A stretch of DNA of 64,000 nucleotides from IMG/VR virus record IMGVR_UViG_3300035670_000052, positions 1-64,000 of that record; one strand, 5' to 3'. The position numbers and the translations under genes were made by a program. The notes beneath the pieces are model-generated. The model was not told the DNA's origin and searched no databases. It saw nothing but the letters and a program-made list of their open reading frames with translations. The DNA comes from a virus. Positions 1 through 64,000 of the stretch are shown piece by piece (the first letter of the stretch is position 1; the number at the start of each line of letters is the position of its first letter).

Positions 1-1
1 A

Positions 2-217
2 TATAAAGGTGGTAAAGCTGTTTATAAAGCAGGACCAAGTGCTCAATCACTTGCTAAGACTTCTTCTAATCCATTAGAAAGAATTGGAAGATCTTTATTT
101 GCTGGTGCATATAAGAAATCTGACGCTACGAATGCAGCTAAGAACCTTGCTAAGGCAAGACAATCTGATGTTGCTCGCAATAAGGCACTTGGTGTAAAGT
201 TCAAACCAGGTGGTTGA
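2..217 (+). CDS. C-terminal part of a basic virion-type protein (partial)
   Basis: Only the last 71 codons are visible; the frame enters from the left edge and ends in TGA. The piece is basic and rich in Ala, Gly, Lys and Ser (KGGKAVYKAG, NLAKARQSDVARNK), a composition shared with the next gene. No catalytic motif is visible. A structural or internal-head role is inference from composition and from the late promoter that follows. The function is otherwise unrecognised. Confidence 0.6.
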   Translation, partial: YKGGKAVYKAGPSAQSLAKTSSNPLERIGRSLFAGAYKKSDATNAAKNLAKARQSDVARNKALGVKFKPGG

Positions 218-221
218 TTTT

Positions 222-229
222 TATAAATA
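222..229 (+). promoter_or_regulatory. T4-type late promoter (TATAAATA)
   Basis: The exact octamer TATAAATA lies 28 bases before the next start codon, in the gap between two structural-type genes. In T4-like phages this sequence is read by the gp55 late sigma factor. It fits late expression of the downstream gene. Confidence 0.65.
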
Positions 230-257
230 CCTTATATAAGGTATTTAATTATAACAA

Positions 258-1808
258 ATGTCAAAAATTACACAAGAGTTTATTAATAATCTTGGTTCTT
301 TGTATGAAAATATTCATTCAAAGGATCAAGATTTTTTAAATGAAGAATCTGAATATTATGATAAAGAATCATATGAATTGGCTGAAGACATGATTCTTTC
401 TATAGCACTGTCAATGTTTTCTGAGGGATATACTGTAGAAACCTTCATTAAATTTTTAGCATATGCTGATGAAGAAGTTATTTTAGAAAAATATTTAAAT
501 TCGGATATAAGTTTTATTTCAGAAGAAGCAGTTTATACAAGTTTCGTTGAAGAGCAATTTGAACTTCTTGAAGCTGGTGGAATTTTAGGTCTTCTTGCAA
601 GAGGAGCTGGTGCTATTGCCAAGGGTGCTCGTGCTGGAGCATCAGTAGCTAAAGCAACTGCAAAGGCATCAAAAGGTGCGGTCAAAACAGGAATTGAAAA
701 AGCCGCAACTATTGGAGTTGAAAAGAGAGTTGGAAAGCAACTTGCAAGAAGCACTGACTTATCTAGAACTCAGAAAGCACTTGAAAAAGTAGCAAGAAAT
801 AAAGCCACAAAGGCTGGAGTAACTGCTCCACAGGGCGCATTAAATCCAAGACAATCCACTGACTTAATTAAGCAGGCAAGAGTTGCCCAAGCAACAAAAG
901 GCGTAAAAGATACTGCTAAACTTGCTTTAGCAGGTGGTGTTGGAGTTCTTGGTGGTTATGGTGGTGCAAAATTAGCAGGATCAGGTTCCGGAACTCAAGG
1001 AGCACCAAAAACATCACCTTCTGAAGCACCTTCACTTAAGGCAAAACAAGATTATGCCACATCAAAGGGGAAATATTATTCATCTTCTGATGGAAAAACT
1101 TATGCAAATTATAATGATGCATTGGCTGCTAGAAATTCTCGCCGTGGTACGCCTGGATTAGCTCCAGGTAGGGCTCCATCCAGCCCTACAACTCCAGGTG
1201 GAACAGCATCTACATCTAAACCTACACCATCTGCATCAGCAAAACCAAAAGATAAAAAATGGACCTTCCAAGGTAAGCAAGTAACTGATACCGAGGTAAA
1301 TAAAAAATATGACGAGTTGAGGAAAAAAGATCCTGAAGCAGCTGCAGATTATGGTAGAAATGTATGGTCTCAAAAATATGGACAACCAACTCAAGGACCT
1401 TCAGGTGCCAAAATTGATCCTAAACAAGTAGAAGATTCTATCAAAGCTGAGCAGGAAAAGATGAAGAAAAAGGCACAAGAAACCAAATCATCTACAACTT
1501 CAGAATCATATGATGCATATGACTTAGTTCTTGAGTATTTAATTGACACTAAACAAGTAGAAACTATCGAAGAAGCTCATTATGTAATGCTTGAAATGGA
1601 TTCGAGTGCTATTGGAAGTATTATTGAAGCAAAATATGGAACAGAAAAAGGTCGTAAAAAACTTGCTAAAAAAGTTCGTGCTGGAAAAGATGTTGGAGAA
1701 AAAGGATCTGGATTTGAAGATATAGTAAAAAAAGAATCTCCAAAATATGGAAAGAAAAGAGCAACTAAAATTGCAGCAGCTGCAATGTGGAAAAATCTTG
1801 GTAAATGA
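258..1808 (+). CDS. Large Ala/Gly/Lys-rich virion-type protein
   Basis: This is a 516-residue protein. Residues 1-105 are acidic and helical. Residues about 106-250 are Ala/Gly/Lys-rich with a small glycine-rich hydrophobic patch near 222-245. Residues about 245-345 are low-complexity Ser/Pro/Thr/Gly. The C-terminus combines an acidic helical stretch (DLVLEYLIDTKQVETIEEA) with a very basic tail (KYGKKRATKIAAAAMWKNLGK region). This patchwork resembles structural proteins of T4-like cyanophages. A TATAAATA late promoter stands just upstream. No enzyme motif is seen. A virion or internal-head role is inferred; the family is not recognised. Confidence 0.65.
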   Translation: MSKITQEFINNLGSLYENIHSKDQDFLNEESEYYDKESYELAEDMILSIALSMFSEGYTVETFIKFLAYADEEVILEKYLNSDISFISEEAVYTSFVEEQFELLEAGGILGLLARGAGAIAKGARAGASVAKATAKASKGAVKTGIEKAATIGVEKRVGKQLARSTDLSRTQKALEKVARNKATKAGVTAPQGALNPRQSTDLIKQARVAQATKGVKDTAKLALAGGVGVLGGYGGAKLAGSGSGTQGAPKTSPSEAPSLKAKQDYATSKGKYYSSSDGKTYANYNDALAARNSRRGTPGLAPGRAPSSPTTPGGTASTSKPTPSASAKPKDKKWTFQGKQVTDTEVNKKYDELRKKDPEAAADYGRNVWSQKYGQPTQGPSGAKIDPKQVEDSIKAEQEKMKKKAQETKSSTTSESYDAYDLVLEYLIDTKQVETIEEAHYVMLEMDSSAIGSIIEAKYGTEKGRKKLAKKVRAGKDVGEKGSGFEDIVKKESPKYGKKRATKIAAAAMWKNLGK

Positions 1809-2153
1809 CTAAATTCGAGTAACTGATTTTTTAACAAAAACTTTCCCTTCACTAACTTTAATTATACTATTATCAGTTGAGTTTTTTAAAAAGAAATCAT
1901 AAACATAATTCCCTGGCTTTAAATTTTCAGTTATTGATGAAGCCAGGGATATTTTCACTTGACCTAATAATCTATTTGTAAAGTTTACACTAAACGAAGT
2001 CTTTGTTAAGGATAGTTCATTAGTTTTCATTTCTGCGCAACCATTATAATTTGTTAAATCTAGAGGATTTAGATCATTTGCATTTTCTATATTAAATGTT
2101 TGCTCAAAATCAGTTCCAGTATGTATGGTTATGTTATTTACAAATATTGCCAT
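1809..2153 (-). CDS. Small beta-rich protein, paralogue A
   Basis: This 114-residue protein lies on the strand opposite to its left and right neighbours. It begins MAIFVNNITIHTGTDFEQTF and alternates polar and hydrophobic residues as a beta-sandwich would, with GNYVYDFFLKNS near residue 85. It is clearly paralogous to the gene immediately upstream on the same strand: the pattern of D-F-x-Q-T-F-N, then G..xI.L, then G..VYD is shared. Such short proteins occur next to tail and baseplate genes in cyanophages. A tail-associated role is inference. Its stop codon abuts the end of the preceding + strand gene. Confidence 0.6.
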   Translation of the reverse strand: MAIFVNNITIHTGTDFEQTFNIENANDLNPLDLTNYNGCAEMKTNELSLTKTSFSVNFTNRLLGQVKISLASSITENLKPGNYVYDFFLKNSTDNSIIKVSEGKVFVKKSVTRI

Positions 2154-2183
2154 TGATTATTCCTATAATAAAATATTTATTTT

Positions 2184-2528
2184 CTAAAAACATCCAGTAG
2201 ATATTCCAGATCTTATATTTACGGTTCCTTCTATTACGATAGATTTTGTATTGTAAGAATCTATTAATAGCACATCATAAACATGTCTTCCCGATTTTAA
2301 TGAACTAGTTATTTCACTCGTCATTGATAATTGAATTCTACCATTTGTCCTATCAATGAATGAAAGGTGAAATGGAGTATATGATGAACTTGATGGGCTT
2401 TTTCTTAAATGTGATGTTCCAGAATAACCTACTAAACTTTTTGGATCATTATTATTTGATAAATTAAAAGTTTGTGAAAAATCAACTCCCTTATCTATTA
2501 TTAAATTGCTTACGTATATTGAAGCCAT
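2184..2528 (-). CDS. Small beta-rich protein, paralogue B
   Basis: Also 114 residues, starting MASIYVSNLIIDKGVDFSQT and carrying GRIQLSMTSEITSSLKSG and GRHVYDVLLID. Length and motif order match the downstream gene, so the two are a tandem duplication 30 bases apart. Upstream on the minus strand there is a GATAAATA element and a TATAAT immediately before the start codon, so this strand likely has its own promoter. Function unknown; a tail or baseplate accessory is a guess from the fold pattern. Confidence 0.6.
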   Translation of the reverse strand: MASIYVSNLIIDKGVDFSQTFNLSNNNDPKSLVGYSGTSHLRKSPSSSSYTPFHLSFIDRTNGRIQLSMTSEITSSLKSGRHVYDVLLIDSYNTKSIVIEGTVNIRSGISTGCF

Positions 2529-2564
2529 TATTATACTGCTTTATTAGATATTTATCAATAGCCC

Positions 2565-2593
2565 TTGACAAACACTCAAATTATAAGTAGAAT
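2565..2593 (+). promoter_or_regulatory. Sigma70-type promoter (TTGACA-17-TAGAAT)
   Basis: TTGACA at 2565-2570 and TAGAAT at 2588-2593 are separated by exactly 17 bases. It lies in the divergent gap between the minus-strand pair and the + strand SegE-like gene and probably drives the latter. Confidence 0.6.
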
Positions 2594-2643
2594 CGCTTTG
2601 CTAAGGTTAAAGGATAAATAATAGCTCATAAAGATCTTATAAT

Positions 2644-3093
2644 ATGAGTTATGAAAACCCTTGGAGATTCAATGGGGAAATTTTTGAGTCTTCCGATATT
2701 CAAGATTATTTTGGTTTTGTATATCTAATATCTTGCCCTAAGACTCATCGCAAGTATTGGGGTAGAAAGTACTTTTGGTCTTTTCGAACTCCTCCTGGAA
2801 AGAAAAGAAAAGTTAGACAAGAATCTGATTGGAAGAGGTATTACGGATCTTGTCCTGAATTGAAACAAGACATAAAACAGTATGGTAAAGAGTTTTTTAA
2901 TAGGGAAATTATAAGTCTTCACAAAACAAAAGCGGATTGTAACTATGAAGAGACAAAACAGCTCTTTCTAAATAATGTGTTGAAGGAATCACTTGACGAT
3001 GGAACACCGGCGTTCTATAATAGCAATATTCTTGGGCGCTATTTGAGAAAAGACTATGGTAACTTTAGAAGAGACTCTTCAAACAACTCATGA
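2644..3093 (+). CDS. SegE-like GIY-YIG endonuclease-type protein
   Basis: 149 residues. The segment FGFVYLISCPKTHRKYWGRK (about 23-42) is a diverged GIY-YIG core (VYL ... YWG), followed by WKRYYGSCPELKQDIKQYG, a hydrophobic EFFNREII strand and NYEETKQLF, the usual order of the SegE-like GIY-YIG family of T4-like phages. Seg proteins are free-standing homing endonucleases. Family members that lost activity also exist, and I cannot tell which this is. The next small gene starts inside its 3' end. Confidence 0.7.
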   Translation: MSYENPWRFNGEIFESSDIQDYFGFVYLISCPKTHRKYWGRKYFWSFRTPPGKKRKVRQESDWKRYYGSCPELKQDIKQYGKEFFNREIISLHKTKADCNYEETKQLFLNNVLKESLDDGTPAFYNSNILGRYLRKDYGNFRRDSSNNS

Positions 3094-3235
3094 TTGGGCA
3101 ATTGATCGCATTCATTTTCTCAGTGAAAAAAAAGATTATGAGGATGCTCATGCGATTCAATCTGAATTTAGTGAATGGTTGAATCCAGATATTCCAGAGC
3201 ATGATGTTTTTTCACTACAGTGTATAGGAGAATAA
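3056..3235 (+). CDS. Small acidic conserved-type protein
   Basis: A 59-residue ORF (MVTLEETLQTTHDWAIDRIH...) that begins inside the 3' end of the SegE-like gene and ends one base before the C39 peptidase start. It is acidic and probably helical, with no transmembrane segment. Tight packing between two genes on the same strand supports it being real. Function unknown. Confidence 0.6.
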   Translation: MVTLEETLQTTHDWAIDRIHFLSEKKDYEDAHAIQSEFSEWLNPDIPEHDVFSLQCIGE

Positions 3236-3236
3236 A

Positions 3237-3941
3237 ATGCAAATTGATCTTCATAACTTTTTTAAACATTTTGATGAGAAGAATCCAAAACACATTGCAG
3301 CAGTAGAGCAATTTGAGAAGGATCTTCTTGCAAAAGCATCAGACTTAATGGAAGATGATGCTAATTGGGTAAGAATTTTTAGAACAAAAATAGAAGCACC
3401 AAAAACTCCAGGAACTCTTCAAGTTCCATTTTTTCCACAGACAGATAATTACAGAGATGCCGATCGAACCTGTAATTCATCTGCCTGTGCAATGTGTCTT
3501 GAGTACTTTAAACCAGGAACACTTGTAGGATCAAAGGGCGATGATGCATACGTTCGCAAAGTATTCGCAGTTGGCGATACAACTGATCACACCGTACAGA
3601 CAAAAGTTCTTACGTCTTATGGTATTTCTTCACGATTTAGTTACAATTTGTCTTTTGCTGATCTTGATCGGGAGCTTGCCGCTGGCAGACCTGTTGTTAT
3701 CGGTATTCTTCATAGGGGTTCTTTATCTGCACCTACTGGTGGGCATATGCTTGTAGTAATCGGCAAGACACCCTCTGGCGATTATGTTGTGAATGACCCT
3801 TATGGTAGTTTGAATGATGGTTATACTGGACCTGTAACTAACGGTAGAGGTGCTGTATATAAGAAATCAGATCTTTCTAGACGCTGGTGCCCTGCGGGAA
3901 ATGATGGATGGGGGAGAGTATTTGATGCAAAAAAGTCGTGA
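3237..3941 (+). CDS. C39-like papain-fold peptidase
   Basis: 234 residues. VPFFPQTDNYRDADRTCNSS (about 63-82) carries the oxyanion Gln and the nucleophile Cys of a C39-type papain fold, GHMLVVIG holds the catalytic His, and VVNDPYG the following Asp. The N-terminal 55 residues are helical and lack a signal peptide. The lysozyme gene starts with a GTG that overlaps this TGA, so the two are translationally coupled. The role could be peptide cross-link cleavage during lysis or virion entry; that part is inference. Confidence 0.75.
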   Translation: MQIDLHNFFKHFDEKNPKHIAAVEQFEKDLLAKASDLMEDDANWVRIFRTKIEAPKTPGTLQVPFFPQTDNYRDADRTCNSSACAMCLEYFKPGTLVGSKGDDAYVRKVFAVGDTTDHTVQTKVLTSYGISSRFSYNLSFADLDRELAAGRPVVIGILHRGSLSAPTGGHMLVVIGKTPSGDYVVNDPYGSLNDGYTGPVTNGRGAVYKKSDLSRRWCPAGNDGWGRVFDAKKS

Positions 3942-4402
3942 AGATTCCAAATTCTGGAATCAGGTTAATTAAAGAATTTGAAGGTTGCCATCTAAAGGCA
4001 TATCCAGATCCTTTAACTGGAGGGCTTCCAATTACAATTGGGTGGGGAAGCACAAGAGACTTTGACTATACTCCATTTAAGAGAGATCGAGTCATTGCGC
4101 AAGAATACGCTGACCGTCTTTTAGAACACGATATATTGAATCGTTTTCTCCCCAAATTATCCAAGATTCCTTATTGGAGTGAAATGAATGAAAGACAACA
4201 AGGAGCATTGCTTTCTTTTTCTTATAATCTTGGTGCTGATTTTTTTAACTCTCCTGGATTCAATACGATTACCAAAAAGTTAAGAGAAAAAGACTGGAAA
4301 GCAATTCCTGCAACTCTTGAAATGTATCGCAATCCTGGTAGTAAGGTAGAGGCAGGACTTTTACGTAGAAGAAAGGCAGAAGGAAAACTCTGGGTTTCTT
4401 AA
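3938..4402 (+). CDS. GH24 lysozyme (T4 endolysin type)
   Basis: 154 residues, close to the length of T4 gp e. LIKEFEGCHLKAYPDPLTGG provides the catalytic Glu and Asp region, ITIGWGST the following Thr/Gly-rich strand, and NERQQGALLSFSYNLG the conserved helix of the GH24 family. It cuts the NAM-NAG bond of peptidoglycan. There is no signal peptide, so a holin or another route is needed for release. It starts at GTG overlapping the peptidase stop and ends convergent with two minus-strand genes, overlapping the first by 4 bases. Confidence 0.88.
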   Translation: MKIPNSGIRLIKEFEGCHLKAYPDPLTGGLPITIGWGSTRDFDYTPFKRDRVIAQEYADRLLEHDILNRFLPKLSKIPYWSEMNERQQGALLSFSYNLGADFFNSPGFNTITKKLREKDWKAIPATLEMYRNPGSKVEAGLLRRRKAEGKLWVS

Positions 4403-4638
4403 TCTTCTATTTTAGTTCTTAGAGCAATTACAGTTGTTAAAATTGCCAATAAAGTTTCATATCCTCTTCTCTCAGATTCCTTACAATCTAGGGGAGGAGG
4501 ATTTTTCAATCCACCTAATACATTTGCACTAATGATAGATCCTGGAATCATAAAGTTGCAAGCAATAAAATTCAATCCAACAAAACCAACTGCTGATATA
4601 CAGACAATAAAGATGAGTTTGCTTAGATTGATTTTCAT
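4399..4638 (-). CDS. Small membrane protein beside lysozyme (holin candidate)
   Basis: 79 residues if started at the ATG that overlaps the upstream TGA (ATGA); a longer start at 4662 is possible. Residues about 5-26 (LSKLIFIVCISAVGFVGLNF) form a transmembrane helix, and LLAILTTVIALRT near the C-terminus is a second short hydrophobic stretch. Between them is NPPPLDCKESERR. It converges on the lysozyme gene. Two hydrophobic segments, small size and position make a holin or lysis accessory plausible, but no family was recognised. Confidence 0.6.
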   Translation of the reverse strand: MKINLSKLIFIVCISAVGFVGLNFIACNFMIPGSIISANVLGGLKNPPPLDCKESERRGYETLLAILTTVIALRTKIED

Positions 4639-4826
4639 CTTCCTTCTTGTTGGTGAATCCAAACTTTTAAATCTTTCACATACTTTCTTAATATTTCTGC
4701 TTGTGATAAGTGCCAGTCATCTCCTGTTTTAACGTATGTCTTGATGTGCTCGTCAATTGCATCAAGACATTTTTTAATCACAGGATTCCAAGGTTCTCTA
4801 ATTGGAGTGTTCCACTCACGTGACAT
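4635..4826 (-). CDS. Small soluble protein, minus strand
   Basis: 63 residues beginning MSREWNTPIREPWNPVIKK, followed by an amphipathic helix and VKDLKVWIHQQEGR. It is the first gene of a two-gene minus-strand unit whose second member overlaps its stop by 4 bases. Upstream on the minus strand is a CATAAATAC sequence that may act as a late promoter. The N-terminal WNxPxxxPW pattern is distinctive. Function unknown. Confidence 0.6.
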   Translation of the reverse strand: MSREWNTPIREPWNPVIKKCLDAIDEHIKTYVKTGDDWHLSQAEILRKYVKDLKVWIHQQEGR

Positions 4827-4877
4827 TGGAGAAAATGCTGACTCTGTATTTATGTGCCATTTTACAAACTGTCATAC

Positions 4878-4906
4878 TTGACAAACACTAAATATTAACT
4901 TATTAT
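4878..4906 (+). promoter_or_regulatory. Sigma70-type promoter (TTGACA-17-TATTAT)
   Basis: TTGACA at 4878-4883, a 17-base spacer, then TATTAT at 4901-4906. The first bases after the -35 box (AACACT) repeat those of the promoter at 2565, so the two may have a common origin. It would drive the long leader and lytic gene that follow. Confidence 0.65.
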
Positions 4907-5036
4907 GAAGAAATCCCTGTTATGAGCAGGGTATTCATTATGAGTCCTTGACCGTGACAATTAGAGCCGTGGAAGGTGCCTTTTGAGAAAGAGGTGGACC
5001 CCCCTTCTATACGGATGTAGAGTTCAATTAATTTAA
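4907..5036 (+). other. Leader of 130 bases with a hairpin and a peptide-like remnant
   Basis: There is a CCCTG/CAGGG hairpin (about 4916-4932). One frame then reads as a convincing but start-less peptide (LEPWKVPFEKEVDPPSIRM) ending in TAG. It may be a 5' untranslated leader with regulatory structure or a decayed small gene; I cannot decide. Confidence 0.35.
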
Positions 5037-5678
5037 ATGCAAAGTATCTTTACAGTAACCCTGCCTCTTTTGGCAACGGTTACAACCAGTACGGCATCAC
5101 TGCCTTCAGTGTTTCCTCCTCCACCTGTGAGTGGTCCTCCACCGTTTTCTATCATTCAAGAGGAGCCTACATCAAAGACAGCAATCCGCGAGGTTGCTCC
5201 CGAAAAACCTAAAGAGACAAGGTTAATTTGTAAAGGGTGTAATGAACATGAGAATGCTACCCTGGCGTTTTTCCAGGATCGTGGTATTAAAGACAGAAAC
5301 GCCCTCGCTACCATCATGGGCAATATTCGTCAGGAATCTACTTTTATTCCTAACATTTGTGAAGGTGGTAGCAGAACCAGTTGGCGTAATTGCAGTGGCG
5401 GTTACGGACTGATTCAATGGACATCTGCCAACCGTTATTATGGATTGGGTGATTTTGCTAGGAAGTTTGGTGGTTCGCCATCATCACTTCACACGCAACT
5501 TCGTTATCTTACGAATGAAGTCCAATGGAAAGAGATTGAAGACCGAATGAAAATTCCCGGTAAGTCTATCAATCGTTATATGGACTATGCGTATAGTTGG
5601 ATTGGATGGGGGCATCATGGTGCTCGTACATCTTATGCTTATGATTATGCATCCCGTCTGATCAAGGTAGAAGTTTAA
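5037..5678 (+). CDS. Exported lysozyme-like protein (phage tail lysozyme domain)
   Basis: 213 residues. The N-terminus (MQSIFTVTLPLLATVTTSTA) looks like a signal sequence. Residues about 22-60 are a Pro-rich linker. Residues 70-210 match the phage tail-lysozyme type domain: ALATIMGNIRQESTF carries the likely catalytic Glu, then GGYGLIQWTSANRY and LHTQLRYLTNEVQW. A peptidoglycan-cutting role is likely. The signal-like N-terminus suggests export independent of a holin, or virion display. It ends just before a terminator. Confidence 0.75.
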   Translation: MQSIFTVTLPLLATVTTSTASLPSVFPPPPVSGPPPFSIIQEEPTSKTAIREVAPEKPKETRLICKGCNEHENATLAFFQDRGIKDRNALATIMGNIRQESTFIPNICEGGSRTSWRNCSGGYGLIQWTSANRYYGLGDFARKFGGSPSSLHTQLRYLTNEVQWKEIEDRMKIPGKSINRYMDYAYSWIGWGHHGARTSYAYDYASRLIKVEV

Positions 5679-5692
5679 TCTATTGGAATAAT

Positions 5693-5713
5693 GGGGAAAA
5701 TTCTTCCCCTTTT
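5693..5713 (+). terminator. Intrinsic terminator
   Basis: GGGGAA pairs with TTCCCC across a 5-base loop and is followed by TTTT. It lies right after the lysozyme-like gene. Confidence 0.65.
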
Positions 5714-5750
5714 CTTGTATACATATAAAAGTATATTTACTGAAAACATC

Positions 5751-5948
5751 ATGTCAAACACAGTACAACAAATCACCGATGCCGTATCTGCTTGGCAAAC
5801 TGAAGATGAAAAGTTTGTAAGTGGAAATAGTGCAGCTGGTACAAGAGCACGTAAGGCACTTCAAGAAATTGCTAAACTTGTGAAAGCACGTAGAGCTGAA
5901 ATTTCCGAGGAAAAAAATGTTCGAAAAGCCAATAAAGAATCTGAATGA
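5751..5948 (+). CDS. Histone H1-like (Hc1-type) small protein
   Basis: 65 residues starting MSNTVQQITDAVSAWQTEDE, followed by GNSAAGTRARKALQEIAKL and a Lys/Arg-rich tail. The AAGTRARKALxEIxKLxKxxR signature is that of histone H1/Hc1-like proteins found in cyanobacteria and their T4-like phages. A longer in-frame start at 5691 would translate the terminator, so the ATG at 5751 is preferred. A nucleoid or phage-DNA binding role is inferred from family. Confidence 0.78.
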   Translation: MSNTVQQITDAVSAWQTEDEKFVSGNSAAGTRARKALQEIAKLVKARRAEISEEKNVRKANKESE

Positions 5949-5956
5949 TAAGTATA

Positions 5957-5991
5957 GGGGAATTGCTTTCCCCTCTTTTTATGATTAATTT
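5957..5991 (+). terminator. Terminator hairpin overlapping a weak promoter
   Basis: GGGGAA/TTCCCC (5957-5962 and 5968-5973) with loop TTGCT and a following CTTTTT tract. TTGCTT (5963-5968) and TAATTT (5986-5991) are 17 bases apart, so the module may restart transcription; the -10 is poor and the following ATG lies within it. Confidence 0.5.
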
Positions 5992-6385
5992 CAATTTTGG
6001 TAAAAAGAAACCAGATAAAAAGCAACTTATAATACTCAGTGTTTTATTATCAACTCTTATTGCAACTCTCTCACAATGTACAGGAGTATCTGAAAATGGA
6101 CTTTGGGACTTATTGGACGAGATTCAAAGAAAGTATTTCCCACAAACTATTCTTAATGAGATTTTTATTCAAGATCCTGACAAAGTAGATCGTCGAATAA
6201 AACGTGATGTAGATCGAGCACTTGATGAAGCGATTCCAGAATATAATCGCTTCATTGAGGAAGCAGATAAACGTTATAAACCACGATACTCTGAAAAGCC
6301 ACCAGATGGCAGTGAGGCACAAAGACTGCTTGGTGGAGAAATGAGAATCTGTGCAGTATGGGTTGACGACTGCCCCAAGGAGTAG
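5981..6385 (+). CDS. Membrane-anchored small protein before the tRNA array
   Basis: 134 residues from the ATG at 5981; an upstream ATG at 5945 overlapping the previous stop would instead translate a terminator hairpin. After a basic start (FGKKKPDKKQ) comes a hydrophobic helix LIILSVLLSTLIATLSQC, possibly a signal anchor or a weak lipoprotein signal ending at Cys. The rest is charged (IKRDVDRALDEAIPEYNRFI) with two C-terminal Cys. Small size and one N-terminal anchor would suit a spanin-like or periplasmic role, but no family was recognised. The tRNA-array promoter lies inside its 3' end. Confidence 0.6.
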   Translation: MINFNFGKKKPDKKQLIILSVLLSTLIATLSQCTGVSENGLWDLLDEIQRKYFPQTILNEIFIQDPDKVDRRIKRDVDRALDEAIPEYNRFIEEADKRYKPRYSEKPPDGSEAQRLLGGEMRICAVWVDDCPKE

Positions 6386-6391
6386 TATAAT
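6363..6391 (+). promoter_or_regulatory. Promoter of the tRNA array (TTGACG-17-TATAAT)
   Basis: TTGACG at 6363-6368 and a perfect TATAAT at 6386-6391 with a 17-base spacer, overlapping the end of the preceding gene. The first tRNA lies 75 bases downstream. Confidence 0.75.
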
Positions 6392-6427
6392 ATGAGGGTT
6401 GAGAGATCAACTGCGACATTCCCCTTC

Positions 6428-6462
6428 AGTAGGTTCAGGAATGGCGGCGATAGGAACCTACT
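6428..6462 (+). other. Leader hairpin before tRNA-Arg(TCT)
   Basis: AGTAGGTTC (6428-6436) and GAACCTACT (6454-6462) form a perfect 9-bp helix. Its 3' arm ends 4 bases before the tRNA. Similar elements stand before most other free-standing tRNAs here. Confidence 0.7.
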
Positions 6463-6466
6463 TTAT

Positions 6467-6540
6467 GCCTCAGTAACTCAGTGGACTAGAGTATCCGCCT
6501 TCTAAGCGGTTAGCCGTTGGTTCGAATCCAACCTGAGGCG
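6467..6540 (+). tRNA. tRNA-Arg(TCT)
   Basis: Acceptor GCCTCAG/CTGAGGC, anticodon loop TTCTAAG, T-arm TTGG TTCGAAT CCAA. It reads AGA/AGG, codons rare in marine Synechococcus but frequent in this AT-rich phage (inference). Confidence 0.93.
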
Positions 6541-6541
6541 C

Positions 6542-6572
6542 TTGACTTTTTGAGAAAAAAGTCTTATAAATA
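6542..6572 (+). promoter_or_regulatory. Overlapping sigma70-type and late promoter
   Basis: TTGACT (6542-6547), 17 bases, TATAAA (6565-6570). The -10 box is part of a TATAAATA late octamer at 6565-6572, so the small ORF downstream may be read both early and late. Confidence 0.6.
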
Positions 6573-6593
6573 AAAACACTTAGGTCGAAAACA

Positions 6594-6695
6594 ATGTCTT
6601 ACCCAATGCCCACAAAACAGTTTAGTATTCTCGATTGCCGCTATTGGCATATTGAGGGTGCTCCCCTGTTTGCGGATATGGATAGACATATGTAA
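6594..6695 (+). CDS. 33-residue small protein
   Basis: Starts MSYPMPTKQFSILDCRYWHI and ends GAPLFADMDRHM. It sits between a promoter and a strong intrinsic terminator, so it forms its own transcription unit, which is the main support for it. The Cys/Trp/Tyr-rich centre is unusual for random sequence. Function unknown. Confidence 0.5.
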   Translation: MSYPMPTKQFSILDCRYWHIEGAPLFADMDRHM

Positions 6696-6720
6696 GATAT
6701 GTAATTCATAAAAGCAAAGA

Positions 6721-6755
6721 GGGGAGAGAAACCAAAAAGTTTCCTCCCCTTTTTT
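6721..6755 (+). terminator. Strong intrinsic terminator
   Basis: GGGGAGAGAAAC and GTTTCCTCCCC form an 11-pair stem with one bulged base and a short A-rich loop, followed by six T. It closes the 33-residue ORF unit. Confidence 0.8.
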
Positions 6756-6881
6756 GTTGCTTGTGACAGTTTCCTAAGTGTCCACCAATCTCCCCCCAGA
6801 GACCAAACGGTGGTATTCTAATCAAGTGGTCGAGAGAGACCACACCGAACCTAGACAACCGAATATTTATCCATATTATGT
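6756..6881 (+). other. Spacer with hairpins before tRNA-Lys
   Basis: No ORF. GTGGTC/GACCAC forms a hairpin (about 6836-6853). A 5-bp AT-only repeat AATAT/ATATT (6862-6866 and 6873-6877) ends 4 bases before tRNA-Lys, a weak version of the leader hairpins seen elsewhere. Confidence 0.4.
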
Positions 6882-6953
6882 GGGACATTAACTCAGCGGT
6901 AGAGTATCCGGCTTTTAACCGGTTAGTCCTCGGTTCGAATCCGAGATGTCCCA
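6882..6953 (+). tRNA. tRNA-Lys(TTT)
   Basis: Acceptor GGGACAT/ATGTCCC, anticodon loop TTTTAAC, T-arm CTCGG TTCGAAT CCGAG. Confidence 0.93.
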
Positions 6954-6957
6954 TCGT

Positions 6958-7048
6958 GGGAGAGTGCCTACTGTCGGCAATACGTGTAGGAGCGGTCTGT
7001 AAAACCGTCACATAGGAACCATCGGGGGTTCGATTCCCTCCTCTCTCA
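6958..7048 (+). tRNA. tRNA-Tyr(GTA)
   Basis: Acceptor GGGAGAG/CTCTCTC with one G-T pair, anticodon loop CTGTAAA, a 15-base variable arm as expected for class II bacterial tRNA-Tyr, T-arm GGGGG TTCGATT CCCTC. The D arm is long (CCTAC/GTAGG). Confidence 0.88.
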
Positions 7049-7050
7049 CT

Positions 7051-7090
7051 GCATGATCTGCCCAATGATACCATTGGTAGTGGATTGTGC
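7051..7090 (+). other. Leader hairpin before tRNA-Asp
   Basis: GCATGATC (7051-7058) pairs along its whole length with GATTGTGC (7083-7090), including two G-T pairs. Inside it CCAATG/CATTGG (7062-7077) forms a second helix. The 3' arm ends 4 bases before tRNA-Asp. Confidence 0.65.
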
Positions 7091-7094
7091 TCTT

Positions 7095-7167
7095 GACCCT
7101 ATAGTGAAGTGGTCTATCACGCCTACCTGTCTAGTAGGAATCTGGGATTCGAATTCCCATAGGGTCG
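7095..7167 (+). tRNA. tRNA-Asp(GTC)
   Basis: Acceptor GACCCTA/TAGGGTC, D stem GTGA/TCAC, anticodon stem-loop CCTAC CTGTCTA GTAGG, T-arm TGGGA TTCGAAT TCCCA. Confidence 0.92.
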
Positions 7168-7342
7168 TTGGAGATCATCAGTACGAATCTCCACGCATTC
7201 TTCAGAGGTTGCCAGTTTGCAGAAGAATGTCGTAGTAATAACTGGAATTGGGGAGGGATTCCTAACCACCATCGGATGATGGCAGGATTCATAAGGCTAC
7301 GAAGCGTAATCCGTAAGTAACTTCGTGTGGGATACCCCTCTC
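7168..7342 (+). ncRNA. Hairpin-rich noncoding spacer with a 7-bp closing helix
   Basis: No ORF and no canonical tRNA. Visible helices: GGAGAT/ATCTCC, CATTCTTC/GAAGAATG, CCATC/GATGG and ACGAAG/CTTCGT. The second half (7251-7342) is closed by GGGAGGG/CCCTCTC, a 7-bp helix like a tRNA acceptor stem, enclosing about 78 bases but without a T arm. It ends 4 bases before tRNA-Glu. It may be a decayed class II tRNA or a distinct structured RNA. Confidence 0.45.
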
Positions 7343-7346
7343 ATCT

Positions 7347-7418
7347 GGTCCTATCGTCTAGTGGTGAGGACATCACTCTTTCACAGTGAAGACACGGGTT
7401 CAAATCCCGTTAGGACTA
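7347..7418 (+). tRNA. tRNA-Glu(TTC)
   Basis: Acceptor GGTCCTA/TAGGACT with a terminal G-T, anticodon stem-loop TCACT CTTTCAC AGTGA, T-arm ACGGG TTCAAAT CCCGT. Confidence 0.92.
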
Positions 7419-7421
7419 CCA

Positions 7422-7495
7422 TCCAGGAGTAAGTCAGCGGTAGACGGCACCGTTTGGGGCGGTGAAGACGTTGGTTCAAATCCAACCTTCTGGAC
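7422..7495 (+). tRNA. tRNA-Pro(TGG), first copy
   Basis: Acceptor TCCAGGA/TTCTGGA, anticodon stem-loop CACCG TTTGGGG CGGTG, T-arm TTGG TTCAAAT CCAA. A second, more host-like tRNA-Pro(TGG) lies at 14002. Confidence 0.9.
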
Positions 7496-7497
7496 TT

Positions 7498-7571
7498 GGG
7501 AACATAGCTCCAATTGGTAGAGCACATGATTGAAGATCATGGTGTTATCGGTTCAAATCCGATTGTTCCCT
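7498..7571 (+). tRNA. tRNA-Phe(GAA)
   Basis: Acceptor GGGAACA/TGTTCCC, D stem GCTC/GAGC, anticodon stem-loop CATGA TTGAAGA TCATG, T-arm ATCGG TTCAAAT CCGAT. Confidence 0.93.
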
Positions 7572-7573
7572 CT

Positions 7574-7687
7574 TGACCTTATGGTCACGGAGATTCACTT
7601 CCTCCGTTATGAAACTTCGGTTGGTTAGTGATAGGTTTTTCAGTCCGAAAACTGAAACTGGTAGGTTGTTGATATCGACTCCTACCT
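7574..7687 (+). ncRNA. Four consecutive hairpins between tRNA-Phe and tRNA-Ile
   Basis: No ORF. In order: TGACC/GGTCA with a 4-base loop, ACGGAG/CTCCGT, TTTCAGT/ACTGAAA, and GGTAGG/CCTACC (7660-7665 and 7682-7687) containing a GTTGATATCGAC near-palindrome. The last helix ends 5 bases before tRNA-Ile. The function is unknown; it is drawn as a possible processed spacer RNA. Confidence 0.45.
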
Positions 7688-7692
7688 TGATG

Positions 7693-7763
7693 GAATCGTA
7701 GCTCAGTGGTAGAGCACACCCCTGATAAGGGTGCGGTCACAAGTTCAAATCTTGTCGGTTCCA
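7693..7763 (+). tRNA. tRNA-Ile(GAT)
   Basis: Acceptor GGAATCG/CGGTTCC, anticodon stem-loop CACCC CTGATAA GGGTG, T-arm ACAAG TTCAAAT CTTGT. Confidence 0.93.
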
Positions 7764-7766
7764 CTT

Positions 7767-7856
7767 GGGAGAGCACCTTGGTTGGTGGGTACGACGGTAT
7801 CAGAGACGGTTCGATTCCGTCCATTGGCAATGGTGGTTCGATTCCACCCTCTCCCA
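7767..7856 (+). tRNA. tRNA-like 90-mer, possibly a tRNA-Ser(CGA) relic
   Basis: A perfect acceptor GGGAGAG/CTCTCCC and a proper T-arm GGTGG TTCGATT CCACC bound a class II-sized body. The central helix GACGG/CCGTC also has the loop TTCGATT, which would read as anticodon CGA but looks like a duplicated T arm, and the 31 bases before it are too long for a normal D arm. CATT/AATG could be a variable arm. I regard it as a recombined or decayed tRNA; function doubtful. Confidence 0.4.
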
Positions 7857-7860
7857 ACTT

Positions 7861-7932
7861 GGCAGTGTAGTTCAGTGGCAGAACAAGAGATTCATACCCT
7901 CTATGTCGGTAGTTCAATTCTACCCACTGCCT
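7861..7932 (+). tRNA. tRNA-Met(CAT), elongator type
   Basis: Acceptor GGCAGTG/CACTGCC, D stem GTTC/GAAC, anticodon loop TTCATAC on a stem with one A-C mismatch next to the loop, T-arm GGTAG TTCAATT CTACC. It could instead be a tRNA-Ile2 if C34 is modified to lysidine. Confidence 0.85.
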
Positions 7933-7933
7933 T

Positions 7934-8005
7934 GTGTCGTTAGCCTAGTGGTCAAGGCATCTGTTTGTGAAACAGAGGAGATGAGTTCAATTCTCATACG
8001 ACACC
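7934..8005 (+). tRNA. tRNA-His(GTG)
   Basis: Acceptor GTGTCGT/ACGACAC, anticodon stem-loop TCTGT TTGTGAA ACAGA, T-arm TGAG TTCAATT CTCA. Confidence 0.92.
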
Positions 8006-8007
8006 CC

Positions 8008-8081
8008 GTTCGGGTGGCAGAGTGGTCGAATGCGGAAGTCTGCAAAACTTCTTATCGTGGGTTCGAATCCCACCCTGAACT
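8008..8081 (+). tRNA. tRNA-Cys(GCA)
   Basis: Acceptor GTTCGGG/CCTGAAC, anticodon stem-loop GAAGT CTGCAAA ACTTC, T-arm GTGGG TTCGAAT CCCAC. Confidence 0.92.
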
Positions 8082-8086
8082 CCTAA

Positions 8087-8158
8087 TCCAGAATCGACTA
8101 ATTGGCAGGTCAGCACCCTTTGAAGGTGTACGTCTAGGTTCGAATCCTAGTTCTGGAA
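8087..8158 (+). tRNA. tRNA-Gln(TTG)
   Basis: Acceptor TCCAGAA/TTCTGGA, anticodon stem-loop GCACC CTTTGAA GGTGT, T-arm CTAGG TTCGAAT CCTAG. Confidence 0.92.
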
Positions 8159-8161
8159 CTT

Positions 8162-8235
8162 GTCCGTGTAGCCCAATTGGAAGAGGCACCACCTTGAGGG
8201 GGTGGGTGTTGGAGGTTCGAGTCCTCTCACGGACA
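8162..8235 (+). tRNA. tRNA-Leu(GAG) with a short variable loop
   Basis: Acceptor GTCCGTG/CACGGAC, anticodon stem-loop CCACC TTGAGGG GGTGG, then only five bases (GTGTT) before the T arm. Bacterial tRNA-Leu normally has a long variable arm, so this isotype assignment by anticodon is odd. Confidence 0.8.
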
Positions 8236-8238
8236 TAT

Positions 8239-8312
8239 GCCCGATTGATGGAATTGGCATACATACTTGCCTTAGAAGCAAGGTTTTACAGGTTCGAATC
8301 CTGTATCGGGCA
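8239..8312 (+). tRNA. tRNA-Leu(TAG) with a short variable loop
   Basis: Acceptor GCCCGAT/ATCGGGC, anticodon stem-loop CTTGC CTTAGAA GCAAG, variable loop GTTTT, T-arm ACAGG TTCGAAT CCTGT. The D region (TGATGGAATTGGCATACAT) resembles bacterial tRNA-Leu, but the long variable arm is missing. Confidence 0.85.
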
Positions 8313-8316
8313 CCTT

Positions 8317-8388
8317 GTTGGGATGGTGTAATTGGTAGCACGGAAATCTCCAAAATTTCTAGTTAGGGTTCAAGTCCCTATCCCTTCG
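8317..8388 (+). tRNA. tRNA-Trp(CCA)
   Basis: Anticodon stem-loop GAAAT CTCCAAA ATTTC and T-arm TAGGG TTCAAGT CCCTA are clear. The acceptor GTTGGGA/TCCCTTC has two adjacent T-T mismatches at pairs 2 and 3, as if an original GAAGGGA had changed. Confidence 0.82.
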
Positions 8389-8391
8389 CCT

Positions 8392-8465
8392 GCCCTCTTA
8401 ACTCAGTGGACCAGAGTGCTTGGCTACGAACCAAGAAGTCGCAAGTTCGAATCTTGCAGAGGGTG
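8392..8465 (+). tRNA. tRNA-Arg(ACG)
   Basis: Acceptor GCCCTCT/AGAGGGT, anticodon stem-loop CTTGG CTACGAA CCAAG, T-arm GCAAG TTCGAAT CTTGC. A34 would need deamination to inosine to read CGN fully. Confidence 0.92.
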
Positions 8466-8505
8466 CCATTTAAATCTAAATAGCAACGAGAGGTGTGATA
8501 GGAAA

Positions 8506-8976
8506 ATGGAATTAGTAGAACCACATTCAACTATACTAGTTCTGAATAGTTCTTACGAGCCACTACACTTCACTAATTGGAAACGTGCAATTGGTTTACT
8601 TTTTAAACAGAAAGCAAAACTTATCTCCAAGAGAATTATTCGTTTGGTAAATTATGTGAAACTTCCATTTTCCTATGGGAAATCCAATTACCCAACGAGA
8701 GCACTCATCTATAAACGGGATGATTATGAGTGTCAGTATTGTGGGTCTAAAAATGACCTTACAATTGACCATATAATTCCCCGCTCAAAAGGTGGTCAAG
8801 ATACTTGGGATAATTTAGTTGCTTGTTGCACATCTTGTAATCTTAAAAAAGGAAATAAACTTCTTAAAGATACTAATATGGTCTTAAAAAGTATTCCACA
8901 AGCACCAATTAGTAGAGTGATACTTGATATTCAGAAAACAAAAGTTTCTGAATGGAAGGACTATTTGTTTCAGTAG
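8506..8976 (+). CDS. HNH endonuclease inside the tRNA array
   Basis: 156 residues. The start is the ATG at 8506, behind a GAGGTG ribosome site; longer frames run through tRNA genes. Residues 8-40 (ILVLNSSYEPLHFTNWKRAI) match a cyanobacterial HNH family. The HNH zinc core is CQYCGSKNDLTIDHIIPRSK plus CCTSCNLKKGN, with two CxxC pairs and the DH of the motif. It probably nicks or cuts DNA and may be a free-standing homing enzyme that lodged between tRNAs. The host-like N-terminus suggests exchange with cyanobacteria. Confidence 0.85.
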   Translation: MELVEPHSTILVLNSSYEPLHFTNWKRAIGLLFKQKAKLISKRIIRLVNYVKLPFSYGKSNYPTRALIYKRDDYECQYCGSKNDLTIDHIIPRSKGGQDTWDNLVACCTSCNLKKGNKLLKDTNMVLKSIPQAPISRVILDIQKTKVSEWKDYLFQ

Positions 8977-8980
8977 GGGG

Positions 8981-9009
8981 TTGACAAATTTTTGAAAATA
9001 CCCTAATAT
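8981..9009 (+). promoter_or_regulatory. Strong sigma70-type promoter (TTGACA-17-TAATAT)
   Basis: Perfect -35 TTGACA (8981-8986), a 17-base spacer, TAATAT (9004-9009). It restarts transcription of the tRNA array after the HNH gene. Confidence 0.75.
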
Positions 9010-9021
9010 ATAAAAGACAGA

Positions 9022-9064
9022 GGTTAAGTCCCTGATATGTCCTTGAGGCATACCACACTTAACC
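9022..9064 (+). other. Leader hairpin before tRNA-Met
   Basis: GGTTAAGT (9022-9029) and ACTTAACC (9057-9064) form a perfect 8-bp helix with an inner TATG/CATA. The 3' arm ends 6 bases before the tRNA. Confidence 0.65.
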
Positions 9065-9070
9065 CTTCAT

Positions 9071-9142
9071 CGTGGGGAAGTGTAACGGTTGCACAGAAGT
9101 CTCATAAGCTTCAGGTAGGTGGTTCAACTCCACCCCCCGCCT
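9071..9142 (+). tRNA. tRNA-Met(CAT), initiator-like
   Basis: Acceptor CGTGGGG/CCCCGCC leaves a C1-C72 mismatch, a hallmark of bacterial initiator tRNA, and the anticodon loop CTCATAA also matches initiators. However, the anticodon stem GAAGT/GCTTC lacks the three G-C pairs. T-arm GGTGG TTCAACT CCACC. It could be an initiator-derived or elongator Met. Confidence 0.83.
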
Positions 9143-9149
9143 CCAATTT

Positions 9150-9222
9150 GGGGAATTAGCTCATTTGGTAGAGCACCGCTTTTGCACGGCGGGGGTGAGG
9201 AGTTCGAGTCTCCTATTTTCCA
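9150..9222 (+). tRNA. tRNA-Ala(TGC)
   Basis: Acceptor GGGGAAT/ATTTTCC with two G-T pairs, anticodon stem-loop CCGCT TTTGCAC GGCGG, T-arm AGGAG TTCGAGT CTCCT. Confidence 0.9.
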
Positions 9223-9224
9223 CT

Positions 9225-9267
9225 GGGGAAGTGATCCTGCGGATTCGTCCAAGAGCTCTCCTTCTCC
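9225..9267 (+). other. 43-base tRNA-like mini-element before tRNA-Asn
   Basis: GGGGAAG (9225-9231) and CTTCTCC (9261-9267) make a 7-bp closing helix around ATCC/GGAT and the AGAGCTCT palindrome. It looks like a truncated tRNA and ends 6 bases before tRNA-Asn. Confidence 0.45.
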
Positions 9268-9273
9268 TTATAT

Positions 9274-9346
9274 TCCACACGACCGAGCAAGCGAACGGGC
9301 CCGTCTGTTAAACGGAGATAGCTAGGGGCAGTACCTAGGTGTGGAG
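9274..9346 (+). tRNA. tRNA-Asn(GTT) with a non-canonical elbow
   Basis: Acceptor TCCACAC/GTGTGGA and anticodon loop CTGTTAA are clear. The T loop is GGCAGTA instead of TTCRANY, on a CTAGG/CCTAG stem. The D loop AGCAAGCGAA lacks the usual GG, and position 8 is G, not T. The tRNA-Val at 11650 shares all three changes. Confidence 0.85.
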
Positions 9347-9365
9347 TTTCTAACCTTTAAAATAT

Positions 9366-9373
9366 TATAAATA
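9366..9373 (+). promoter_or_regulatory. T4-type late promoter (TATAAATA)
   Basis: An exact TATAAATA stands 22 bases before the GTG start of the HNH gene. Confidence 0.6.
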
Positions 9374-9394
9374 ATAATAAAGTTGGAGGTTAGA

Positions 9395-9937
9395 GTGTCT
9401 AGTAAAGCAGTAGTTGAATTTCGTCAAAGAAGAAAAAGATGGGCAGTTGAAGCATTTGGTGGTAAGTGTGGTATTTGTGGATATAATAAATGTGTTGAAG
9501 CATTGGATTTTCATCATATTGATCCTACACAAAAAGATTTTACCTTAACAGCATCAGTAGCAAATCGACAAATATTTGTTGAAGAACTTAAAAAGTGTGT
9601 TTGTTTGTGCTCTAATTGCCATCGTGAAGTTCATTCTGGCGTTACACAAATTCCCGATAATATATTAAAATTTGATGAAAGTTTTTCTAATAAACCTGTA
9701 CCAGAAAAACCAAAACATCCTTGTAAAGAGTGTGGAAAACTAACAACAGTTAATCATCTATTTTGCTCAATAAAATGTTCTAATAAAAATAAAGAAGTTG
9801 CCAAGTGGCCAAATAATCAAGAACTACAAAAGTTAGTTGATGAATATGGTTATCGAGGAACTGGTAGAATGTTTGGAGTTAGTGATAATGCGGTTAGAAA
9901 AAGATTGCAGAAACGAGGACTATTGACATCTGTTTGA
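9395..9937 (+). CDS. HNH endonuclease with a C-terminal helix-turn-helix
   Basis: 180 residues. GTG is chosen as start because GGAGG lies 5 bases upstream; a TTG at 9383 is the alternative. CGICGYNKCVEALDFHHIDP and CVCLCSNCHREVHSG form the zinc-bound HNH core. A second Cys cluster (CKECGKLTTVNHLFCSIKC) follows, and the C-terminus (YRGTGRMFGVSDNAVRKRLQ) reads as a DNA-binding helix-turn-helix. Layout fits a site-specific phage homing enzyme. A late promoter precedes it and a promoter for the next RNA lies within its 3' end. Confidence 0.85.
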   Translation: MSSKAVVEFRQRRKRWAVEAFGGKCGICGYNKCVEALDFHHIDPTQKDFTLTASVANRQIFVEELKKCVCLCSNCHREVHSGVTQIPDNILKFDESFSNKPVPEKPKHPCKECGKLTTVNHLFCSIKCSNKNKEVAKWPNNQELQKLVDEYGYRGTGRMFGVSDNAVRKRLQKRGLLTSV

Positions 9938-9951
9938 GAATATGATAATAT
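9923..9951 (+). promoter_or_regulatory. Sigma70-type promoter (TTGACA-17-TAATAT)
   Basis: TTGACA (9923-9928), 17 bases, TAATAT (9946-9951), overlapping the HNH stop. Predicted start near 9958, directly before a run of hairpins. Confidence 0.72.
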
Positions 9952-9960
9952 ATAGATATT

Positions 9961-10079
9961 GGAAGGTCTGGAAATGTCTGGGTCTTCCTTTCTAAATCCT
10001 AACCTTGTTAGGTCGGGGATTTGATCACCCCCGCCAGTTGCAGAAAGTGTCTTCTGCGGGTGTCGGGCACTCGATACCC
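9961..10079 (+). ncRNA. Five-hairpin noncoding RNA between a promoter and tRNA-Thr
   Basis: No ORF. Consecutive helices: GGAAG/CTTCC (9961-9988), CCTAAC/GTTAGG (9998-10012), CGGGG/CCCCG (10014-10033), GCAGAA/TTCTGC (10040-10057), and GGGT-TCG/CGA-ACCC (10058-10079). The last ends 4 bases before tRNA-Thr. Almost every base falls in a hairpin, which argues for a real structured transcript. Confidence 0.55.
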
Positions 10080-10083
10080 ATTT

Positions 10084-10155
10084 GCCCTTGTAGCTCAGTG
10101 GTAGAGCAACGGTTTTGTAAACCGTTGGTCGCTGGTTCAAATCCAGTCGGGGGCT
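10084..10155 (+). tRNA. tRNA-Thr(TGT)
   Basis: Acceptor GCCCTTG/CGGGGGC, anticodon stem-loop ACGGT TTTGTAA ACCGT, T-arm GCTGG TTCAAAT CCAGT. Confidence 0.93.
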
Positions 10156-10183
10156 TGACATAATACCCATTATGTCTTATACT
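10155..10183 (+). promoter_or_regulatory. Sigma70-type promoter (TTGACA-17-TATACT)
   Basis: TTGACA begins on the last base of tRNA-Thr; 17 bases later is TATACT (10178-10183). It drives tRNA-Gly. Confidence 0.7.
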
Positions 10184-10209
10184 TCATATGTCCGTGTGAA
10201 GTGAAGTGC

Positions 10210-10229
10210 TGGGAGAGTCAAATCTCCCA
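10210..10229 (+). other. Leader hairpin before tRNA-Gly
   Basis: TGGGAGA/TCTCCCA, a perfect 7-bp helix with a 6-base loop, ends 4 bases before the tRNA. There is no T tract, so it is not a usual terminator. Confidence 0.65.
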
Positions 10230-10233
10230 TTTT

Positions 10234-10305
10234 GCGGAGTTAGTTCAGTGGTAGAACGCTATCCTTCCAAGTTAGATGTCGTCGGTTCGAATCCGATACT
10301 CCGCT
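10234..10305 (+). tRNA. tRNA-Gly(TCC)
   Basis: Acceptor GCGGAGT/ACTCCGC, anticodon loop CTTCCAA on a stem with one T-T mismatch, T-arm GTCGG TTCGAAT CCGAT. Confidence 0.91.
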
Positions 10306-10362
10306 TTCCCCAAAATCATGGGGATACTAAATAATACTCGTAGTTGTAAATCTTAATACAAT

Positions 10363-11247
10363 ATGACTTTTCAAAATATTATTACTGCTAGTGTAGTTGC
10401 TACGACTTCTTTGGTTGCGCCTGCGATGGCGCAAGTCACTAGCGTTAAGCAACTGAGTGATGTTCAACCTACTCAGTGGTCTTATCAAGCAATCACTAAT
10501 TTGGTAGAGCGTTACGGTTGTGTTGCTGGTTATCCTAATGGCACTTTCCGTCCAGGTCAACCTGCAACTCGTGCCGAACTTGCTACTCTGACTAATGCTT
10601 GTCTTGATCGCATTAGTGAGTATCAAAGTGCTGCTGATGCTGCTCTTGCTTCTGCTCTTCGTGCTGAATTTGCCAAAGAACTCGCTGTTACCAATACTCG
10701 CGTGTCCGCTCTCGAAGTTGCCACTGCTCAAAAAGCTCAAGGTGTTGGTAACTATGTTGGTGTTGGCGTTCTTCTCAATCAGCAAGGCACTGCTGGTAAC
10801 GGTTTCAGTGCTCAGCGTACCATCTCCGGTGCTACCGTTCAGGCACGTTATGCCGTGAAGAACTTCACCAATCTGAATGCTGTTTCGGTTCGTCCTTATG
10901 CTAGCTTCGTAGGCACTCCTGCTGGTCAGTTGGGTTCTGGTGGTGGTGCTCTGGTGTCTTATGACTGGAGCATCTCTCGTGCCAAGTCTGGTGCGAGCCG
11001 TGCTAACGTCTACACTGGTGTTGGTTATCAGATCCCCTTCGTAAACAACACTGCTGCTAACTTCCAGTCTGCTGTTGGCAATCGTGGTCAAGTTGTTCTT
11101 GCTCTTGGTGTCGAAGGTCGTATCACTAACTCTCTGGTTGGTTTTGCTGATCTCAAGTTCCCTACCACCAATGCTTCTAATAGCTATGGTGTTACTAACG
11201 GAACTTATTCACCCGTATTCACTACTGGTTTGGGCATTAAGTTCTGA
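10363..11247 (+). CDS. SLH-domain mini-porin-like outer-membrane protein
   Basis: 294 residues. A signal peptide ends near AMA (residue 23). Residues about 27-75 form one SLH domain (VKQLSDVQPTQWSYQAITNL, CVAGYPNGTFRPGQPATRAE). Residues 78-118 are a coiled coil, and the rest alternates as beta strands and ends in Phe (GLGIKF), typical of outer-membrane barrels. SLH-coiled coil-barrel is the plan of cyanobacterial Som/OprB porins, which are much longer (about 500 residues), so this is a shortened version. Its codons are more GC-rich than its neighbours, suggesting a host origin. It may alter the infected cell's envelope. Confidence 0.78.
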   Translation: MTFQNIITASVVATTSLVAPAMAQVTSVKQLSDVQPTQWSYQAITNLVERYGCVAGYPNGTFRPGQPATRAELATLTNACLDRISEYQSAADAALASALRAEFAKELAVTNTRVSALEVATAQKAQGVGNYVGVGVLLNQQGTAGNGFSAQRTISGATVQARYAVKNFTNLNAVSVRPYASFVGTPAGQLGSGGGALVSYDWSISRAKSGASRANVYTGVGYQIPFVNNTAANFQSAVGNRGQVVLALGVEGRITNSLVGFADLKFPTTNASNSYGVTNGTYSPVFTTGLGIKF

Positions 11248-11272
11248 TATTTTAATACGTAGTGTAAATTGG

Positions 11273-11307
11273 GGGGAGTTGACAACGACTCCCCTTTTTA
11301 GTATAAT
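11273..11307 (+). terminator. Terminator with a promoter -35 box in its loop
   Basis: GGGGAGT/ACTCCCC (11273-11279 and 11288-11294) plus TTTTT ends the porin-like gene. TTGACA (11279-11284) lies across the loop, and a perfect TATAAT (11302-11307) follows after exactly 17 bases. The same design recurs at 15083, 27887 and 63306. Confidence 0.82.
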
Positions 11308-11328
11308 AGGTATTGAATCAGGAGGTTT

Positions 11329-11487
11329 ATGTCTCTCATTTCTCAAATGGACCGTGAAATGGTCATTGAAGCACTTGAGTATTATATTGATAAATTAAAA
11401 GAAGATAATTGCACTCAAGCATCTATTACGGTGTTTAATACTCTTCTTCGCTGGATTGAACTAGAGCATTTTAAAAATGAAAATTAA
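11329..11487 (+). CDS. 52-residue small protein
   Basis: Starts MSLISQMDREMVIEALEYYI after a strong AGGAGG ribosome site and a consensus promoter. It is helical and acidic, with a Cys and a Trp in the second half. It overlaps the next gene by 11 bases. Function unknown. Confidence 0.65.
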   Translation: MSLISQMDREMVIEALEYYIDKLKEDNCTQASITVFNTLLRWIELEHFKNEN

Positions 11488-11641
11488 TCTCTGGTACTGT
11501 AAAGATATGAATCTTTGGCGTTGGACTCTGATTGATGATCATCGACCAATAGTAAAACAAGAGTCTGGACAGAGAGAAAATCTACGAGATGCCATGAATG
11601 ATGTGGCTAATACAGTAGAATATCTTATGGGTCAGTTTTGA
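11477..11641 (+). CDS. 54-residue small protein
   Basis: Begins MKINLWYCKDMNLWRWTLID, rich in Trp, overlapping the previous gene. It ends 8 bases before tRNA-Val. No domain recognised. Translational coupling with its neighbour is likely. Confidence 0.6.
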   Translation: MKINLWYCKDMNLWRWTLIDDHRPIVKQESGQRENLRDAMNDVANTVEYLMGQF

Positions 11642-11649
11642 CTTTTTAT

Positions 11650-11722
11650 GCCCGATGACCCAGCTAGTGAAGGGACCTGCCTTACAAGCAGGCAGCGGTA
11701 GGGGCGGAACCTATATCGGGCA
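11650..11722 (+). tRNA. tRNA-Val(TAC) with a non-canonical elbow
   Basis: Acceptor GCCCGAT/ATCGGGC and anticodon stem-loop CCTGC CTTACAA GCAGG are perfect. The T loop is GGCGGAA, the D loop AGCTAGTGAA without GG, and position 8 is G. This mirrors tRNA-Asn at 9274 and departs from all other tRNAs here. Confidence 0.85.
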
Positions 11723-11726
11723 CTTT

Positions 11727-11734
11727 TATAAATA
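11727..11734 (+). promoter_or_regulatory. T4-type late promoter (TATAAATA)
   Basis: Exact octamer 17 bases before the Dps-like gene and immediately behind tRNA-Val. Confidence 0.6.
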
Positions 11735-11751
11735 CCTAAAAAACTGGTATA

Positions 11752-12186
11752 ATGGAAAAGTTATATAAATTACTTTCTGATACTCAAGCAACTCTTTTTA
11801 TGTTGTTTCAGAAAACTTGGGTCTATCACTGGAATGTGGTGGGTTCGGAGTTTTATCAGTTTCATAAAGTCTTCGGTAAACAATACGAAGAAATGTTTGA
11901 AGAGATTGATCGGCTCACAGAGCACATGAGATACCTGAAAATTAAACCTGTTAGCACTCTCACAAGAATTACTGAAGTTTCTCACGTTCTCGAAGCAAAT
12001 AACAAGCTTGATGATGTGGGAATGGTAAAAGACTTGATTGCTGATAACGAAACTTTGGTTGGTCTTTTTAAACAAGTTGCCGAAGAAGCAGAATTGCAAA
12101 AATCAAGAGGCACTACAAATCTTGTTGATGATTTGAATGAATCACACGGAAAATTTATCTGGATGTTAAGATCTTTTACTGAATGA
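11752..12186 (+). CDS. Dps/ferritin-like protein
   Basis: 144 residues. TWVYHWNVVGSEFYQFHKVF followed by YEEMFEEIDRLTEHMRYL is the ferroxidase signature of the Dps family (His, then Asp/Glu on the next helix). The four-helix length fits a short Dps. Such proteins sequester iron and protect DNA from oxidative damage, and may help the phage during high-light infection (inference). A late promoter precedes it. The next gene starts six bases after its stop. Confidence 0.82.
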   Translation: MEKLYKLLSDTQATLFMLFQKTWVYHWNVVGSEFYQFHKVFGKQYEEMFEEIDRLTEHMRYLKIKPVSTLTRITEVSHVLEANNKLDDVGMVKDLIADNETLVGLFKQVAEEAELQKSRGTTNLVDDLNESHGKFIWMLRSFTE

Positions 12187-12192
12187 AATACG

Positions 12193-12450
12193 ATGGAAAA
12201 TTTAAGAATCAGATGTCGCTCCTGTGGAAAGGAGTTAGAAGGGCATCCAACGAAAACTGTGACTTGTGGTTGTCCAAATATGGCAACTATTCGTGGAGAT
12301 AAGATTTCGGCAGTTGACTTGGACAACATAGTTATGCTAAACTCTTATCATAGAAAATCAAAGTCTGGTGTTCTCACTAACGAAGACCTTGCTTTTCAGG
12401 AAGCAAGAAGGCAACGTAAAGTAAGAAGACTTGATTTTGAAGTCCGTTGA
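12193..12450 (+). CDS. Small zinc-ribbon protein
   Basis: 85 residues. IRCRSCGKELEGHPTKTVTC followed by GCPNMATIRGDKIS gives CxxC...CxC metal ligands. This compact ribbon occurs in cyanobacteria and cyanophages without an established function. The 3' end overlaps the leader hairpin of tRNA-Ser: the stop codon lies in the loop. Confidence 0.7.
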   Translation: MENLRIRCRSCGKELEGHPTKTVTCGCPNMATIRGDKISAVDLDNIVMLNSYHRKSKSGVLTNEDLAFQEARRQRKVRRLDFEVR

Positions 12451-12456
12451 GGACTT
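12440..12456 (+). other. Leader hairpin before tRNA-Ser, over a stop codon
   Basis: AAGTCC (12440-12445) and GGACTT (12451-12456) form a 6-bp helix, with the zinc-ribbon gene's TGA in the loop. It ends 4 bases before the tRNA. Confidence 0.6.
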
Positions 12457-12460
12457 TATT

Positions 12461-12547
12461 GGAGAGTCAAACCGATAGGTGACGGTAGCTGTCTTGAAAA
12501 CAGTCGAGGTGTTAAAGCCCTTAGGCGTTCGATTCGCCTACTCTCCG
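12461..12547 (+). tRNA. tRNA-Ser(TGA)
   Basis: Acceptor GGAGAGT/ACTCTCC, anticodon stem-loop GCTGT CTTGAAA ACAGT, a long class II variable arm, T-arm AGGCG TTCGATT CGCCT. Confidence 0.92.
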
Positions 12548-12605
12548 TTACAAATATTACAAAATTTTAGATTTTTTTAATCTATATTTGAGTATCAACA
12601 CAAAC

Positions 12606-12636
12606 TTGACAAGTTGAAACTATCGATTAGTATAAC
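12606..12636 (+). promoter_or_regulatory. Sigma70-type promoter (TTGACA-19-TATAAC)
   Basis: TTGACA (12606-12611) and TATAAC (12631-12636) are 19 bases apart, slightly long, upstream of a run of overlapping small genes. Confidence 0.55.
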
Positions 12637-12660
12637 TAGTAGTATTCAACTTAAAACCTT

Positions 12661-12813
12661 ATGGATCAGCACACCTATGAGAACTGGGTGAAGATCAAGG
12701 AGACATTCGAATCTTCTGGTAACACTAACAATATGTTCTATAAAAGAGCAGTTGAAATTGTAAAAACCAGAAAAGATCCTTTGGCAAAATTTCTTGGAGA
12801 TGAGAAGTGGTGA
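12661..12813 (+). CDS. 50-residue small protein
   Basis: Starts MDQHTYENWVKIKETFESSG and continues with NMFYKRAVEIVKTRKDPLAK. It is basic and helical. It is the first gene of a six-gene run of tiny overlapping ORFs behind one promoter. Function unknown. Confidence 0.65.
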   Translation: MDQHTYENWVKIKETFESSGNTNNMFYKRAVEIVKTRKDPLAKFLGDEKW

Positions 12814-13010
12814 AACCTCAAGATGAATTGGTAAGTCGTTATGAAGTTCAGGGGATGATTGATGCAGCAATACGACGACACAATCGTAATGCTTCTATCA
12901 TTAGTATGTGCATCGGTTGGGTGGTTCTTGCTTTATTTGCTGAGGGACTCCTCCGACTGGTAGGTGTTATTCCACCATTATTACCGTTTTTAAAATTCAC
13001 GTTAAATTAA
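12810..13010 (+). CDS. Small single-pass membrane protein
   Basis: 66 residues from the GTG at 12810 (or one codon earlier), overlapping the previous stop. MVKPQDELVSRYEVQGMID is polar; ASIISMCIGWVVLALFAEGL is a transmembrane helix, and VIPPLLPFLKF is a second hydrophobic patch. Function unknown. Confidence 0.65.
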   Translation: MKPQDELVSRYEVQGMIDAAIRRHNRNASIISMCIGWVVLALFAEGLLRLVGVIPPLLPFLKFTLN

Positions 13011-13012
13011 CT

Positions 13013-13117
13013 ATGTTAGAAGAAGATTATAAAGAACTTTATGATCTTATACAAAAACTAAAAATGCAAGAATTATTTGAAGAACCATCTACTTACGAAG
13101 ACGAGGAAGATGATTAA
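13013..13117 (+). CDS. 34-residue acidic peptide
   Basis: MLEEDYKELYDLIQKLKMQE then an acidic end (EDEEDD). It is translationally coupled: its last codons contain the next ATG. Small, so support comes mainly from tight gene packing. Confidence 0.5.
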   Translation: MLEEDYKELYDLIQKLKMQELFEEPSTYEDEEDD

Positions 13118-13199
13118 AACTGTTATATCTTCAATTTTACTTTTTTCTTCAATTATATTGTTTATCTGTTGGGGATTAACTAATGCTTACCCACACTAA
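13110..13199 (+). CDS. 29-residue membrane peptide
   Basis: MIKTVISSILLFSSIILFIC then WGLTNAYPH: a single hydrophobic helix, possibly a signal anchor. It overlaps both neighbours. Very short; function unknown. Confidence 0.45.
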   Translation: MIKTVISSILLFSSIILFICWGLTNAYPH

Positions 13200-13377
13200 G
13201 CAAAGATATAATTTTGCTATGACTTGCTTTGTGAGGTCTTATGGCAGAAGAGTTTTGAATGATGAAAGTATCAAACAATTTTGCAAAGAGTGGTCTGAGT
13301 GGGATATAAATGCTCCACTAGACGATAGTGTAGATCAATACTTTCATTATGAATATAAGAATTGGAGAGGAGTATGA
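13183..13377 (+). CDS. 64-residue small protein
   Basis: MLTHTKQRYNFAMTCFVRSY followed by FCKEWSEWD and YFHYEYKNWRGV. It is aromatic-rich and soluble. A second possible start is the ATG at 13219. It overlaps the genes on both sides. Confidence 0.55.
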   Translation: MLTHTKQRYNFAMTCFVRSYGRRVLNDESIKQFCKEWSEWDINAPLDDSVDQYFHYEYKNWRGV

Positions 13378-13496
13378 TTTTTCATATAGTAGAACTACTT
13401 GCATCAAATCCAGTATGGATAGGACTATGTGGAGGTGGATTAATTATTCCACCTATCATAGGTATAATGATTATACATAATAATAAACAAAAATAA
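13374..13496 (+). CDS. 40-residue membrane peptide
   Basis: MIFHIVELLASNPVWIGLCG then GGLIIPPIIGIMIIHNNKQK. It is mostly one or two hydrophobic helices with a basic C-terminus, coupled to the previous gene through ATGA. Function unknown. Confidence 0.5.
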   Translation: MIFHIVELLASNPVWIGLCGGGLIIPPIIGIMIIHNNKQK

Positions 13497-13511
13497 TTTA
13501 ATTAAAAATTT

Positions 13512-13949
13512 ATGGCAACCGTTAATTATACTATTACTAACTCAGTAAAAGATAGCTGGACTGGATATTTTGAAGTAAGTAGCTTATCTAGTACTGTAAG
13601 CGATTATAATTCAATTAGTGCTATTGGAGCTGGTACTGGATTATTTTCTTTTACTCCAACTCAGTTTGAAATGTATCCTGATAATCCAGGTACTAATGTA
13701 GGTAGAACTTATGTTACTTGGAGAAGTATTGCCTTTCCTGGAGAACAGTTTCCATCTTCTGGCTATAGTTTTGATATTTGGTCTGAGGGATTATATACTG
13801 CAATTAATTCTGGTGCAACATGGAGTACATTGATTAGTACTGGAACTTATAGTCTTTCAAATAATAAATGGACAGTAGTTTATAATTATGATCCTCCGTA
13901 TCCATTATTTCATGGACAGAATGGTACAATTACTTTTACTGCTGGATAA
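13512..13949 (+). CDS. Beta-rich protein of unknown function
   Basis: 145 residues, MATVNYTITNSVKDSWTGYF at the start, Ser/Thr/Tyr/Gly-rich with almost no Lys after the first 20 residues. The pattern suggests an all-beta surface or decoration protein. There is no signal peptide. Similar composition occurs in phage structural modules, but I recognise no family. Confidence 0.6.
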   Translation: MATVNYTITNSVKDSWTGYFEVSSLSSTVSDYNSISAIGAGTGLFSFTPTQFEMYPDNPGTNVGRTYVTWRSIAFPGEQFPSSGYSFDIWSEGLYTAINSGATWSTLISTGTYSLSNNKWTVVYNYDPPYPLFHGQNGTITFTAG

Positions 13950-13955
13950 TGTAGA

Positions 13956-13984
13956 TTGACAATTCACGTTTATGGGAGTATAAT
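13956..13984 (+). promoter_or_regulatory. Perfect sigma70-type promoter of tRNA-Pro
   Basis: TTGACA (13956-13961), 17 bases, TATAAT (13979-13984). The -10 box lies in the loop of the inverted repeat at 13968-13997. Confidence 0.78.
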
Positions 13985-13997
13985 TACTTCCATAAAC
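13968..13997 (+). repeat. 12-bp inverted repeat around the -10 box
   Basis: GTTTATGGGAGT (13968-13979) pairs with ACTTCCATAAAC (13986-13997) over all 12 positions with one G-T. The 3' arm ends 4 bases before tRNA-Pro. A transcript from the promoter would lack the 5' arm, so the symmetry may act as DNA or only in read-through RNA. Confidence 0.7.
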
Positions 13998-14001
13998 ATT
14001 A

Positions 14002-14075
14002 CGGGGTGTAGCGCAGTTTGGTAGCGCATCCGCTTTGGGAGCGGGAGGTCGTAGGTTCGAATCCTATCACCCCGA
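14002..14075 (+). tRNA. tRNA-Pro(TGG), second copy, host-like
   Basis: Acceptor CGGGGTG/CACCCCG, D stem GCGC/GCGC, anticodon stem-loop TCCGC TTTGGGA GCGGG, T-arm GTAGG TTCGAAT CCTAT. The sequence is close to ordinary cyanobacterial tRNA-Pro, unlike the copy at 7422, so it was probably acquired separately. Confidence 0.93.
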
Positions 14076-14099
14076 TCGCCAGTTTCTTCACTGGCACAC

Positions 14100-14128
14100 T
14101 TGACATAAAAAATTAAATACCTTATAAT
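14100..14128 (+). promoter_or_regulatory. Perfect sigma70-type promoter (TTGACA-17-TATAAT)
   Basis: TTGACA (14100-14105) and TATAAT (14123-14128) with a 17-base spacer, behind a GCCAGT/ACTGGC hairpin that follows tRNA-Pro. Confidence 0.78.
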
Positions 14129-14150
14129 ACATAAGTCAACATTCAAAACA

Positions 14151-14366
14151 ATGTCTCTGATTCAAAAATTCAAAAAAGATGTTAGCACTCTTCGTCTTGC
14201 CGCTAACGGGGAAATCTACCTTGATGTAAAGAATCCGAAACTTTATAAAAAGGTTCGTCGCTTCTACGAAAATGAAGGAGTGGTATTTTCTGGTGATCCT
14301 CTTGATGATTACGAAATGCTTATGGAGTACATCGATCAAGATCTTGAATCTATTGAGGTTGCATGA
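14151..14366 (+). CDS. 71-residue small protein
   Basis: MSLIQKFKKDVSTLRLAANG, then YLDVKNPKLYKKVRRFYENE and an acidic C-terminus. Mixed basic/acidic, no membrane segment. It stands directly behind a consensus promoter and overlaps the next ATG. Typical of small cyanophage genes; function unknown. Confidence 0.68.
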   Translation: MSLIQKFKKDVSTLRLAANGEIYLDVKNPKLYKKVRRFYENEGVVFSGDPLDDYEMLMEYIDQDLESIEVA

Positions 14367-14497
14367 TAGAAAAACTAATCAAAGTAAAGTATCAGTTCAA
14401 AGAACATAAAAATGTTGTTCTTAGTAAGTTTTTTAAAACCGAAGAACAAGTTAATTCTTTTAAAGAACATCATCCAGATTATATCTACTTGAATTGA
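14363..14497 (+). CDS. 44-residue basic peptide
   Basis: MIEKLIKVKYQFKEHKNVVL, then SKFFKTEEQVNSFKEHHPDY. Coupled to the previous gene by ATGA. No family recognised. Confidence 0.6.
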   Translation: MIEKLIKVKYQFKEHKNVVLSKFFKTEEQVNSFKEHHPDYIYLN

Positions 14498-14498
14498 T

Positions 14499-14735
14499 AT
14501 GAAAACTAAAGTTCTTCTGGAACGTGAGGGATACCGTTTTATTGAAGCAGGTATTCTTGAGATAAACGGTAAACCCGATTATCGTCTGCAAAAGCAAAAT
14601 CATTACACCAAACGCTGGAATGACATTTATTTTTTTGATAATAGTCTACAATGTTCTACTGCAATGGAAGATTTTGAATATGCGCGTTGGCTTGACCCAG
14701 ACAGAGTACCTTGTTATGTAAGAGACGATGATTAA
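14499..14735 (+). CDS. 78-residue small protein
   Basis: MKTKVLLEREGYRFIEAGIL with strand-like NGKPDYRLQKQ and an aromatic, acidic end (DPDRVPCYVRDDD). It starts one base after the previous stop. Probably a small alpha/beta protein. Function unknown. Confidence 0.62.
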   Translation: MKTKVLLEREGYRFIEAGILEINGKPDYRLQKQNHYTKRWNDIYFFDNSLQCSTAMEDFEYARWLDPDRVPCYVRDDD

Positions 14736-14784
14736 ATAGTCTCGGGATGACTATAAAAGCGCACTGGTCGGGAGCAAACCCCTT

Positions 14785-15021
14785 ATGTCTAAATCTAGTA
14801 TCCTGAGGTATCTTGGGAACTTTCTTCTCATAATTGGTTATCAAACTATGTTGTGGGGAGATTTTAAATATGGTTTGCTGGTTAAAGTTATTGGAGGATT
14901 TCTAACAGTACCTTTTGCCATTAAACTTAAACTTTGGGATGTGCTATTTTTATGTGCATTCTTTGGTATTACCGAGATATCAAAGTTAACCCAACTTTTT
15001 TTGAGTCCTGGAATGACTTAA
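14785..15021 (+). CDS. Small integral membrane protein
   Basis: 78 residues, largely hydrophobic: LRYLGNFLLIIGYQTMLWGD, LLVKVIGGFLTVPFAI and WDVLFLCAFFGITEI suggest two or three membrane helices. Similar small membrane proteins occur in marine cyanobacteria and their phages. No function is known to me. Confidence 0.62.
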   Translation: MSKSSILRYLGNFLLIIGYQTMLWGDFKYGLLVKVIGGFLTVPFAIKLKLWDVLFLCAFFGITEISKLTQLFLSPGMT

Positions 15022-15082
15022 AACTTATACTGGTGGAGTCAATATGACCCTATGAATTGGTGGCGAGACTGAGTTATAAGGG

Positions 15083-15115
15083 TGGGTTGCATAAACCCAT
15101 CTTTTTTAGTATAAT
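15083..15115 (+). terminator. Terminator with a promoter -35 box in its loop
   Basis: TGGGTT/AACCCA (15083-15088 and 15094-15099) plus TCTTTTTT. TTGCAT (15087-15092) spans the loop and TATAAT (15110-15115) follows after 17 bases. It separates the small-gene unit from the glycan operon. Confidence 0.78.
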
Positions 15116-15137
15116 TATATTGTACATATATCTCTTT

Positions 15138-15800
15138 ATGATTATTAATAAATTTTATGTAAATAGTTTTGATAATAAAACTGATCTTTGTAAAATAGGA
15201 GCAAAGTATGGAACTGATAAGTCTCCGTATAATGATTTGACTGAAAAATATTATAGGCATTCTTATACACCTTTCTATTCTATTTTATTTTCAAAGTATA
15301 GATATCAAAAAATAAATTTTGGAGAAATTGGAATATTACATAATTCATCAATTAAAATGTGGAGAGAATATTTTTTAAATGCAACCATATATGCTTGGGA
15401 TGGGCATAATGGTCATATTGAAAATGGTAAAAGAAATAATTTAAATAATGTATTTTATGATTATATGCATACAACTTTTGAAGAATCAATCAAAGAGTCA
15501 TTTGTAAAATCTAATGTCAAATTTGATATATTAATAGATGATGCTAGTCATTTGTTTTGGGATCAAATTAGATTAATTAGAGGATGTGTTCAATACTTAT
15601 TACCTGGATCTCTTTTAATAGTTGAAGATATTGATAAAAATAATTCTGAACAGTTATATATTGATGAAATAAAAAATTATGGTCATGATAAGTATTATGA
15701 TGAAATTTCTTTTATAGAATTTAATCATAATAATAAAAATTTGATTGATTATGATAATGATAAAATTTTACTAATGACTAGATCAAACTATGATGTTTAA
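15138..15800 (+). CDS. Class I SAM methyltransferase-like protein
   Basis: 220 residues. CKIGAKYGTDKSPYNDLTEK, then FGEIGILHNSSIKMWREYF (motif I position), VKFDILIDDASHLFWDQIRL and GSLLIVEDI match the SAM-binding fold seen in sugar or cephalosporin-hydroxylase-like methyltransferases. The E-x-G-x-x strand is diverged, so cofactor use is inferred. It is first in the glycan operon behind a terminator-promoter module. The ATG at 15138 is chosen because the promoter lies inside any longer frame. Likely sugar O-methylation. Confidence 0.65.
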   Translation: MIINKFYVNSFDNKTDLCKIGAKYGTDKSPYNDLTEKYYRHSYTPFYSILFSKYRYQKINFGEIGILHNSSIKMWREYFLNATIYAWDGHNGHIENGKRNNLNNVFYDYMHTTFEESIKESFVKSNVKFDILIDDASHLFWDQIRLIRGCVQYLLPGSLLIVEDIDKNNSEQLYIDEIKNYGHDKYYDEISFIEFNHNNKNLIDYDNDKILLMTRSNYDV

Positions 15801-15809
15801 TATAAAATT

Positions 15810-16811
15810 ATGAAAACTGCATTAATTACTGGTATTACCGGACAAGATGGATCATATCTTGCGGAACTTTTATTGGAAAAAGGTTATGAAGTTCATGGAA
15901 TTATTCGTCGTGCTTCATTAATTAATACACATAGAATTGATCATATTTACGATCAGATTAAACTTCATTATGGAGATCTTACTGATTCTACAAATCTCGT
16001 AAGAGTTATTCAACAAGTTCAACCAGATGAGATTTATAATTTAGGTGCTCAGAGTCACGTTAAAGTCTCTTTTGAGATGCCTGAGTATACGGGACAAACT
16101 GATGGATTGGGAACTCTTCGTGTTCTTGAAGCGGTTCGTCTTTTGGGAATGGAGAACAAAACAAGAATTTATCAGGCATCTACGTCTGAGATGTTTGGTA
16201 AGGTTCAAGAAATCCCACAATCAGAAACAACACCTTTTTATCCTCGCTCACCTTATGGAGTTGCAAAAGTTTATGGATACTGGATCGTCAAAAACTACAG
16301 AGAATCTTATGGATTACATGCAAGTTCTGGAATTCTTTTCAATCACGAATCCCCTAGAAGAGGAGAAACTTTTGTCACAAGAAAAATCACTCGCGGATTA
16401 TCACGCATTTCAGTTGGCCAACAAGATGTATTATATCTCGGGAATCTGAATGCAAAGCGTGACTGGGGACACGCTAAGGACTTTGTAGAAGCAATGTGGT
16501 TAATGCTTCAACAAGATGAACCAGATGATTATGTGATTGCTACGGGAAATCAATACTCTGTGAGACAGTTTGTTGAAGAGGCAGCACCTTACTTTGGAAT
16601 GAAAATTGCTTGGGAAGGTGAAGGTATTGAAGAAGTTGGTATTGATAAACTTACTAAAAGAACCGTTGTCAAAGTGAGTCCTAAATATTTTAGACCTGCT
16701 GAAGTAGAAACCTTATTAGGTGATGCCACTAAGGCAAAAGAAAAATTAGGTTGGGAACCTAAAATTTCATTTAATCAATTAGTTGAGGATATGTGCATTT
16801 ATGGACAGTGA
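15810..16811 (+). CDS. gmd: GDP-mannose 4,6-dehydratase
   Basis: 333 residues. [20 protein letters not shown] carries the NAD(P) glycine motif, [14 protein letters not shown] and STSEMFG the active-site Thr/Ser, [10 protein letters not shown] the YxxxK pair, and [15 protein letters not shown] the family-specific substrate loop. It converts GDP-mannose to GDP-4-keto-6-deoxymannose. The next gene (fucose synthase) begins inside its last codons, so the two steps are coupled. Confidence 0.95.
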
Positions 16812-17733
16812 TTCTAAAATATTTGTTGCGGGACATAAAGGACTTGCTGGTTCTGCAATTGTTAGAGCGTTATTAAAAAATGGATTTACTAATGTCATTA
16901 CTAAATCTAAAAGTGAACTTGATCTTAGAAGTCAAAGTAATGTAAGGGACTTCTTCGAACAAGAAAAACCAGAGTATGTCTTTGATGCTGCGGCAAAAGT
17001 TGGTGGAATACATGCCAACGATACTTATTCTGCAGATTTTATCTATGATAACTTAACAATCCAAACAAATTTAATTGATAGTGCATATAGGTCTGGAGTC
17101 AAGAAGTTTTTGTTTTTGGGTTCAGTCTGCATTTATCCAAAGTTTGCTCCTTTGCCTATTGTTGAGGATTGTCTTCTCACAGGATTTTTAGAACCAACTA
17201 ATGAAGCATATGCGGTTGCTAAAATCTCTGGAATCAAAATGTGCCAGGCATATAAAAAGCAGTATGGGTTTAATACAATTTCTCTAATGCCTACAAATCT
17301 TTACGGACCTGGAGACAACTATCATCCAGAAAACAGTCACGTAATGGCTTCTATGATACGAAAGTTTTCTCACGCTAAAGATAATAATTTAGATGAGGTT
17401 ATCTGTTGGGGAGATGGAAGTCCTAAGAGAGAGTTTTTGTATTCTGATGATTTGGCAGAAGCGTGTTTAATCGCTATGCAGAATCTCAGTGAATATGATG
17501 TTATGAATGTCAGTACTGGTGAGGAAGTATCGATCAAAGAAACTGCAGAAATTGTTTCTGAAGTAGTTGGTTATTCTGGTAAAATTTCTTGGGATACTAC
17601 AAAACCCAACGGTACTATCAAGAGACCTCTATACGTGGATAAAATTAAATCTCTTGGATGGAAACCAGAAATTACTCTTCGTGAAGGTGTTCAATCCGCT
17701 TATAATTGGTATAAAAAAAATGTTATCATTTAA
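16801..17733 (+). CDS. fcl: GDP-L-fucose synthase
   Basis: 310 residues. [19 protein letters not shown] is the nucleotide-binding motif, [13 protein letters not shown] the catalytic Ser region, [12 protein letters not shown] the YxxxK pair, [20 protein letters not shown] the GDP-sugar loop. It completes GDP-fucose synthesis from the Gmd product by epimerisation and reduction. It overlaps gmd by 11 bases and the fucosyltransferase by 14. Confidence 0.95.
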
Positions 17734-18526
17734 TAGTATTGGTAATTTGGGAAGAATTGGAAATCAAATGTTCCAATTTGCATCATTAAAAGGTATATCT
17801 AGGAATCGTGGATATGATTTTTGTATTCCTCCACGCGAATACTTTGGTGTAAATGATGACAATGTAAAGTCATCAGATTTGATTATGTATGATTTATTTC
17901 ATATTGAAGAAAATAATAATATGTCTCTAGGTAATTTTCCGAGATTACCTGAAAGAATGTTTAGTTTTGACACTGAGTTATTTACTAATTGTCCAGATAA
18001 TGTTGACCTATTTGGATATTATCAATGTGAAAAATATTTTGAACATATAGAAGAAGAGATTAGAAAAGATTTTACTTTTAAAGATCAAATACAAGAGATT
18101 TCTAAAGATTGTTTTGATCAGTTGTTTTCAAATAAAGAAGTAATTTCATTACATATTCGTAGAGGTGATTATGTAATTAATCCAAATCATCCATTACAAA
18201 CTCTAAATTATTATGAAAGTGCATTAAAAAACTTTGATGAAGATATTCCTGTTTGTATTTTTTCTGATGATCCTGAGTGGTGCTATCAACAAAAGATATT
18301 TGAGTCTGATAGATTTTTTATATCAGATACTAAAAACACTGGGATTGATCTTTGCTTAATGACAATGTGTACTTATCATATAATTGCTAATAGTTCTTAT
18401 AGTTGGTGGGGTTCTTACCTTGCTAAAAGTAAGAAGACAGTTGCTCCTAGTGATTGGTTTGGTGATGAATTAAAAAAAACAAAAGATATTAAAGATTTGC
18501 ATCGACAAGGATGGGAGATTATTTGA
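17720..18526 (+). CDS. GT11-type fucosyltransferase
   Basis: 268 residues. It starts [20 protein letters not shown], the usual N-terminus of family 11, and contains ISLHIRRGDYVINPNHPL (HxRRxDY, GDP-fucose binding) and ANSSYSWWGSYLA near the end. The family transfers fucose in alpha-1,2 linkage. With gmd and fcl directly upstream it forms a self-contained fucosylation module. The acceptor (phage fibre, capsule or host glycan) is unknown. Confidence 0.9.
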   Translation: MLSFNSIGNLGRIGNQMFQFASLKGISRNRGYDFCIPPREYFGVNDDNVKSSDLIMYDLFHIEENNNMSLGNFPRLPERMFSFDTELFTNCPDNVDLFGYYQCEKYFEHIEEEIRKDFTFKDQIQEISKDCFDQLFSNKEVISLHIRRGDYVINPNHPLQTLNYYESALKNFDEDIPVCIFSDDPEWCYQQKIFESDRFFISDTKNTGIDLCLMTMCTYHIIANSSYSWWGSYLAKSKKTVAPSDWFGDELKKTKDIKDLHRQGWEII

Positions 18527-19257
18527 TGTCTGATCTCACTGTTATACTTCCTTGTGCTGGAGAAGGAACTCGTTTATCTCTCCCATTTCCAAAAGAAGTT
18601 TTTTCAATAGAAAAACATAAATCGTTAATTGATTATAGTTTTGATTTATTTTCAAACTATGGACGTAGAGATGTTCAGTTTGTTATTACTTTAAATGAAA
18701 ATAAGACTGAAATTATTAAGTACTTAAGTCGTTATAAGCATAGATTTAATATTTCATTTACATATTTTAATCCAACTGAAACCGAATATACTGGATCTAT
18801 CAAAAGTGCTAAACATCTTTTTGGTGAGAAAAATTTAGTTCTTCTTCCAGATACTTTCTTGAAAATGAAAACATCTGAAGATATTCTTGAATTAGTAAAT
18901 ACTAGTTTAAATGAAACTGGATTTACTTTCTTTTTTAAAAGAGAAAAATTTCATGATATGCTAAGGACAAAAGGAGCACTTATAATTTCTGAAGATAATT
19001 TAGTTCTTGATTATGAAGATAAACCACAAGAAAATCTTGATAGATTTAATTCTTTTTGGTGTGCTTTTGCATTTAGAAAAAGAGTTTTTGATTCCTGTAT
19101 AGAATTTATGGAAAAGTCAACTCTTAATCATAGATTATTAGTTGATGAGATTAAAAATACACCAATATATAATTCAAAGGCAATCGAAGTTGACGAATAT
19201 ATCGATCTTGGAACTTGGGAACAAATCTATAAATTCATTTCAGAAAAAAATGGATAA
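18526..19257 (+). CDS. Sugar nucleotidyltransferase
   Basis: 243 residues. The N-terminus VILPCAGEGTRLSLPFPKEV is the nucleotidyltransferase signature (GxGxRL...PK). LVLLPDTFLKMKTS provides the metal-binding Asp, and EVDEYIDLGTWEQIYKF the typical C-terminal region. It makes an NDP-sugar from a sugar phosphate, but which sugar cannot be told. It overlaps both neighbours; the HAD protein follows at once. Confidence 0.82.
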   Translation: MSDLTVILPCAGEGTRLSLPFPKEVFSIEKHKSLIDYSFDLFSNYGRRDVQFVITLNENKTEIIKYLSRYKHRFNISFTYFNPTETEYTGSIKSAKHLFGEKNLVLLPDTFLKMKTSEDILELVNTSLNETGFTFFFKREKFHDMLRTKGALIISEDNLVLDYEDKPQENLDRFNSFWCAFAFRKRVFDSCIEFMEKSTLNHRLLVDEIKNTPIYNSKAIEVDEYIDLGTWEQIYKFISEKNG

Positions 19258-19834
19258 AAAAATAATTGTTGATTGTGATGGTGTACTTTTAGATTGGGCA
19301 TATGCATTTGATGTTTGGATGGGTGAGCATGGATATCAGAGAATACAAAACACTAATCAACATTATGGGCAAGCGTTAAGATATGGAATAACTGAAGATG
19401 AAGCGTCTAGACAAATTAAAAAATTTAATGAGTCTGGATGTGTTGGATTTATCCCTGCTTATAAAGATGCTGTTGAATATGTAACTAAGTTACATAGATT
19501 AGGATGGAAATTTGAAGTTATAAGTTCTCTAGACAAAGATAAGTACGCTCAAAGACTTAGAGAAAAAAATTTATTTCATCTTTTTGGAAATGTATTTGAT
19601 TTTATTGATTGTGGTTTGGATTATAATATAGGTAAAGAAAAATATTTAATAGACAGATATTCTGGAAAAGAATATTATTGGATTGAAGATTCTGTTAAAA
19701 ATGCTGAGTCGGGATTGAAAGCAGGACTAATAAGTGTTATAATGGATAATGATTATAATAAGGAGTGGCAAGGACTCCGAGTTAAAAATTGGAAAGATAT
19801 TTATCAGTTAATACCAAATGACCCCACATATTGA
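19250..19834 (+). CDS. HAD-family phosphatase
   Basis: 194 residues. IIVDCDGVLLDWAYAFDVWM carries the HAD nucleophile motif DxDGVLLD, FEVISSLDKDKYAQ motif II (Ser), and YWIEDSVKNAESG motif IV. The cap is small. It may dephosphorylate a sugar phosphate or nucleotide feeding the glycan pathway. The start at 19250 overlaps the preceding gene by 8 bases. Confidence 0.8.
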   Translation: MDKKIIVDCDGVLLDWAYAFDVWMGEHGYQRIQNTNQHYGQALRYGITEDEASRQIKKFNESGCVGFIPAYKDAVEYVTKLHRLGWKFEVISSLDKDKYAQRLREKNLFHLFGNVFDFIDCGLDYNIGKEKYLIDRYSGKEYYWIEDSVKNAESGLKAGLISVIMDNDYNKEWQGLRVKNWKDIYQLIPNDPTY

Positions 19835-20501
19835 AGCAAAATTAGAAGATTACGCAGAAACAGTATTAATGCCTGGTGATCCACTAAGAGCAAAATACAT
19901 TTCCGAATATCTTGATAATGTTGTACAAGTAAATTCTGTTAGAAATTGTTTAGGATATACTGGATCTTACAAAGGGAAAATAGTATCAGTTCAGGCAAGT
20001 GGAATGGGTCAACCTAGTTTGGCAATATATGCTTACGAACTTTATTCTTATTATAATGTAAAAAGTATTATTAGAGTTGGAAGTTGTGGTGGAATATCTA
20101 AAAAATTAAGTGTTGGGGATATTGTGGTTGCTATGAGTGCTTCTACTGATAGTTCTATGACTCAAAATATTGTTCCTGGATTTAATCTTTCTCCGTGCTG
20201 TGATTATTCTCTATTGAAAAAATATATGAACATAAATCCATCAGCAACTGTAGGGCAAATATTATCGAATGATTATTTTTATCATCCAAATAGTAATTGG
20301 TATAAACCATTTGTTGATCTTGGTATTTTGGCAGTCGATATGGAAACTCATGTTCTTTATAGTCTTGCAATGAGGACAGGAAATAAAGCATTATCAGTTA
20401 ATACTGTTTCTGATCATTTACTTAATGGTGGGGAAATGACAAGTAAAGAAAGAGAAGTGGGATTAAATACTATGATTGAAACTGTACTTGAAAGTTTATG
20501 A
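19818..20501 (+). CDS. deoD: Purine nucleoside phosphorylase
   Basis: 227 residues. TVLMPGDPLRAKYISEYLD binds phosphate, VQASGMGQPSLAIYAYELY and RVGSCGGISKKLSVGDIV are core strands, VDMETHVLYSLA gives the ribose-binding Glu-Thr/His region, and NTVSDHLLNGGEMTSKEREV the purine-binding Asp. This is the DeoD trimer/hexamer type. It splits purine nucleosides into base and ribose-1-phosphate. Why it sits inside a glycan operon is unclear; nucleotide salvage or recycling of GDP-sugar by-products are guesses. Confidence 0.88.
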   Translation: MTPHIEAKLEDYAETVLMPGDPLRAKYISEYLDNVVQVNSVRNCLGYTGSYKGKIVSVQASGMGQPSLAIYAYELYSYYNVKSIIRVGSCGGISKKLSVGDIVVAMSASTDSSMTQNIVPGFNLSPCCDYSLLKKYMNINPSATVGQILSNDYFYHPNSNWYKPFVDLGILAVDMETHVLYSLAMRTGNKALSVNTVSDHLLNGGEMTSKEREVGLNTMIETVLESL

Positions 20502-21223
20502 AAATATCATTGTTTGTTTCTGGTTATCCTAGAACATTATTTTATAAATTCTCTGATAATTTAAAACTCATAAAAAACAAAGTCGGAGAATGTCAAATAG
20601 ATATTTTTTATTCATTATGGGATGATTTAGTTAGATATAATAAGATAAATGATCCTTGGCATTTTTTTGTCGAATCTTATAATCCACCAGAATTAACAAA
20701 AAATATTATTGATGAATATTTTATTGAATGTGGTGCAAGTAAAGTTGATGGTGAAATTGAGTCTATTGAATTGATGAGAGAAATTATGGAAGAAAGTCCG
20801 TTTGATTATCAAAAATCTCTTTCTTCGCAGTATTATAAAACATACAAAGTAGTTGAAAAATATTTCAACTTAGACTATGATTTTTATGTAAGAATAAGAC
20901 CAGATATTATTATTAATGATTTTCCGTCAAAAGATAAAATAAACGAAATGCAAAATAAAAAGTCATTACTTGTTAATGATTATTATTGGTACAACGCTCC
21001 ATACAAAGGAGATCATGTAAATGAAATGGTATGGGCATCTACAAAGGATGTATTTTATATTACTAATGCTATGTTTTTAGAACAAAATAATATAGAAAAA
21101 CAAAGAGGTGGTGGAGATGGATGTGGAGAACGTCATAGTGCCAGATATTTTAATAGTTTACTTGATTCGAATATTTTAAATTCAATAGAATCGTTTAATT
21201 TTGATTATAGGGTTTTCAGATGA
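20498..21223 (+). CDS. Glycosyltransferase-like protein
   Basis: 241 residues. It begins MKISLFVSGYPRTLFYKFSD; YYKTYKVVEKYFNLDYDFYV followed by RIRPDIIINDF places a possible D-x-D-like acidic site, a layout seen in uncharacterised capsule glycosyltransferases. Its start and stop both overlap neighbours by 4 bases in the operon. Assignment rests on context and this weak motif. Confidence 0.6.
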   Translation: MKISLFVSGYPRTLFYKFSDNLKLIKNKVGECQIDIFYSLWDDLVRYNKINDPWHFFVESYNPPELTKNIIDEYFIECGASKVDGEIESIELMREIMEESPFDYQKSLSSQYYKTYKVVEKYFNLDYDFYVRIRPDIIINDFPSKDKINEMQNKKSLLVNDYYWYNAPYKGDHVNEMVWASTKDVFYITNAMFLEQNNIEKQRGGGDGCGERHSARYFNSLLDSNILNSIESFNFDYRVFR

Positions 21224-21876
21224 AATTAGATCTTAGAGAAGTTCCAGCAGTATACATGAACTTGGAAAAGCATACTGAAAAAAATGAAAGTATGTATTCA
21301 ATGTTAAATGGAATGGGATTTAAAAATATCAATAGAGTTGAAGGTGTTTTAGATTCTGAAAATTCTGTTGCTGGTTGTTCTAAAGCACATCATAAAGCAC
21401 TTTGTAATTTTAAGACTCCATTTATTCTTTTTGAAGATGATTGTGGAATTGCTTATGATGACTATAATTTAGAAATTGAAATTCCTGATAATGCTGATGC
21501 AGTTTATTTGGGTGTCTCTGACTGGGGAAGGATGAATAGCCATAATGGATTTTATAATCAATATGATCTCAATGAAGATCATAATAATTTATTGAGAATA
21601 TATAATATGCTTGGTGGACATGCAGTATTATATTTGTCTGAAATTTATAGAGAAATGTGTGTTAGAATTGCATATCATGCGGGATATGTAATCAAAAACT
21701 ATCAAGATGTTGGATTTGCAGAAATACAAAGATGGTTTAATGTCTATTGTTTTAATAGACCAATGTTCTATCAAGTAGATCATCCTATTGGAACTAGGAA
21801 TCTTCTTACTTCATATCAAACTACAGCATGTATGAATATTAATCCCTCACAGTTTTATCCTTATACAATAAAATGA
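21220..21876 (+). CDS. GT25-like glycosyltransferase
   Basis: 218 residues. PAVYMNLEKHTEKNESMYSM is the first strand of family 25 (LPS glycosyltransferase) proteins, AGCSKAHHKALCNF the conserved 'GC..SH' segment, and PFILFEDDCGIAY the acidic EDD metal site. A close paralogue is encoded at 24404. It probably transfers a hexose to a surface or fibre glycan. Confidence 0.78.
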   Translation: MKLDLREVPAVYMNLEKHTEKNESMYSMLNGMGFKNINRVEGVLDSENSVAGCSKAHHKALCNFKTPFILFEDDCGIAYDDYNLEIEIPDNADAVYLGVSDWGRMNSHNGFYNQYDLNEDHNNLLRIYNMLGGHAVLYLSEIYREMCVRIAYHAGYVIKNYQDVGFAEIQRWFNVYCFNRPMFYQVDHPIGTRNLLTSYQTTACMNINPSQFYPYTIK

Positions 21877-22790
21877 ATAATAGAAAAGTAATTATCTGGG
21901 GGCATAAATTCCCAAGCGATACATATTTTTATATTCAAAATGCCTATCATAGGGCATCAAAATATATTGGTTTTGATACCCATTGGTTTGATGATAATGA
22001 TGATGTTTCTTCATTTGATTTTTCAAATTCAATTTTTATTACGGAACATCGTGCTAGAAATAATATGCCAATCTTAGAAGATTGTGTATATTATGATCAT
22101 TTTTCGGACGAACCTTTTGAAAATAAAAATAGACCAGAGCACCCAAATTATTATAACTTTGCATTTTTTGGAGACAGTTGGAATTGGCCTCCAGAAGAAG
22201 AGTTAGTAGAAATCGGTACAAAACATTTTTTCCATAAAAAAACAAATACTTTAATTACTATTTGGGGTACAGATCTTCTTCCTTCAGAAATTAACTCTTT
22301 AGAACCTAAATTGCATGACGAAAGTTTAAATAACATTTATTTCGTTGGAACAATTCACGGAGAAAATAATTTAAACTTTGAAAGAATATGTAATTCAAAT
22401 GGTAAATATTTTACAAGAGCAGGTGGATGGTTTGCGATTGATTATGGAACTCCTTTAACTATAGAACAAAATATAGAAATAGTTAGAAATTCTTATATTT
22501 CTTTTGATATTAGAGATACTGCTCATCTTTATGAGCATGTAAGATATTATCCTTGTCGTTTATTTAAAAATATTAGTTATGGTAAGTGGAGTGGATCTAA
22601 TGTTCCTGCAATTGCAGATGTTTTTGGAGACTACTACACTACAGATTCTGACTTAGAAACTTTGTATCATAAGTTGGTTGAAGATTCTAGAAATTGTACT
22701 TATGAAAAAATGAGAAGTGCTATGGACTTCGTTAGGGATCATCATACATATGTTAGTAGATTAAAAACAATGTTTTCTATTTTGGTTTGA
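21873..22790 (+). CDS. GT-B-like protein, paralogue 1
   Basis: 305 residues. VIIWGHKFPSDTYFYIQNAY starts a Rossmann-like strand and helix, TNTLITIWGTDLLPSEI marks the domain linker, and YYPCRLFKNISYGKWSGSN is where donor binding lies in GT-B transferases. It is homologous along its length to the product of 23496. Its function is inferred from fold pattern and operon context. Confidence 0.65.
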   Translation: MNNRKVIIWGHKFPSDTYFYIQNAYHRASKYIGFDTHWFDDNDDVSSFDFSNSIFITEHRARNNMPILEDCVYYDHFSDEPFENKNRPEHPNYYNFAFFGDSWNWPPEEELVEIGTKHFFHKKTNTLITIWGTDLLPSEINSLEPKLHDESLNNIYFVGTIHGENNLNFERICNSNGKYFTRAGGWFAIDYGTPLTIEQNIEIVRNSYISFDIRDTAHLYEHVRYYPCRLFKNISYGKWSGSNVPAIADVFGDYYTTDSDLETLYHKLVEDSRNCTYEKMRSAMDFVRDHHTYVSRLKTMFSILV

Positions 22791-22794
22791 ATTT

Positions 22795-23499
22795 ATGAAA
22801 ATTTGTATTCTGAACATTGCGACAAACAAATATATTCAGTTTGTTGAACCTCTTCTCGATTCTATCGAAGAGAATTTTTTAAACGGTCATGACATCTCTG
22901 CATTAGTTTTTACTAATCATGAAATTGAAGAGACCTCTGATAATGTAAAAATTTCTCAAATAGAACATGAGCAGTGGCCCATTCCCACTTTAAAAAGATA
23001 TCATTATTTTCTAAAAGAAAAGGAATATATCTCTCAGTTTGATTACTGCTTCTATATGGATGTAGATATGCGAATTGAGGGTAAAGTTGGGGATGAAATT
23101 TTAGGAGATCTTGTTGCAACTCAGCATCCTGGTTTTTGGTTTAAGACCAATCAAGAATTTTCATATGAGCGTCGTTCAGAGTCAACTGCATATGTTCCTT
23201 TTGGTGAAGGAAAGATGTATTATGCTGGAGGATTTAATGGTGGAAAAACAGAACATTTTTTGAAGATGACGGAAACTATTGTTTCTAATATTGAAAAAGA
23301 TTTTAAAAATGGTCTGATTGCAGTTTGGCATGACGAATCTCATATGAATCGTTATTTAATTGATAATCCACCATCATTGGAATTAAACCCATCATATTGT
23401 TATCCTGAAGCAGTTAGATTCAATCCTGATGGATGGAATGTTCCTTTTGAACCTAAGATTGTTGCTCTTGAAAAAAATCACTCGGAAGTTAGAAAATGA
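22795..23499 (+). CDS. GT6-family glycosyltransferase (ABO/alpha-Gal type)
   Basis: 234 residues. WPIPTLKRYHYFLKEKEYI, YCFYMDVDMRIEGKV (DVD metal site), LVATQHPGFWF, YYAGGFNGGKTEHFLKM and IAVWHDESHMNRYLIDNPPS are the ordered signatures of GT6, the family of vertebrate blood-group A/B and alpha-1,3-galactosyl enzymes. Catalytic DxD and WHDES are intact. A GT6 gene is known from a cyanophage. It should add Gal or GalNAc in alpha-1,3 linkage, often next to fucose. Confidence 0.9.
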   Translation: MKICILNIATNKYIQFVEPLLDSIEENFLNGHDISALVFTNHEIEETSDNVKISQIEHEQWPIPTLKRYHYFLKEKEYISQFDYCFYMDVDMRIEGKVGDEILGDLVATQHPGFWFKTNQEFSYERRSESTAYVPFGEGKMYYAGGFNGGKTEHFLKMTETIVSNIEKDFKNGLIAVWHDESHMNRYLIDNPPSLELNPSYCYPEAVRFNPDGWNVPFEPKIVALEKNHSEVRK

Positions 23500-24407
23500 T
23501 TAAAAAAGTTGTTATTTGGGGTTATCCTCCTGATACTCATACACATTCTTATATTCATTTAGGATTTGCAAAAGCTTTTTCTGAAATGGATTATGATGTT
23601 GTTTGGTATGACGATTCTCCAGAATATTCAAATGAAGATTTGCAAGATTCGATAGTTATTACTGAACATAACTGTTGCAAATATATGCCTTTTGAAAAAA
23701 CATCAAAATATTTTATTCATAATATTGAAGATGGTTTTTATAAGCAAAATAAGTTTGAACAAGAAAATGTTTATAATCTTTTAGTTTATCATGAAAATTA
23801 TAATTGGAATGAAAATATAAGTAAATTAAATGATTTCTCGTGGTTTGATAGTGAAACCAATACTGCTGTTATTATGTGGGCATCTGATCTGACCTCTAGT
23901 GAAATTGATGAACAAGTGGAAGTTTTATTTGATTCGACAAAAAACAATGTAAATTATATTGGATCAATCACGTATGAGTATTCAAAGGATTTAATTGAAA
24001 CTGTAAAATCCAATAATAAGAAATTTATTAATTATGGTGGATATACGGGGACAAGAAGTAAAACTACAACATCTGGATTTACAAGTAATGGTGAGATGAT
24101 GGAACTTACTAAAGAATCTTATTTGAATTTTGACATTAGACCGAAGTGTCATCTTGATAATGGATATGTTCCTTGTAGAATATTCAAAACAATGAGTTAT
24201 GGTTGTTGGGTTGGGTCGAATTCTGAAAAAATTTCTAAATTTTTTGGTGATAGAATAACTGTGAATTCTAACCTTACTGATTTGTACTATCAGACAGAAC
24301 AAGATAGTAAAAAAGCTACTAAAGAAATTTTAAGAGATAACATGAATTATATAAAACAACACCACACTTATATTAATCGAGTTGAAAGTATTTTATCCGT
24401 TTTATGA
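23496..24407 (+). CDS. GT-B-like protein, paralogue 2
   Basis: 303 residues. VVIWGYPPDTHTHSYIHLGF, NTAVIMWASDLTSSEIDEQV and VPCRIFKTMSYGCWVGSNSE align with the same blocks in the product of 21873. The two flank the GT6 gene. A glycosyltransferase role is likely. The 4-base overlaps with neighbours show operon packing. Confidence 0.65.
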   Translation: MIKKVVIWGYPPDTHTHSYIHLGFAKAFSEMDYDVVWYDDSPEYSNEDLQDSIVITEHNCCKYMPFEKTSKYFIHNIEDGFYKQNKFEQENVYNLLVYHENYNWNENISKLNDFSWFDSETNTAVIMWASDLTSSEIDEQVEVLFDSTKNNVNYIGSITYEYSKDLIETVKSNNKKFINYGGYTGTRSKTTTSGFTSNGEMMELTKESYLNFDIRPKCHLDNGYVPCRIFKTMSYGCWVGSNSEKISKFFGDRITVNSNLTDLYYQTEQDSKKATKEILRDNMNYIKQHHTYINRVESILSVL

Positions 24408-25156
24408 AATTAAATTTACTTGATATTCCAATTTATTATGTAAATTTGGATGATGAAGATCAAAAAAGAAAAAATACTGAATCGATGCTTAAATGTATTG
24501 GATTCAAATATGTCAATAGAGTTTCTGCCATAAAACACGAAAAGGGCAGAATTATTGGATGTGCAAGATCCCACTATGAAGTTTTAAAGGACACAAAACC
24601 TCCTTTTATCATTATTGAAGATGATTGTGCTCTCAATAAAGACTTTGTAAATGAAATCGAAATTCCAGATGATGCCGATGCTCTCTATCTTGGAATTTCA
24701 CATTGGGGTAGGTATCTCAATCATTCTGGACCTTATGTCCATTATCAAAGTGTAAATGATGAGATTGTAAGAGTTTACAACATGCTTGCAACTCATGCAA
24801 TTATGTATTTGTCACAACAGTATGTTGACATTTGTAAAAGGATATCTTATCATTATGGTTATGAAGTAGAAGGTCATCTTGATATTGGATTTGCAGAAAT
24901 CCATAAGTTTTATAATGTTTACAGTTATGATGAACCTCTCTTTAGACAATATGATTGGAGTGCAGTAACGTCTGGAAAACTGAGTGAAGTTTCAATTGAT
25001 AAGGAAAAATCTGAGTCCTTATTCAATAACATTTTGAAGTCAGATGAAAATTATTATAAACTCAATTCGGAATTCAAATCTCCAATCAAACCTCTTATCG
25101 AAATGAGAGATGTAAATGGAATTCCAGGATACTATTTACCAACGAGGATAATGTAA
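24404..25156 (+). CDS. GT25-like glycosyltransferase, second copy
   Basis: 250 residues. IYYVNLDDEDQKRKNTESML, IGCARSHYEVLKDTKPPFII and IIEDDCALNKDF repeat the family 25 motifs, and long stretches (DADALYLGISHWGR) match the protein at 21220. It carries about 30 extra C-terminal residues. It is probably a duplicate with a changed acceptor. Confidence 0.78.
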   Translation: MKLNLLDIPIYYVNLDDEDQKRKNTESMLKCIGFKYVNRVSAIKHEKGRIIGCARSHYEVLKDTKPPFIIIEDDCALNKDFVNEIEIPDDADALYLGISHWGRYLNHSGPYVHYQSVNDEIVRVYNMLATHAIMYLSQQYVDICKRISYHYGYEVEGHLDIGFAEIHKFYNVYSYDEPLFRQYDWSAVTSGKLSEVSIDKEKSESLFNNILKSDENYYKLNSEFKSPIKPLIEMRDVNGIPGYYLPTRIM

Positions 25157-26053
25157 ATGAAAAGTTTAGTTACAGGTGGTGCGGGATTTATTGGTTCTAA
25201 TCTTGTCGATAGACTTCTAGAACTTGGTCATGAAGTTGTCGTTATTGACAATGAGTATTCTGATGCTCATGATCATTTTTATTGGAATGAGAAAGCGCAA
25301 AATTATAAGTATGATATTCGTGACTATGAAAATACACGATCTCTGTATGATGATGTAGACTATGTATTTCATTTTGCTGCAGAAGCACGTATTCAACCAG
25401 CAATTTTAAATCCAATTGAAGCTGTAAGTATCAATGCAGTTGGAACTTGTACAGTGTTACAGTGTGCAAGAGAAGCTGGTGTAAAAAGAGTGATGTATTC
25501 GTCAACATCATCTGCTTATGGTATGAATGAAACTCCAAATATAGAAACACAATATGAAGATTGTTTGAATCCTTATTCTGTTTCTAAAGTTTCTGGTGAA
25601 AAGTTGTGCAGGATGTATACTAAATTGTATGGACTTCCTACTGTAATTTTTAGATACTTTAATGTTTATGGTGAGCGTCAACCTCTTCGTGGTCAATATG
25701 CACCAGTAATTGGAATTTTCCTCAGACAAAAATCTAATAATGAACCTTTAACGATTATTGGTGATGGAAATCAGAGAAGGGATTTTACTTATGTTGGTGA
25801 TGTATGTCAGGCAAATATCTTGGCGGCAACAACAGAAGTTGATTTTGATTCCTTTGGACAGGTATATAATGTTGGAACTGGTAATAATTATTCAGTGAAC
25901 CAAATCGCAAGAGTAATTTCTAATAATACTGTCAATATTCCTCCTCGTCCAGGTGAAGCACGAATCAGTCTTGCTAATAATAAAAAACTTCGTGAGACTT
26001 TTGGTTGGGAACCAACAATGAATCTTTATGAGTGGATTGTAAAAAATTCATAA
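25157..26053 (+). CDS. NAD-dependent sugar epimerase/dehydratase
   Basis: 298 residues. VTGGAGFIGSNLVDRLLELG is the dinucleotide-binding motif, YSSTSSAYGMNETP the active Ser/Thr region, NPYSVSKVSGEKLCRMY the YxxxK pair, and RYFNVYGERQPLRGQYAPVI the substrate loop of UDP-galactose-4-epimerase relatives. It may supply UDP-Gal or UDP-GalNAc to the GT6 enzyme nearby, but substrate is inference. Confidence 0.88.
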   Translation: MKSLVTGGAGFIGSNLVDRLLELGHEVVVIDNEYSDAHDHFYWNEKAQNYKYDIRDYENTRSLYDDVDYVFHFAAEARIQPAILNPIEAVSINAVGTCTVLQCAREAGVKRVMYSSTSSAYGMNETPNIETQYEDCLNPYSVSKVSGEKLCRMYTKLYGLPTVIFRYFNVYGERQPLRGQYAPVIGIFLRQKSNNEPLTIIGDGNQRRDFTYVGDVCQANILAATTEVDFDSFGQVYNVGTGNNYSVNQIARVISNNTVNIPPRPGEARISLANNKKLRETFGWEPTMNLYEWIVKNS

Positions 26054-26059
26054 TAAATT

Positions 26060-27055
26060 ATGAAAATATTTCATTATTCAATGCACGATGGATGTGCTAG
26101 TGATATAAAAAATTTTTTAAAAAAATATGACGCATCATTAAAGACTATTTTACCAAAAGAAAGACCAACTGAAAAATATATCATTACAAAAGAAAAGGCA
26201 GATGAATTGTGGAATTTGTATAATGAAGATTTTTTAAATTCTGATGTTCTTATTTTTTCCGATACAATTCCATTTTCAAGACCAGTTCTTGAAAATTTGG
26301 AATCTATACCAAAAAATACAAAAATTATTTTGTGGGTTACTAATAGATTTAATTATGCAATTGAATCGGATCAAAGTTATTATGATCTTTTAGATCGGGT
26401 TAAAAATGATTATAGGATTTATTTTCTATATTCAAACAAATTTGAAAAAGTTTACTTGAATAATTTTGTAAAAATACCCGAGAATAAACAATTCTTTTTT
26501 ACTCCTTATGGTAAAAGAAGTAGGATAGATTTTAATTTTAAAAATAAAAAAGACCATAACCAAAAACTTTTTGTGATGTCATATCAAAATGAAAAGGAAT
26601 TTTATCCACTTTTTGATGAATTAAATAATTTGGATATAGATTTTTATTGTAAGAAAGATTGGATTCCCAATGAAGAATATTGTGGTCCATATGATATTGA
26701 AACATGCTCTGCGGTTTTACATATTCCTTATGCATGGGGGACAATAGCACTGTGGGAATATATGTCCTTAGGTAAAACTTTTATACTTCCAAGTTTAGCG
26801 TGGTTAAATAGAACATATCAAGAGCGTTATTTATTCTTTCAAACTAATAAATCAATTGATATGATATCAATTTTCAGTGATTGGTATTGTAAAGAAAATG
26901 AAAATTTATTTGTTTATTTTGATGAAATATCTCAGATTAAAGATATTATTCAAAATAAACAAATGCTTATTAATAAAGGAAAACTTTGTTTTAAAAAAGT
27001 TCAAGAAAGTAACTTGATTAATCATGCAATATTTGAAAATATTATAAATTTATAA
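26060..27055 (+). CDS. Putative GT-B glycosyltransferase
   Basis: 331 residues. MKIFHYSMHDGCASDIKNFL and ILWVTNRFNYAIESDQSYY suggest an N-terminal Rossmann-like half; AVLHIPYAWGTIALWEYMSL GKTFILPSLAW resembles the E-x7-E donor site of GT-B enzymes (IALWEYMSLGKTF). No family is certain. It lies inside the glycan operon. Confidence 0.58.
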   Translation: MKIFHYSMHDGCASDIKNFLKKYDASLKTILPKERPTEKYIITKEKADELWNLYNEDFLNSDVLIFSDTIPFSRPVLENLESIPKNTKIILWVTNRFNYAIESDQSYYDLLDRVKNDYRIYFLYSNKFEKVYLNNFVKIPENKQFFFTPYGKRSRIDFNFKNKKDHNQKLFVMSYQNEKEFYPLFDELNNLDIDFYCKKDWIPNEEYCGPYDIETCSAVLHIPYAWGTIALWEYMSLGKTFILPSLAWLNRTYQERYLFFQTNKSIDMISIFSDWYCKENENLFVYFDEISQIKDIIQNKQMLINKGKLCFKKVQESNLINHAIFENIINL

Positions 27056-27058
27056 ATT

Positions 27059-27853
27059 ATGGATAAAAATAAATCTTCTTACAAACTCAAAGGCATTCCC
27101 CCAATTTATTATATCAATCTGGACGATCAGCCAGAAAGAGCACAATATATGGAGGAACAATTTAAATACTGGGAAATAGAAAATTATACTCGTATTTCTG
27201 CATATGATGGAAGAGATGATAAAGACCTTGGAGATATTTTAAAGGGTCGTTATCCAGATATGATGTCATCTGGTGAAGTTGGGTGTACAACCTCACATCT
27301 CAAAGCCATTCATCATTTTCTTGAAAACACTGATCATCCATGTGTATTAATAATGGAAGATGATTGTGATTTAGAGACTGTTAAGTATTGGCCTTTTACT
27401 TGGAAAGATTTTTATTCAAAAATACCATATGCATATGATGTAGTTCAACTTGCAATTATTAGTACAACTCCGGTGCATATATCACTTCATAGAAGATTTG
27501 TAAATGATTTTTCAACAGCTTGTTATTTAATTACTCGTCATCATGCACAAAAATTAGTTAATCTTCATATACGTGGAGATAAGTATAAAATTGATAACGG
27601 GGTAAAACCACGTGCTGTTGCAGATGACTTGATTTATAATTCTGGTAACACCTTTGCAATTCCATTATTTCTTTATAAAATTGAACTTGGGTCATCCATT
27701 CATGATGACCATATTGATACTTATCATAAAAAAACTTATGATAGTCTTTGGAATTTTTGGAAATATGAAGCGGTAGATGTTGAAAATTGGGAAAAAATAT
27801 TTGATTATAATCCATATTATGGAACACTTCCACCAGGATATGAAAGTGAATAG
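27059..27853 (+). CDS. GT25-family glycosyltransferase
   Basis: 264 residues. PPIYYINLDDQPERAQYMEE, GEVGCTTSHLKAIHHFLENT and CVLIMEDDCDLETVKYW are textbook family 25 motifs with the EDD metal site. ACYLITRHHAQKL and PRAVADDLIYNS follow. It is most like the N-terminal domain of the fusion at 58449 (both have EDD followed by LETVKYW). It is last in the first glycan operon; a terminator follows. Confidence 0.85.
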   Translation: MDKNKSSYKLKGIPPIYYINLDDQPERAQYMEEQFKYWEIENYTRISAYDGRDDKDLGDILKGRYPDMMSSGEVGCTTSHLKAIHHFLENTDHPCVLIMEDDCDLETVKYWPFTWKDFYSKIPYAYDVVQLAIISTTPVHISLHRRFVNDFSTACYLITRHHAQKLVNLHIRGDKYKIDNGVKPRAVADDLIYNSGNTFAIPLFLYKIELGSSIHDDHIDTYHKKTYDSLWNFWKYEAVDVENWEKIFDYNPYYGTLPPGYESE

Positions 27854-27886
27854 TAAGTAATTTTACTTATATTTTTATATTAAAAC

Positions 27887-27926
27887 AAAGGGGGGGCTTG
27901 ACACCCCTTTCTTTTTGCTATATAAT
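27887..27926 (+). terminator. Terminator with a promoter -35 box in its loop
   Basis: AAAGGGG/CCCCTTT (27887-27893 and 27904-27910) then CTTTTT ends the glycan operon. TTGACA (27898-27903) sits in the loop, and TATAAT (27921-27926) follows after exactly 17 bases to start the hli operon. Confidence 0.82.
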
Positions 27927-27953
27927 TGTGTAACAATTCTTAACGAATTTACA

Positions 27954-28148
27954 ATGACTGTAACAACTAATGATCGTGGGCAACAGAATATGTGGGCAAA
28001 AGAACCCACTATGTACTACGAAAACTACGGGATGGATACTCCCAATCAAGTAAAGGAGAGGTATAATGGGCGTTGGGCAATGGTCGGCATTATTGCTGGT
28101 GCTATTTCTTATGCTCTCACTGGCAAACTCTTCTTCGGAATCTTCTGA
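27954..28148 (+). CDS. hli: High-light-inducible protein
   Basis: 64 residues from the ATG at 27954. ERYNGRWAMVGIIAGAISYA is the chlorophyll-binding helix (E-x-x-N-G-R-x-A-M). HLI proteins bind chlorophyll near photosystem II and dissipate excess light energy. Phage copies are thought to protect host photosynthesis during infection. First gene of a short operon with psbA further downstream; overlaps the next gene by one base. Confidence 0.93.
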   Translation: MTVTTNDRGQQNMWAKEPTMYYENYGMDTPNQVKERYNGRWAMVGIIAGAISYALTGKLFFGIF

Positions 28149-28234
28149 TGACTGAACTTATTTGGACAGTAACCACTGTTGCTTTTTTTGTGACTTTGGG
28201 TTATGCTGTGGAGAAACTTGCTGAAACTTATTGA
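28148..28234 (+). CDS. 28-residue membrane peptide
   Basis: MTELIWTVTTVAFFVTLGYA then VEKLAETY. A single transmembrane helix, coupled to both neighbours by one-base overlaps between two hli genes. A thylakoid-membrane peptide is plausible but unproven. Confidence 0.55.
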   Translation: MTELIWTVTTVAFFVTLGYAVEKLAETY

Positions 28235-28431
28235 TGAGTGCTAATATGCTTGGGCAACTTGGAGTTGCTCTTCAAGAGGTTGGTTGGGATCGAGATGTAG
28301 AACTAGAAGTCAAAGTCGCAGGCACCCTCAAAAATGATAAGTTTATTGTAATTAAACCTATCAAAGAAAAACTGGTTTCTAATCTAGATCCAAGTCTTAA
28401 ACAACAACACCCTTATAAAGGAGAAAACTAA
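28234..28431 (+). CDS. 65-residue protein between the hli genes
   Basis: MSANMLGQLGVALQEVGWDR, then DVELEVKVAGTLKNDKFIVI, then KPIKEKLVSNLDPS. Soluble and probably alpha/beta. Its TAA overlaps the next ATG (TAATG). Its place within the photoprotection operon suggests a related role, otherwise unknown. Confidence 0.62.
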   Translation: MSANMLGQLGVALQEVGWDRDVELEVKVAGTLKNDKFIVIKPIKEKLVSNLDPSLKQQHPYKGEN

Positions 28432-28550
28432 TGGAAAAAATTTTTACTGAAAAAGCAGAACGCCTGAATGGTCGTCTTGCAATGCTAGGATTTGTTGCCG
28501 CTGTTGGTGCATATCTCACTAGTGGGCAAGTGATTCCGGGAATTTTTTGA
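28431..28550 (+). CDS. hli: Short high-light-inducible protein
   Basis: 39 residues, MEKIFTEKAERLNGRLAMLG followed by FVAAVGAYLTSGQVIPGIF. The E-x-x-N-G-R-x-A-M chlorophyll-binding motif is intact, and the length is that of minimal phage Hli proteins, essentially one helix. A GGAG ribosome site lies 7 bases upstream. Confidence 0.92.
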   Translation: MEKIFTEKAERLNGRLAMLGFVAAVGAYLTSGQVIPGIF

Positions 28551-28595
28551 GTATTAGAAAATCAACACACCTTTGAAATAACACTTAATGATTCT

Positions 28596-28627
28596 TAACT
28601 CTGCCCCTAAATAAGGCAGAGTTTTTT
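28596..28627 (+). terminator. Intrinsic terminator of the hli operon
   Basis: AACTCTGCC pairs with GGCAGAGTT across an 8- to 9-base loop, followed by TTTTT. It closes the hli unit before a small ORF and psbA. Confidence 0.78.
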
Positions 28628-28632
28628 TGTAT

Positions 28633-28794
28633 ATGCCACGAGGACAACTGACCAAGCAAGAAATAAAGAGAATATTGTTGATGTATAAAAACGAATTATA
28701 CGAAGAAAATATCGGATACACTTCAGACCCAAAGGGACTTGCTCACAAGTATTTGAACAAGGTATTGGATAAAATTGAGGAGTATGCCAGATGA
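28633..28794 (+). CDS. 53-residue basic protein
   Basis: MPRGQLTKQEIKRILLMYKN, ELYEENIGYTSDPKGLAHKY, then a helical end. It resembles small helix-turn-helix-like cyanophage proteins, but I cannot name a family. It stands between the hli terminator and the psbA promoter. Confidence 0.6.
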   Translation: MPRGQLTKQEIKRILLMYKNELYEENIGYTSDPKGLAHKYLNKVLDKIEEYAR

Positions 28795-28807
28795 GCAATT
28801 GGACCTA

Positions 28808-28836
28808 TTGACAGGATTTCCTGACAATGCTATGAT
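28808..28836 (+). promoter_or_regulatory. psbA promoter (TTGACA-17-TATGAT)
   Basis: TTGACA (28808-28813), 17 bases, TATGAT (28831-28836). Predicted start near 28843, giving a structured 165-base leader. Confidence 0.72.
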
Positions 28837-28849
28837 AAATAGGTAAACA

Positions 28850-28955
28850 AATGTTAAGAAATCCTCATAATTCTTAACATTGTTCCTCTACCTAACCGAG
28901 ACCTATGGGGAGGTTAAACACAGTCTCTCATACCCACAATGGAGGGTGTTGTGGG
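28850..28955 (+). promoter_or_regulatory. Structured psbA leader (PhotoRC-like candidate)
   Basis: An 11-bp perfect helix AATGTTAAGAA/TTCTTAACATT (28850-28881) sits at the expected RNA 5' end. Further on CCCACAA/TTGTGGG (28933-28955) and GAGAC/GTCTC can pair. Conserved PhotoRC RNA motifs are known before psbA in marine cyanobacteria and phages; whether this is one is a suggestion from position, not a confirmed match. Confidence 0.5.
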
Positions 28956-29007
28956 AAATACTATACTATCCAGTTCCCCCTGGACTTTATTTACCCTTTA
29001 ACGAAAA

Positions 29008-30300
29008 ATGACTGCTACTATTGCTACACGCCGTTCTGGCGAAAACCTCTGGGAACAATTTTGCCAGTGGGTTACTTCAACGAACAACCGTCTTTATGTC
29101 GGTTGGTTCGGAACTCTGATGATTCCTACATTGCTTGCTGCTACTGTATGTTTCATCGTCGCCTTCATTGCAGCCCCACCAGTGGACATTGATGGCATTC
29201 GTGAACCTGTTGCTGGTTCACTCATGTACGGAAACAACATCATCTCTGGTGCCGTTGTTCCAAGTTCTAATGCGATTGGATTGCATTTTTACGCAATCTG
29301 GGAAGCAACAAGTCTTGATGAATGGCTTTATAATGGCGGACCTTTCCAACTGATTGTGTTCCACTTCCTCATTGGCATCTATTGCTATATGGGTCGTGAA
29401 TGGGAACTCTCATATCGTTTGGGTATGCGTCCTTGGATTATGGTTGCTTACAGTGCTCCTGTTGCTGCTGCATCTGCTGTATTCCTAGTATATCCTTTTG
29501 GACAAGGTTCATTCTCTGATGCGATGCCTCTTGGTATCTCTGGTACTTTCAACTATATGTTTGTGTTCCAGGCAGAGCACAATATCCTGATGCACCCATT
29601 CCATATGCTTGGAGTTGCTGGTGTCTTCGGTGGTTCTCTGTTCAGTGCTATGCACGGTTCTCTTGTTACTTCTTCACTGGTTCGTGAAACCACTGAAACT
29701 GAATCGCAGAACTACGGTTACAAGTTCGGTCAAGAAGAAGAGACTTATAACATCGTTGCTGCTCACGGTTATTTTGGTCGTCTAATCTTCCAATATGCAT
29801 CGTTCAACAACTCTCGTAGTCTTCACTTCTTCCTTGCTGCCTGGCCCGTTGTAGGCATCTGGTTTGCTGCTCTTGGTGTGAGCACCATGGCATTCAACCT
29901 GAATGGTTTCAACTTCAATCAGTCAATTCAAGATAGTCAAGGTCATGTTATTAACACTTGGGCGGACATCTTGAATCGTGCTGGACTCGGAATGGAAGTT
30001 ATGCATGAGCGTAGATTTGGGTATTGCGCTCTTTAAATCGGATGAATTGCTGGAAACCCCAAGTGGGCAATCAGCAGCCAAGTCTTAGATACATCTAAGA
30101 AAGGTTCAGAGACTACCTGAGGAATAAAGTTTCCTTAATAACAGGGTTAGCGTCCGACACCAGAAATGGTGATGATATAGTCCAATCCTGGTAGTAATAC
30201 CAGATTTCAAGAGGTTTATAAGAATGCCCACAATTTCCCTCTTGACCTTGCATCAGTTGAAGCAACTCCTGTTGCCTTGACTGCTCCAACCATCGGTTGA
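29008..30300 (+). CDS. psbA: Photosystem II D1 protein, split by an intron
   Basis: Exon 1 is 29008-30012 (335 codons) and exon 2 is 30223-30300, giving 360 residues, the normal D1 length. Exon 1 begins [20 protein letters not shown] and carries the five-helix D1 fold, including [13 protein letters not shown]-type segments and the [16 protein letters not shown] quinone/iron region. Exon 2 encodes [19 protein letters not shown] and the mature C-terminus. Reading straight through exon 1 stops after a few intron codons (RFGYCAL). D1 turns over fast in light, so a phage copy keeps photosystem II repaired during infection. Codon use is more GC-rich than the neighbours, as expected for a host-derived gene. 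Confidence 0.97.
30013..30222 (+). mobile_element. Group I intron in psbA
   Basis: 210 bases without an ORF. P1 is GAGCGT (exon end) with GCGCTC (30026-30031), giving the diagnostic U-G pair at the 5' splice site; the last intron base is G30222. The core blocks P (AATTGCTGG), Q (AATCAGCAGCCAAG), R (GTTCAGAGACTA) and S (GATATAGTCC) are all present in order. It is self-splicing in type. The psbA intron of S-PM2 is very similar in size and position. Confidence 0.92.
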
Positions 30301-30310
30301 TATAATTAGG

Positions 30311-30342
30311 AGGAACTCTTCGGAGTTCCTTTTTTATAAATA
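30311..30342 (+). terminator. Terminator fused to a late promoter
   Basis: AGGAACTC/GAGTTCCT with a TTCG tetraloop and TTTTT ends psbA. The T tract runs directly into TATAAATA (30335-30342), a T4-type late promoter for the endonuclease gene. Confidence 0.8.
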
Positions 30343-30365
30343 ATTATGCACGAAAGAAAACACGA

Positions 30366-30794
30366 ATGACTAAACTTTACTCCGAACTTTATAGAAACTG
30401 CATGACCTGTGGCAAGGAAAAACTTGCTACGGATTTTTATGTGAGAAATAAAGTGAATATGGTTCGTCATTCATCTTGCAAAGAATGTGATAAAGCAAGG
30501 GTTAGAAAAAGACATCAAGATAATCCAGAACGCACAAGAAATAATGACCTAAAAAGAAACTATGGTATAACTCTCCAAGAACATCAGCAGATGTTTGACG
30601 AACAAAAAGGTGTTTGTGCTATTTGTAAAGGTGAAGGTGATGGTAAATGGAAAAAACTTTGTGTAGACCACGATCACGAAACTGGTAAAGTTCGTCAACT
30701 TCTTTGTAGGAATTGTAATATGGTATTGGGACAGGTTGGAGATAATATAAATCTTCTGGAGGAAATGATTAAATACTTACAAAAGCACTCATAA
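30366..30794 (+). CDS. HNH (endonuclease VII-type) homing endonuclease beside the psbA intron
   Basis: 142 residues. CMTCGKEKLATDFYVRNK and CKECDKARVRKR form an N-terminal zinc finger. CAICKGEGDG, LCVDHDHETGKVRQLLCRNC and NMVLGQVGDN make the endonuclease VII-like HNH core. In S-PM2 a free-standing enzyme, F-CphI, is encoded at the same place and cuts intronless psbA. This gene is the likely counterpart, spreading the intron during mixed infection. It has its own late promoter. Confidence 0.85.
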   Translation: MTKLYSELYRNCMTCGKEKLATDFYVRNKVNMVRHSSCKECDKARVRKRHQDNPERTRNNDLKRNYGITLQEHQQMFDEQKGVCAICKGEGDGKWKKLCVDHDHETGKVRQLLCRNCNMVLGQVGDNINLLEEMIKYLQKHS

Positions 30795-30796
30795 AA

Positions 30797-30871
30797 ATGC
30801 TACTCATCCTACTACTCTTCCAACTCTTTGGATTCTTCCTTTTCCTGATGTCCCTCACACAAGAACTTTAA
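30797..30871 (+). CDS. 24-residue hydrophobic peptide
   Basis: MLLILLLFQLFGFFLFLMSL followed by TQEL. It is a single hydrophobic helix starting two bases after the HNH stop. Too short to be sure; packing is the support. Confidence 0.4.
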   Translation: MLLILLLFQLFGFFLFLMSLTQEL

Positions 30872-30896
30872 TACATACAATAGTTACTCTTTAACT

Positions 30897-31058
30897 ATGA
30901 AAACCCTAACCTTCACAGAAGAACAAGTTAAACTTTTGGTAGATGCTGTGTGGATGCGCCAGAGATGTTTTATCGCAGGAGATAAAAGATTCAGAGAATA
31001 TGGGGAAATGCTGGATAACCTAACCAAAGATACGGAATATAAACCATCAAGATTTTGA
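30897..31058 (+). CDS. 53-residue small protein
   Basis: MKTLTFTEEQVKLLVDAVWM, then RQRCFIAGDKRFREYGEMLD.  Mostly helical. It precedes the metallophosphoesterase by two bases and is probably co-transcribed. Function unknown. Confidence 0.6.
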   Translation: MKTLTFTEEQVKLLVDAVWMRQRCFIAGDKRFREYGEMLDNLTKDTEYKPSRF

Positions 31059-31060
31059 TT

Positions 31061-31768
31061 ATGACTTACGATACAGTTTTTATTTCTGATGTACATTTGG
31101 GAACAAACAGATGCAATATCAAAAAGTTTTTACAGTTTTTAAAACAACTTAAAACAAAGAAGTTGGTGTTAGTCGGAGACATTATTGACATTGCTTGTTT
31201 GGAGACGCATCATACGCATTGGAAGAAAGATCATACAGAAGCTCTTCATCAAATTTTAAACCTTGCCAAGAAAGGCACAGAAATCGTTTATGTTTTAGGA
31301 AATCACGAAGGGCAGATTCGTCGTTACTGTGATTTTGAGCATAAGAATTTTAAAATGGTAAATGAATACACACATAAAGATTCGAAGGGTAATAAATTTC
31401 TTTGTGTGCATGGAGACAAGTATTCAGAGTATTCTTCTGGATCTTGGAAGCAACTGATATTCAATAAGGGATATGAATTCATCACACCATTGAGTTTGTT
31501 TCTAGAAAGATTCTTTCGTTTCTCATTGGTGTATGCTCTGAAGAATACCATTCGTGGAAAGAGATACATCAATCAATATGAGACTGATATTGCATCATAT
31601 TGTGTGCAAAGATATAAGAAGTATAATGGTGTAATCTGTGGGCATATTCATCACGCAAACATTCGTTACTTTAATAAACTTCTTTATATGTGCTGTGGTG
31701 ATTGGTGTGATACCTGCTCTGCGATTGTGGAGAAGAATGGAATCTATGCTCTTGAAAAATACAAATGA
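31061..31768 (+). CDS. Calcineurin-like metallophosphoesterase
   Basis: 235 residues. VFISDVHLGTNRC (D-x-H), LVLVGDIIDIACLE (GD), VLGNHEGQIRRYCD (GNH), FLCVHGDKYSEYSSG and GVICGHIHHANIRYF (GHxH) are the five metal-site motifs in order. Closest in pattern to LpxH/UDP-diacylglucosamine hydrolases and related phage phosphoesterases. The substrate (nucleotide, lipid sugar or RNA) cannot be told. Next gene overlaps by 4 bases. Confidence 0.85.
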   Translation: MTYDTVFISDVHLGTNRCNIKKFLQFLKQLKTKKLVLVGDIIDIACLETHHTHWKKDHTEALHQILNLAKKGTEIVYVLGNHEGQIRRYCDFEHKNFKMVNEYTHKDSKGNKFLCVHGDKYSEYSSGSWKQLIFNKGYEFITPLSLFLERFFRFSLVYALKNTIRGKRYINQYETDIASYCVQRYKKYNGVICGHIHHANIRYFNKLLYMCCGDWCDTCSAIVEKNGIYALEKYK

Positions 31769-31887
31769 TTAGTTCGGAGACACCTTATAAACTCGCAGAA
31801 ATTATAAGGGATACTTTTCCAAACCTTTACAGAAAACCAGAAGTACCTTATAATGAAGAAAAGAAATCAAAAGATGAAAAAGTATAA
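31765..31887 (+). CDS. 40-residue small protein
   Basis: MISSETPYKLAEIIRDTFPN, then LYRKPEVPYNEEKKSKDEKV. Overlaps the genes on both sides. Charged, soluble, unknown. Confidence 0.55.
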   Translation: MISSETPYKLAEIIRDTFPNLYRKPEVPYNEEKKSKDEKV

Positions 31888-32179
31888 TGAAGAATATTTT
31901 TCAGTGATTGACAAAAGAACTGGAAGAAAGATTGTTGATTGTGGTGATGAGATGGACGCACTGACAATGGTTTCCTTTGATTCACAAAACCGAACGATTA
32001 CAAGAAATAAGATTTTGATGAGTCCTGTGATTGATATAGAAATGCCAAAGGCACTTCCAACCAGTTTGATTGATACTACTGGTTATAAGGAGCATCAGGA
32101 CAATTGGATTGTGGATAAAATTAATGAACTGCCACAAATTAAACTTCCAGAAGGTCAAGGAGAACCTGTGGTGGTATGA
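31853..32179 (+). CDS. 108-residue protein of unknown function
   Basis: Starts MKKRNQKMKKYNEEYFSVID; an internal ATG at 31874 could be the real start and would reduce overlap with the previous gene. DCGDEMDALTMVSFDSQNR and the Pro-rich centre IDIEMPKALPTSLID are distinctive. No domain recognised. Confidence 0.6.
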   Translation: MKKRNQKMKKYNEEYFSVIDKRTGRKIVDCGDEMDALTMVSFDSQNRTITRNKILMSPVIDIEMPKALPTSLIDTTGYKEHQDNWIVDKINELPQIKLPEGQGEPVVV

Positions 32180-32373
32180 ACCATCGTAAACATAAACAAG
32201 CAGAGAATCTCAAAAAGAAAAAGATGTATACACCTGAGGGTTACGTTGGAGACCCCCCAGATGCTAAATGTCCACACTGCGGGGAATCTAAAAAATCTTG
32301 TTCTTATGTAAATAATTTAAGTCGTGCTTGGGCGAGAGATGCTTGTGCTAAAAAAAATTCAAAATCTTCTTGA
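32176..32373 (+). CDS. 65-residue zinc-ribbon-like protein
   Basis: MNHRKHKQAENLKKKKMYTP, then AKCPHCGESKKSC with a CxxC pair and a final Cys (DACAKKNSKSS), which may bind zinc. Basic overall, so nucleic-acid binding is possible. Coupled to the previous gene through ATGA. Confidence 0.6.
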   Translation: MNHRKHKQAENLKKKKMYTPEGYVGDPPDAKCPHCGESKKSCSYVNNLSRAWARDACAKKNSKSS

Positions 32374-32486
32374 AAGAGATAGTGACATAACATATTATGA
32401 TGAGTTTCATTATATTTTTATAACATTGTATGAATTAATAAAAGTTATTATTCGTAGAAATAAATAATTATAAGTCGCAGATACTT

Positions 32487-32858
32487 ATGGTTCCTCTCCA
32501 TTCGCCTCAAGACTATTTGTTTAATCTTTATGCGACAAATTCTGGAGAAGCAAAACGAATATGGAGAAAACATATTAAAGAACAATGGAATTATCAATGT
32601 GCTTATTGTGGATCTGTAGAAAATTTAACCATTGATCACATAGTTCCACAATCAAAGGGTGGAAAGGACATTACTAAAAATGTAGTCTGTTGTTGTCATT
32701 CTTGTAATCAAGATAAATCACATACCCCTTGGGAACAGTGGTACTTATCACAAGAATTTTTTTCTGAAGAAAGATATGAAAAAATAAATGATTGGATGAA
32801 ACCAGAACCTCCTACGAACTTGTTTACTTATAAGCAAAGAAAGACTATTTCCGGTTAG
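32487..32858 (+). CDS. HNH endonuclease
   Basis: 123 residues. CAYCGSVENLTIDHIVPQSK and CCHSCNQDKSHTPWEQWY form a zinc-bound HNH core closely like that of the HNH protein at 8506. The N-terminus is short. It sits directly before the fibre genes, a common place for phage homing endonucleases. Confidence 0.82.
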   Translation: MVPLHSPQDYLFNLYATNSGEAKRIWRKHIKEQWNYQCAYCGSVENLTIDHIVPQSKGGKDITKNVVCCCHSCNQDKSHTPWEQWYLSQEFFSEERYEKINDWMKPEPPTNLFTYKQRKTISG

Positions 32859-32907
32859 ATAAATAACTTTAATAAAGCACATACTCATAATCTAAGAGTA
32901 TTCTAGA

Positions 32908-35900
32908 ATGCCTGATATTAGAGTAAATGTAAATCCATCAAATGTTACTAATGTAAGAGTTGGCCCGGAAAATGCTATTAAAGTAGTATCTAGTGCTACT
33001 GGACCTTCTGGTGCTCAAGGAATTCAAGGCACTCAAGGATTTACTGGATCTGGTGATCAGGGTGTTCAGGGAACACCTGGAGGTTTTGCTGGTAAGGGAG
33101 ATCAAGGAGCTCAAGGTCTTCAGGGATATCAGGGGATTCAAGGACTTGGTGCCCAAGGACTTCGGGGTGATCAAGGTACTCAAGGTTTACAAGGTACTCA
33201 AGGTTTACAAGGAACTCAAGGATCACAAGGTACTCAAGGTGTTGGATCACAGGGTACTCAAGGTTTACAAGGAACTCAAGGATCACAAGGTACTCAAGGT
33301 GTTGGATCGCAGGGTACTCAAGGACTTCAGGGTTATCAAGGTACTCAAGGTTTACAAGGAACTCAAGGATCACAAGGTACTCAAGGACTTCAGGGTTATC
33401 AAGGTCTTCAAGGACTCCAAGGTTCTCAAGGATCACAAGGCACTCAAGGACTTCAAGGTGATCAAGGTATTCAGGGAACTCAAGGACTTCAGGGTTATCA
33501 AGGTCTTCAAGGACTCCAAAGTTCTCAAGGTCTTCAAGGACTCCAAGGTTCTCAAGGTTTACAGGGTTCTCAAGGTCTTCAAGGTACTCAAGGACTTCAG
33601 GGTGATCAAGGTATTCAAGGAATTCAAGGTTCACAAGGAATTAAGGGTGATCCTGGAATTGCTGGTGAAACATATTGGGAAAAAAATTCAACAGGAATTA
33701 ATACCTCTTCTAATGTTGGTATTGGAACTACAAATGCTCAATATACACTTTCTGTTACTAATAACACATCATCAACACAAGATCTATCAAATGTTCTTGC
33801 GGATTTTAGTGGAAATGTAAATTCATTTACCCAAGTCAATATTCGTAATGCGTTTTCTGGATCAAATTCATCATCTGATTTAGTTTTTACTGCAGATAAT
33901 GGTAATAATGAATTAAACTTTTTAAATCTTGGAATTAATAATACTGGATTTGGAACTGATACTTGGACTATTAATGGACCAACTGATGGATACTTATATG
34001 CTTCTGATGGTAATCTATCTTTGGGTGTTGGAAAAACTACATCATATCTTTCATTATTTTCTGGTGGAACATTAGCAGAAAATGAGAAAGTTAGATTTAC
34101 TAATAATGGAGTTGGTATTGGTACTACATTAACTCCAGCATTCCTTAATGTTTCTGGTGATGTTATTTTTGAAGGTGTAACAACTACAGAACTTCTTCGT
34201 GTAACACAACTTGGAACTGGTCCTGCTTTTCTTGTTGAACATGGATCACGTAATGATACAAATGCATTTACTATTTTAAACAGTGGTCAAGTTGGTATTG
34301 GTGTTCTGACTCCTGCTGAACAATATGTTCTAGAAGTTGATGGTGGAGATATAAGATTTGTAAAAGGAGGTGAAGGTGATGTTGTAATTACTCATGAAAA
34401 TTTAGTATCTAATGTACGTGCGGAAGGAACTGTCCAACTTGGTCTAGGTGCCAATGGACAAAATGATGCTATAAGAATTGACTTAAATCAAAACGTTGGT
34501 ATAGGTTCTACACTTCCAAAATCAAAATTGGATGTTACTGGAAATGCAAGAATTTCTGGTATTTTAACAGTTGGGTCTTCAAGTATTACTCTTGATGGTA
34601 ATACTAATATAATGAATGTTGGTGCTGGTGTTACACTTTATGGTAATACTGGGATTGTAAGTGCAACTAGTTTTTATGGTGATGGATCAAAATTAACTGG
34701 GGTCGGGTCATCACTTACTGTTAGTACCAGAACTGGATATGCTGGAATTAATAGTACTGATGCTATAACAAATGTAAGTGCTATTAGATTTGATAAAAAT
34801 ACTGGATTTGCAGTTACCGATCTTGGAAACGGTGAAGTTTTTGTTGAATTTGGAAGCACTTTTAAAACTTGGACTGTTGATGGGCAAACTTCACTTGAGG
34901 CAGTTGGTGAAGATACTGTTGAGTTTGTTGCTGGTCCTGGAATCGCAATTACAACTAGAGCTAGTGATCCTAAAAAAATAACTTTTTCAACAACTTCTGG
35001 TATTGGTTCAACAGGATCTCAAGGCACTCAAGGACTTCAAGGATCTATTGGTTCTCAAGGATTCCAAGGACTTCAAGGATCTATTGGTTCTCAAGGATTC
35101 CAAGGACTTCAAGGTGATCAAGGTATTCAAGGTATTCAAGGATTACAAGGTAGCCAAGGTCTTCAAGGTGATCAGGGATCTCAAGGATTACAGGGAACCC
35201 AAGGACTACAGGGTATTCAAGGTATTCAAGGTCTTCAAGGACTCCAAGGTGATCAAGGTATTCAGGGAACTCAAGGTCTTCATGGTGATCAAGGTACTCA
35301 AGGACTCCAAGGTTCTCAAGGATCACAAGGATCACAAGGCACTCAAGGACTTCAGGGTATTCAAGGTTTACAAGGTTTACAAGGTTTACAAGGAACTCAA
35401 GGTCTTCAGGGATCTCAAGGATTTCAAGGTCTCCAAGGTCTCCAAGGAACTGGTTCTCAGGGAAATCAAGGTCTTCAGGGAGTTGGGTCTCAAGGAAATC
35501 AAGGTCTTCAAGGTCTTCAAGGATCTATTGGTTCTCAAGGATTCCAAGGTCTTCAAGGTGATCAGGGTATTCAAGGTTCACAAGGAACTCAAGGTCTTCA
35601 AGGATCTATTGGTTCTCAAGGATTTCAAGGTCTTCAAGGTCCTATTGGACCAAAGGGTACTGATGGTACTTCTGTTACTATTAAAGGATCTTTGGCATTA
35701 ACTCCAGGTAATGAGCAAACACAATTAAATGATTCTGGAAACTCTTGGTATCCACCCCAAAGTGGAGATGGTGTTATTGATAGTAATACTGGAAATTTAT
35801 GGGTTTATAATGGTTCTACATGGAATAATGTTGGAAGTGTAAGAGGTCCTCAAGGAACTCAAGGAACTCAAGGATCACAAGGATCGCAAGGTAACCAAGG

Positions 35901-38900
35901 TCTTCAAGGTGATCGGGGAGTTCAGGGAACTCAAGGATTGCAAGGTCTTCAAGGTACTCAAGGACTTCAAGGTGATCAAGGTACTCAAGGTACTCAAGGT
36001 ACTCAAGGTATTGGATCCCAGGGTACTCAAGGGCTACAAGGTAATCAGGGAACTCAAGGTTTACAAGGTGATCAGGGTACTCAAGGATTACAGGGTACAC
36101 AAGGTTTACAAGGTGATCAGGGTACTCAAGGATTACAGGGTACACAAGGTTTACAAGGTGATCAGGGTACTCAAGGACTTCAGGGTACTCAAGGTGTAGG
36201 TACTCAAGGTACTCAAGGTACTCAAGGATTACAAGGTCTTCAGGGAACACAAGGTACTCAAGGACTGCAGGGTGATCAAGGTACTCAAGGATTACAGGGA
36301 ATTCAAGGTACTCAAGGTCATCAAGGAACCCAAGGATTCCAAGGTACTCAAGGATTACAAGGTCTTCAAGGTCTTCAAGGTCTTCAAGGTCTTCAAGGTC
36401 TTCAAGGTAATCAAGGAATTCAAGGATTACAAGGTACTCAAGGTGTTGGAGCGCAGGGTAATCAAGGTTTACAAGGATTGCAGGGTACTCAAGGATTGCA
36501 GGGTAATCAAGGTACTCAAGGACTACAAGGTAATCAGGGCACTCAAGGATTGCAAGGATTGCAAGGTAATCAGGGTACTCAAGGATTACAAGGCACTCAA
36601 GGTTTACAGGGTGTTCAAGGATTAAGTAATCAAGGTGTTCAAGGTTCTCAGGGATTACAAGGTACTCAAGGTCTTCAAGGTACTCAAGGTGTTGGATCGC
36701 AAGGTACTCAAGGATTGCAAGGTGATCAAGGTACTCAAGGTTTACAGGGATTTGAAGGTTCTCAAGGAACTCAAGGACTGCAAGGTAATCAGGGTACTCA
36801 AGGAGTTCAAGGACTCCAAGGTACTCAGGGTGTTGGATCACAGGGTTCTCAAGGACTTCAAGGACTTCAAGGTGATCAGGGTACTCAAGGCACTCAAGGT
36901 ACTCAAGGAGTTCAAGGTGATCAGGGTATTCAAGGATTAAGTAATCAAGGTGTTCAAGGTTCTCAAGGATTACAAGGTACTCAAGGATTGCAAGGTGACC
37001 AGGGAACTCAAGGTAATCAAGGTGTAGCTGGTCCAGTAGTAGGTTCTGCAAATCAGATTGTTTATAAGGATGCTTCTAATAATCCTACTGGTTCAAATAA
37101 TCTAACTTTTGATGGGAATAATCTCTTTGTTAATGGAAACATTACTATTGGTGGAACCACGGCATTTCTTGCAGTAAATGAACTTAAAGTAAAAGATAAA
37201 GATATTATAATTGGTATTACTACAGATGCTTTTGGAAATGATGTTTCAACTGATACGTCAGCAAATCATGGTGGTATCGCAATTGCTTCTACTGAAGGTT
37301 CTCCATTAGTTAATTTTCCAATATCCGGAATTAATAGTTTACCTACCACATATAAACAAATTATGTGGGTTAAAGGGGGAACTTATGGTGCTGAAACAGC
37401 AGATGCTTGGCTATTTAATTATGGTGTTGGTATTGGTTCTACTCAAGTTCCTAGTGGAGTTGTATTGTCTGTTGGAGGACCAATTAAATTTGATAGTACT
37501 ATTCGTGATATTTACAATAATGTTGGTATTGCAGGATCTATACTTATTTCAACAGGAATTGGAGTAAGTTGGGCAACTCCTTATGATGCTGGATTGCAAG
37601 GGTCACAAGGAACCCAAGGTCTTCAGGGATCACAAGGATCGCAAGGTAACCAAGGTACTCAAGGTGTTGGATCACAAGGTACTCAAGGTACTCAAGGTCT
37701 TCAAGGTGATCAAGGAATACAAGGTCTTCAAGGTTCTCAAGGACTTCAGGGAGATCAAGGTACTCAAGGTGCTCAAGGTTCAATTGGTTCTCAAGGAACT
37801 CAAGGATTCCAGGGAATACAAGGAAATCAAGGTCTCCAAGGTAATTTTGGTAATCAAGGAGTACAAGGAGCACAAGGATCTCAAGGAGTTCAAGGACTTC
37901 AGGGAGATCAAGGTACTCAAGGTGCTCAAGGTATTCAAGGTGGAATCGGTATAGGAACTACATCTTTATGGAAAGGTGTTAGACAAAGTTTTACCGCTGC
38001 TAATTTAACTGCGACTAGTTCTTGGACCAAATTTGTAGGCTATGCTTCCACAGACATAGATACGGATTCTTTTGCAAATGGAAATTATGGATATACTATA
38101 CCTGCTAATGTATCAAAAATAAAATTTACAGTAAGTGTCAGACCATCTTCTTCGGTAAGTAATCAATGGGCATTATATAAGGATGGTAATGTAGTTAGTC
38201 CTAGTGCATTTTTTATTGAAGCAGAATCTGGAGCTGGATATAGTAATGGTAGTGCGACAGGAGTTAGTGCAACATTAGATGTTTCTGAAGGTGAAATATT
38301 TGATCTTAGATATTTTGTATCATCAACTACTCCAACATGGACTGGATTTTTTGAAATGCAAGTTCTTGAAGGAAAACTTCTGGGAACATATTATGGTGGA
38401 ATAGGTCCACAAGGTACTCAAGGTCTCCAAGGTCTTCAAGGTGTTGGATCCCAGGGTACTCAAGGACTCCAAGGTGATCAAGGAATTCAAGGAGTTCAAG
38501 GATTCTTAAGTAACTTCCAAGGAACGCAAGGTATTCAAGGTTCTCAAGGTACTCAAGGACTTCAAGGTGATCAAGGTACTCAAGGAATGCAGGGTACTCA
38601 AGGAATGCAGGGTACTCAAGGAACCTTTATTCAAGGACTTCAAGGACTTCAAGGTGCTTCTATTCAAGGTGCTGCAGGATCTGGTGGTGGGGGTGGAGGA
38701 TCAATTGCTATTCTTGACGACACCTCTACAAATGATACATTTTATGTTGGTATTGCATCAACCACGACTGGAAATCTTGCGACTTTAAATGTATCCTCAT
38801 CTAAACTTACATTTAATCCATCAACAGGAAATCTTGTTGCGGGTGGTACAGTTACTGCAAACTCTGATGAAAGACTCAAGACAAATGTTAAGACGATTTC

Positions 38901-39132
38901 AAATGCTCTTGAAAAAGTATTATCATTACGTGGAGTAGAATATGATCGTATAGATAATGGAGATCATCAGATTGGTGTGATTGCTCAAGAAGTCGAACAG
39001 ATTATTCCCGAAGTTGTATATCCAAAATCACCAAGTCCAGATTATGAAACAAAATCTGTTGCTTATGCAAACTTAGTTGGTCTTTTGATTGAAGCAGTCA
39101 AAGAATTGAATGAAAAGATAGAGAGGAAATAA
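32908..39132 (+). CDS. Giant collagen-like fibre with an S74 chaperone end
   Basis: 2074 residues. Five blocks of Gly-X-Gln triplets (for example GLQGTQGLQGDQG) at about residues 35-250, 700-920, 980-1370, 1560-1680 and 1830-1920 are separated by beta-rich fibre domains (VGIGTTNAQYTLSV, LGIGSTxx types). Residues 1986-2074 begin SDERLKTNVKTISNALEKV and form a Peptidase_S74 intramolecular chaperone; Ser1986 and Lys1991 are the expected dyad for self-cleavage after trimer folding. The protein should form a long trimeric tail fibre. Gln fills nearly every Y position, with very little Pro, unusual for collagen-like proteins. Confidence 0.88.
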   Translation: MPDIRVNVNPSNVTNVRVGPENAIKVVSSATGPSGAQGIQGTQGFTGSGDQGVQGTPGGFAGKGDQGAQGLQGYQGIQGLGAQGLRGDQGTQGLQGTQGLQGTQGSQGTQGVGSQGTQGLQGTQGSQGTQGVGSQGTQGLQGYQGTQGLQGTQGSQGTQGLQGYQGLQGLQGSQGSQGTQGLQGDQGIQGTQGLQGYQGLQGLQSSQGLQGLQGSQGLQGSQGLQGTQGLQGDQGIQGIQGSQGIKGDPGIAGETYWEKNSTGINTSSNVGIGTTNAQYTLSVTNNTSSTQDLSNVLADFSGNVNSFTQVNIRNAFSGSNSSSDLVFTADNGNNELNFLNLGINNTGFGTDTWTINGPTDGYLYASDGNLSLGVGKTTSYLSLFSGGTLAENEKVRFTNNGVGIGTTLTPAFLNVSGDVIFEGVTTTELLRVTQLGTGPAFLVEHGSRNDTNAFTILNSGQVGIGVLTPAEQYVLEVDGGDIRFVKGGEGDVVITHENLVSNVRAEGTVQLGLGANGQNDAIRIDLNQNVGIGSTLPKSKLDVTGNARISGILTVGSSSITLDGNTNIMNVGAGVTLYGNTGIVSATSFYGDGSKLTGVGSSLTVSTRTGYAGINSTDAITNVSAIRFDKNTGFAVTDLGNGEVFVEFGSTFKTWTVDGQTSLEAVGEDTVEFVAGPGIAITTRASDPKKITFSTTSGIGSTGSQGTQGLQGSIGSQGFQGLQGSIGSQGFQGLQGDQGIQGIQGLQGSQGLQGDQGSQGLQGTQGLQGIQGIQGLQGLQGDQGIQGTQGLHGDQGTQGLQGSQGSQGSQGTQGLQGIQGLQGLQGLQGTQGLQGSQGFQGLQGLQGTGSQGNQGLQGVGSQGNQGLQGLQGSIGSQGFQGLQGDQGIQGSQGTQGLQGSIGSQGFQGLQGPIGPKGTDGTSVTIKGSLALTPGNEQTQLNDSGNSWYPPQSGDGVIDSNTGNLWVYNGSTWNNVGSVRGPQGTQGTQGSQGSQGNQGLQGDRGVQGTQGLQGLQGTQGLQGDQGTQGTQGTQGIGSQGTQGLQGNQGTQGLQGDQGTQGLQGTQGLQGDQGTQGLQGTQGLQGDQGTQGLQGTQGVGTQGTQGTQGLQGLQGTQGTQGLQGDQGTQGLQGIQGTQGHQGTQGFQGTQGLQGLQGLQGLQGLQGLQGNQGIQGLQGTQGVGAQGNQGLQGLQGTQGLQGNQGTQGLQGNQGTQGLQGLQGNQGTQGLQGTQGLQGVQGLSNQGVQGSQGLQGTQGLQGTQGVGSQGTQGLQGDQGTQGLQGFEGSQGTQGLQGNQGTQGVQGLQGTQGVGSQGSQGLQGLQGDQGTQGTQGTQGVQGDQGIQGLSNQGVQGSQGLQGTQGLQGDQGTQGNQGVAGPVVGSANQIVYKDASNNPTGSNNLTFDGNNLFVNGNITIGGTTAFLAVNELKVKDKDIIIGITTDAFGNDVSTDTSANHGGIAIASTEGSPLVNFPISGINSLPTTYKQIMWVKGGTYGAETADAWLFNYGVGIGSTQVPSGVVLSVGGPIKFDSTIRDIYNNVGIAGSILISTGIGVSWATPYDAGLQGSQGTQGLQGSQGSQGNQGTQGVGSQGTQGTQGLQGDQGIQGLQGSQGLQGDQGTQGAQGSIGSQGTQGFQGIQGNQGLQGNFGNQGVQGAQGSQGVQGLQGDQGTQGAQGIQGGIGIGTTSLWKGVRQSFTAANLTATSSWTKFVGYASTDIDTDSFANGNYGYTIPANVSKIKFTVSVRPSSSVSNQWALYKDGNVVSPSAFFIEAESGAGYSNGSATGVSATLDVSEGEIFDLRYFVSSTTPTWTGFFEMQVLEGKLLGTYYGGIGPQGTQGLQGLQGVGSQGTQGLQGDQGIQGVQGFLSNFQGTQGIQGSQGTQGLQGDQGTQGMQGTQGMQGTQGTFIQGLQGLQGASIQGAAGSGGGGGGSIAILDDTSTNDTFYVGIASTTTGNLATLNVSSSKLTFNPSTGNLVAGGTVTANSDERLKTNVKTISNALEKVLSLRGVEYDRIDNGDHQIGVIAQEVEQIIPEVVYPKSPSPDYETKSVAYANLVGLLIEAVKELNEKIERK

Positions 39133-39133
39133 T

Positions 39134-41917
39134 ATGCCAGTAGGAATTGGATCTACTCAGATTACTGGAATCAGCGTAGTTGCTAATCCAGCAGACGCTG
39201 CAAATAAACAATATGTGGATTCTTCTTCCGGTGGATTGCCATCTATTGATGGTAATGAAAATGAGTTTTTATTCACTGATGGTTCTACTGTATCGTGGCA
39301 ACCAATACAAGGTTATCAAGAATATACGACTGCGGGAAATTATGTATTTGATATCCCAACACAAGCAAAAGAACTGTTCATAGAAGCAACAGGTGCCGGA
39401 GGTGGTGGAGCACCAGGTTCGGCAACTACATCAACAACTTATACAAGTCGTGGAGAATTTTGGTTTTTAAGAACTTCTGGAACAACAAGCAATTTTACTG
39501 GAAATGGTAATGTTGGAAATCCACTCGGATCCTATGGACTTGGTTTTTATGTAATGGGAACTGGTAGTGGGACAATATTTGCATCTACAGACTCAATTAC
39601 TTGGGTTGCAAGAACTTCTGGGTTTGGAACTTCCGTAATTTGGACTGTAAATTATGGATCAAATATTTTTATAAGTACGTGTGCCATTACTGGTACTGGT
39701 CCATTAAGAACTTCAACGGATACGATTCACTGGATTTTGAGAACAAGTGGTTCTGTTTCACAAATAATAACGACAATATCAACTGATAATAATTTTCATC
39801 TGTATGCTGATCAAAATGGGCAGATTAGATCTTCCACAGATGGAATAACCTGGAATATCAGAACAACACCAACTAGGGCTACATTTTCTTTGTACGCTCG
39901 TGCATACTCTGCTTCTCCGAGTACTAATTATGTATTTGCGGGGAGTACGGGAATTGTTGCATCAACAGATGGAATAGTATGGCAATTAAGAACTTCTGGA
40001 CTAGGTTCTGTTACATTTTATCGTGGAACATATGGAAATGGCATATATCTTTTTGGAACTAGTGGTGGAACTTTAATTGCTTCTACCGATACAATTGTTT
40101 GGACTTCTAGAAATTATCCTAGTGGATCTTCTAATCAAATATCTGATGTAATTTTTGGAAATAATACTTATATTGTTAATCAGTATAACAATAGGTATTT
40201 AATTACCTCAACAGATTCTATAGTATGGATTGTAAGAACTTCTCCTGCAGTATCAGTTCACTACTGTGCAGGTATTTTTGGAAATTCAATATTTGTTTAT
40301 GGTTCTGAAACTGGTCGTATAATAGCATCTGATATACCATCAGGTAATGCTGGATCTGGGGGTGGTGGAGGGGCATCTATAGGATCTATAATCTCAAGAT
40401 CAAATATTTCAGGATCAACTCTTAATGTAAATGTTGGATCTGGTGGAACTTCAGGAACTGCTGGCGCAGCATCAACAGTATCTTGGACAAGTCCTGGAGG
40501 AAATTTTTCAATTACTGCAAACGGTGGATCTGCAGGAGTGAATACATTCTTAAGTACAAGTAATATTGTTCCTGGTGGTGCTGGCGGAACGGTAACAGTT
40601 TCAAATAATTATGTTTATTCTTCTGCAGGAACTGCTGGTGGTAATGGAGGATATTTTGAATCATCAACGAATAATATGCAAGGTTTAGCAGGATCGGATG
40701 CGACTTCAACAACTCTTGTATATCAAACTACTGGTGGTGGAGGTGGAGCATCTTCTTTATTTGATGGACAATTTGGAACTTTTGGTGGAACAATAAACTA
40801 TTATGGAAATACATATCAAAACTCAAAAACTATATCTGCTTTAATGAATGGTACAAGTTCATTACCAATAAGTGGTCTTTCTTATGGAAATGGTGGAAAT
40901 GGTGGTGGAGCACAACATGGTGCAGTTGCTTGGGTTTTAAGAACTTCTGGATTTGGAGCGACTGCTTATGAAATTGGTTATGGAAATGGAATTTATATAC
41001 TTTGTGGAAATGGAGGAAGATTATCTACTTCTACTGATACCATAACCTGGATCGCAAGAACATCTGGATTTGGAACATCTAATATAAATGCAACACTGTA
41101 TGCCAACAATAATTATCTTATATTTGGAAGTGGTGGAGCAATAAGTATTTCCACAGATTCTATTGGATGGACAGCAAGAACAACTGCCGGTGCTGCCACT
41201 GGTATTCTTGGAAATCCTAATAATGGTGGACCATCGGCAATTTATGCAAATGATTTATATTTTATTTGCGGTTCTTCTATGATATTATTAATATCTACTG
41301 ATTCAATTGTATGGACACAAAGAACAACAAATATGTCAACTTTAGATGTAAGATCTATTGCATATGGAAGTGATAAAACGGAAAAATATGTTATATCTGG
41401 TTCTAGTAGTAACATACGTAGTTCTACGGATACTATTGTTTGGACTTTAAGAACACTTGGTCAATCTGCAACAACTGTAGGATCTCTACAATATTTTAAT
41501 CAAAATTATTATGCATTTACCCAGGGAGGTTTATTTGTTACCTCAACTGATGCAATAGTTTGGACTTTACTTAGAAATAGTGGCGTTCAATATACTTCTG
41601 CAATTTCATCTAATTCATTAATAGTTGGTGGATCTTTAGGGTGGATTACAACATCTACAAATGGCATTTCGTGGGTATTGAGAACGTCTGGAGTTTCTAC
41701 AAATGCTTTTTCTTGTGCTTATGGTAATGGATTATTTTTAGCAACTTATGGTGCAGGTGCTCAAGTAATTGTTGCTGACTCAAATATAAATGGTGGAAAT
41801 GGTGGTGCTGGAACTAAAGGTGGTGGTGGAGGTGGTGGAGGTTATAATTTAGCAACAAATACTGTTGGAACTGGTGGAACTGGTGGTGATGGATATGTTC
41901 GTATTAGTTGGCAATAA
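39134..41917 (+). CDS. Asp-box repeat adhesin 1
   Basis: 927 residues. The N-terminus (VGIGSTQITGISVVANPADA, NKQYVD) is shared with the next two genes and looks like a fibre attachment domain. Then a Gly-rich carrier domain is interrupted by two arrays of about 35-45-residue repeats of the type STDTIVW..RTSGFGTS..I....YGN, whose S-x-D-x-x-x-W core is the Asp-box of BNR/sialidase beta-propellers. The end is GGGGGGGG and DGYVRISW. Likely a receptor-binding or glycan-binding tail adhesin. Confidence 0.78.
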   Translation: MPVGIGSTQITGISVVANPADAANKQYVDSSSGGLPSIDGNENEFLFTDGSTVSWQPIQGYQEYTTAGNYVFDIPTQAKELFIEATGAGGGGAPGSATTSTTYTSRGEFWFLRTSGTTSNFTGNGNVGNPLGSYGLGFYVMGTGSGTIFASTDSITWVARTSGFGTSVIWTVNYGSNIFISTCAITGTGPLRTSTDTIHWILRTSGSVSQIITTISTDNNFHLYADQNGQIRSSTDGITWNIRTTPTRATFSLYARAYSASPSTNYVFAGSTGIVASTDGIVWQLRTSGLGSVTFYRGTYGNGIYLFGTSGGTLIASTDTIVWTSRNYPSGSSNQISDVIFGNNTYIVNQYNNRYLITSTDSIVWIVRTSPAVSVHYCAGIFGNSIFVYGSETGRIIASDIPSGNAGSGGGGGASIGSIISRSNISGSTLNVNVGSGGTSGTAGAASTVSWTSPGGNFSITANGGSAGVNTFLSTSNIVPGGAGGTVTVSNNYVYSSAGTAGGNGGYFESSTNNMQGLAGSDATSTTLVYQTTGGGGGASSLFDGQFGTFGGTINYYGNTYQNSKTISALMNGTSSLPISGLSYGNGGNGGGAQHGAVAWVLRTSGFGATAYEIGYGNGIYILCGNGGRLSTSTDTITWIARTSGFGTSNINATLYANNNYLIFGSGGAISISTDSIGWTARTTAGAATGILGNPNNGGPSAIYANDLYFICGSSMILLISTDSIVWTQRTTNMSTLDVRSIAYGSDKTEKYVISGSSSNIRSSTDTIVWTLRTLGQSATTVGSLQYFNQNYYAFTQGGLFVTSTDAIVWTLLRNSGVQYTSAISSNSLIVGGSLGWITTSTNGISWVLRTSGVSTNAFSCAYGNGLFLATYGAGAQVIVADSNINGGNGGAGTKGGGGGGGGYNLATNTVGTGGTGGDGYVRISWQ

Positions 41918-41930
41918 GGAGGAACTATAA

Positions 41931-44639
41931 ATGACAACTGCAGGACCTAATTATATTTCTGGTATTACCACATCAACATTTGAGAATACTGACGTAGTGA
42001 ATAAATCTTATGTTGATAATCTTTCTAGTAGTTCTTTGCCATCACAGACAGGAAATAATGGAAAGTTTTTCACTACAACTGATGGTACTAATGTTTCTTG
42101 GGATTATGTTTCTAATTATCAAGAATTTACAACTTCAGGATCACAAACATTTACAGTTCCGTCTCAAGCAAATCTTTTATATATTGAGGCAGTTGGTGGT
42201 GGGGGTGGAGGGAGTACTGGAACGACAGGATTTACATATGCAAAGAATGGACTTACTTGGTCATTAAGAACTTCTGGATTTGGTTCATCTTCAATTACAA
42301 ATGTTTTATTTGGTGGGTCAACTTATGTTGCGAGTGGTGCTTCATATCTTGCAACATCTACAGATAATATTACTTGGATCTCAAGAACTTCTGGATTTGG
42401 AACTTCAAATATTAATGGATTGACTTATTCTAATAATGAATATTTGATTGGTAGTGTTGGTGGTAGTGGACAAATTTGGACTCAAAGAACAGTTGTTGGA
42501 ACTTCAACGGGTCTTGGTGCTCTTGCATATGGTAATGGATTTTACCTTGCTGGAGGTTATGGGACAAATGCTCATGTTCAGGTTTCTACAGATACTATTC
42601 GGTGGGTTTTAAGGACCTCTGCAAACAGGGCTACAGCATCAGTTATGCAAACGATGGTCTTTGGTGGAGGTATCTATGTTGTTGGAGACTCTTGGCCACA
42701 GATAAGAACTTCGACAAATACTATTCAATGGTCTTTAAGAACTGGTGGATTTCTTGGTTCTGGAGTAATTAATAGATTTGCTTACAGTGAAACGCCAACA
42801 GAAAAATATGTTGGGGGCAAAAGTGGAGGAGGAGTAATATCTTCTACAAATGCTATTCAGTGGACTTTAAGAACATCTGGATTTGGTACTTCTCCTATTA
42901 GTAGTCTTATTTACGGAACTGATAGTTATATTGCTGGTGGAGTCGGTGGAATAATAAGAATTTCAACTGATGCAATTTCTTGGACTTTAAGAACATCGGG
43001 ATTTGGAACTTCTACAATTAGTGCTCTTGTTTATGGGAGTGTTTATGTTGTTGCTGGAGTTTCTGGAACTTTATTATCTTCAACAGATACGATTGTTTGG
43101 TCTTTAAGAACATCGGGATTTGGAACTTCTACAATTAATTTCCTTACATATGGCAATAACTTTTATGTTGCTGGTGGTGCATCAGGAACTAATACATTTT
43201 CTACTGATGCGATTGTGTGGACTTTAAGAACTTCAGGATTTGGAACCACCTCCATTAACTCATTATTGTTTGATGGTGCTAGTACTTTTGTTCAGTCATC
43301 TATTGCTTCAAATACTCTTTCAACATTTTCAACTACTACTACTACTAGTGCTACATTAAGTTCATCTACTGATGCAGTATCGTGGTCTTTGAGAACTTTT
43401 AATACAGGTTCTCAAACAATCACATTATTGAATTCATTTGGTTCTTATTCCCTTGCTCATGGAACAGATTATTTTGCTGAATATAATTTATTGAGTGTAT
43501 CTACAGATAATATAAATTGGGAATTAAGAACATCTGGATTTGGAAGCAATCAAATTACTTCATTTGGATATGATGGTACTTCTTATCTTGCTGTAGGACA
43601 ATCTGGAGCATTAACTGTTTCGACTGATACGATTACTTGGATCTTAAGAACTTCTGGATTCGGAACAACTTTAATTGATGCATTAACTTATGGAAATGGA
43701 GTATATGTTGCTGGAGGTTTATCTGGCACTTTGACATCTTCTACAGATACAATAGTTTGGACTTTAAGAACTACTGGTAATGGAACATATACTATAAACT
43801 CTTTATCATATTCAAATACTGCAAGCAACTTTATTTTTGCTGGAGATTTTGGGGATATATTTACTTCTACTGATGCAATTGTATGGAGAATGAATACTTC
43901 TCTTACGACTGCAAATCTTTTAACTTCAGTTCATACAAATAATACTTATTTGGTTGCTGGAGCATCTGGAACTTTATCGCAAGCAGTTACTCAACTCTCT
44001 GGAATTGGCGGTTCTGGTGGATCTTATACTTCTTGGTATATTCCAAAACCTATTGTGACTTCTGATATAACTGTGAATATTGGCGTTGGTGGAACTGGGG
44101 CAACAACTGAAAGTACTTCCGGATCTGCTGGCGCGGGAACAACAATATCATGGACTGGACCTGGAGGAACTTATACACTAGTTGCAAATGGTGGTGGTGC
44201 TGCCGGAGTTGCTGGAATTGCTCAAACTAATATTACGAGTTATTTTTATACAACTGCTGGTGGATCTGGTGGTATTGCAACTAGTGGAATTGGAGTTACT
44301 GCAACTGCACAAATAAATCAATATCAATCAACAGGTGGTGGTAGTGGAGCAGGAACACCATCTTCCGCAGGGGGTTCTGGTGGTTCAATCACTTTTTATG
44401 GAAATACTATTTTCTCTGCTGGCGGTGATAATACGGGAACAAATGGTGCAACTGGTATTGCCATCACTTCATTACCTTATGGTTTTGGTGGAGGAGGTGG
44501 TGGTGCTGGAGCATCAACTGCAGGATCTGGCGGTAATGGAATTCGTGGAGGAGGTGGAGGTGGTGGTGCTGCCATTGGTTCTACCTTTGGAAATGGTGGT
44601 GATGGTGGTGATGGATTCGTGAGAATCACATGGTGGTAA
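41931..44639 (+). CDS. Asp-box repeat adhesin 2
   Basis: 902 residues, paralogous to its neighbours: ISGITTSTFENTDVVNKSYV and YQEFTTSGSQTFTVPSQ start it, an Asp-box array of roughly 15 units (WTLRTSGFGTSTISALVYG) lies at about 100-690, and a Gly-rich sandwich domain ends in DGFVRITWW. A GGAGG ribosome site precedes it. Probably a virion adhesin; the repeats vary in sequence but keep S-T-D and W. Confidence 0.78.
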   Translation: MTTAGPNYISGITTSTFENTDVVNKSYVDNLSSSSLPSQTGNNGKFFTTTDGTNVSWDYVSNYQEFTTSGSQTFTVPSQANLLYIEAVGGGGGGSTGTTGFTYAKNGLTWSLRTSGFGSSSITNVLFGGSTYVASGASYLATSTDNITWISRTSGFGTSNINGLTYSNNEYLIGSVGGSGQIWTQRTVVGTSTGLGALAYGNGFYLAGGYGTNAHVQVSTDTIRWVLRTSANRATASVMQTMVFGGGIYVVGDSWPQIRTSTNTIQWSLRTGGFLGSGVINRFAYSETPTEKYVGGKSGGGVISSTNAIQWTLRTSGFGTSPISSLIYGTDSYIAGGVGGIIRISTDAISWTLRTSGFGTSTISALVYGSVYVVAGVSGTLLSSTDTIVWSLRTSGFGTSTINFLTYGNNFYVAGGASGTNTFSTDAIVWTLRTSGFGTTSINSLLFDGASTFVQSSIASNTLSTFSTTTTTSATLSSSTDAVSWSLRTFNTGSQTITLLNSFGSYSLAHGTDYFAEYNLLSVSTDNINWELRTSGFGSNQITSFGYDGTSYLAVGQSGALTVSTDTITWILRTSGFGTTLIDALTYGNGVYVAGGLSGTLTSSTDTIVWTLRTTGNGTYTINSLSYSNTASNFIFAGDFGDIFTSTDAIVWRMNTSLTTANLLTSVHTNNTYLVAGASGTLSQAVTQLSGIGGSGGSYTSWYIPKPIVTSDITVNIGVGGTGATTESTSGSAGAGTTISWTGPGGTYTLVANGGGAAGVAGIAQTNITSYFYTTAGGSGGIATSGIGVTATAQINQYQSTGGGSGAGTPSSAGGSGGSITFYGNTIFSAGGDNTGTNGATGIAITSLPYGFGGGGGGAGASTAGSGGNGIRGGGGGGGAAIGSTFGNGGDGGDGFVRITWW

Positions 44640-44667
44640 TAAATACTCTTATATAAAAGTCGAATAA

Positions 44668-47600
44668 ATGGCAATATTAGACAGCAATCGAGTTACTGGT
44701 GTTAGTACTGTAGTAAATGCGACTGATGCTGCAAATAAGTCGTATGCCGATTATGTGTTGAGTGGTGGTGGAGGATCCGCATATCCAAGTACAACAGGTA
44801 ATGATGGTAAATTTTTGAGTGTTAGATCTGGATTGCCTTCTTACACTCAATGGACATCAATAAATTCAACTTCTTCATCTAACACTGAACCAACATATAA
44901 AGGTTATCAAGAATTTACAACTTCTGGAGCACAAACATTTTATATTCCACCAACTGCAACACAGTTTTATATTGAAGCAATTGGTGGAGGTGGTGGAGGA
45001 GCATCTGGAAGAACAACTGGAACTGTTGGATCTGGAGGTGGTGGAGGATCTGGTGCTTATAACTCGTGGTTAATTCGTCGTTCAGAACTTGGAAATGCTT
45101 CATCTATTACCGTAACTCCAGGTGCTGGTGGTGCAGTTGCATCTAGTGGAGGAAATACAACAGTAACTTGGACTGGAAATAGTCCAATAGGAACCGCAAC
45201 TTATACACTCACATCTTCTGGTGGAACTGGAGCATCCCCATCTGCTGTAACTGCAGGTAGTGCGGGTGCGGCGGCTGATGCGACTTTAAATCCACTTTAT
45301 ACAACTGCTGGTCTTGCTGGTGGTACTGGATTGACATCATGGTCAAGTGTAAATAATGTAACGCAAGTAAATCCATTTCAAGTTACTGGTGGTGGTGGGG
45401 GTGCATATAATACAAGAGAAGGTGGAAACTCTCTCACATATTATTATGGAAATGCTTATAATACTGCAGGAAGTGCTTCTGGTGGTGCAGGTTCAGATGG
45501 TATTCCAGGATCTTATACTGGATCTTATGGATCTGGTGGAGGTGGAGGTGGAGCACTTTCGACTGGAATTAATAGTTGGTATTTAAGAACTTCTGGATTT
45601 GGTTCAACCGCGATTGATTCTCTTGCATATGGTAATGGGAATTACGTTGCTGGTGGATTTTCACCAACGATTTCTTGGATTTTGAGAACTGTAGGATTTG
45701 GTAGTTCCTCAATACAAGGATTAATTTATGGAAATGGTCTTTATGTTGCTTCCGTAATCTCTAGTGGTTTCTTAAGAGCATCAACTGATGGTGTGACTTG
45801 GGTCGCAAGAACATCTCCTGCTATAGCACCTTTTAGTGATACTATGGGTGGAATTTATGATGGGTCTAATTACTTTATCTCTGGTGGTGCTGTAACACCT
45901 GGAGGTCTTCTTACTTCAACAGATACAATCTCTTGGACCTTAAGAACTTCTGGGTTTTTTACTTTATGGATGGGATCTATTTCTTATGGATCTGGTGAAA
46001 CGGAAAAATATATTATTGGTGGTCAAAGTGGTCGATTAAGTTCTTCTACTGATTCTATTTCTTGGGTTTCGAGAACTTCTGGATTTGGAACATCTGGTAT
46101 CATGTCCAGTGTGTATGATGGTTCTAATTATTATATTGGAGGTGCTGGACCACTTTTAAGAGTATCCACAAACGGAATTGCTTGGGTGACAAGAACAGCA
46201 CCTATGAGTGGATATTATGTAAATATGATTTATGGTTTAAACACTTATGTTGCTTCTGGTTCTAGTGGTTCGGTAATTTCTTCAACAAATGGTATTGAAT
46301 GGACTTTAAGAACTTCATCTCTGGGAGTTGCTGGAAGTGCAGTATATGCTTTATTATATAATAATAATCTTTATTATGCGGGAGACGGAACAGGTAGGAT
46401 CGTAACTTCTACAGATACGATTACTTGGATTACCAGAACTTCTGGAAAAAGTGTTGTTATACATGAAATAGCATCTGATGGAATTAACTATGTTGTTGTA
46501 GGTAATAGTGGAGTATCTCTTACATCAACGCAAAGCACTTTAAGTAATCTTGGAAATGGTGGATTACTAACTGCTTCAACTGACGGAATAACTTGGACTT
46601 TAAGAACAAACTTTAATATTCAGACAATTCAATTATTATCTGCAAGTAATAGTTATTATGTTGCGGCTGGATCAAACTATATTTCAGAACCAGCACTGAT
46701 TTCTTCTACTGATAATATCAATTGGTTTTCAAGAACTACTGGATTTGGTACTACTAGTATTTCTGCAGTTGGATATGGAAACAATGAGTTTCTGATTGGA
46801 GGATCTGCAAATAATGTCACTTGGACTTTAAGAACTTCTGGATTTGGTACTAGTCAAATTTCCAGCGTGATATATGGTGGAGATTCTTTTTTGATTGGTA
46901 CTCCTTTTGTAACTGGATTCATAAGAGCATCCACAGATGGTGTATCATGGGTAACTAGAACTTCTGGATTTGGATCTACTGGAATCAATTTTTATTCTTA
47001 TTTTAATGGCGAATATTTGATTGGAGGTAACTCAGCATTTATAACCTGGACTTTAAGAACTTCAGGATTTGGAACAACTAATATTTTTAGTGTAAATTTT
47101 GGCGGATCTCATTTTATTGCTCATGGAGTATCTGGAACTCTAACTGCATCAACAGATGGAGTTTCTTGGTCTTTAAGAACATCAGGATTTGGTACATCGC
47201 AAATTATTAATGCTACTTATTTTAATGGTGAACATTTAATTGGTGGTGCTGGAGCACTTATAAGAGCATCAACAGATACAATAGCATGGATATCAAGAAC
47301 TGCTCCTCTCAATACACTTTCTTTTTACAATTTTAATGGTATTAAGACTTTAAATTCTTCTGGATCTTATGTGTTTGGAATGACTCAAGATTCTTTAAAT
47401 AATTATGGAATGATAGCATCTACCGATAATATTAACTGGGAATTTAGAACTTCTGGAAGAGGAAATGTTATACACTATACAACTGCTTTTGGTGTAAGCA
47501 CATATGCTCTGGGTGTTAATGGTGGTGTTTCTACATCAACTGATAGTATTTCTTGGACAATAAGGACTGCCACTGCGTCACCACAGTATATGGTTTATGG

Positions 47601-49248
47601 TGATCAGTTTGTTACAACTACTGGCACATCTTTACTGGCATCAACAAATGGAATAGTATGGAGAATAAGAACTGTTCCAGGAAACTTGATGCAAAAAATA
47701 TCTTATAATAATAACTTATATGTAGTTTCTGTTGATGCTAATGATGCAAACACTGCAATATCCACTGATACAATTGTTTGGCAAATAAGAACTTCGGGAT
47801 TTGGAACTAGTCAAATTGGTGGAGTAACAAATAATGGAACAGTTTGGGTTATTGCTGGTAGAACAGGAACTTTAGCAACTTCTACACAAGATACATTTAG
47901 TTCTACTGGTAGCGGAGCATTCTTAAGAGCATCAACTGATAGTATATCTTGGATCACCAGAACTACACCACAAGGAACTTTAAATATTGGTTCAAATGGA
48001 GGATTTTCTTCTGCTGGTTCTTATACATTGGCATGGGGAACTAACTCAATATTTAATTATTTCTTAATAGCATCTACTGATAATATTGTTTGGCAAATGA
48101 GGACTGCAATATTCCCTACTAATATTTACAGTTTTACTTATGGAAATGGTATTTACTTATATACAACTCAAGGATCTGGTGGTGTTGCAACTTCTACTGA
48201 TACAATTGTTTGGAATTTAAGAACCTCTGGATCAACATCAGCATTATTTTCTTCTGTATATGGATCATTACCAACAGATACATTTATAGTTGCTGGTTCT
48301 TTAGGTTATCTTGCAACTTCTACTGATTCTATTAACTGGAGATTAAGAACAACGGGATTTGGAACAACAAATATTAATTCATTTGGATTAACTTATAATG
48401 ATGGTCTTTATACTGCAACGATACCTCAACAACAAAGAACATCGACTAATGGTATTACTTGGGTCTTAAGAACCTCTGGATTTGGATCTACATCAATTAA
48501 TGCTATTGCTTATGGTAATAATAATTATGTAATTGTTGGTCCTGTTGGTACTTTAGCAACCTCTACTCAAACTCTTTTGAGTTCTTATGGTACTGGTGCA
48601 TTATTACAAGCATCCACAGATACAATAATATGGACAACTAGAACAGTTGCAAATAATACTATATCAATCACTGCTTTAGCCGGTGAAAGTTCTTATTCGT
48701 TGGCATCGGTAACAAATATTATAAATGACAGTAGTGTTATGGTTTCTACGGATAACATTAACTGGGTTTTAAGAACTTCTGGATTTGGTACGACTGCGAT
48801 TAATGCCTTTACTTATGGCAATTTTTATGTTGCTGGCGGTAACAGTGGAACCATCTCTACTTCTACAGATACGATTGTTTGGTCATTAAGAACATCAGGA
48901 TTCGGTACATCTGCGATTAATGCTCTTGCTTTCAATAATAACATTTATGTCGCCGCTGGTGTAAGTGGATCAATCAGAACATCAACTGATGGAATTTTTT
49001 GGATTGTAAGATCTTCTGGATTTGGAACAACTAATATTAATTCATTAATTTATGGAACCGATTTTGTTGCTGGTGGTCTTGCAGGAACTCTTACTTCTGC
49101 ATCATCCACAACACAATCTGTGGCAGGAAATGGTGGCGCTGGAATTCGTGGGGGTGGTGGAGGTGGTGGAGGATACTCTCAGGAAACAAATCTTGCAGGA
49201 ACAGGTGGAACAGGTGGAACTGGATATGTTAAAATTTCATGGTGGTAA
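44668..49248 (+). CDS. Asp-box repeat adhesin 3 (largest)
   Basis: 1526 residues. N-terminus SNRVTGVSTVVNATDAANKS and YQEFTTSGAQTFYIPPTATQ, then a Gly-rich domain, then an array of some 30 Asp-box repeats from about residue 300 to 1490, and a short Gly-rich end (AGTGGTGGTGYVKISWW). Several repeats are nearly identical at the DNA level, so repeat number may change by recombination. The second glycan operon starts 46 bases downstream. Confidence 0.78.
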   Translation: MAILDSNRVTGVSTVVNATDAANKSYADYVLSGGGGSAYPSTTGNDGKFLSVRSGLPSYTQWTSINSTSSSNTEPTYKGYQEFTTSGAQTFYIPPTATQFYIEAIGGGGGGASGRTTGTVGSGGGGGSGAYNSWLIRRSELGNASSITVTPGAGGAVASSGGNTTVTWTGNSPIGTATYTLTSSGGTGASPSAVTAGSAGAAADATLNPLYTTAGLAGGTGLTSWSSVNNVTQVNPFQVTGGGGGAYNTREGGNSLTYYYGNAYNTAGSASGGAGSDGIPGSYTGSYGSGGGGGGALSTGINSWYLRTSGFGSTAIDSLAYGNGNYVAGGFSPTISWILRTVGFGSSSIQGLIYGNGLYVASVISSGFLRASTDGVTWVARTSPAIAPFSDTMGGIYDGSNYFISGGAVTPGGLLTSTDTISWTLRTSGFFTLWMGSISYGSGETEKYIIGGQSGRLSSSTDSISWVSRTSGFGTSGIMSSVYDGSNYYIGGAGPLLRVSTNGIAWVTRTAPMSGYYVNMIYGLNTYVASGSSGSVISSTNGIEWTLRTSSLGVAGSAVYALLYNNNLYYAGDGTGRIVTSTDTITWITRTSGKSVVIHEIASDGINYVVVGNSGVSLTSTQSTLSNLGNGGLLTASTDGITWTLRTNFNIQTIQLLSASNSYYVAAGSNYISEPALISSTDNINWFSRTTGFGTTSISAVGYGNNEFLIGGSANNVTWTLRTSGFGTSQISSVIYGGDSFLIGTPFVTGFIRASTDGVSWVTRTSGFGSTGINFYSYFNGEYLIGGNSAFITWTLRTSGFGTTNIFSVNFGGSHFIAHGVSGTLTASTDGVSWSLRTSGFGTSQIINATYFNGEHLIGGAGALIRASTDTIAWISRTAPLNTLSFYNFNGIKTLNSSGSYVFGMTQDSLNNYGMIASTDNINWEFRTSGRGNVIHYTTAFGVSTYALGVNGGVSTSTDSISWTIRTATASPQYMVYGDQFVTTTGTSLLASTNGIVWRIRTVPGNLMQKISYNNNLYVVSVDANDANTAISTDTIVWQIRTSGFGTSQIGGVTNNGTVWVIAGRTGTLATSTQDTFSSTGSGAFLRASTDSISWITRTTPQGTLNIGSNGGFSSAGSYTLAWGTNSIFNYFLIASTDNIVWQMRTAIFPTNIYSFTYGNGIYLYTTQGSGGVATSTDTIVWNLRTSGSTSALFSSVYGSLPTDTFIVAGSLGYLATSTDSINWRLRTTGFGTTNINSFGLTYNDGLYTATIPQQQRTSTNGITWVLRTSGFGSTSINAIAYGNNNYVIVGPVGTLATSTQTLLSSYGTGALLQASTDTIIWTTRTVANNTISITALAGESSYSLASVTNIINDSSVMVSTDNINWVLRTSGFGTTAINAFTYGNFYVAGGNSGTISTSTDTIVWSLRTSGFGTSAINALAFNNNIYVAAGVSGSIRTSTDGIFWIVRSSGFGTTNINSLIYGTDFVAGGLAGTLTSASSTTQSVAGNGGAGIRGGGGGGGGYSQETNLAGTGGTGGTGYVKISWW

Positions 49249-49293
49249 AACGTGCCTAGATATGTTATAATCATTCGTATCTGACTTTAGTTT

Positions 49294-50010
49294 ATGCTAA
49301 ATTATTCGAATCAACCGAAGACTGATTTCAAAGGAAAAACAATCGCATTTTGTCTTCCTGGATTTTCATATTCAGGAACCTTTATGACTCAGATGATCCG
49401 CCTTTTGTTTGATCTGAATCAAATGGGGATCAACTTTTATATTTCACAAAAATACAGTTCGATGGTTAACTTTGCCAGAACTGATTGTTTGCAGGCAGAT
49501 AACTTTGCAGGGACCATGCTGACTCCTTGGAGGGGTCAAGTTCCTTATGATTACATCATGTGGATTGATAGTGATATTATCTTTAAAACAGAAGATCTTC
49601 TAGAACTTCTAAAGATGGATAAGGATATTTCGACTGGATGGTATGTTCAGTCGAATGGAACTCCAGTATCCAATCAATCAACAGTAGTTGTGGATATGGA
49701 TAAAAAACTTCTTTTGGAGAAGGGTTCTTATTATTTTGAAACTATTGAAGATATGCAACGCCGTTCAGAACCATTTAAAATCGAATACTGTGGATTTGGT
49801 TGGGTTCTGATGAAAAAAGGTATTTTTGAAAAAATTCCTTATCCTTGGTTTGCACCAAAGAAAGTTCAACTCATTCGTGAGGATGGAATCGTTCTTGAAG
49901 ATATGTGTTCTGAAGATGTAGCAATGTGTGAAGATATTCGTGAGCATGGATTTGACATCTGGTGCAATCCAAAAGTTCGTGTCGGTCATCAAAAAATGGT
50001 AATTCTATGA
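49294..50010 (+). CDS. GT-A-type glycosyltransferase
   Basis: 238 residues. IAFCLPGFSYSGTFMTQMIR, YDYIMWIDSDIIFKTEDLLE (DSD metal site) and FGWVLMKKGIFEKIPYPWF then SEDVAMCEDIREHGF match GT-A folds of phage and viral glycosyltransferases. It has a paralogue directly downstream. First gene of the second glycan operon. Confidence 0.78.
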   Translation: MLNYSNQPKTDFKGKTIAFCLPGFSYSGTFMTQMIRLLFDLNQMGINFYISQKYSSMVNFARTDCLQADNFAGTMLTPWRGQVPYDYIMWIDSDIIFKTEDLLELLKMDKDISTGWYVQSNGTPVSNQSTVVVDMDKKLLLEKGSYYFETIEDMQRRSEPFKIEYCGFGWVLMKKGIFEKIPYPWFAPKKVQLIREDGIVLEDMCSEDVAMCEDIREHGFDIWCNPKVRVGHQKMVIL

Positions 50011-50666
50011 TGCATTTTAATGTTGTTATTGCAACTCCAGGCAATAAACTTACAGCAGAATATGTAAAATCATTACTTGGAACAATTCAAGTAATGCAGG
50101 CAAATAATATTTCTTGGCACTTTCAAAATGAATATGCTTCTTTAGTTACAAATGCAAGAGAAGCAACAATTACTGGAAGTCGTCAATTAGAAGTTTTTAA
50201 TAAATCACCTGGTAAAGGTCAATATACATACGATAAAATCTTTTGTATTGATAGTGATATTGTTTGGAATCCCGATCATTTTCTTAAGTTGTATTCATCA
50301 GATAAAGATGTTATTTCTGGCGTTTACTTTGAGGCACAAGGTGCCGATGCGATGATTCACCAAACAAAAGAAAGTCATCGTCCTATGACTAGAGATGAAG
50401 TTTTTTCTCTTGCTCAAGTAGGAAATCCTTTTAAAGTATGGGGAGTTGGACTTGGATTTGTTTGTATAAAGCAAGGAGTTTTTGAAAGTATTCAACGTCC
50501 TTGGTATCGCCTTGGAAAAATTATTCAAGAAGTTGATGGTGTAGTTTATGAACTTCCTCTTGGTGAAGATCTAGATTGGTGTGAACGAGTTGCAGAAAAG
50601 GGACATGATGTTTATGTTGATCCAACTGTAGTAGTTGGACATATGAAAACTAATATGGTATTATGA
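50007..50666 (+). CDS. GT-A-type glycosyltransferase, paralogue
   Basis: 219 residues from the ATG overlapping the previous stop. VVIATPGNKLTAEYVKSLLG, DKIFCIDSDIVWNPDHFLKL (DSD) and GVGLGFVCIKQGVFESIQRP then GEDLDWCERVAEKGHDVYVD repeat the layout of the gene before it. Likely a tandem duplication with different donor or acceptor choice. Confidence 0.78.
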   Translation: MMHFNVVIATPGNKLTAEYVKSLLGTIQVMQANNISWHFQNEYASLVTNAREATITGSRQLEVFNKSPGKGQYTYDKIFCIDSDIVWNPDHFLKLYSSDKDVISGVYFEAQGADAMIHQTKESHRPMTRDEVFSLAQVGNPFKVWGVGLGFVCIKQGVFESIQRPWYRLGKIIQEVDGVVYELPLGEDLDWCERVAEKGHDVYVDPTVVVGHMKTNMVL

Positions 50667-51376
50667 AAAAACTTGCAGTCTTTTATCATCTAGGGGCAAT
50701 CAATAGTCTCTGGGATAAATTTTTGGATGAACAACTTGGTTTGATTAAATCATCTGGTCTTGCAGATGTGGCAACCATAAACATGTGCTATGCTTGCCCA
50801 GATCATGCTGTAAATGAAATCAAGATCTATGTTCGTCAGAAGTATCCTTTTGTAAATATTCTTTCTTCCAGAATCCTTGAAGGTAAAGGAGAACAGGAGA
50901 ACTTATTTGAAGGGCAAACATTAAAAGAACTTCAAACATATTCAAAAACAAACGATGGATATGTTCTTTATATTCATTCTAAAGGAATGCTTCATGCAGT
51001 AAATTCATATCAAACCATCCCAACAAGAGATTGGCGTCATTATATGAATTATTGGTGCATCGAAAGATGGAAGGACTGTATTCAAAAATTAGAAGATGAT
51101 CAGGTGGATGCAGTTTCGACAAATTGGACTCGTGATCCTTATCCACATTTTGCGGGAAACTTCTGGTGGGCAACGACTGATTATATTAAAACTCTTCCAA
51201 ATGTTCTGGACAGAAGTTTATATTATGATGAGAAGTTTACGGAAAAGTTTGATGGTCATCGATTCTGTTATGAAGTATGGATGGCAACCAATAGTCCAAA
51301 GGTAAGATCGATTCATTATAGTGCGATTGATCATTACTATGCACCCTATCCGAGAGAGCGTTATGTTACAGTATAG
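50663..51376 (+). CDS. Sugar-transferase-like protein with HSKG motif
   Basis: 237 residues. LAVFYHLGAINSLWDKFLDE, DGYVLYIHSKGMLHAVNSY, TRDWRHYMNYWCIERWKDCI and FAGNFWWATTDYIKTLP form ordered blocks that recur in the next gene's N-terminal half. The HSKG and FAGNFWWA pattern is typical of uncharacterised phage and bacterial glycan proteins. A transferase role is inferred. Confidence 0.62.
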   Translation: MKKLAVFYHLGAINSLWDKFLDEQLGLIKSSGLADVATINMCYACPDHAVNEIKIYVRQKYPFVNILSSRILEGKGEQENLFEGQTLKELQTYSKTNDGYVLYIHSKGMLHAVNSYQTIPTRDWRHYMNYWCIERWKDCIQKLEDDQVDAVSTNWTRDPYPHFAGNFWWATTDYIKTLPNVLDRSLYYDEKFTEKFDGHRFCYEVWMATNSPKVRSIHYSAIDHYYAPYPRERYVTV

Positions 51377-52796
51377 AAATCAAATCGAAAAACCAAAATC
51401 AATCACAGTTTTTTATCATCTATTCATTCCTGATACTAATAACATGTGGGTATGGTGGATTGATGAGCAGATGGGTTTGCTGAAATCTTCAGGACTTGCT
51501 GATAAGGCAAAGATTAATATGTGTATGACTCTTCCTCTTGGATTGTATAACTCCAAGACTGGGCATTCTTATGATGAAATGGTTATTGGTTATATTAAAG
51601 ACCGTTATCCTTTTGTGAATATTGTTGATATATGTCCAACAGGAGAACAACCAAATCTTTATGAGGGTCAAACTCTTGCGAAGATTTATGAGCACTGTCA
51701 AGAATATGATGGATTTGTTTTCTACTTCCATAACAAAGGAATGAGTTCTTATTCAACTCATATTCCTGGTGCCATTAAAGATTGGCGACACTACATGCAG
51801 TATTATAATATTGAAAAGTGGGAAGATTGCGTTGCCAAACTTGAAGAAGGATATCAGTGTTGTGGTGTTGATTGGGTTGAACGCCATGATATTAAACTTG
51901 ACTTTGTGGTTCAGCACTATGCTGGAAACTTTTGGTGGGCACGAAATGATTATATCCGTACTCTAAAGCATCCAATCAAGATCGAAGAGTACATGGATGT
52001 AGAAGCGATGATGCGAGAACTGCAAAACTATCGTTATTGTTTTGAACTTTGGATGGCAACTGGTAATCCAAAGCAACACTGCTTCCATTATCGCCGTCAT
52101 CATCAGTATGATAATCAGGGACTGGAAAGATACTTTACATACTTCCCACCCGAAATGTATCGTGAAGATGTTGAAACTGATGAAACGAAATATACAAGAA
52201 ATAAACTTGATGTATTGTTAGAAATTGGAAGACAAAATATGTTTAATTGGAGAGATCATCGTCGGTTTGCTGATTGGATTGTTCGTCGTAAGCAACCAGA
52301 AACGATTGTGGATCTTGGAGTTGATTATGGTTATTCGACATTCTGTTTCGCAATTCCCGAGATTGGACATGTTTATGGTATTGATAGTTTTGAAGGAGAT
52401 GTTTGTGCAGGAGAACGAGATACTTATGAATATGTGATTAATAAGCAAAAAGAACTTGACTTAAACAACATTACAATCATTAAAGGATTCTTTGATGATA
52501 TTGTGAAAACTTGGGATAAGCAGATTGATATTCTCCATATTGATGGTCTTCATACCTATGAGGCAGTCAAGAATGATTTTGAGAAGTGGTCGCCATTTGT
52601 AAAAGAAAATGGTATAATACTAATGCATGATACTATGGTTGAAGATCCAAAGTTTGGTGTGAGCAGATTCTTTAAAGAAATTAATCTTCCTAAAACTAAC
52701 TTTGGACATTGTAATGGACTGGGTGTTGTGAGTAAAGACATAAATCTTATTAACGAAATCAAAAATAATTTTGGAGAGTTTATTCGTGAAATTTAA
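51363..52796 (+). CDS. Fusion: HSKG-type glycan domain plus methyltransferase
   Basis: 477 residues. Residues about 12-260 repeat the previous protein (FYHLFIPDTNNMWVWWIDEQ, FVFYFHNKGMSSYS, YAGNFWWARNDYIRTL). Residues 285-477 are a class I methyltransferase: ETIVDLGVDYGYSTFCFA (motif I), VYGIDSFEGD, IDILHIDGLHTYEAVKNDF and NGIILMHDTM. The enzyme could build and then methylate a sugar. The N-terminal half and the previous gene are a duplication. Confidence 0.78.
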   Translation: MLQYRNQIEKPKSITVFYHLFIPDTNNMWVWWIDEQMGLLKSSGLADKAKINMCMTLPLGLYNSKTGHSYDEMVIGYIKDRYPFVNIVDICPTGEQPNLYEGQTLAKIYEHCQEYDGFVFYFHNKGMSSYSTHIPGAIKDWRHYMQYYNIEKWEDCVAKLEEGYQCCGVDWVERHDIKLDFVVQHYAGNFWWARNDYIRTLKHPIKIEEYMDVEAMMRELQNYRYCFELWMATGNPKQHCFHYRRHHQYDNQGLERYFTYFPPEMYREDVETDETKYTRNKLDVLLEIGRQNMFNWRDHRRFADWIVRRKQPETIVDLGVDYGYSTFCFAIPEIGHVYGIDSFEGDVCAGERDTYEYVINKQKELDLNNITIIKGFFDDIVKTWDKQIDILHIDGLHTYEAVKNDFEKWSPFVKENGIILMHDTMVEDPKFGVSRFFKEINLPKTNFGHCNGLGVVSKDINLINEIKNNFGEFIREI

Positions 52797-53628
52797 TCTG
52801 TGTCGTATTGTACCTGATAATGGTTTTTATATTCATTCTCAAGTTTTCCATGAGATTGAAGCGGCGATGTTTTTTACCCTTCAAAGGATGGGGTATGAAG
52901 TTACGAATAGTGTAAATGACTTCAAAAGAGATGCTAGAAATATTGTGTTTGGAATGCACCACTGCCCCGTAGATGTTGTTCGGCATGATGTTCCTAAAGA
53001 TACAATTGTATATTCTTTAGAACAAATGAGAGATTCTCCAGAGTGTATTCGATGGTGTAGAAAATATCGTGGATTAGAAGTATGGGATTATTCTATGAGG
53101 AACGTAGATGTTCTTCGTAAGGCAGGTGTAGAAAATATCAAGCACTGTAAAGTTGGATATGTCCCAGAAATTTCTTACTTTGAAAGGAACAAACCAGAAG
53201 AAAGAGATATTGACATTCTTTTTTATGGTTCTCCATCTCCTAGAAGAGTTGCTGTAATGGATGTTTTTGATAAAGATCCAAACATCAACTTTGTTCATGT
53301 TCAATCAACTTATGGTGATGATCGTGATAAGTATATTCAAAGAGCAAAGTTGGTAATTAATTTGCACAATCACGATAATCAAATCTTTGAAATCATTCGC
53401 GTATCGCATTTGATTCAAAATAAAGTTCCTGTTCTTTGTGAGAGAAATTCTTATACAGATTTTCCAGATTATATGGAAGGAACAGTGTTTACTGCGCCAT
53501 ATGAACAGTTTGTTGCGAAGGCATATGAACTTCTGAAAAATACAAAAGAACTAGATGAGCAAGCAGAAAGGGGATTGGAAATTTTTAAAAAATCTCCCAT
53601 GGAAAATTTTCTTAAGGAGGTTTTATGA
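52786..53628 (+). CDS. GT-B-type glycosyltransferase
   Basis: 280 residues from a GTG at 52786, chosen because TTGGAG lies just upstream. NIVFGMHHCPVDVVRHDVPK, DIDILFYGSPSPRRVAVMDV and LHNHDNQIFEIIRVSHLIQN (E-I-I-R-V-S, donor side) followed by VPVLCERN match CgeB-like/group 1 transferases. It overlaps the neighbours on both sides. Confidence 0.75.
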   Translation: MKFNLCRIVPDNGFYIHSQVFHEIEAAMFFTLQRMGYEVTNSVNDFKRDARNIVFGMHHCPVDVVRHDVPKDTIVYSLEQMRDSPECIRWCRKYRGLEVWDYSMRNVDVLRKAGVENIKHCKVGYVPEISYFERNKPEERDIDILFYGSPSPRRVAVMDVFDKDPNINFVHVQSTYGDDRDKYIQRAKLVINLHNHDNQIFEIIRVSHLIQNKVPVLCERNSYTDFPDYMEGTVFTAPYEQFVAKAYELLKNTKELDEQAERGLEIFKKSPMENFLKEVL

Positions 53629-55478
53629 AAGTAATTGATGGTTTTTCATTCTTTAATGAATTTGATATTCTTAAGTTGAGATTGGAATATCTCCGCGATG
53701 TTGTAGATTATTTTGTTATTTCTGAATGTAACTATACACATTCTGGAAAACCAAAACCATATTATTTGGATCAAATAATTGATCAATTTGATGATGAATT
53801 AAAGTCTAAAATTATTCGTCTTAAATATGAACCCAATATTGATGGGTATGATTTTAGTAATAGGGATGAATGTAATTTTGAATCTGGTTTTTGGAAATTA
53901 GAACAGGGGCAACGAGATCATATCAGTAAAGGATTATTTCAATTTGGATTTGATGATCTTTTCATGTTAAGTGATGCTGATGAGATTCCGAAGAAAGAAT
54001 TGATTCTTTATATGAAAGATAATATTTCTAAAGAATCATTTGCCACTGCTATGTGTGAAAACTTTTATTATAATTTTAATACATATGAAAATGATACGTG
54101 GGCAGGAACAGTATTTACTACAGTTAAGAATGCACTAGAAAATGGATGCAATTACTTAAGAGCAAACTGTTTTACTTTTCCTTTTGCAGAAAAGTCTGGG
54201 TGGCACCTTACATTCTTTGGTGGAATTGAACAAATTAAAACAAAGTTGGAATCCTATGCTCATCAAGAATTTAATCGTGATGATATTAAAAATGAAGAGC
54301 ATATTAAAACCGCGATTAAAACTGGGACTGATCTTCTAGATCGTAAGCATGAACATAAACAGTTCATCAAGTATAATTTTTCAAACTTTCCAGAAGACTT
54401 TAAAAGTGCTATAATTAAAACATTCGCAGAAGAATACTATAAGATGCCAGAACCCGAAGTTGTAACACGACCAGAGTTTCTTCATAATAATATGCCACCA
54501 CTTCTTGAGGCATCGTTGAATCCTGATGGAACTGGTGGTACGGAGATTATGGGTCGTGCTTGGCAAGATCTTGTTCTTCCTGCGGCACCAGATCTTGCCG
54601 ATTGGCACTGGTGTGTGATTCCTGGTGATAATATTATTGCGCCAGATAATTCTAATATTGTTTGGTTGCATCCCCATCATAATGAGGTTGGTCTTGAACA
54701 GTTGATGGACAAGCAGTTCCAGAAACATTTTAAAGCATATGTTTTTGTTTCTGATTGGCAATATGGGAGATTTGGTGAAAAGTTTAATCTTCCCATGGAG
54801 AAATGTTTTGTTCTTAAGAATGCAATTCATCCTTTTGAACCTCATAAGAAACCTGAAGGAAAACTTCAACTGATGTTCCATCCTAATCCAATCCGTGGAT
54901 TGGATCTTCTTTTGGAAGGTATTAAATTGATTCCGGAAGAGGACTTTGAACTTCATATTTTCCATGAACTTGATCCTGATGAGCGTAAAAAACAATATGC
55001 TCAAGGGTTACAAACATATGAATATTCTCATGTTTGTGAACAAGAAGAAAAGTTTCTTCGTTACTGTTTAGCACTCGCAAATGATGATAAGCGAGTTGTT
55101 CGTCATACACGAACAAATAACTCTAAAATTCGTGAGCAATTGATGAAGACTCATATCTTTGCTTATCCATCATACTTTCAGGAGACATCTTGTATTTGTT
55201 TGATTGAAGCACTTTCTGCTGGATGTTCTGTAGTTGCAAGTAATCTTGCGGCACTTTCTGAAACTTCTCTGGGATTTGCTCGTCTTTATGGGTATATTCC
55301 TGATCGCCAAAAACATATTGAGCGTTTTGCGGAAGAACTTAAACAAACTATTACAGAATACCGAAATGGGCAGTTTGATAGCACCGCTCAAGTACAGGTA
55401 ATAAATAACTACTACAGTTGGGATACTAGAATCCAAGACTGGGTTAAATTTTCAAAAGAACTTTGGAGGAAATTTTAA
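53625..55478 (+). CDS. Fusion: GT17 plus GT4 glycosyltransferases
   Basis: 617 residues. Residues 1-260 are GT17-like: MKVIDGFSFFNEFDILKLRL, YFVISECNYTHSGKPKPYYL and LFMLSDADEIPKKE (DAD metal site). Residues 280-617 are a GT-B/GT4 domain: DGTGGTEIMGRAWQDLVL, KAYVFVSDWQYGRF, LQLMFHPNPIRGLDLLLEG and AYPSYFQETSCICLIEALSA with the E-x7-E donor motif. Two transferases on one chain could add consecutive sugars. Confidence 0.85.
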   Translation: MKVIDGFSFFNEFDILKLRLEYLRDVVDYFVISECNYTHSGKPKPYYLDQIIDQFDDELKSKIIRLKYEPNIDGYDFSNRDECNFESGFWKLEQGQRDHISKGLFQFGFDDLFMLSDADEIPKKELILYMKDNISKESFATAMCENFYYNFNTYENDTWAGTVFTTVKNALENGCNYLRANCFTFPFAEKSGWHLTFFGGIEQIKTKLESYAHQEFNRDDIKNEEHIKTAIKTGTDLLDRKHEHKQFIKYNFSNFPEDFKSAIIKTFAEEYYKMPEPEVVTRPEFLHNNMPPLLEASLNPDGTGGTEIMGRAWQDLVLPAAPDLADWHWCVIPGDNIIAPDNSNIVWLHPHHNEVGLEQLMDKQFQKHFKAYVFVSDWQYGRFGEKFNLPMEKCFVLKNAIHPFEPHKKPEGKLQLMFHPNPIRGLDLLLEGIKLIPEEDFELHIFHELDPDERKKQYAQGLQTYEYSHVCEQEEKFLRYCLALANDDKRVVRHTRTNNSKIREQLMKTHIFAYPSYFQETSCICLIEALSAGCSVVASNLAALSETSLGFARLYGYIPDRQKHIERFAEELKQTITEYRNGQFDSTAQVQVINNYYSWDTRIQDWVKFSKELWRKF

Positions 55479-55724
55479 ATGGCTACAAAAACTGAAACCC
55501 TTACAATGCCTTTAATGCATGTATATCACTTAACTGCGGATCCTGCAAATGATACTGGTTATACGATTGAAGAGGTAACAAAGTTAATGGAAGAGCATGG
55601 ATCCGATTATAAGATTGAAGTAACTGTGACTCATCCAATTCCAGATCCACAACCAGAAGAAATAGAAGTATCTTCGGAAGTAGTAGAAGAAAATTCGGCA
55701 ACATCTCAAGAAGTAACAGAATAA
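55479..55724 (+). CDS. 81-residue acidic protein
   Basis: MATKTETLTMPLMHVYHLTA, GYTIEEVTKLMEEHGSDYKI, then an acidic Pro/Glu-rich tail. It starts directly after the previous stop. The tail looks disordered. Function unknown. Confidence 0.6.
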   Translation: MATKTETLTMPLMHVYHLTADPANDTGYTIEEVTKLMEEHGSDYKIEVTVTHPIPDPQPEEIEVSSEVVEENSATSQEVTE

Positions 55725-55741
55725 TTTTTATTTAAATCATT

Positions 55742-56728
55742 ATGAATTTTGTAAAATTTGCTTTGGAAAATGGTGGAAGTATTCATCCTCTTTTAATACC
55801 ATCTTCAGAATTAAAGGGACCTGCTCTCACTAATCCTTCAATATACAATGATAATGGTAGGATTTTATTAAACTTAAGGAATATTAATTATACCCTATAC
55901 CATTCAGAAAAGAAAAAGTTTGAGCACCATTGGGGACCATTAGTTTATATTCATCCAGAAAATGATCTTCGTCTTCGCACAAAAAATATTATGTGTGAAG
56001 TTGATGATAATATGAATATTAAATGGTATAATCATATCGATACTTCAAGTTTTCCTGATAAAGAATTGTGGGAATTCGTTGGTCTTGAAGATGCTCGAAT
56101 TGTTCGATGGGATGGAAAACTCTATATTTGTGGTGTAAGAAGGGACTTAGAAACTACTGGTATAGGTAGAATGGAACTTTCTGAAATTGAAATCACAGGA
56201 AGTGGAGTTAAAGAACTTGCTCAATATAGGATTCCTACACCAGGTCATACTGGTAATGAAGGTTCTTATTGTGAAAAAAATTGGATGCCAATTCTTGACA
56301 TGCCATATCATTTTGTAAAATGGACAAATGGTACAGAAGTAGTTAAATATGATATTGAATCTAATAAAACAGAACAAGTTTTAGTTAAAAACTGGAGAGA
56401 TTTAGGTTGTATAGATTTACGGGGAGGATCTCAAGTAATTCCTATTGGTGTTTATCGTTTTTGTCTTAATCATGAAACTTATCTTTTCCGTAGTCCTGCA
56501 GACAGAAAAGATGGAACATATCGTCATAGATTTATAGTCTGGGATGAAAATTGGGATATTGTAAAAGTTTCCAAACAATTTGCATTCTTAAATGCTGAAG
56601 TAGAATTTGCAGTCGGGATGTGTGAATATAATGATGACTATTTGATTACTTTTGGTTTTCAAGATAATGCAGCTTATTTGTTAAAAGTTCCACAAAAATT
56701 TGTTTATGATTTCATTTTTGAAGACTAA
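55742..56728 (+). CDS. GH130-like glycoside phosphorylase/hydrolase fold
   Basis: 328 residues. ALTNPSIYNDNGRILLNLRN, WEFVGLEDARIVRWDGKLYI (GLEDAR, with the acid Asp of GH130), NEGSYCEKNWMPILDMPYHF and DLRGGSQVIPIGVYRF give the strand order of a five-bladed propeller. GH130 enzymes usually phosphorolyse beta-mannosides. A degradative enzyme among transferases could trim a glycan or act on host mannans; an inactive propeller is also possible. Confidence 0.72.
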   Translation: MNFVKFALENGGSIHPLLIPSSELKGPALTNPSIYNDNGRILLNLRNINYTLYHSEKKKFEHHWGPLVYIHPENDLRLRTKNIMCEVDDNMNIKWYNHIDTSSFPDKELWEFVGLEDARIVRWDGKLYICGVRRDLETTGIGRMELSEIEITGSGVKELAQYRIPTPGHTGNEGSYCEKNWMPILDMPYHFVKWTNGTEVVKYDIESNKTEQVLVKNWRDLGCIDLRGGSQVIPIGVYRFCLNHETYLFRSPADRKDGTYRHRFIVWDENWDIVKVSKQFAFLNAEVEFAVGMCEYNDDYLITFGFQDNAAYLLKVPQKFVYDFIFED

Positions 56729-56752
56729 TAAAATAATTTTTTATATTTCTAT

Positions 56753-58456
56753 ATGAATATTTCTGTACTTTTTTTAAATTTATCTTCTAGAGATGTAATC
56801 TTAACTCATGATTTCATATTGAATGACTTGTTAAATGATTATGAAAAATCAATTTCATATTTAAATTCTGATCAAATAACGGATCAAAAATTTGATGTGC
56901 TTGTTTATAGTTGTAGAAATCCAACAATTGAAGTTCACTTTGGGTATGCTCCACCATTTGAAGTTGTTTTAGATGTGGTTAAAAAAGTAAAACCAAAAAT
57001 TATTATTCAATTGTCTGATGAATTTTGGCAAGAAAATAATAATATTCATAATTCTCTTGCTGATCATTGCAAGTTGTTTATAAAAGAACATTTCCATTGG
57101 AATCATTCTTATACTTCAAATACAATTCAAAAACCATTAGGTTACTTAAATGATTTTCCTGTTGACTTAGAAAATATTAAACCAATTAATGATAGGAAAT
57201 ATTTTTGGTCATGGGTTGGTTATTTAAAAGGTGATCGACAAGACATGATTAATAAATTCATGAGAATCTGGTATCATGTTTGTGCGTCTAATGGTGGATT
57301 AAGTAGACCTGAAATTCATGAACTTTATAGTAATTCTAAATTTGTTCCTATTGGTAGAGGAAATTCATCTGTAGATTGTTGGAGAATTTATGAAGCAATA
57401 GTTTGTGGTGCTATTCCTGTAATAGTATCTTATGAAGATGAAATAAACTGGTCTTTTCAATATAAAGAAAAACTTCCAGCAATATATGCTTCAAATTGGG
57501 ATGAAGCATCTGATATCTGTATACGATTATCAGATGATCCTGAAGCAATGTCTGCTAAGCAGGAAGAACTTTTAAATTGGTGGAAAAATACAATAGCATA
57601 TACTAAAGAAGAAATTAAAAAAGTATTTTATGAAACATCAATAACTGTCATATGTGCATGTAAAAATAGAGATCCTGCTTTAAAAGTTTCTCTTAGATCT
57701 TGGTTAAATTTTGATCAAATATCTGAGATTATTATCGTTGATTGGAGTTCTGATAATTCATTAGAATATTTAACGTCTTGGGATAAAAGAATTAAAGTAG
57801 TATCAGTACCTAATCAAAATTATTTTAACCAACCACAACCATTAAATTTGGCAACAAAATTAGCCGAAAGTAAATATATTCTCAAGCTTGATTGTGATTA
57901 TATCTTAAATCCCTATTTTAAATTTTTTGAAAATAAAGAATATTTAATTGATGATCAATCTTTTGTTTGTGGACAAAATACAGTTGATCGGGGATTTGAT
58001 CCTTATTACAAGTATCTTTTCGGATTCCTTTATGTTTCTAAATCGAACTTTATGAAAATAAACGGATTTTCTGAACGTTTTTGTAAATGGTATGCATCTG
58101 AAGATCAGGATATTATGATGAGATTAGAAAATCTGGGTCTGAAGAAAAGGGGAATGGATTATGATCATAACGTAATTCATATACCTCATTCAGATAAAAA
58201 ACGGACAGAAAATTTTGAAGCGACAGTAATTGAAAAAGAATATGAAGACGACATAAGAGAAAGAATGAAGCATAGGGGATTTGATGGTGAAGAATTGCAA
58301 TGGCAAACTGAATTTTCTCTAGCTCAAATGCATGTGAATGCAAATCAAGGATGGCTTTCTCAAATGGGAAATGATTATGTTTGTACGGATCCAATGACCG
58401 AATGGGATATTGAAAGGATAAATTCACAATATTATATTGCAAAGAAACATGAATAA
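56753..58456 (+). CDS. Fusion: exostosin-like plus GT2 glycosyltransferase
   Basis: 567 residues. In the first half KFVPIGRGNSSVDCWRIYEA and IVCGAIPVIVSYEDEINWSF match the exostosin/GT47 donor region. In the second, ITVICACKNRDPALKVSLRS, EIIIVDWSSDNSLEYL, YILKLDCDYILNPYFKFFE (DCD metal site) and WYASEDQDIMMRLENLGLKK (ED) are GT2 motifs. The bifunctional layout resembles polymerising transferases. It overlaps the following gene by 8 bases. Confidence 0.82.
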   Translation: MNISVLFLNLSSRDVILTHDFILNDLLNDYEKSISYLNSDQITDQKFDVLVYSCRNPTIEVHFGYAPPFEVVLDVVKKVKPKIIIQLSDEFWQENNNIHNSLADHCKLFIKEHFHWNHSYTSNTIQKPLGYLNDFPVDLENIKPINDRKYFWSWVGYLKGDRQDMINKFMRIWYHVCASNGGLSRPEIHELYSNSKFVPIGRGNSSVDCWRIYEAIVCGAIPVIVSYEDEINWSFQYKEKLPAIYASNWDEASDICIRLSDDPEAMSAKQEELLNWWKNTIAYTKEEIKKVFYETSITVICACKNRDPALKVSLRSWLNFDQISEIIIVDWSSDNSLEYLTSWDKRIKVVSVPNQNYFNQPQPLNLATKLAESKYILKLDCDYILNPYFKFFENKEYLIDDQSFVCGQNTVDRGFDPYYKYLFGFLYVSKSNFMKINGFSERFCKWYASEDQDIMMRLENLGLKKRGMDYDHNVIHIPHSDKKRTENFEATVIEKEYEDDIRERMKHRGFDGEELQWQTEFSLAQMHVNANQGWLSQMGNDYVCTDPMTEWDIERINSQYYIAKKHE

Positions 58457-60317
58457 ATTTAAAAATTTTCCTACTGCATATTACTTATCTTTAGAGGAAT
58501 CAATTGAACGTCAAAAAAATATTGAGAACGAATTTCTTAAATATAATATAAAATTAAATCCTATAATTTCAAAAAGATTTTCAGAATCTAATGATAAAAT
58601 TTTTGGAAAACATCTGAATCAATTAAATTCTGGAACAGCAGGATGTTGTGTTTCTCATCTCAAAGCAATTAAAGATTGGTATGATAATTATAATGACGAC
58701 TATGCCTTTTTTTGTGAGGATGATCTGTCATTAGAAACTGTAAAGTATTGGAATTTTTCTTGGGATCAATTTATTGAAAATGTTCCTAAAGATTATGATT
58801 GTATTCAGCTATTGACAATTCGTAAAAATTTTGATACATTTACAATACGTGAAAGATATTGGGATGATTGGGCTGCAACCGCATACATCATTAGAAGAGA
58901 GTATGCAAAAAAAATTATAGATACTTACATAAAGGAAGACACTTTTAATTTAGAAATACCAAATGTAGAAGTGATGCCCTTAATTGAAAATATTTTATTT
59001 ACTATAGGTAAAACATATACTATTCCTTTATTTGTGGAAAATACAGAATTTGATTCTACATTTTCCAAAGCACAAGATGATGATGTAAATGAAGGGCAAA
59101 AAAATAATCATAAGATAGCACATGATATTGTTTTAAATTATTGGAAATCTAAAATGAATACTAATTTATCAACATTATTAACTGAATTTTCATTAGATAC
59201 TGAAAATGCAATTAATAATTTTAATCTTGGAGTTTGGTATGAAAATAGTGGACATACTGCTCCTGCTTTATCTTATTTTTTAAGATGTGCAGAAAGATCT
59301 GATGATGATCATCTTGCATATGAAGCTTTGATTCGAGCTTCATATTGTTATGATAAACAAGGAACTAGAGATGGAAGTGCAAAGTCTTTGCTTGAACAAG
59401 CATTGTGTTTGTTACCTACTAGACCCGAAGCATACTTTCTTTTAAGTAGATTTGCAGAGAGGCGTCAATGGTGGCAAGACTGTTATATTCATGCCAATAA
59501 TGGATTAATGTTTGCTGAGCATGATTCTCATCCAGATTTAATTACTGATGTTGAATATCCCGGATATTATGGATTGCTTTTTGAAAAGGCAATTTCTGGA
59601 TGGTGGTGGGGTAAAAATGAAGAATGTAAAAATATTTTGTTAGATATCAAAGATAACTATACATTAAATGAAGTATATCAAAAAAGTGTTTATGATAATT
59701 TAAAAAAAATTGGAGTAGAAATTTTAGAAGAATCTTCTAATTATTTTCACAATGAGTATTTGAATGCATGTAATACACCTAGTGATATAAATGAAAATCT
59801 TCACATTCTTTTTGATCTTGCTAATGAATGTGAACATGTTACTGAATTTGGAGTAAGATCTGGTGTTAGTACTAGGGCATTTTTAAATACAAATGTATCT
59901 TTAAGATCATACGATTTGGAAAAAAATTCGGTCGTAACTGATCTGTTTGAGATGGCAAATAGTATTGGAAAAGATGCCAAGTACTATGAAGAAGATGTAT
60001 TAAATGTCGAAATTGAAGAAACTGATCTTCTGTTTTTTGATACTTGGCATCATTATGAACAGCTAAAGCAAGAGTTGAATAAACACTCCAGCAAAGTAAG
60101 GAAATATTTGGTTTTTCATGATACACATACTTATGCGATGTCTGGTGAGAAATGTTCTAATGCAAGTAGTGGAAATATATTAACAGATACTATTGAAAAT
60201 CCTGAAGGTTTATTGCCAGCAATTATAGAATTTATGGTGTCTAATTCAAATTGGATTTTTAAAGTTTATAAAAAAAATAATAATGGATTAATTGTTCTTG
60301 AAAAAAAAACTTTATGA
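58449..60317 (+). CDS. Three-domain fusion: GT25, helical repeat, methyltransferase
   Basis: 622 residues. Residues 1-235: YYLSLEESIERQKNIENEFL, TAGCCVSHLKAIKDWYDN and AFFCEDDLSLETVKYW are family 25. Residues about 245-400 are TPR-like helices (FNLGVWYENSGHTAPALSYF, RPEAYFLLSRFAERRQWWQD). Residues 430-622 are methyltransferase-like: HVTEFGVRSGVSTRAFLN, LLFFDTWHHYEQLKQELNKH and YLVFHDTHTYA. The first domain is closest to the GT25 gene at 27059, linking the two glycan islands. Confidence 0.8.
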   Translation: MNKFKNFPTAYYLSLEESIERQKNIENEFLKYNIKLNPIISKRFSESNDKIFGKHLNQLNSGTAGCCVSHLKAIKDWYDNYNDDYAFFCEDDLSLETVKYWNFSWDQFIENVPKDYDCIQLLTIRKNFDTFTIRERYWDDWAATAYIIRREYAKKIIDTYIKEDTFNLEIPNVEVMPLIENILFTIGKTYTIPLFVENTEFDSTFSKAQDDDVNEGQKNNHKIAHDIVLNYWKSKMNTNLSTLLTEFSLDTENAINNFNLGVWYENSGHTAPALSYFLRCAERSDDDHLAYEALIRASYCYDKQGTRDGSAKSLLEQALCLLPTRPEAYFLLSRFAERRQWWQDCYIHANNGLMFAEHDSHPDLITDVEYPGYYGLLFEKAISGWWWGKNEECKNILLDIKDNYTLNEVYQKSVYDNLKKIGVEILEESSNYFHNEYLNACNTPSDINENLHILFDLANECEHVTEFGVRSGVSTRAFLNTNVSLRSYDLEKNSVVTDLFEMANSIGKDAKYYEEDVLNVEIEETDLLFFDTWHHYEQLKQELNKHSSKVRKYLVFHDTHTYAMSGEKCSNASSGNILTDTIENPEGLLPAIIEFMVSNSNWIFKVYKKNNNGLIVLEKKTL

Positions 60318-61087
60318 ATAAAAAATCAATTCCTGTTATTGGAGTTCCGATTGTAAATGGAGTTCATTGGTTAAAAAGATTAATCGATAGTATTGATTAT
60401 CCAACAGATAATCTTTTTATTATCAATAATAATGGGAGAGATCAAATAACCAAAGAGTTAGATGATCTAACAAAGATCGATCACAAGTTTATAAAACAAA
60501 TAAAAGTTTGTCATCTTCCATCAAATATTGGTTGTAGCGGGGCTTGGAATTTAATCATTAAGTGTTATATGATGTGCCCATATTGGATTATTGCAAATCA
60601 TGATATTTGTTTTTCTCCTGGGCTTCTTGAAAACATGGTTAATAGTTCTGAAAATGAAGATATTGGAATTGTAAAGGGTAAAAAATTTCAATGGGATTTA
60701 TTCTTGATAAAGGATTTTGTAATTCAAGAGTGTGGTTTATTTGATGAAAATTTTTATCCAGCATATGTTGAAGATTGTGATTATCATATCAGATTAATGT
60801 TAAAAAATATTGAAACTTCGGTAGTAGATATTCCTTATTTACATGGAGATGTTGATTATGAAACTACTGGATCTCAAACTTGGAGAACCGATTATTCATT
60901 AAAGGAAAAATTAGATTATTCTCACGATTGTAATATGTATTATATTGCTGAAAAATGGGGTAGTAATTGGAGAGATTCTAATTGGGAATATCATCCATAT
61001 GATTATCCATATAATAATTCAAGTATACCAATTTCATATACTACTTACGATTTAAAATTTGTTCGTAGAAAAAATATTGGTTTTTAA
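60314..61087 (+). CDS. GT2-like glycosyltransferase
   Basis: 257 residues. IPVIGVPIVNGVHWLKRLID, NLFIINNNGRDQITKELDDL, SNIGCSGAWNLIIKCYMMC and WIIANHDICFSPGLLENMV (HD in the usual D-x-D place) then YVEDCDYHIRLML (ED-D) are GT2 features. It closes the second glycan operon. It overlaps the preceding stop by 4 bases. Confidence 0.78.
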   Translation: MNKKSIPVIGVPIVNGVHWLKRLIDSIDYPTDNLFIINNNGRDQITKELDDLTKIDHKFIKQIKVCHLPSNIGCSGAWNLIIKCYMMCPYWIIANHDICFSPGLLENMVNSSENEDIGIVKGKKFQWDLFLIKDFVIQECGLFDENFYPAYVEDCDYHIRLMLKNIETSVVDIPYLHGDVDYETTGSQTWRTDYSLKEKLDYSHDCNMYYIAEKWGSNWRDSNWEYHPYDYPYNNSSIPISYTTYDLKFVRRKNIGF

Positions 61088-61109
61088 ATATATAATAAAA
61101 AATACAATT

Positions 61110-61346
61110 ATGAACTTTACTGTCTATTCAAAACCAGGTTGCCCATATTGTGATAAAGTAAAAGAAGTATTAAACTTGACAAAACAAACGTATGTGGTTT
61201 ATACTTTAAATGATAACTTTACCAAAGAAGAATTTTATGCAGAATTTGGTGAAGGATCAACATTCCCACAAGTTTTGTGTGATGATAAAAAAATAGGAGG
61301 TTGCGTTGACACGATCAAATTCCTCAAAGAAAATAAAATTGTCTAG
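61110..61346 (+). CDS. Glutaredoxin
   Basis: 78 residues. MNFTVYSKPGCPYCDKVKEV has the CPYC active site, STFPQVLCDDKKIGGCVDTI the cis-Pro (TFPQV) and GG-C-D glutathione-binding turn. T4-like phages use glutaredoxins to feed electrons to ribonucleotide reductase. Its 3' end overlaps the next gene. Confidence 0.92.
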   Translation: MNFTVYSKPGCPYCDKVKEVLNLTKQTYVVYTLNDNFTKEEFYAEFGEGSTFPQVLCDDKKIGGCVDTIKFLKENKIV

Positions 61347-61524
61347 TAAAGATATAAATAACTCAGAGTCCCATGATATTAATCGTGGGTTTGATATTAT
61401 ACTTAATGGAGGAAAGAAAAAGCAAACCAAACCGTTTCATATCATTTTCGAGAAAATGGTTTGCTTTCTCAATCGGGAGACGACCATTCATTTCGAGTTT
61501 TTCTTTAATACTAGAAAGAAATAA
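61306..61524 (+). CDS. 72-residue protein starting at TTG
   Basis: A strong AGGAGG (61295-61300) lies five bases before a TTG start inside the glutaredoxin gene, which is the reason for this start. The product begins MTRSNSSKKIKLSSKDINNS, then GFDIILNGGKKKQTKPFHII and ends TTIHFEFFFNTRKK. It is basic, probably DNA- or RNA-associated, but no family is recognised. Confidence 0.65.
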   Translation: MTRSNSSKKIKLSSKDINNSESHDINRGFDIILNGGKKKQTKPFHIIFEKMVCFLNRETTIHFEFFFNTRKK

Positions 61525-61545
61525 AGTAGTTTTCCGGAGAAACAC

Positions 61546-61770
61546 ATGTTAGCACCCAGCTTAGTATTTGGTTCATTTTTAACCATATTATTTTTTATAG
61601 TTGGACTATTAGCGGGATGGGTTGCCAGAGAGTATATGTTAAATTATCAGGAAGTTCCGAAAATGCATCCTGAATTTTATGATAATCATGGGAATGTTAT
61701 TCCCGACGAAGTAATTGCATTTAGATTTGATAATAACTATGACTACGATGACACAGAAGACGAAGAATAA
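61546..61770 (+). CDS. Small membrane-anchored acidic protein
   Basis: 74 residues. Residues 5-30 (LVFGSFLTILFFIVGLLAGW) are a transmembrane helix; the rest is polar (HPEFYDNHGNVIPDEVIAF) and ends in a very acidic tail (DYDDTEDEE). Looks like a small conserved cyanophage protein. It overlaps the next gene. Function unknown. Confidence 0.68.
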   Translation: MLAPSLVFGSFLTILFFIVGLLAGWVAREYMLNYQEVPKMHPEFYDNHGNVIPDEVIAFRFDNNYDYDDTEDEE

Positions 61771-62359
61771 CGTCTCAGCACAAAAAGAAAAAATTAATTC
61801 AAAAAAGGTAGTTGTTGAAAAACCAATTACCGAACTTCCTGCAAATCCATTTGCATTTGAAGTTTTAAATTTAATTTCCAAACAAAGAAGTAATTCTAAA
61901 AAAATTGAACTTTTAACGAAGTATTCTGACGATTCTTTAAAAACTATTTTTATTTGGAATTTTGATGAGAGTATTATTTCGCTTCTTCCTCCAGGAGAAG
62001 TTCCATATTCTAGCGTAAGTGAACAAAATTCTTTCAGTGGAACAATCAGTGATAAAATTAGTGATGCTGTTGGAAAAATGAATGAAATGGGATCTGCATC
62101 ATTGGGATCTCAAGATCAAGGATACTCTTCTATTCGTAAAGAATATTCTAAATTTTACAATTTTGTAAAAGGTGGTAATGATAGCTTGAGTTCTCTTCGT
62201 AGAGAAACAATGTTTATCAACATTTTGCAAGGATTGCATCCTCTTGAAGCTGAAATACTTTGTTTGGTTAAAGATAAGAAATTAGAAACAAAATATAAAA
62301 TTACAAAAGAAATTGTTTCACAAGCTTACCCAGATATTATTTGGGGTGGAAGATCTTGA
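61739..62359 (+). CDS. DUF6433-type protein
   Basis: 206 residues if started at the ATG at 61739 (61748 is an alternative). ANPFAFEVLNLISKQRSNSK, KTIFIWNFDESIISLLPPGE then VPYSSV, YNFVKGGNDSLSSLRRETMF and LHPLEAEILCLVKDKKLETK follow the pattern of the DUF6433 family of T4-like phages, located near nucleotide-metabolism and replication genes. Biochemical role not known. It overlaps both neighbours. Confidence 0.72.
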   Translation: MTTMTQKTKNNVSAQKEKINSKKVVVEKPITELPANPFAFEVLNLISKQRSNSKKIELLTKYSDDSLKTIFIWNFDESIISLLPPGEVPYSSVSEQNSFSGTISDKISDAVGKMNEMGSASLGSQDQGYSSIRKEYSKFYNFVKGGNDSLSSLRRETMFINILQGLHPLEAEILCLVKDKKLETKYKITKEIVSQAYPDIIWGGRS

Positions 62360-62700
62360 GGAAAGAATTAGTAAAAACTAAGGAGGAACTTGATGTTGTG
62401 GAATGGACAACTGAAGAAAAAACAAATTTACCTCCTAAGTATGGATGTCAGATTTTAGTTGAAAATGCCTCATATGAAGAACAAAGAGATACTTCTTTTC
62501 CTACTGATGCACATTTAGTATATTACATTGTAAATGAAAAATCCTATGTTGATGTGTGCAGGGGAACTAGAGTAAAAATTTTTGATTTGTATTATGATAA
62601 ATTTGGTTCTGGTGCAATCAAAAAAATATATTGGGGATATGGGAGAGTTAATCCTAAAATTTGGGGATATAAAGCACCCGAAAAGAAAAAAAGAAAGTAA
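62356..62700 (+). CDS. 114-residue protein of unknown function
   Basis: It probably starts at the TTG at 62356, which overlaps the previous stop; a TTG at 62341 is the other choice. KELVKTKEELDVVEWTTEEK, YVDVCRGTRVKIFDLYYDKF and IYWGYGRVNPKIWGYKAP are the main blocks, and the end is very basic (EKKKRK). Soluble. No family recognised. Confidence 0.65.
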   Translation: MRKELVKTKEELDVVEWTTEEKTNLPPKYGCQILVENASYEEQRDTSFPTDAHLVYYIVNEKSYVDVCRGTRVKIFDLYYDKFGSGAIKKIYWGYGRVNPKIWGYKAPEKKKRK

Positions 62701-62784
62701 TTTTCCAAAAGCTGGAAAAAAAATTCGCCAAAATTTTTTCGCACGAAGGTTTTTTAAAATTGTAACATCTTATACATAAAAAGC

Positions 62785-62813
62785 TTGCTATATAGATTGA
62801 ATAGGGTTATAAT
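62785..62813 (+). promoter_or_regulatory. Promoter (TTGCTA-17-TATAAT)
   Basis: TTGCTA (62785-62790), a 17-base spacer, perfect TATAAT (62808-62813). The predicted start lies immediately before the riboswitch candidate. Confidence 0.72.
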
Positions 62814-62821
62814 AATCCTCT

Positions 62822-62864
62822 AACGTTCATCCCTTTGGGACGGAAGTAAGCCGACTCGGAACGG
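62822..62864 (+). promoter_or_regulatory. Candidate glutamine riboswitch (Downstream-peptide/glnA type)
   Basis: CGTTC (62824-62828) pairs with GAACG (62859-62863) as P1, TCCC/GGGA (62830-62840) as the inner hairpin, followed by ACGGAAGTA, the highly conserved strand of glutamine-binding glnA and Downstream-peptide RNAs of cyanobacteria and their phages. A short conserved-type ORF follows at once, as in that motif class. In the usual form the strand continues GG; here it is AG. Confidence 0.7.
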
Positions 62865-62875
62865 ATCGTTCATCT

Positions 62876-63028
62876 ATGGAAACACTCATTCTGACATGCT
62901 TACAAGCACACTTAATTGCTGGGAGAGTTCATCAACAGAACATTTCCAAACAGGTAAAGAATGATTTAATTTGGGAAATAAAACAGATCTCTCCAAAGGA
63001 GTGTAAAATAGACGCAAAAGCCGACTGA
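62876..63028 (+). CDS. 50-residue downstream peptide under the riboswitch
   Basis: METLILTCLQAHLIAGRVHQ, then QNISKQVKNDLIWEIKQISP and KECKIDAKAD. It lies directly behind the glutamine riboswitch candidate. Small proteins with a similar Thr-Cys-Gln-Ala start and a C-x-x-D-A end follow this RNA in marine cyanobacteria. It may regulate nitrogen metabolism in the host, by analogy with small glutamine-synthetase inhibitors; that is inference. Confidence 0.68.
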   Translation: METLILTCLQAHLIAGRVHQQNISKQVKNDLIWEIKQISPKECKIDAKAD

Positions 63029-63036
63029 AGGAACGC
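63020..63036 (+). promoter_or_regulatory. Repeated 3' half of the riboswitch motif after the ORF
   Basis: GCCGACTGAAGGAACGC repeats the GCCGACTCGGAACG of the aptamer. Its GAACG can also pair with a second CGTTC at 62867-62871, bracketing the whole ORF. It contains the ORF's stop codon. Confidence 0.5.
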
Positions 63037-63067
63037 TCTTTAACCTAAACCATTAAGGAGAAACCTA

Positions 63068-63202
63068 ATGTCTAAAGTCGTATATCGCGGTGTCGAATAT
63101 GATACCGAAGTTCGTCGCCAGCAACAGCAGGCACAACAGCAACCCCAACAATACAACGAAACCTATCGTGGTGTTAAGTTTGTGAAGGAGGGGCAAAAAT
63201 GA
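63068..63202 (+). CDS. DUF4278-type small protein
   Basis: 44 residues. MSKVVYRGVEYDTE and NETYRGVKFVKEGQK share the YRGxxY/F pattern of the DUF4278 family common in cyanobacteria and their phages, with a Gln-rich linker between (RRQQQQAQQQPQQ). AAGGAG lies 7 bases upstream. Function unknown. Confidence 0.75.
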   Translation: MSKVVYRGVEYDTEVRRQQQQAQQQPQQYNETYRGVKFVKEGQK

Positions 63203-63300
63203 ATACTTACTTCGTTCGATATTTAAAAAGAAAAGCAAAGAAGGAACAACTCCTTCATAATGCACAACTGAATATGGCAAAGCAACCACAAATTGCTTGA
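63199..63300 (+). CDS. 33-residue basic peptide
   Basis: MNTYFVRYLKRKAKKEQLLH then NAQLNMAKQPQIA. Very basic, coupled to the DUF4278 gene by ATGA, with an AAGGAGGGG ribosome site. Ends at a terminator. Confidence 0.58.
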   Translation: MNTYFVRYLKRKAKKEQLLHNAQLNMAKQPQIA

Positions 63301-63305
63301 TTTGG

Positions 63306-63342
63306 GAGGGGACTTGATCCCCTCTTTTTTTTATGCTAAAAT
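63306..63342 (+). terminator. Terminator with a promoter -35 box in its loop
   Basis: GAGGGGA/TCCCCTC (63306-63312 and 63318-63324) plus eight T. TTGATC (63314-63319) spans the loop, and TAAAAT (63337-63342) follows after 17 bases, leading into the thyX unit. Confidence 0.78.
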
Positions 63343-63363
63343 GAATTGAAGTAACTATAAAGT

Positions 63364-63516
63364 ATGGACAAAGAAAAACTAAAACTTATTGTTCGTAATC
63401 TTGAATTACTGATTGATTCTTTGAAAGTAGAAATTTACTCTGATACTTCTGCATCTAAAGCACCAAAAAGAGTTATTGATGATTATGACGAAATTTTCGA
63501 GGAATATGACAACTAG
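63364..63516 (+). CDS. 50-residue acidic protein
   Basis: MDKEKLKLIVRNLELLIDSL, then KVEIYSDTSASKAPKRVIDD and an acidic end (YDEIFEEYDN). First gene of the thyX unit; overlaps the next by 11 bases. Unknown. Confidence 0.6.
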   Translation: MDKEKLKLIVRNLELLIDSLKVEIYSDTSASKAPKRVIDDYDEIFEEYDN

Positions 63517-63676
63517 TAGAGCAAAAAAACTGGTTAAACTTCTGGAAAGAATGTTGAAACAAGATCATCTATTTTCAGAAGAGCAACTGGTAGAAATCAA
63601 ACAACAAATGCGAGTAGTAAAACAAGAACTTGCAGAATTTGAGACACAAACATCAAAAGGATTTGGAAAGAAATGA
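63506..63676 (+). CDS. 56-residue helical protein
   Basis: MTTSRAKKLVKLLERMLKQD, then HLFSEEQLVEIKQQMRVVKQ and ELAEFETQTSKGFGKK. It is one long amphipathic helix or coiled coil. Coupled to thyX, which starts inside its stop codon. Unknown. Confidence 0.62.
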   Translation: MTTSRAKKLVKLLERMLKQDHLFSEEQLVEIKQQMRVVKQELAEFETQTSKGFGKK

Positions 63677-64000
63677 AACCCATTAAAGCAAAAGACCTTC
63701 TTGAACTGGATAAAAGACTTGAAGTTGTAAAACTTCAGGGATACCCAATCCCAGAACAAGTTATTTGGCAGGCAGGAAAGGGCGATTATTCTGAAGTTCC
63801 GATTCATAATGTTCCAGTTCCCAACCATCATGAATGTGGTCAGTGGATTGTTGAACAATTGTTAGCTAATGAGAGGGGGCATTGGGGTCCAATTGAGCAC
63901 CCTGGCATTACTTTTTCTTGTGCTGGATTTGTTCATAATGTTATCGTTCAGGCAAGAACTCATCGTATCGGAACCAGTTGGGATGTTCAGTCTCAGCGTT
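63673..64000 (+). CDS. thyX: Flavin-dependent thymidylate synthase (partial)
   Basis: The first 109 residues are visible; the gene runs off the right edge. LVKLQ-type start MKPIKAKDLLELDKRLEVVK, then LANERGHWGPIEHPGITFSC and IVQARTHRIGTSWDVQSQR, which is the ThyX signature (R-x-H-R ... S ... SQR) binding FAD and dUMP. It makes dTMP from dUMP with methylene-tetrahydrofolate. T4-like cyanophages carry thyX in place of T4 td. Confidence 0.93.
   Translation, partial: MKPIKAKDLLELDKRLEVVKLQGYPIPEQVIWQAGKGDYSEVPIHNVPVPNHHECGQWIVEQLLANERGHWGPIEHPGITFSCAGFVHNVIVQARTHRIGTSWDVQSQR

Follow-up and report, generated by a model that had tools for sequence, protein, structure and literature searches.

The elbow varies so little among cellular tRNAs that covariation can scarcely be used to test its tertiary contacts. 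Staphylococcal cell-wall tRNA-Gly, whose elbow changes keep it off the ribosome, is of the Gly isotype, whereas the rewired phage tRNAs described below are of many isotypes. In eukaryotic tRNA-Ala(AGC) the combinations A54/A58 and R15/A48 are found, which were reportedly not seen in tRNAs of bacteria or archaea (PMC7566577). A review of non-canonical tRNAs (PMC7609411) covers tRNA-Pyl and mitochondrial tRNAs and does not contain the words "phage" or "elbow". According to it, tRNA-Pyl combines a 5-nt D loop and a 3-nt variable loop with a long anticodon stem, has a single nucleotide separating the acceptor stem from the D stem, is devoid of G18G19 and TΨC and shows G8 in D. hafniense; the type II tRNAs of metazoan mitochondria also lack the G18G19/TΨC consensus and have no contact between the D and T loops. 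A survey of viral tRNA genes mentions neither the T loop nor the D loop (PMC6409571). No description of phage elbows with A18.G55 and G54.G58 was found in the open-licence literature, within which they are apparently new, and an earlier report may exist.

In this work we have analyzed a gene of 73 nucleotides in the window, by which we mean the whole stretch of 64,000 nucleotides studied (positions 1 to 64,000 of IMG/VR virus record IMGVR_UViG_3300035670_000052, which comprises 119,575 bases). Judged from the sequence, it most likely encodes a functional phage tRNA-Asn, which has a tRNA-Val sister and in which the L-corner would be held by different, compensated tertiary pairs. Both genes belong to a group designated here class 1, the two-loop pattern of which is GACC.AGC.AGYGAA.GG...GGGCRG.AC. 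The elements of the locus are as follows.

9274..9346, + strand: tRNA-Asn(GUU) with rewired elbow, G73 included, CCA not encoded (sequence read, minimum-energy fold, model R1)
9281, + strand: G8, canonically U8 (sequence; invariant in the class-1 alignment)
9286..9295, + strand: D loop AGCAAGCGAA, numbered A13 G14 C15 A16 A18 G19 C20 G20a A21 A22 (register argued from the short loops of class 2)
9307..9309, + strand: anticodon GTT (sequence)
9321, + strand: G48, proposed partner of C15, changing the Levitt pair to C15-G48 (G48 invariant in class 1; 15-48 covaries)
9327..9333, + strand: T loop GGCAGTA, numbered G54 G55 C56 A57 G58 T59 A60 (sequence, class-1 alignment)
11650..11722, + strand: tRNA-Val(UAC), class 1, discriminator A (sequence, Rfam, minimum-energy fold and R1 at 82 bits, the sequence being in the training set)
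11662-11671: D loop of tRNA-Val, AGCTAGTGAA
11703-11709: T loop of tRNA-Val, GGCGGAA
6467..14075, + strand: tRNA array, with canonical tRNAs for most other isotypes

tRNA-Asn reads TCCACAC, G8 A9, CCG, AGCAAGCGAA, CGG and G26, followed by CCCGT, the anticodon loop CTGTTAA with anticodon GTT, ACGGA, the 5-nt variable loop GATAG, CTAGG, GGCAGTA, CCTAG, GTGTGGA and the discriminator G73. The acceptor (TCCACAC/GTGTGGA), T (CTAGG/CCTAG) and anticodon arms are intact save for one mismatch, C27/A43, the D loop region has 10 nt, and the 3' CCA is absent from the gene and would be added by a host enzyme. An earlier note on this DNA had recorded G8, a D loop without GG, the T loop GGCAGTA and an intact acceptor and anticodon, and apart from the C27/A43 mismatch our reading agrees. 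The same note held that all elbow partners had changed together; this is true of positions 8, 14, 18, 54, 55 and 58 and not of 19-56, where C56 is kept and the D loop offers A18 G19. Measured against the consensus U8, A14, G18G19 and T54 Ψ55 C56 A58, class 1 as a whole retains only G19 and C56.

Like the canonical elongator tRNA (Rfam RF00005), the gene product would form a cloverleaf of 7-5-5 bp with a short D stem and a 7-nt anticodon loop with U33, and shares with it the isotype discriminator, C56, G19, A21 and the array context; class 1 differs in G8, A18, G54, G55, G58, A60 and C15-G48. The traits of tRNA-Pyl (5-nt D loop, 3-nt variable loop, long anticodon stem, CUA anticodon) are not found in tRNA-Asn at 9274, and unlike tRNA-Pyl the phage tRNAs have a standard cloverleaf in which 18.55 and 19-56 are replaced, not lost. 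The cloverleaf is the predicted minimum-energy fold of 9274-9346, with a modest z-score of -1.67, and covariance model R1 scores the gene at 90 bits, the sequence itself being in the training set of the model. It was reported neither by ARAGORN nor by Rfam at the gathering threshold (29 bits for RF00005), and Rfam gave no match at 9274 down to E 10; tRNA-Val reached 33.6 bits with Rfam, in the small search only. The two copies of the D-loop motif within the window are exactly the tRNA-Asn and tRNA-Val genes, which exceeds what chance would give, and no canonical tRNA-Asn or tRNA-Val was found in the array at 6467..14075. In BLAST the best named-phage match of the array region was Synechococcus phage S-SRM01 (Kyanoviridae).

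The array has further peculiarities. At 7765-7858 ARAGORN calls a tRNA-Ser(cga) of odd structure, which looks doubtful, with two successive T-arm-like hairpins, GACGGTTCGATTCCGTC and GGTGGTTCGATTCCACC, within one acceptor stem, and a hairpin-rich gap at 7573-7690, uncalled by tRNA finders, could hold another unusual RNA. Two HNH endonuclease-like ORFs (8332-8976 and 9383-9937, recognized by eye from CxxC/HH motifs) flank the special tRNA-Asn on both sides, between tRNA genes, and in Synechococcus phage MA01 an annotated HNH endonuclease directly follows the special tRNA-Val.

The earlier note had regarded a lack of homologues with the same loops as fatal to its reading; the opposite was found, since at least 119 viral stretches in IMG/VR carry the class-1 loops. 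A loose first DNA pattern gave mostly chance matches, and those forming a cloverleaf alone were retained. Class-1 members parse as Asn(GUU), Val(UAC), Ile(GAU) and Cys(GCA) with the fitting discriminators G, A, A and T. R1 gives true members 71-92 bits and no more than 50 bits to anything else in the loci. The pattern was matched in two of 84,980 cellular genomes: one match, in a Verrucomicrobia genome, lies inside a protein-coding ORF and was rejected as a chance hit, and the other is a true tRNA in a MAG contig that bears a genuine tRNA array. No plasmid match was found. Among named phages, Microcystis phage Mwe-JY26 carries a class-1 tRNA-Asn, unannotated, together with three further GGC-loop tRNAs, and the cultured Synechococcus phages S-N03 and MA01 carry a related tRNA-Val with the same D loop and the T loop AGCGTAA, in which A54.U58 replaces G54.G58; no named phage matched the Cys or Ile form in BLAST. 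Prevotella phage Lak-A1, also matched by BLAST, was not counted as a carrier because the T loop of the matched tRNA-Gly is canonical. Other elbow changes were seen in Lak-A1 at 3105 and 3378 (T loop ATCGTGC; T loop TTTGATT with GA in the D loop, of the A19-U56 type).

Loss of conserved elbow bases in a gene that annotation tools miss is what would be expected of a degenerate tRNA or pseudogene whose loops drifted after loss of function. The class-1 homologues argue strongly against this. In the 22 distinct class-1 sequences the loops are nearly invariant and form the most conserved part, and the same loops sit on many different stems kept paired through compensatory changes: 97% of stem cells are paired versus 69.6% in shuffles, double changes occur in 15 of the 20 stem pairs (in all 7 of the acceptor stem), and the stem covariation score is 0.716 versus 0.179 in shuffles. 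The discriminators match the isotype not only in class 1, as counted over distinct G55 tRNAs: Asn G 22/22, Cys T 11/11, Ile A 24/24 and Val(UAC) A 10/10. The special tRNA-Asn also substitutes for the ordinary one: among 123 arrays of at least 8 tRNAs, 44 have the special form, 40 the ordinary, 2 both and 37 neither (Fisher p = 1e-8). With compensated stems, conserved loops and isotype replacement all against it, decay was rejected as exceedingly improbable. Homologues that combine identical loops with compensated stems, and the pairwise elbow covariation described below, strongly support an alternative tertiary fold instead of decay, as the earlier note proposed.

Elbow rewiring is far wider than one array: it extends to most isotypes and to many groups of phages, and several different elbow designs occur. 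A second and larger group, class 2, has the T loop GGCRGNA, mostly keeps U8 and has a short D loop with A18 G19 (AGTA, AGCA or similar). Its pattern occurs in at least 120 viral stretches and was absent from 396 Actinomycetota and 289 Verrucomicrobiota genomes. Class-2 isotypes include Gly, Lys, His, Ile, Gln, Met, Pro, Asp, Glu, Phe, Thr, Val, Ala and more. Many of the genes encode CCA, as do 140 of 203 distinct G55 tRNAs. In Streptomyces phage Jay2Jay, gene 175 is a class-2 member with encoded CCA, a D loop reading AAAAGTA and a T loop reading GGCAGTA; its record labels it simply tRNA-His with the elbow unremarked. An independent control sample was fetched with a canonical tRNA pattern; there G55 was present in 8 of 475 bystander tRNAs, one of the eight having neither AG nor GG in the D loop, and 6 of 41 arrays of at least 5 tRNAs contained a G55 tRNA. 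Since ARAGORN recovers none of 126 class-1 genes and 7 of 115 other GGC-loop genes, such tRNAs, and with them phage isotype repertoires, are undercounted in public annotation.

The covariation of the elbow was analyzed with a tRNA scanner that requires the stems and leaves the loops free. It yielded 1,711 tRNAs (1,281 distinct) at 355 loci, and three in the reversed-sequence control. Among distinct tRNAs, AG was present in the D loop of 198/198 with G55C56 and GG in that of 1,021/1,033 with T55C56; T56 occurs mostly with G18A19, A56 with U19 and G56 with C19. As many loci had been fetched by patterns naming both loops, which could make the comparison circular, the pattern-matching tRNAs were removed and the remainder thinned to 775 clusters below 75% identity; the sample fetched with the canonical pattern served as a second check. 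The states in these clusters, whose frequencies are biased because the arrays were fetched via two special-loop patterns, were GU 656, AG 95, GC 17 and others 7 at 18.55; UA 657, AU 46, GG 42, AA 21, CA 4 and others 5 at 54.58; and G-C 733, A-U 14, U-A 6, C-G 2 and other 20 at 19-56. Positions 8.14 and 15-48 covary too, with 8.14 passing from U.A to G.G and 15-48 to C-G in class 1. For every elbow pair 0/1,000 permutations reached the observed value, a significance inflated by sequence relatedness even after clustering at 75%. Outside the helices the strongest mutual information was that of 15-48, 54-58 and 18-55, with 22-46, 9-23, 8-14 and 19-56 among the top 13 pairs, and 54-60 and 58-60, both within the T loop, ranking alongside the tertiary contacts. 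The phage tRNAs thereby differ from mitochondrial type II tRNAs, for which the review gives no D/T loop contact (PMC7609411): their D and T loops covary at 18.55 and 19-56 as compensated pairs. They resemble tRNA-Ala(AGC) in paired replacement at 54.58 and 15-48, purine 60 and an otherwise normal tRNA, whereas A18.G55, G54.G58 and changes at 19-56 are not described in that paper (PMC7566577). An elbow of another type was noticed in one further array, in which 7 of 12 tRNAs have A54 (5 with A54.U58).

The 7-nt D loops of class 2, AATAGTA and AAAAGTA, leave the numbering little freedom (A18 G19 Y20 A21). Carried over to class 1, this register gives A13 G14 C15 N16 A18 G19 Y20 G20a A21 A22 as the probable numbering, and with it G8.G14 and C15-G48, both of which occur as paired states in the full tRNA set. 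The 10-nt loop of class 1 may alternatively adopt an antiparallel register with G-C56 and Y-G55. The earlier note had counted G19-C56 among the changed contacts; it is most likely intact in class 1, because C56 is invariant and AG accompanies every distinct G55C56 tRNA. In the arrangement that we propose, A18.G55 would replace G18.Ψ55, G54.G58 would replace T54.A58, G8.G14 would stand for U8.A14 and C15-G48 for R15-Y48, and G19-C56 would be retained, offering RNase P, the L1 stalk and the ribosome a platform on which to stack; the A18.G55 and G.G geometries are predictions. The design would be one of several alternative elbows spread across phage tRNA arrays.

With no U at 54 or 55, neither m5U54 nor Ψ55 is possible, as the earlier note had foreseen in saying that the enzymes for these positions should not recognise tRNA-Asn; class 1 is also without s4U8. 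Opening and refolding of the elbow is normally the work of TruB and TrmA, which E. coli can do without under most conditions (PMC10969862); this makes an elbow free of modification plausible, and the rewired tRNAs would fold and work without m5U54 and Ψ55. Class-1 tRNAs are presumably transcribed, charged and used in translation, tRNA-Asn and tRNA-Val each supplying its own isotype for phage translation. This is the simplest reading given the correct discriminators and intact anticodon arms; the rewired tRNAs have a 7-nt anticodon loop with U33 and an isotype-fitting discriminator. A regulatory or biosynthetic tRNA-like RNA outside translation would have a parallel in staphylococcal cell-wall tRNA-Gly, in which the D and T loops are altered as well. 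Such a role is very unlikely for RNAs that span most isotypes, lie in ordinary arrays where they fill isotype gaps, and have anticodon loops and discriminators of the translation type.

Taking the genes as translational tRNAs, their rewiring may have been either selected, for fast maturation in infection or escape from an elbow factor, or reached by a neutral walk through compensated pairs. In a neutral network, tertiary pairs under weaker constraint would wander through isosteric or near-isosteric states with no specific advantage, GGC/AG being the commonest neighbour. We regard this as plausible and hold it tentatively. Several pairs indeed vary independently, with many combinations within one array: for 18.55 and 54.58 respectively, AG+UA was found 34 times, GU+AU 25, AG+AU 21 and GU+GG 8. 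Orthologous tRNA-Val genes bear either G54.G58 or A54.U58, and special and ordinary tRNAs stand side by side. Wandering of this kind accords poorly with class-1 loops strictly conserved across four isotypes and many contigs, and with alteration of the whole set (8.14, 15-48, 18.55, 54.58) at once.

A selective reason, whether freedom from modification of the elbow by the host or evasion of a host factor that reads it, is speculative. It is possible, and in our opinion rather doubtful, that phages evolved orthogonal elbows freeing their tRNAs from host modification or chaperone enzymes or from a host factor attacking the corner. Narrower, and unlikely as it stands, is the proposal that the rewired elbow keeps phage tRNAs working despite a host factor (a nuclease, a modification enzyme or a modification-dependent quality control) that reads the TΨC/D-loop corner during infection. 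It fits the almost complete confinement of rewired tRNAs to viruses, the inability of class 1 to form m5U54, Ψ55 and s4U8, and the action of TruB and TrmA through elbow opening (PMC10969862); against it, the arrays concerned consist mostly of tRNAs with a canonical elbow, and no elbow-reading anti-phage nuclease was identified in this analysis. Orthogonal elbows, if real, would add a hitherto unseen layer to the conflict between phage and host, and their covariation would be a natural proof of tertiary contacts that hardly vary in cells.

Phage tRNAs provide a covariation test of the elbow, as paired changes occur at each of 18.55, 19-56, 54.58, 8.14 and 15-48. Elbows that lack U54 and U55 are ready-made tools for separating the roles of modification from those of the fold, and the rewired elbows are parts for orthogonal tRNAs.

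Elsewhere in the window were noticed a group I intron at 29963-30204 (Rfam, 89 bits), a PhotoRC-II RNA at 28875-28969 (77 bits), which is a cis-regulatory element of photosystem genes of cyanobacteria and cyanophages, and, marginally above threshold, a glutamine riboswitch at 62822-62867 (36 bits).
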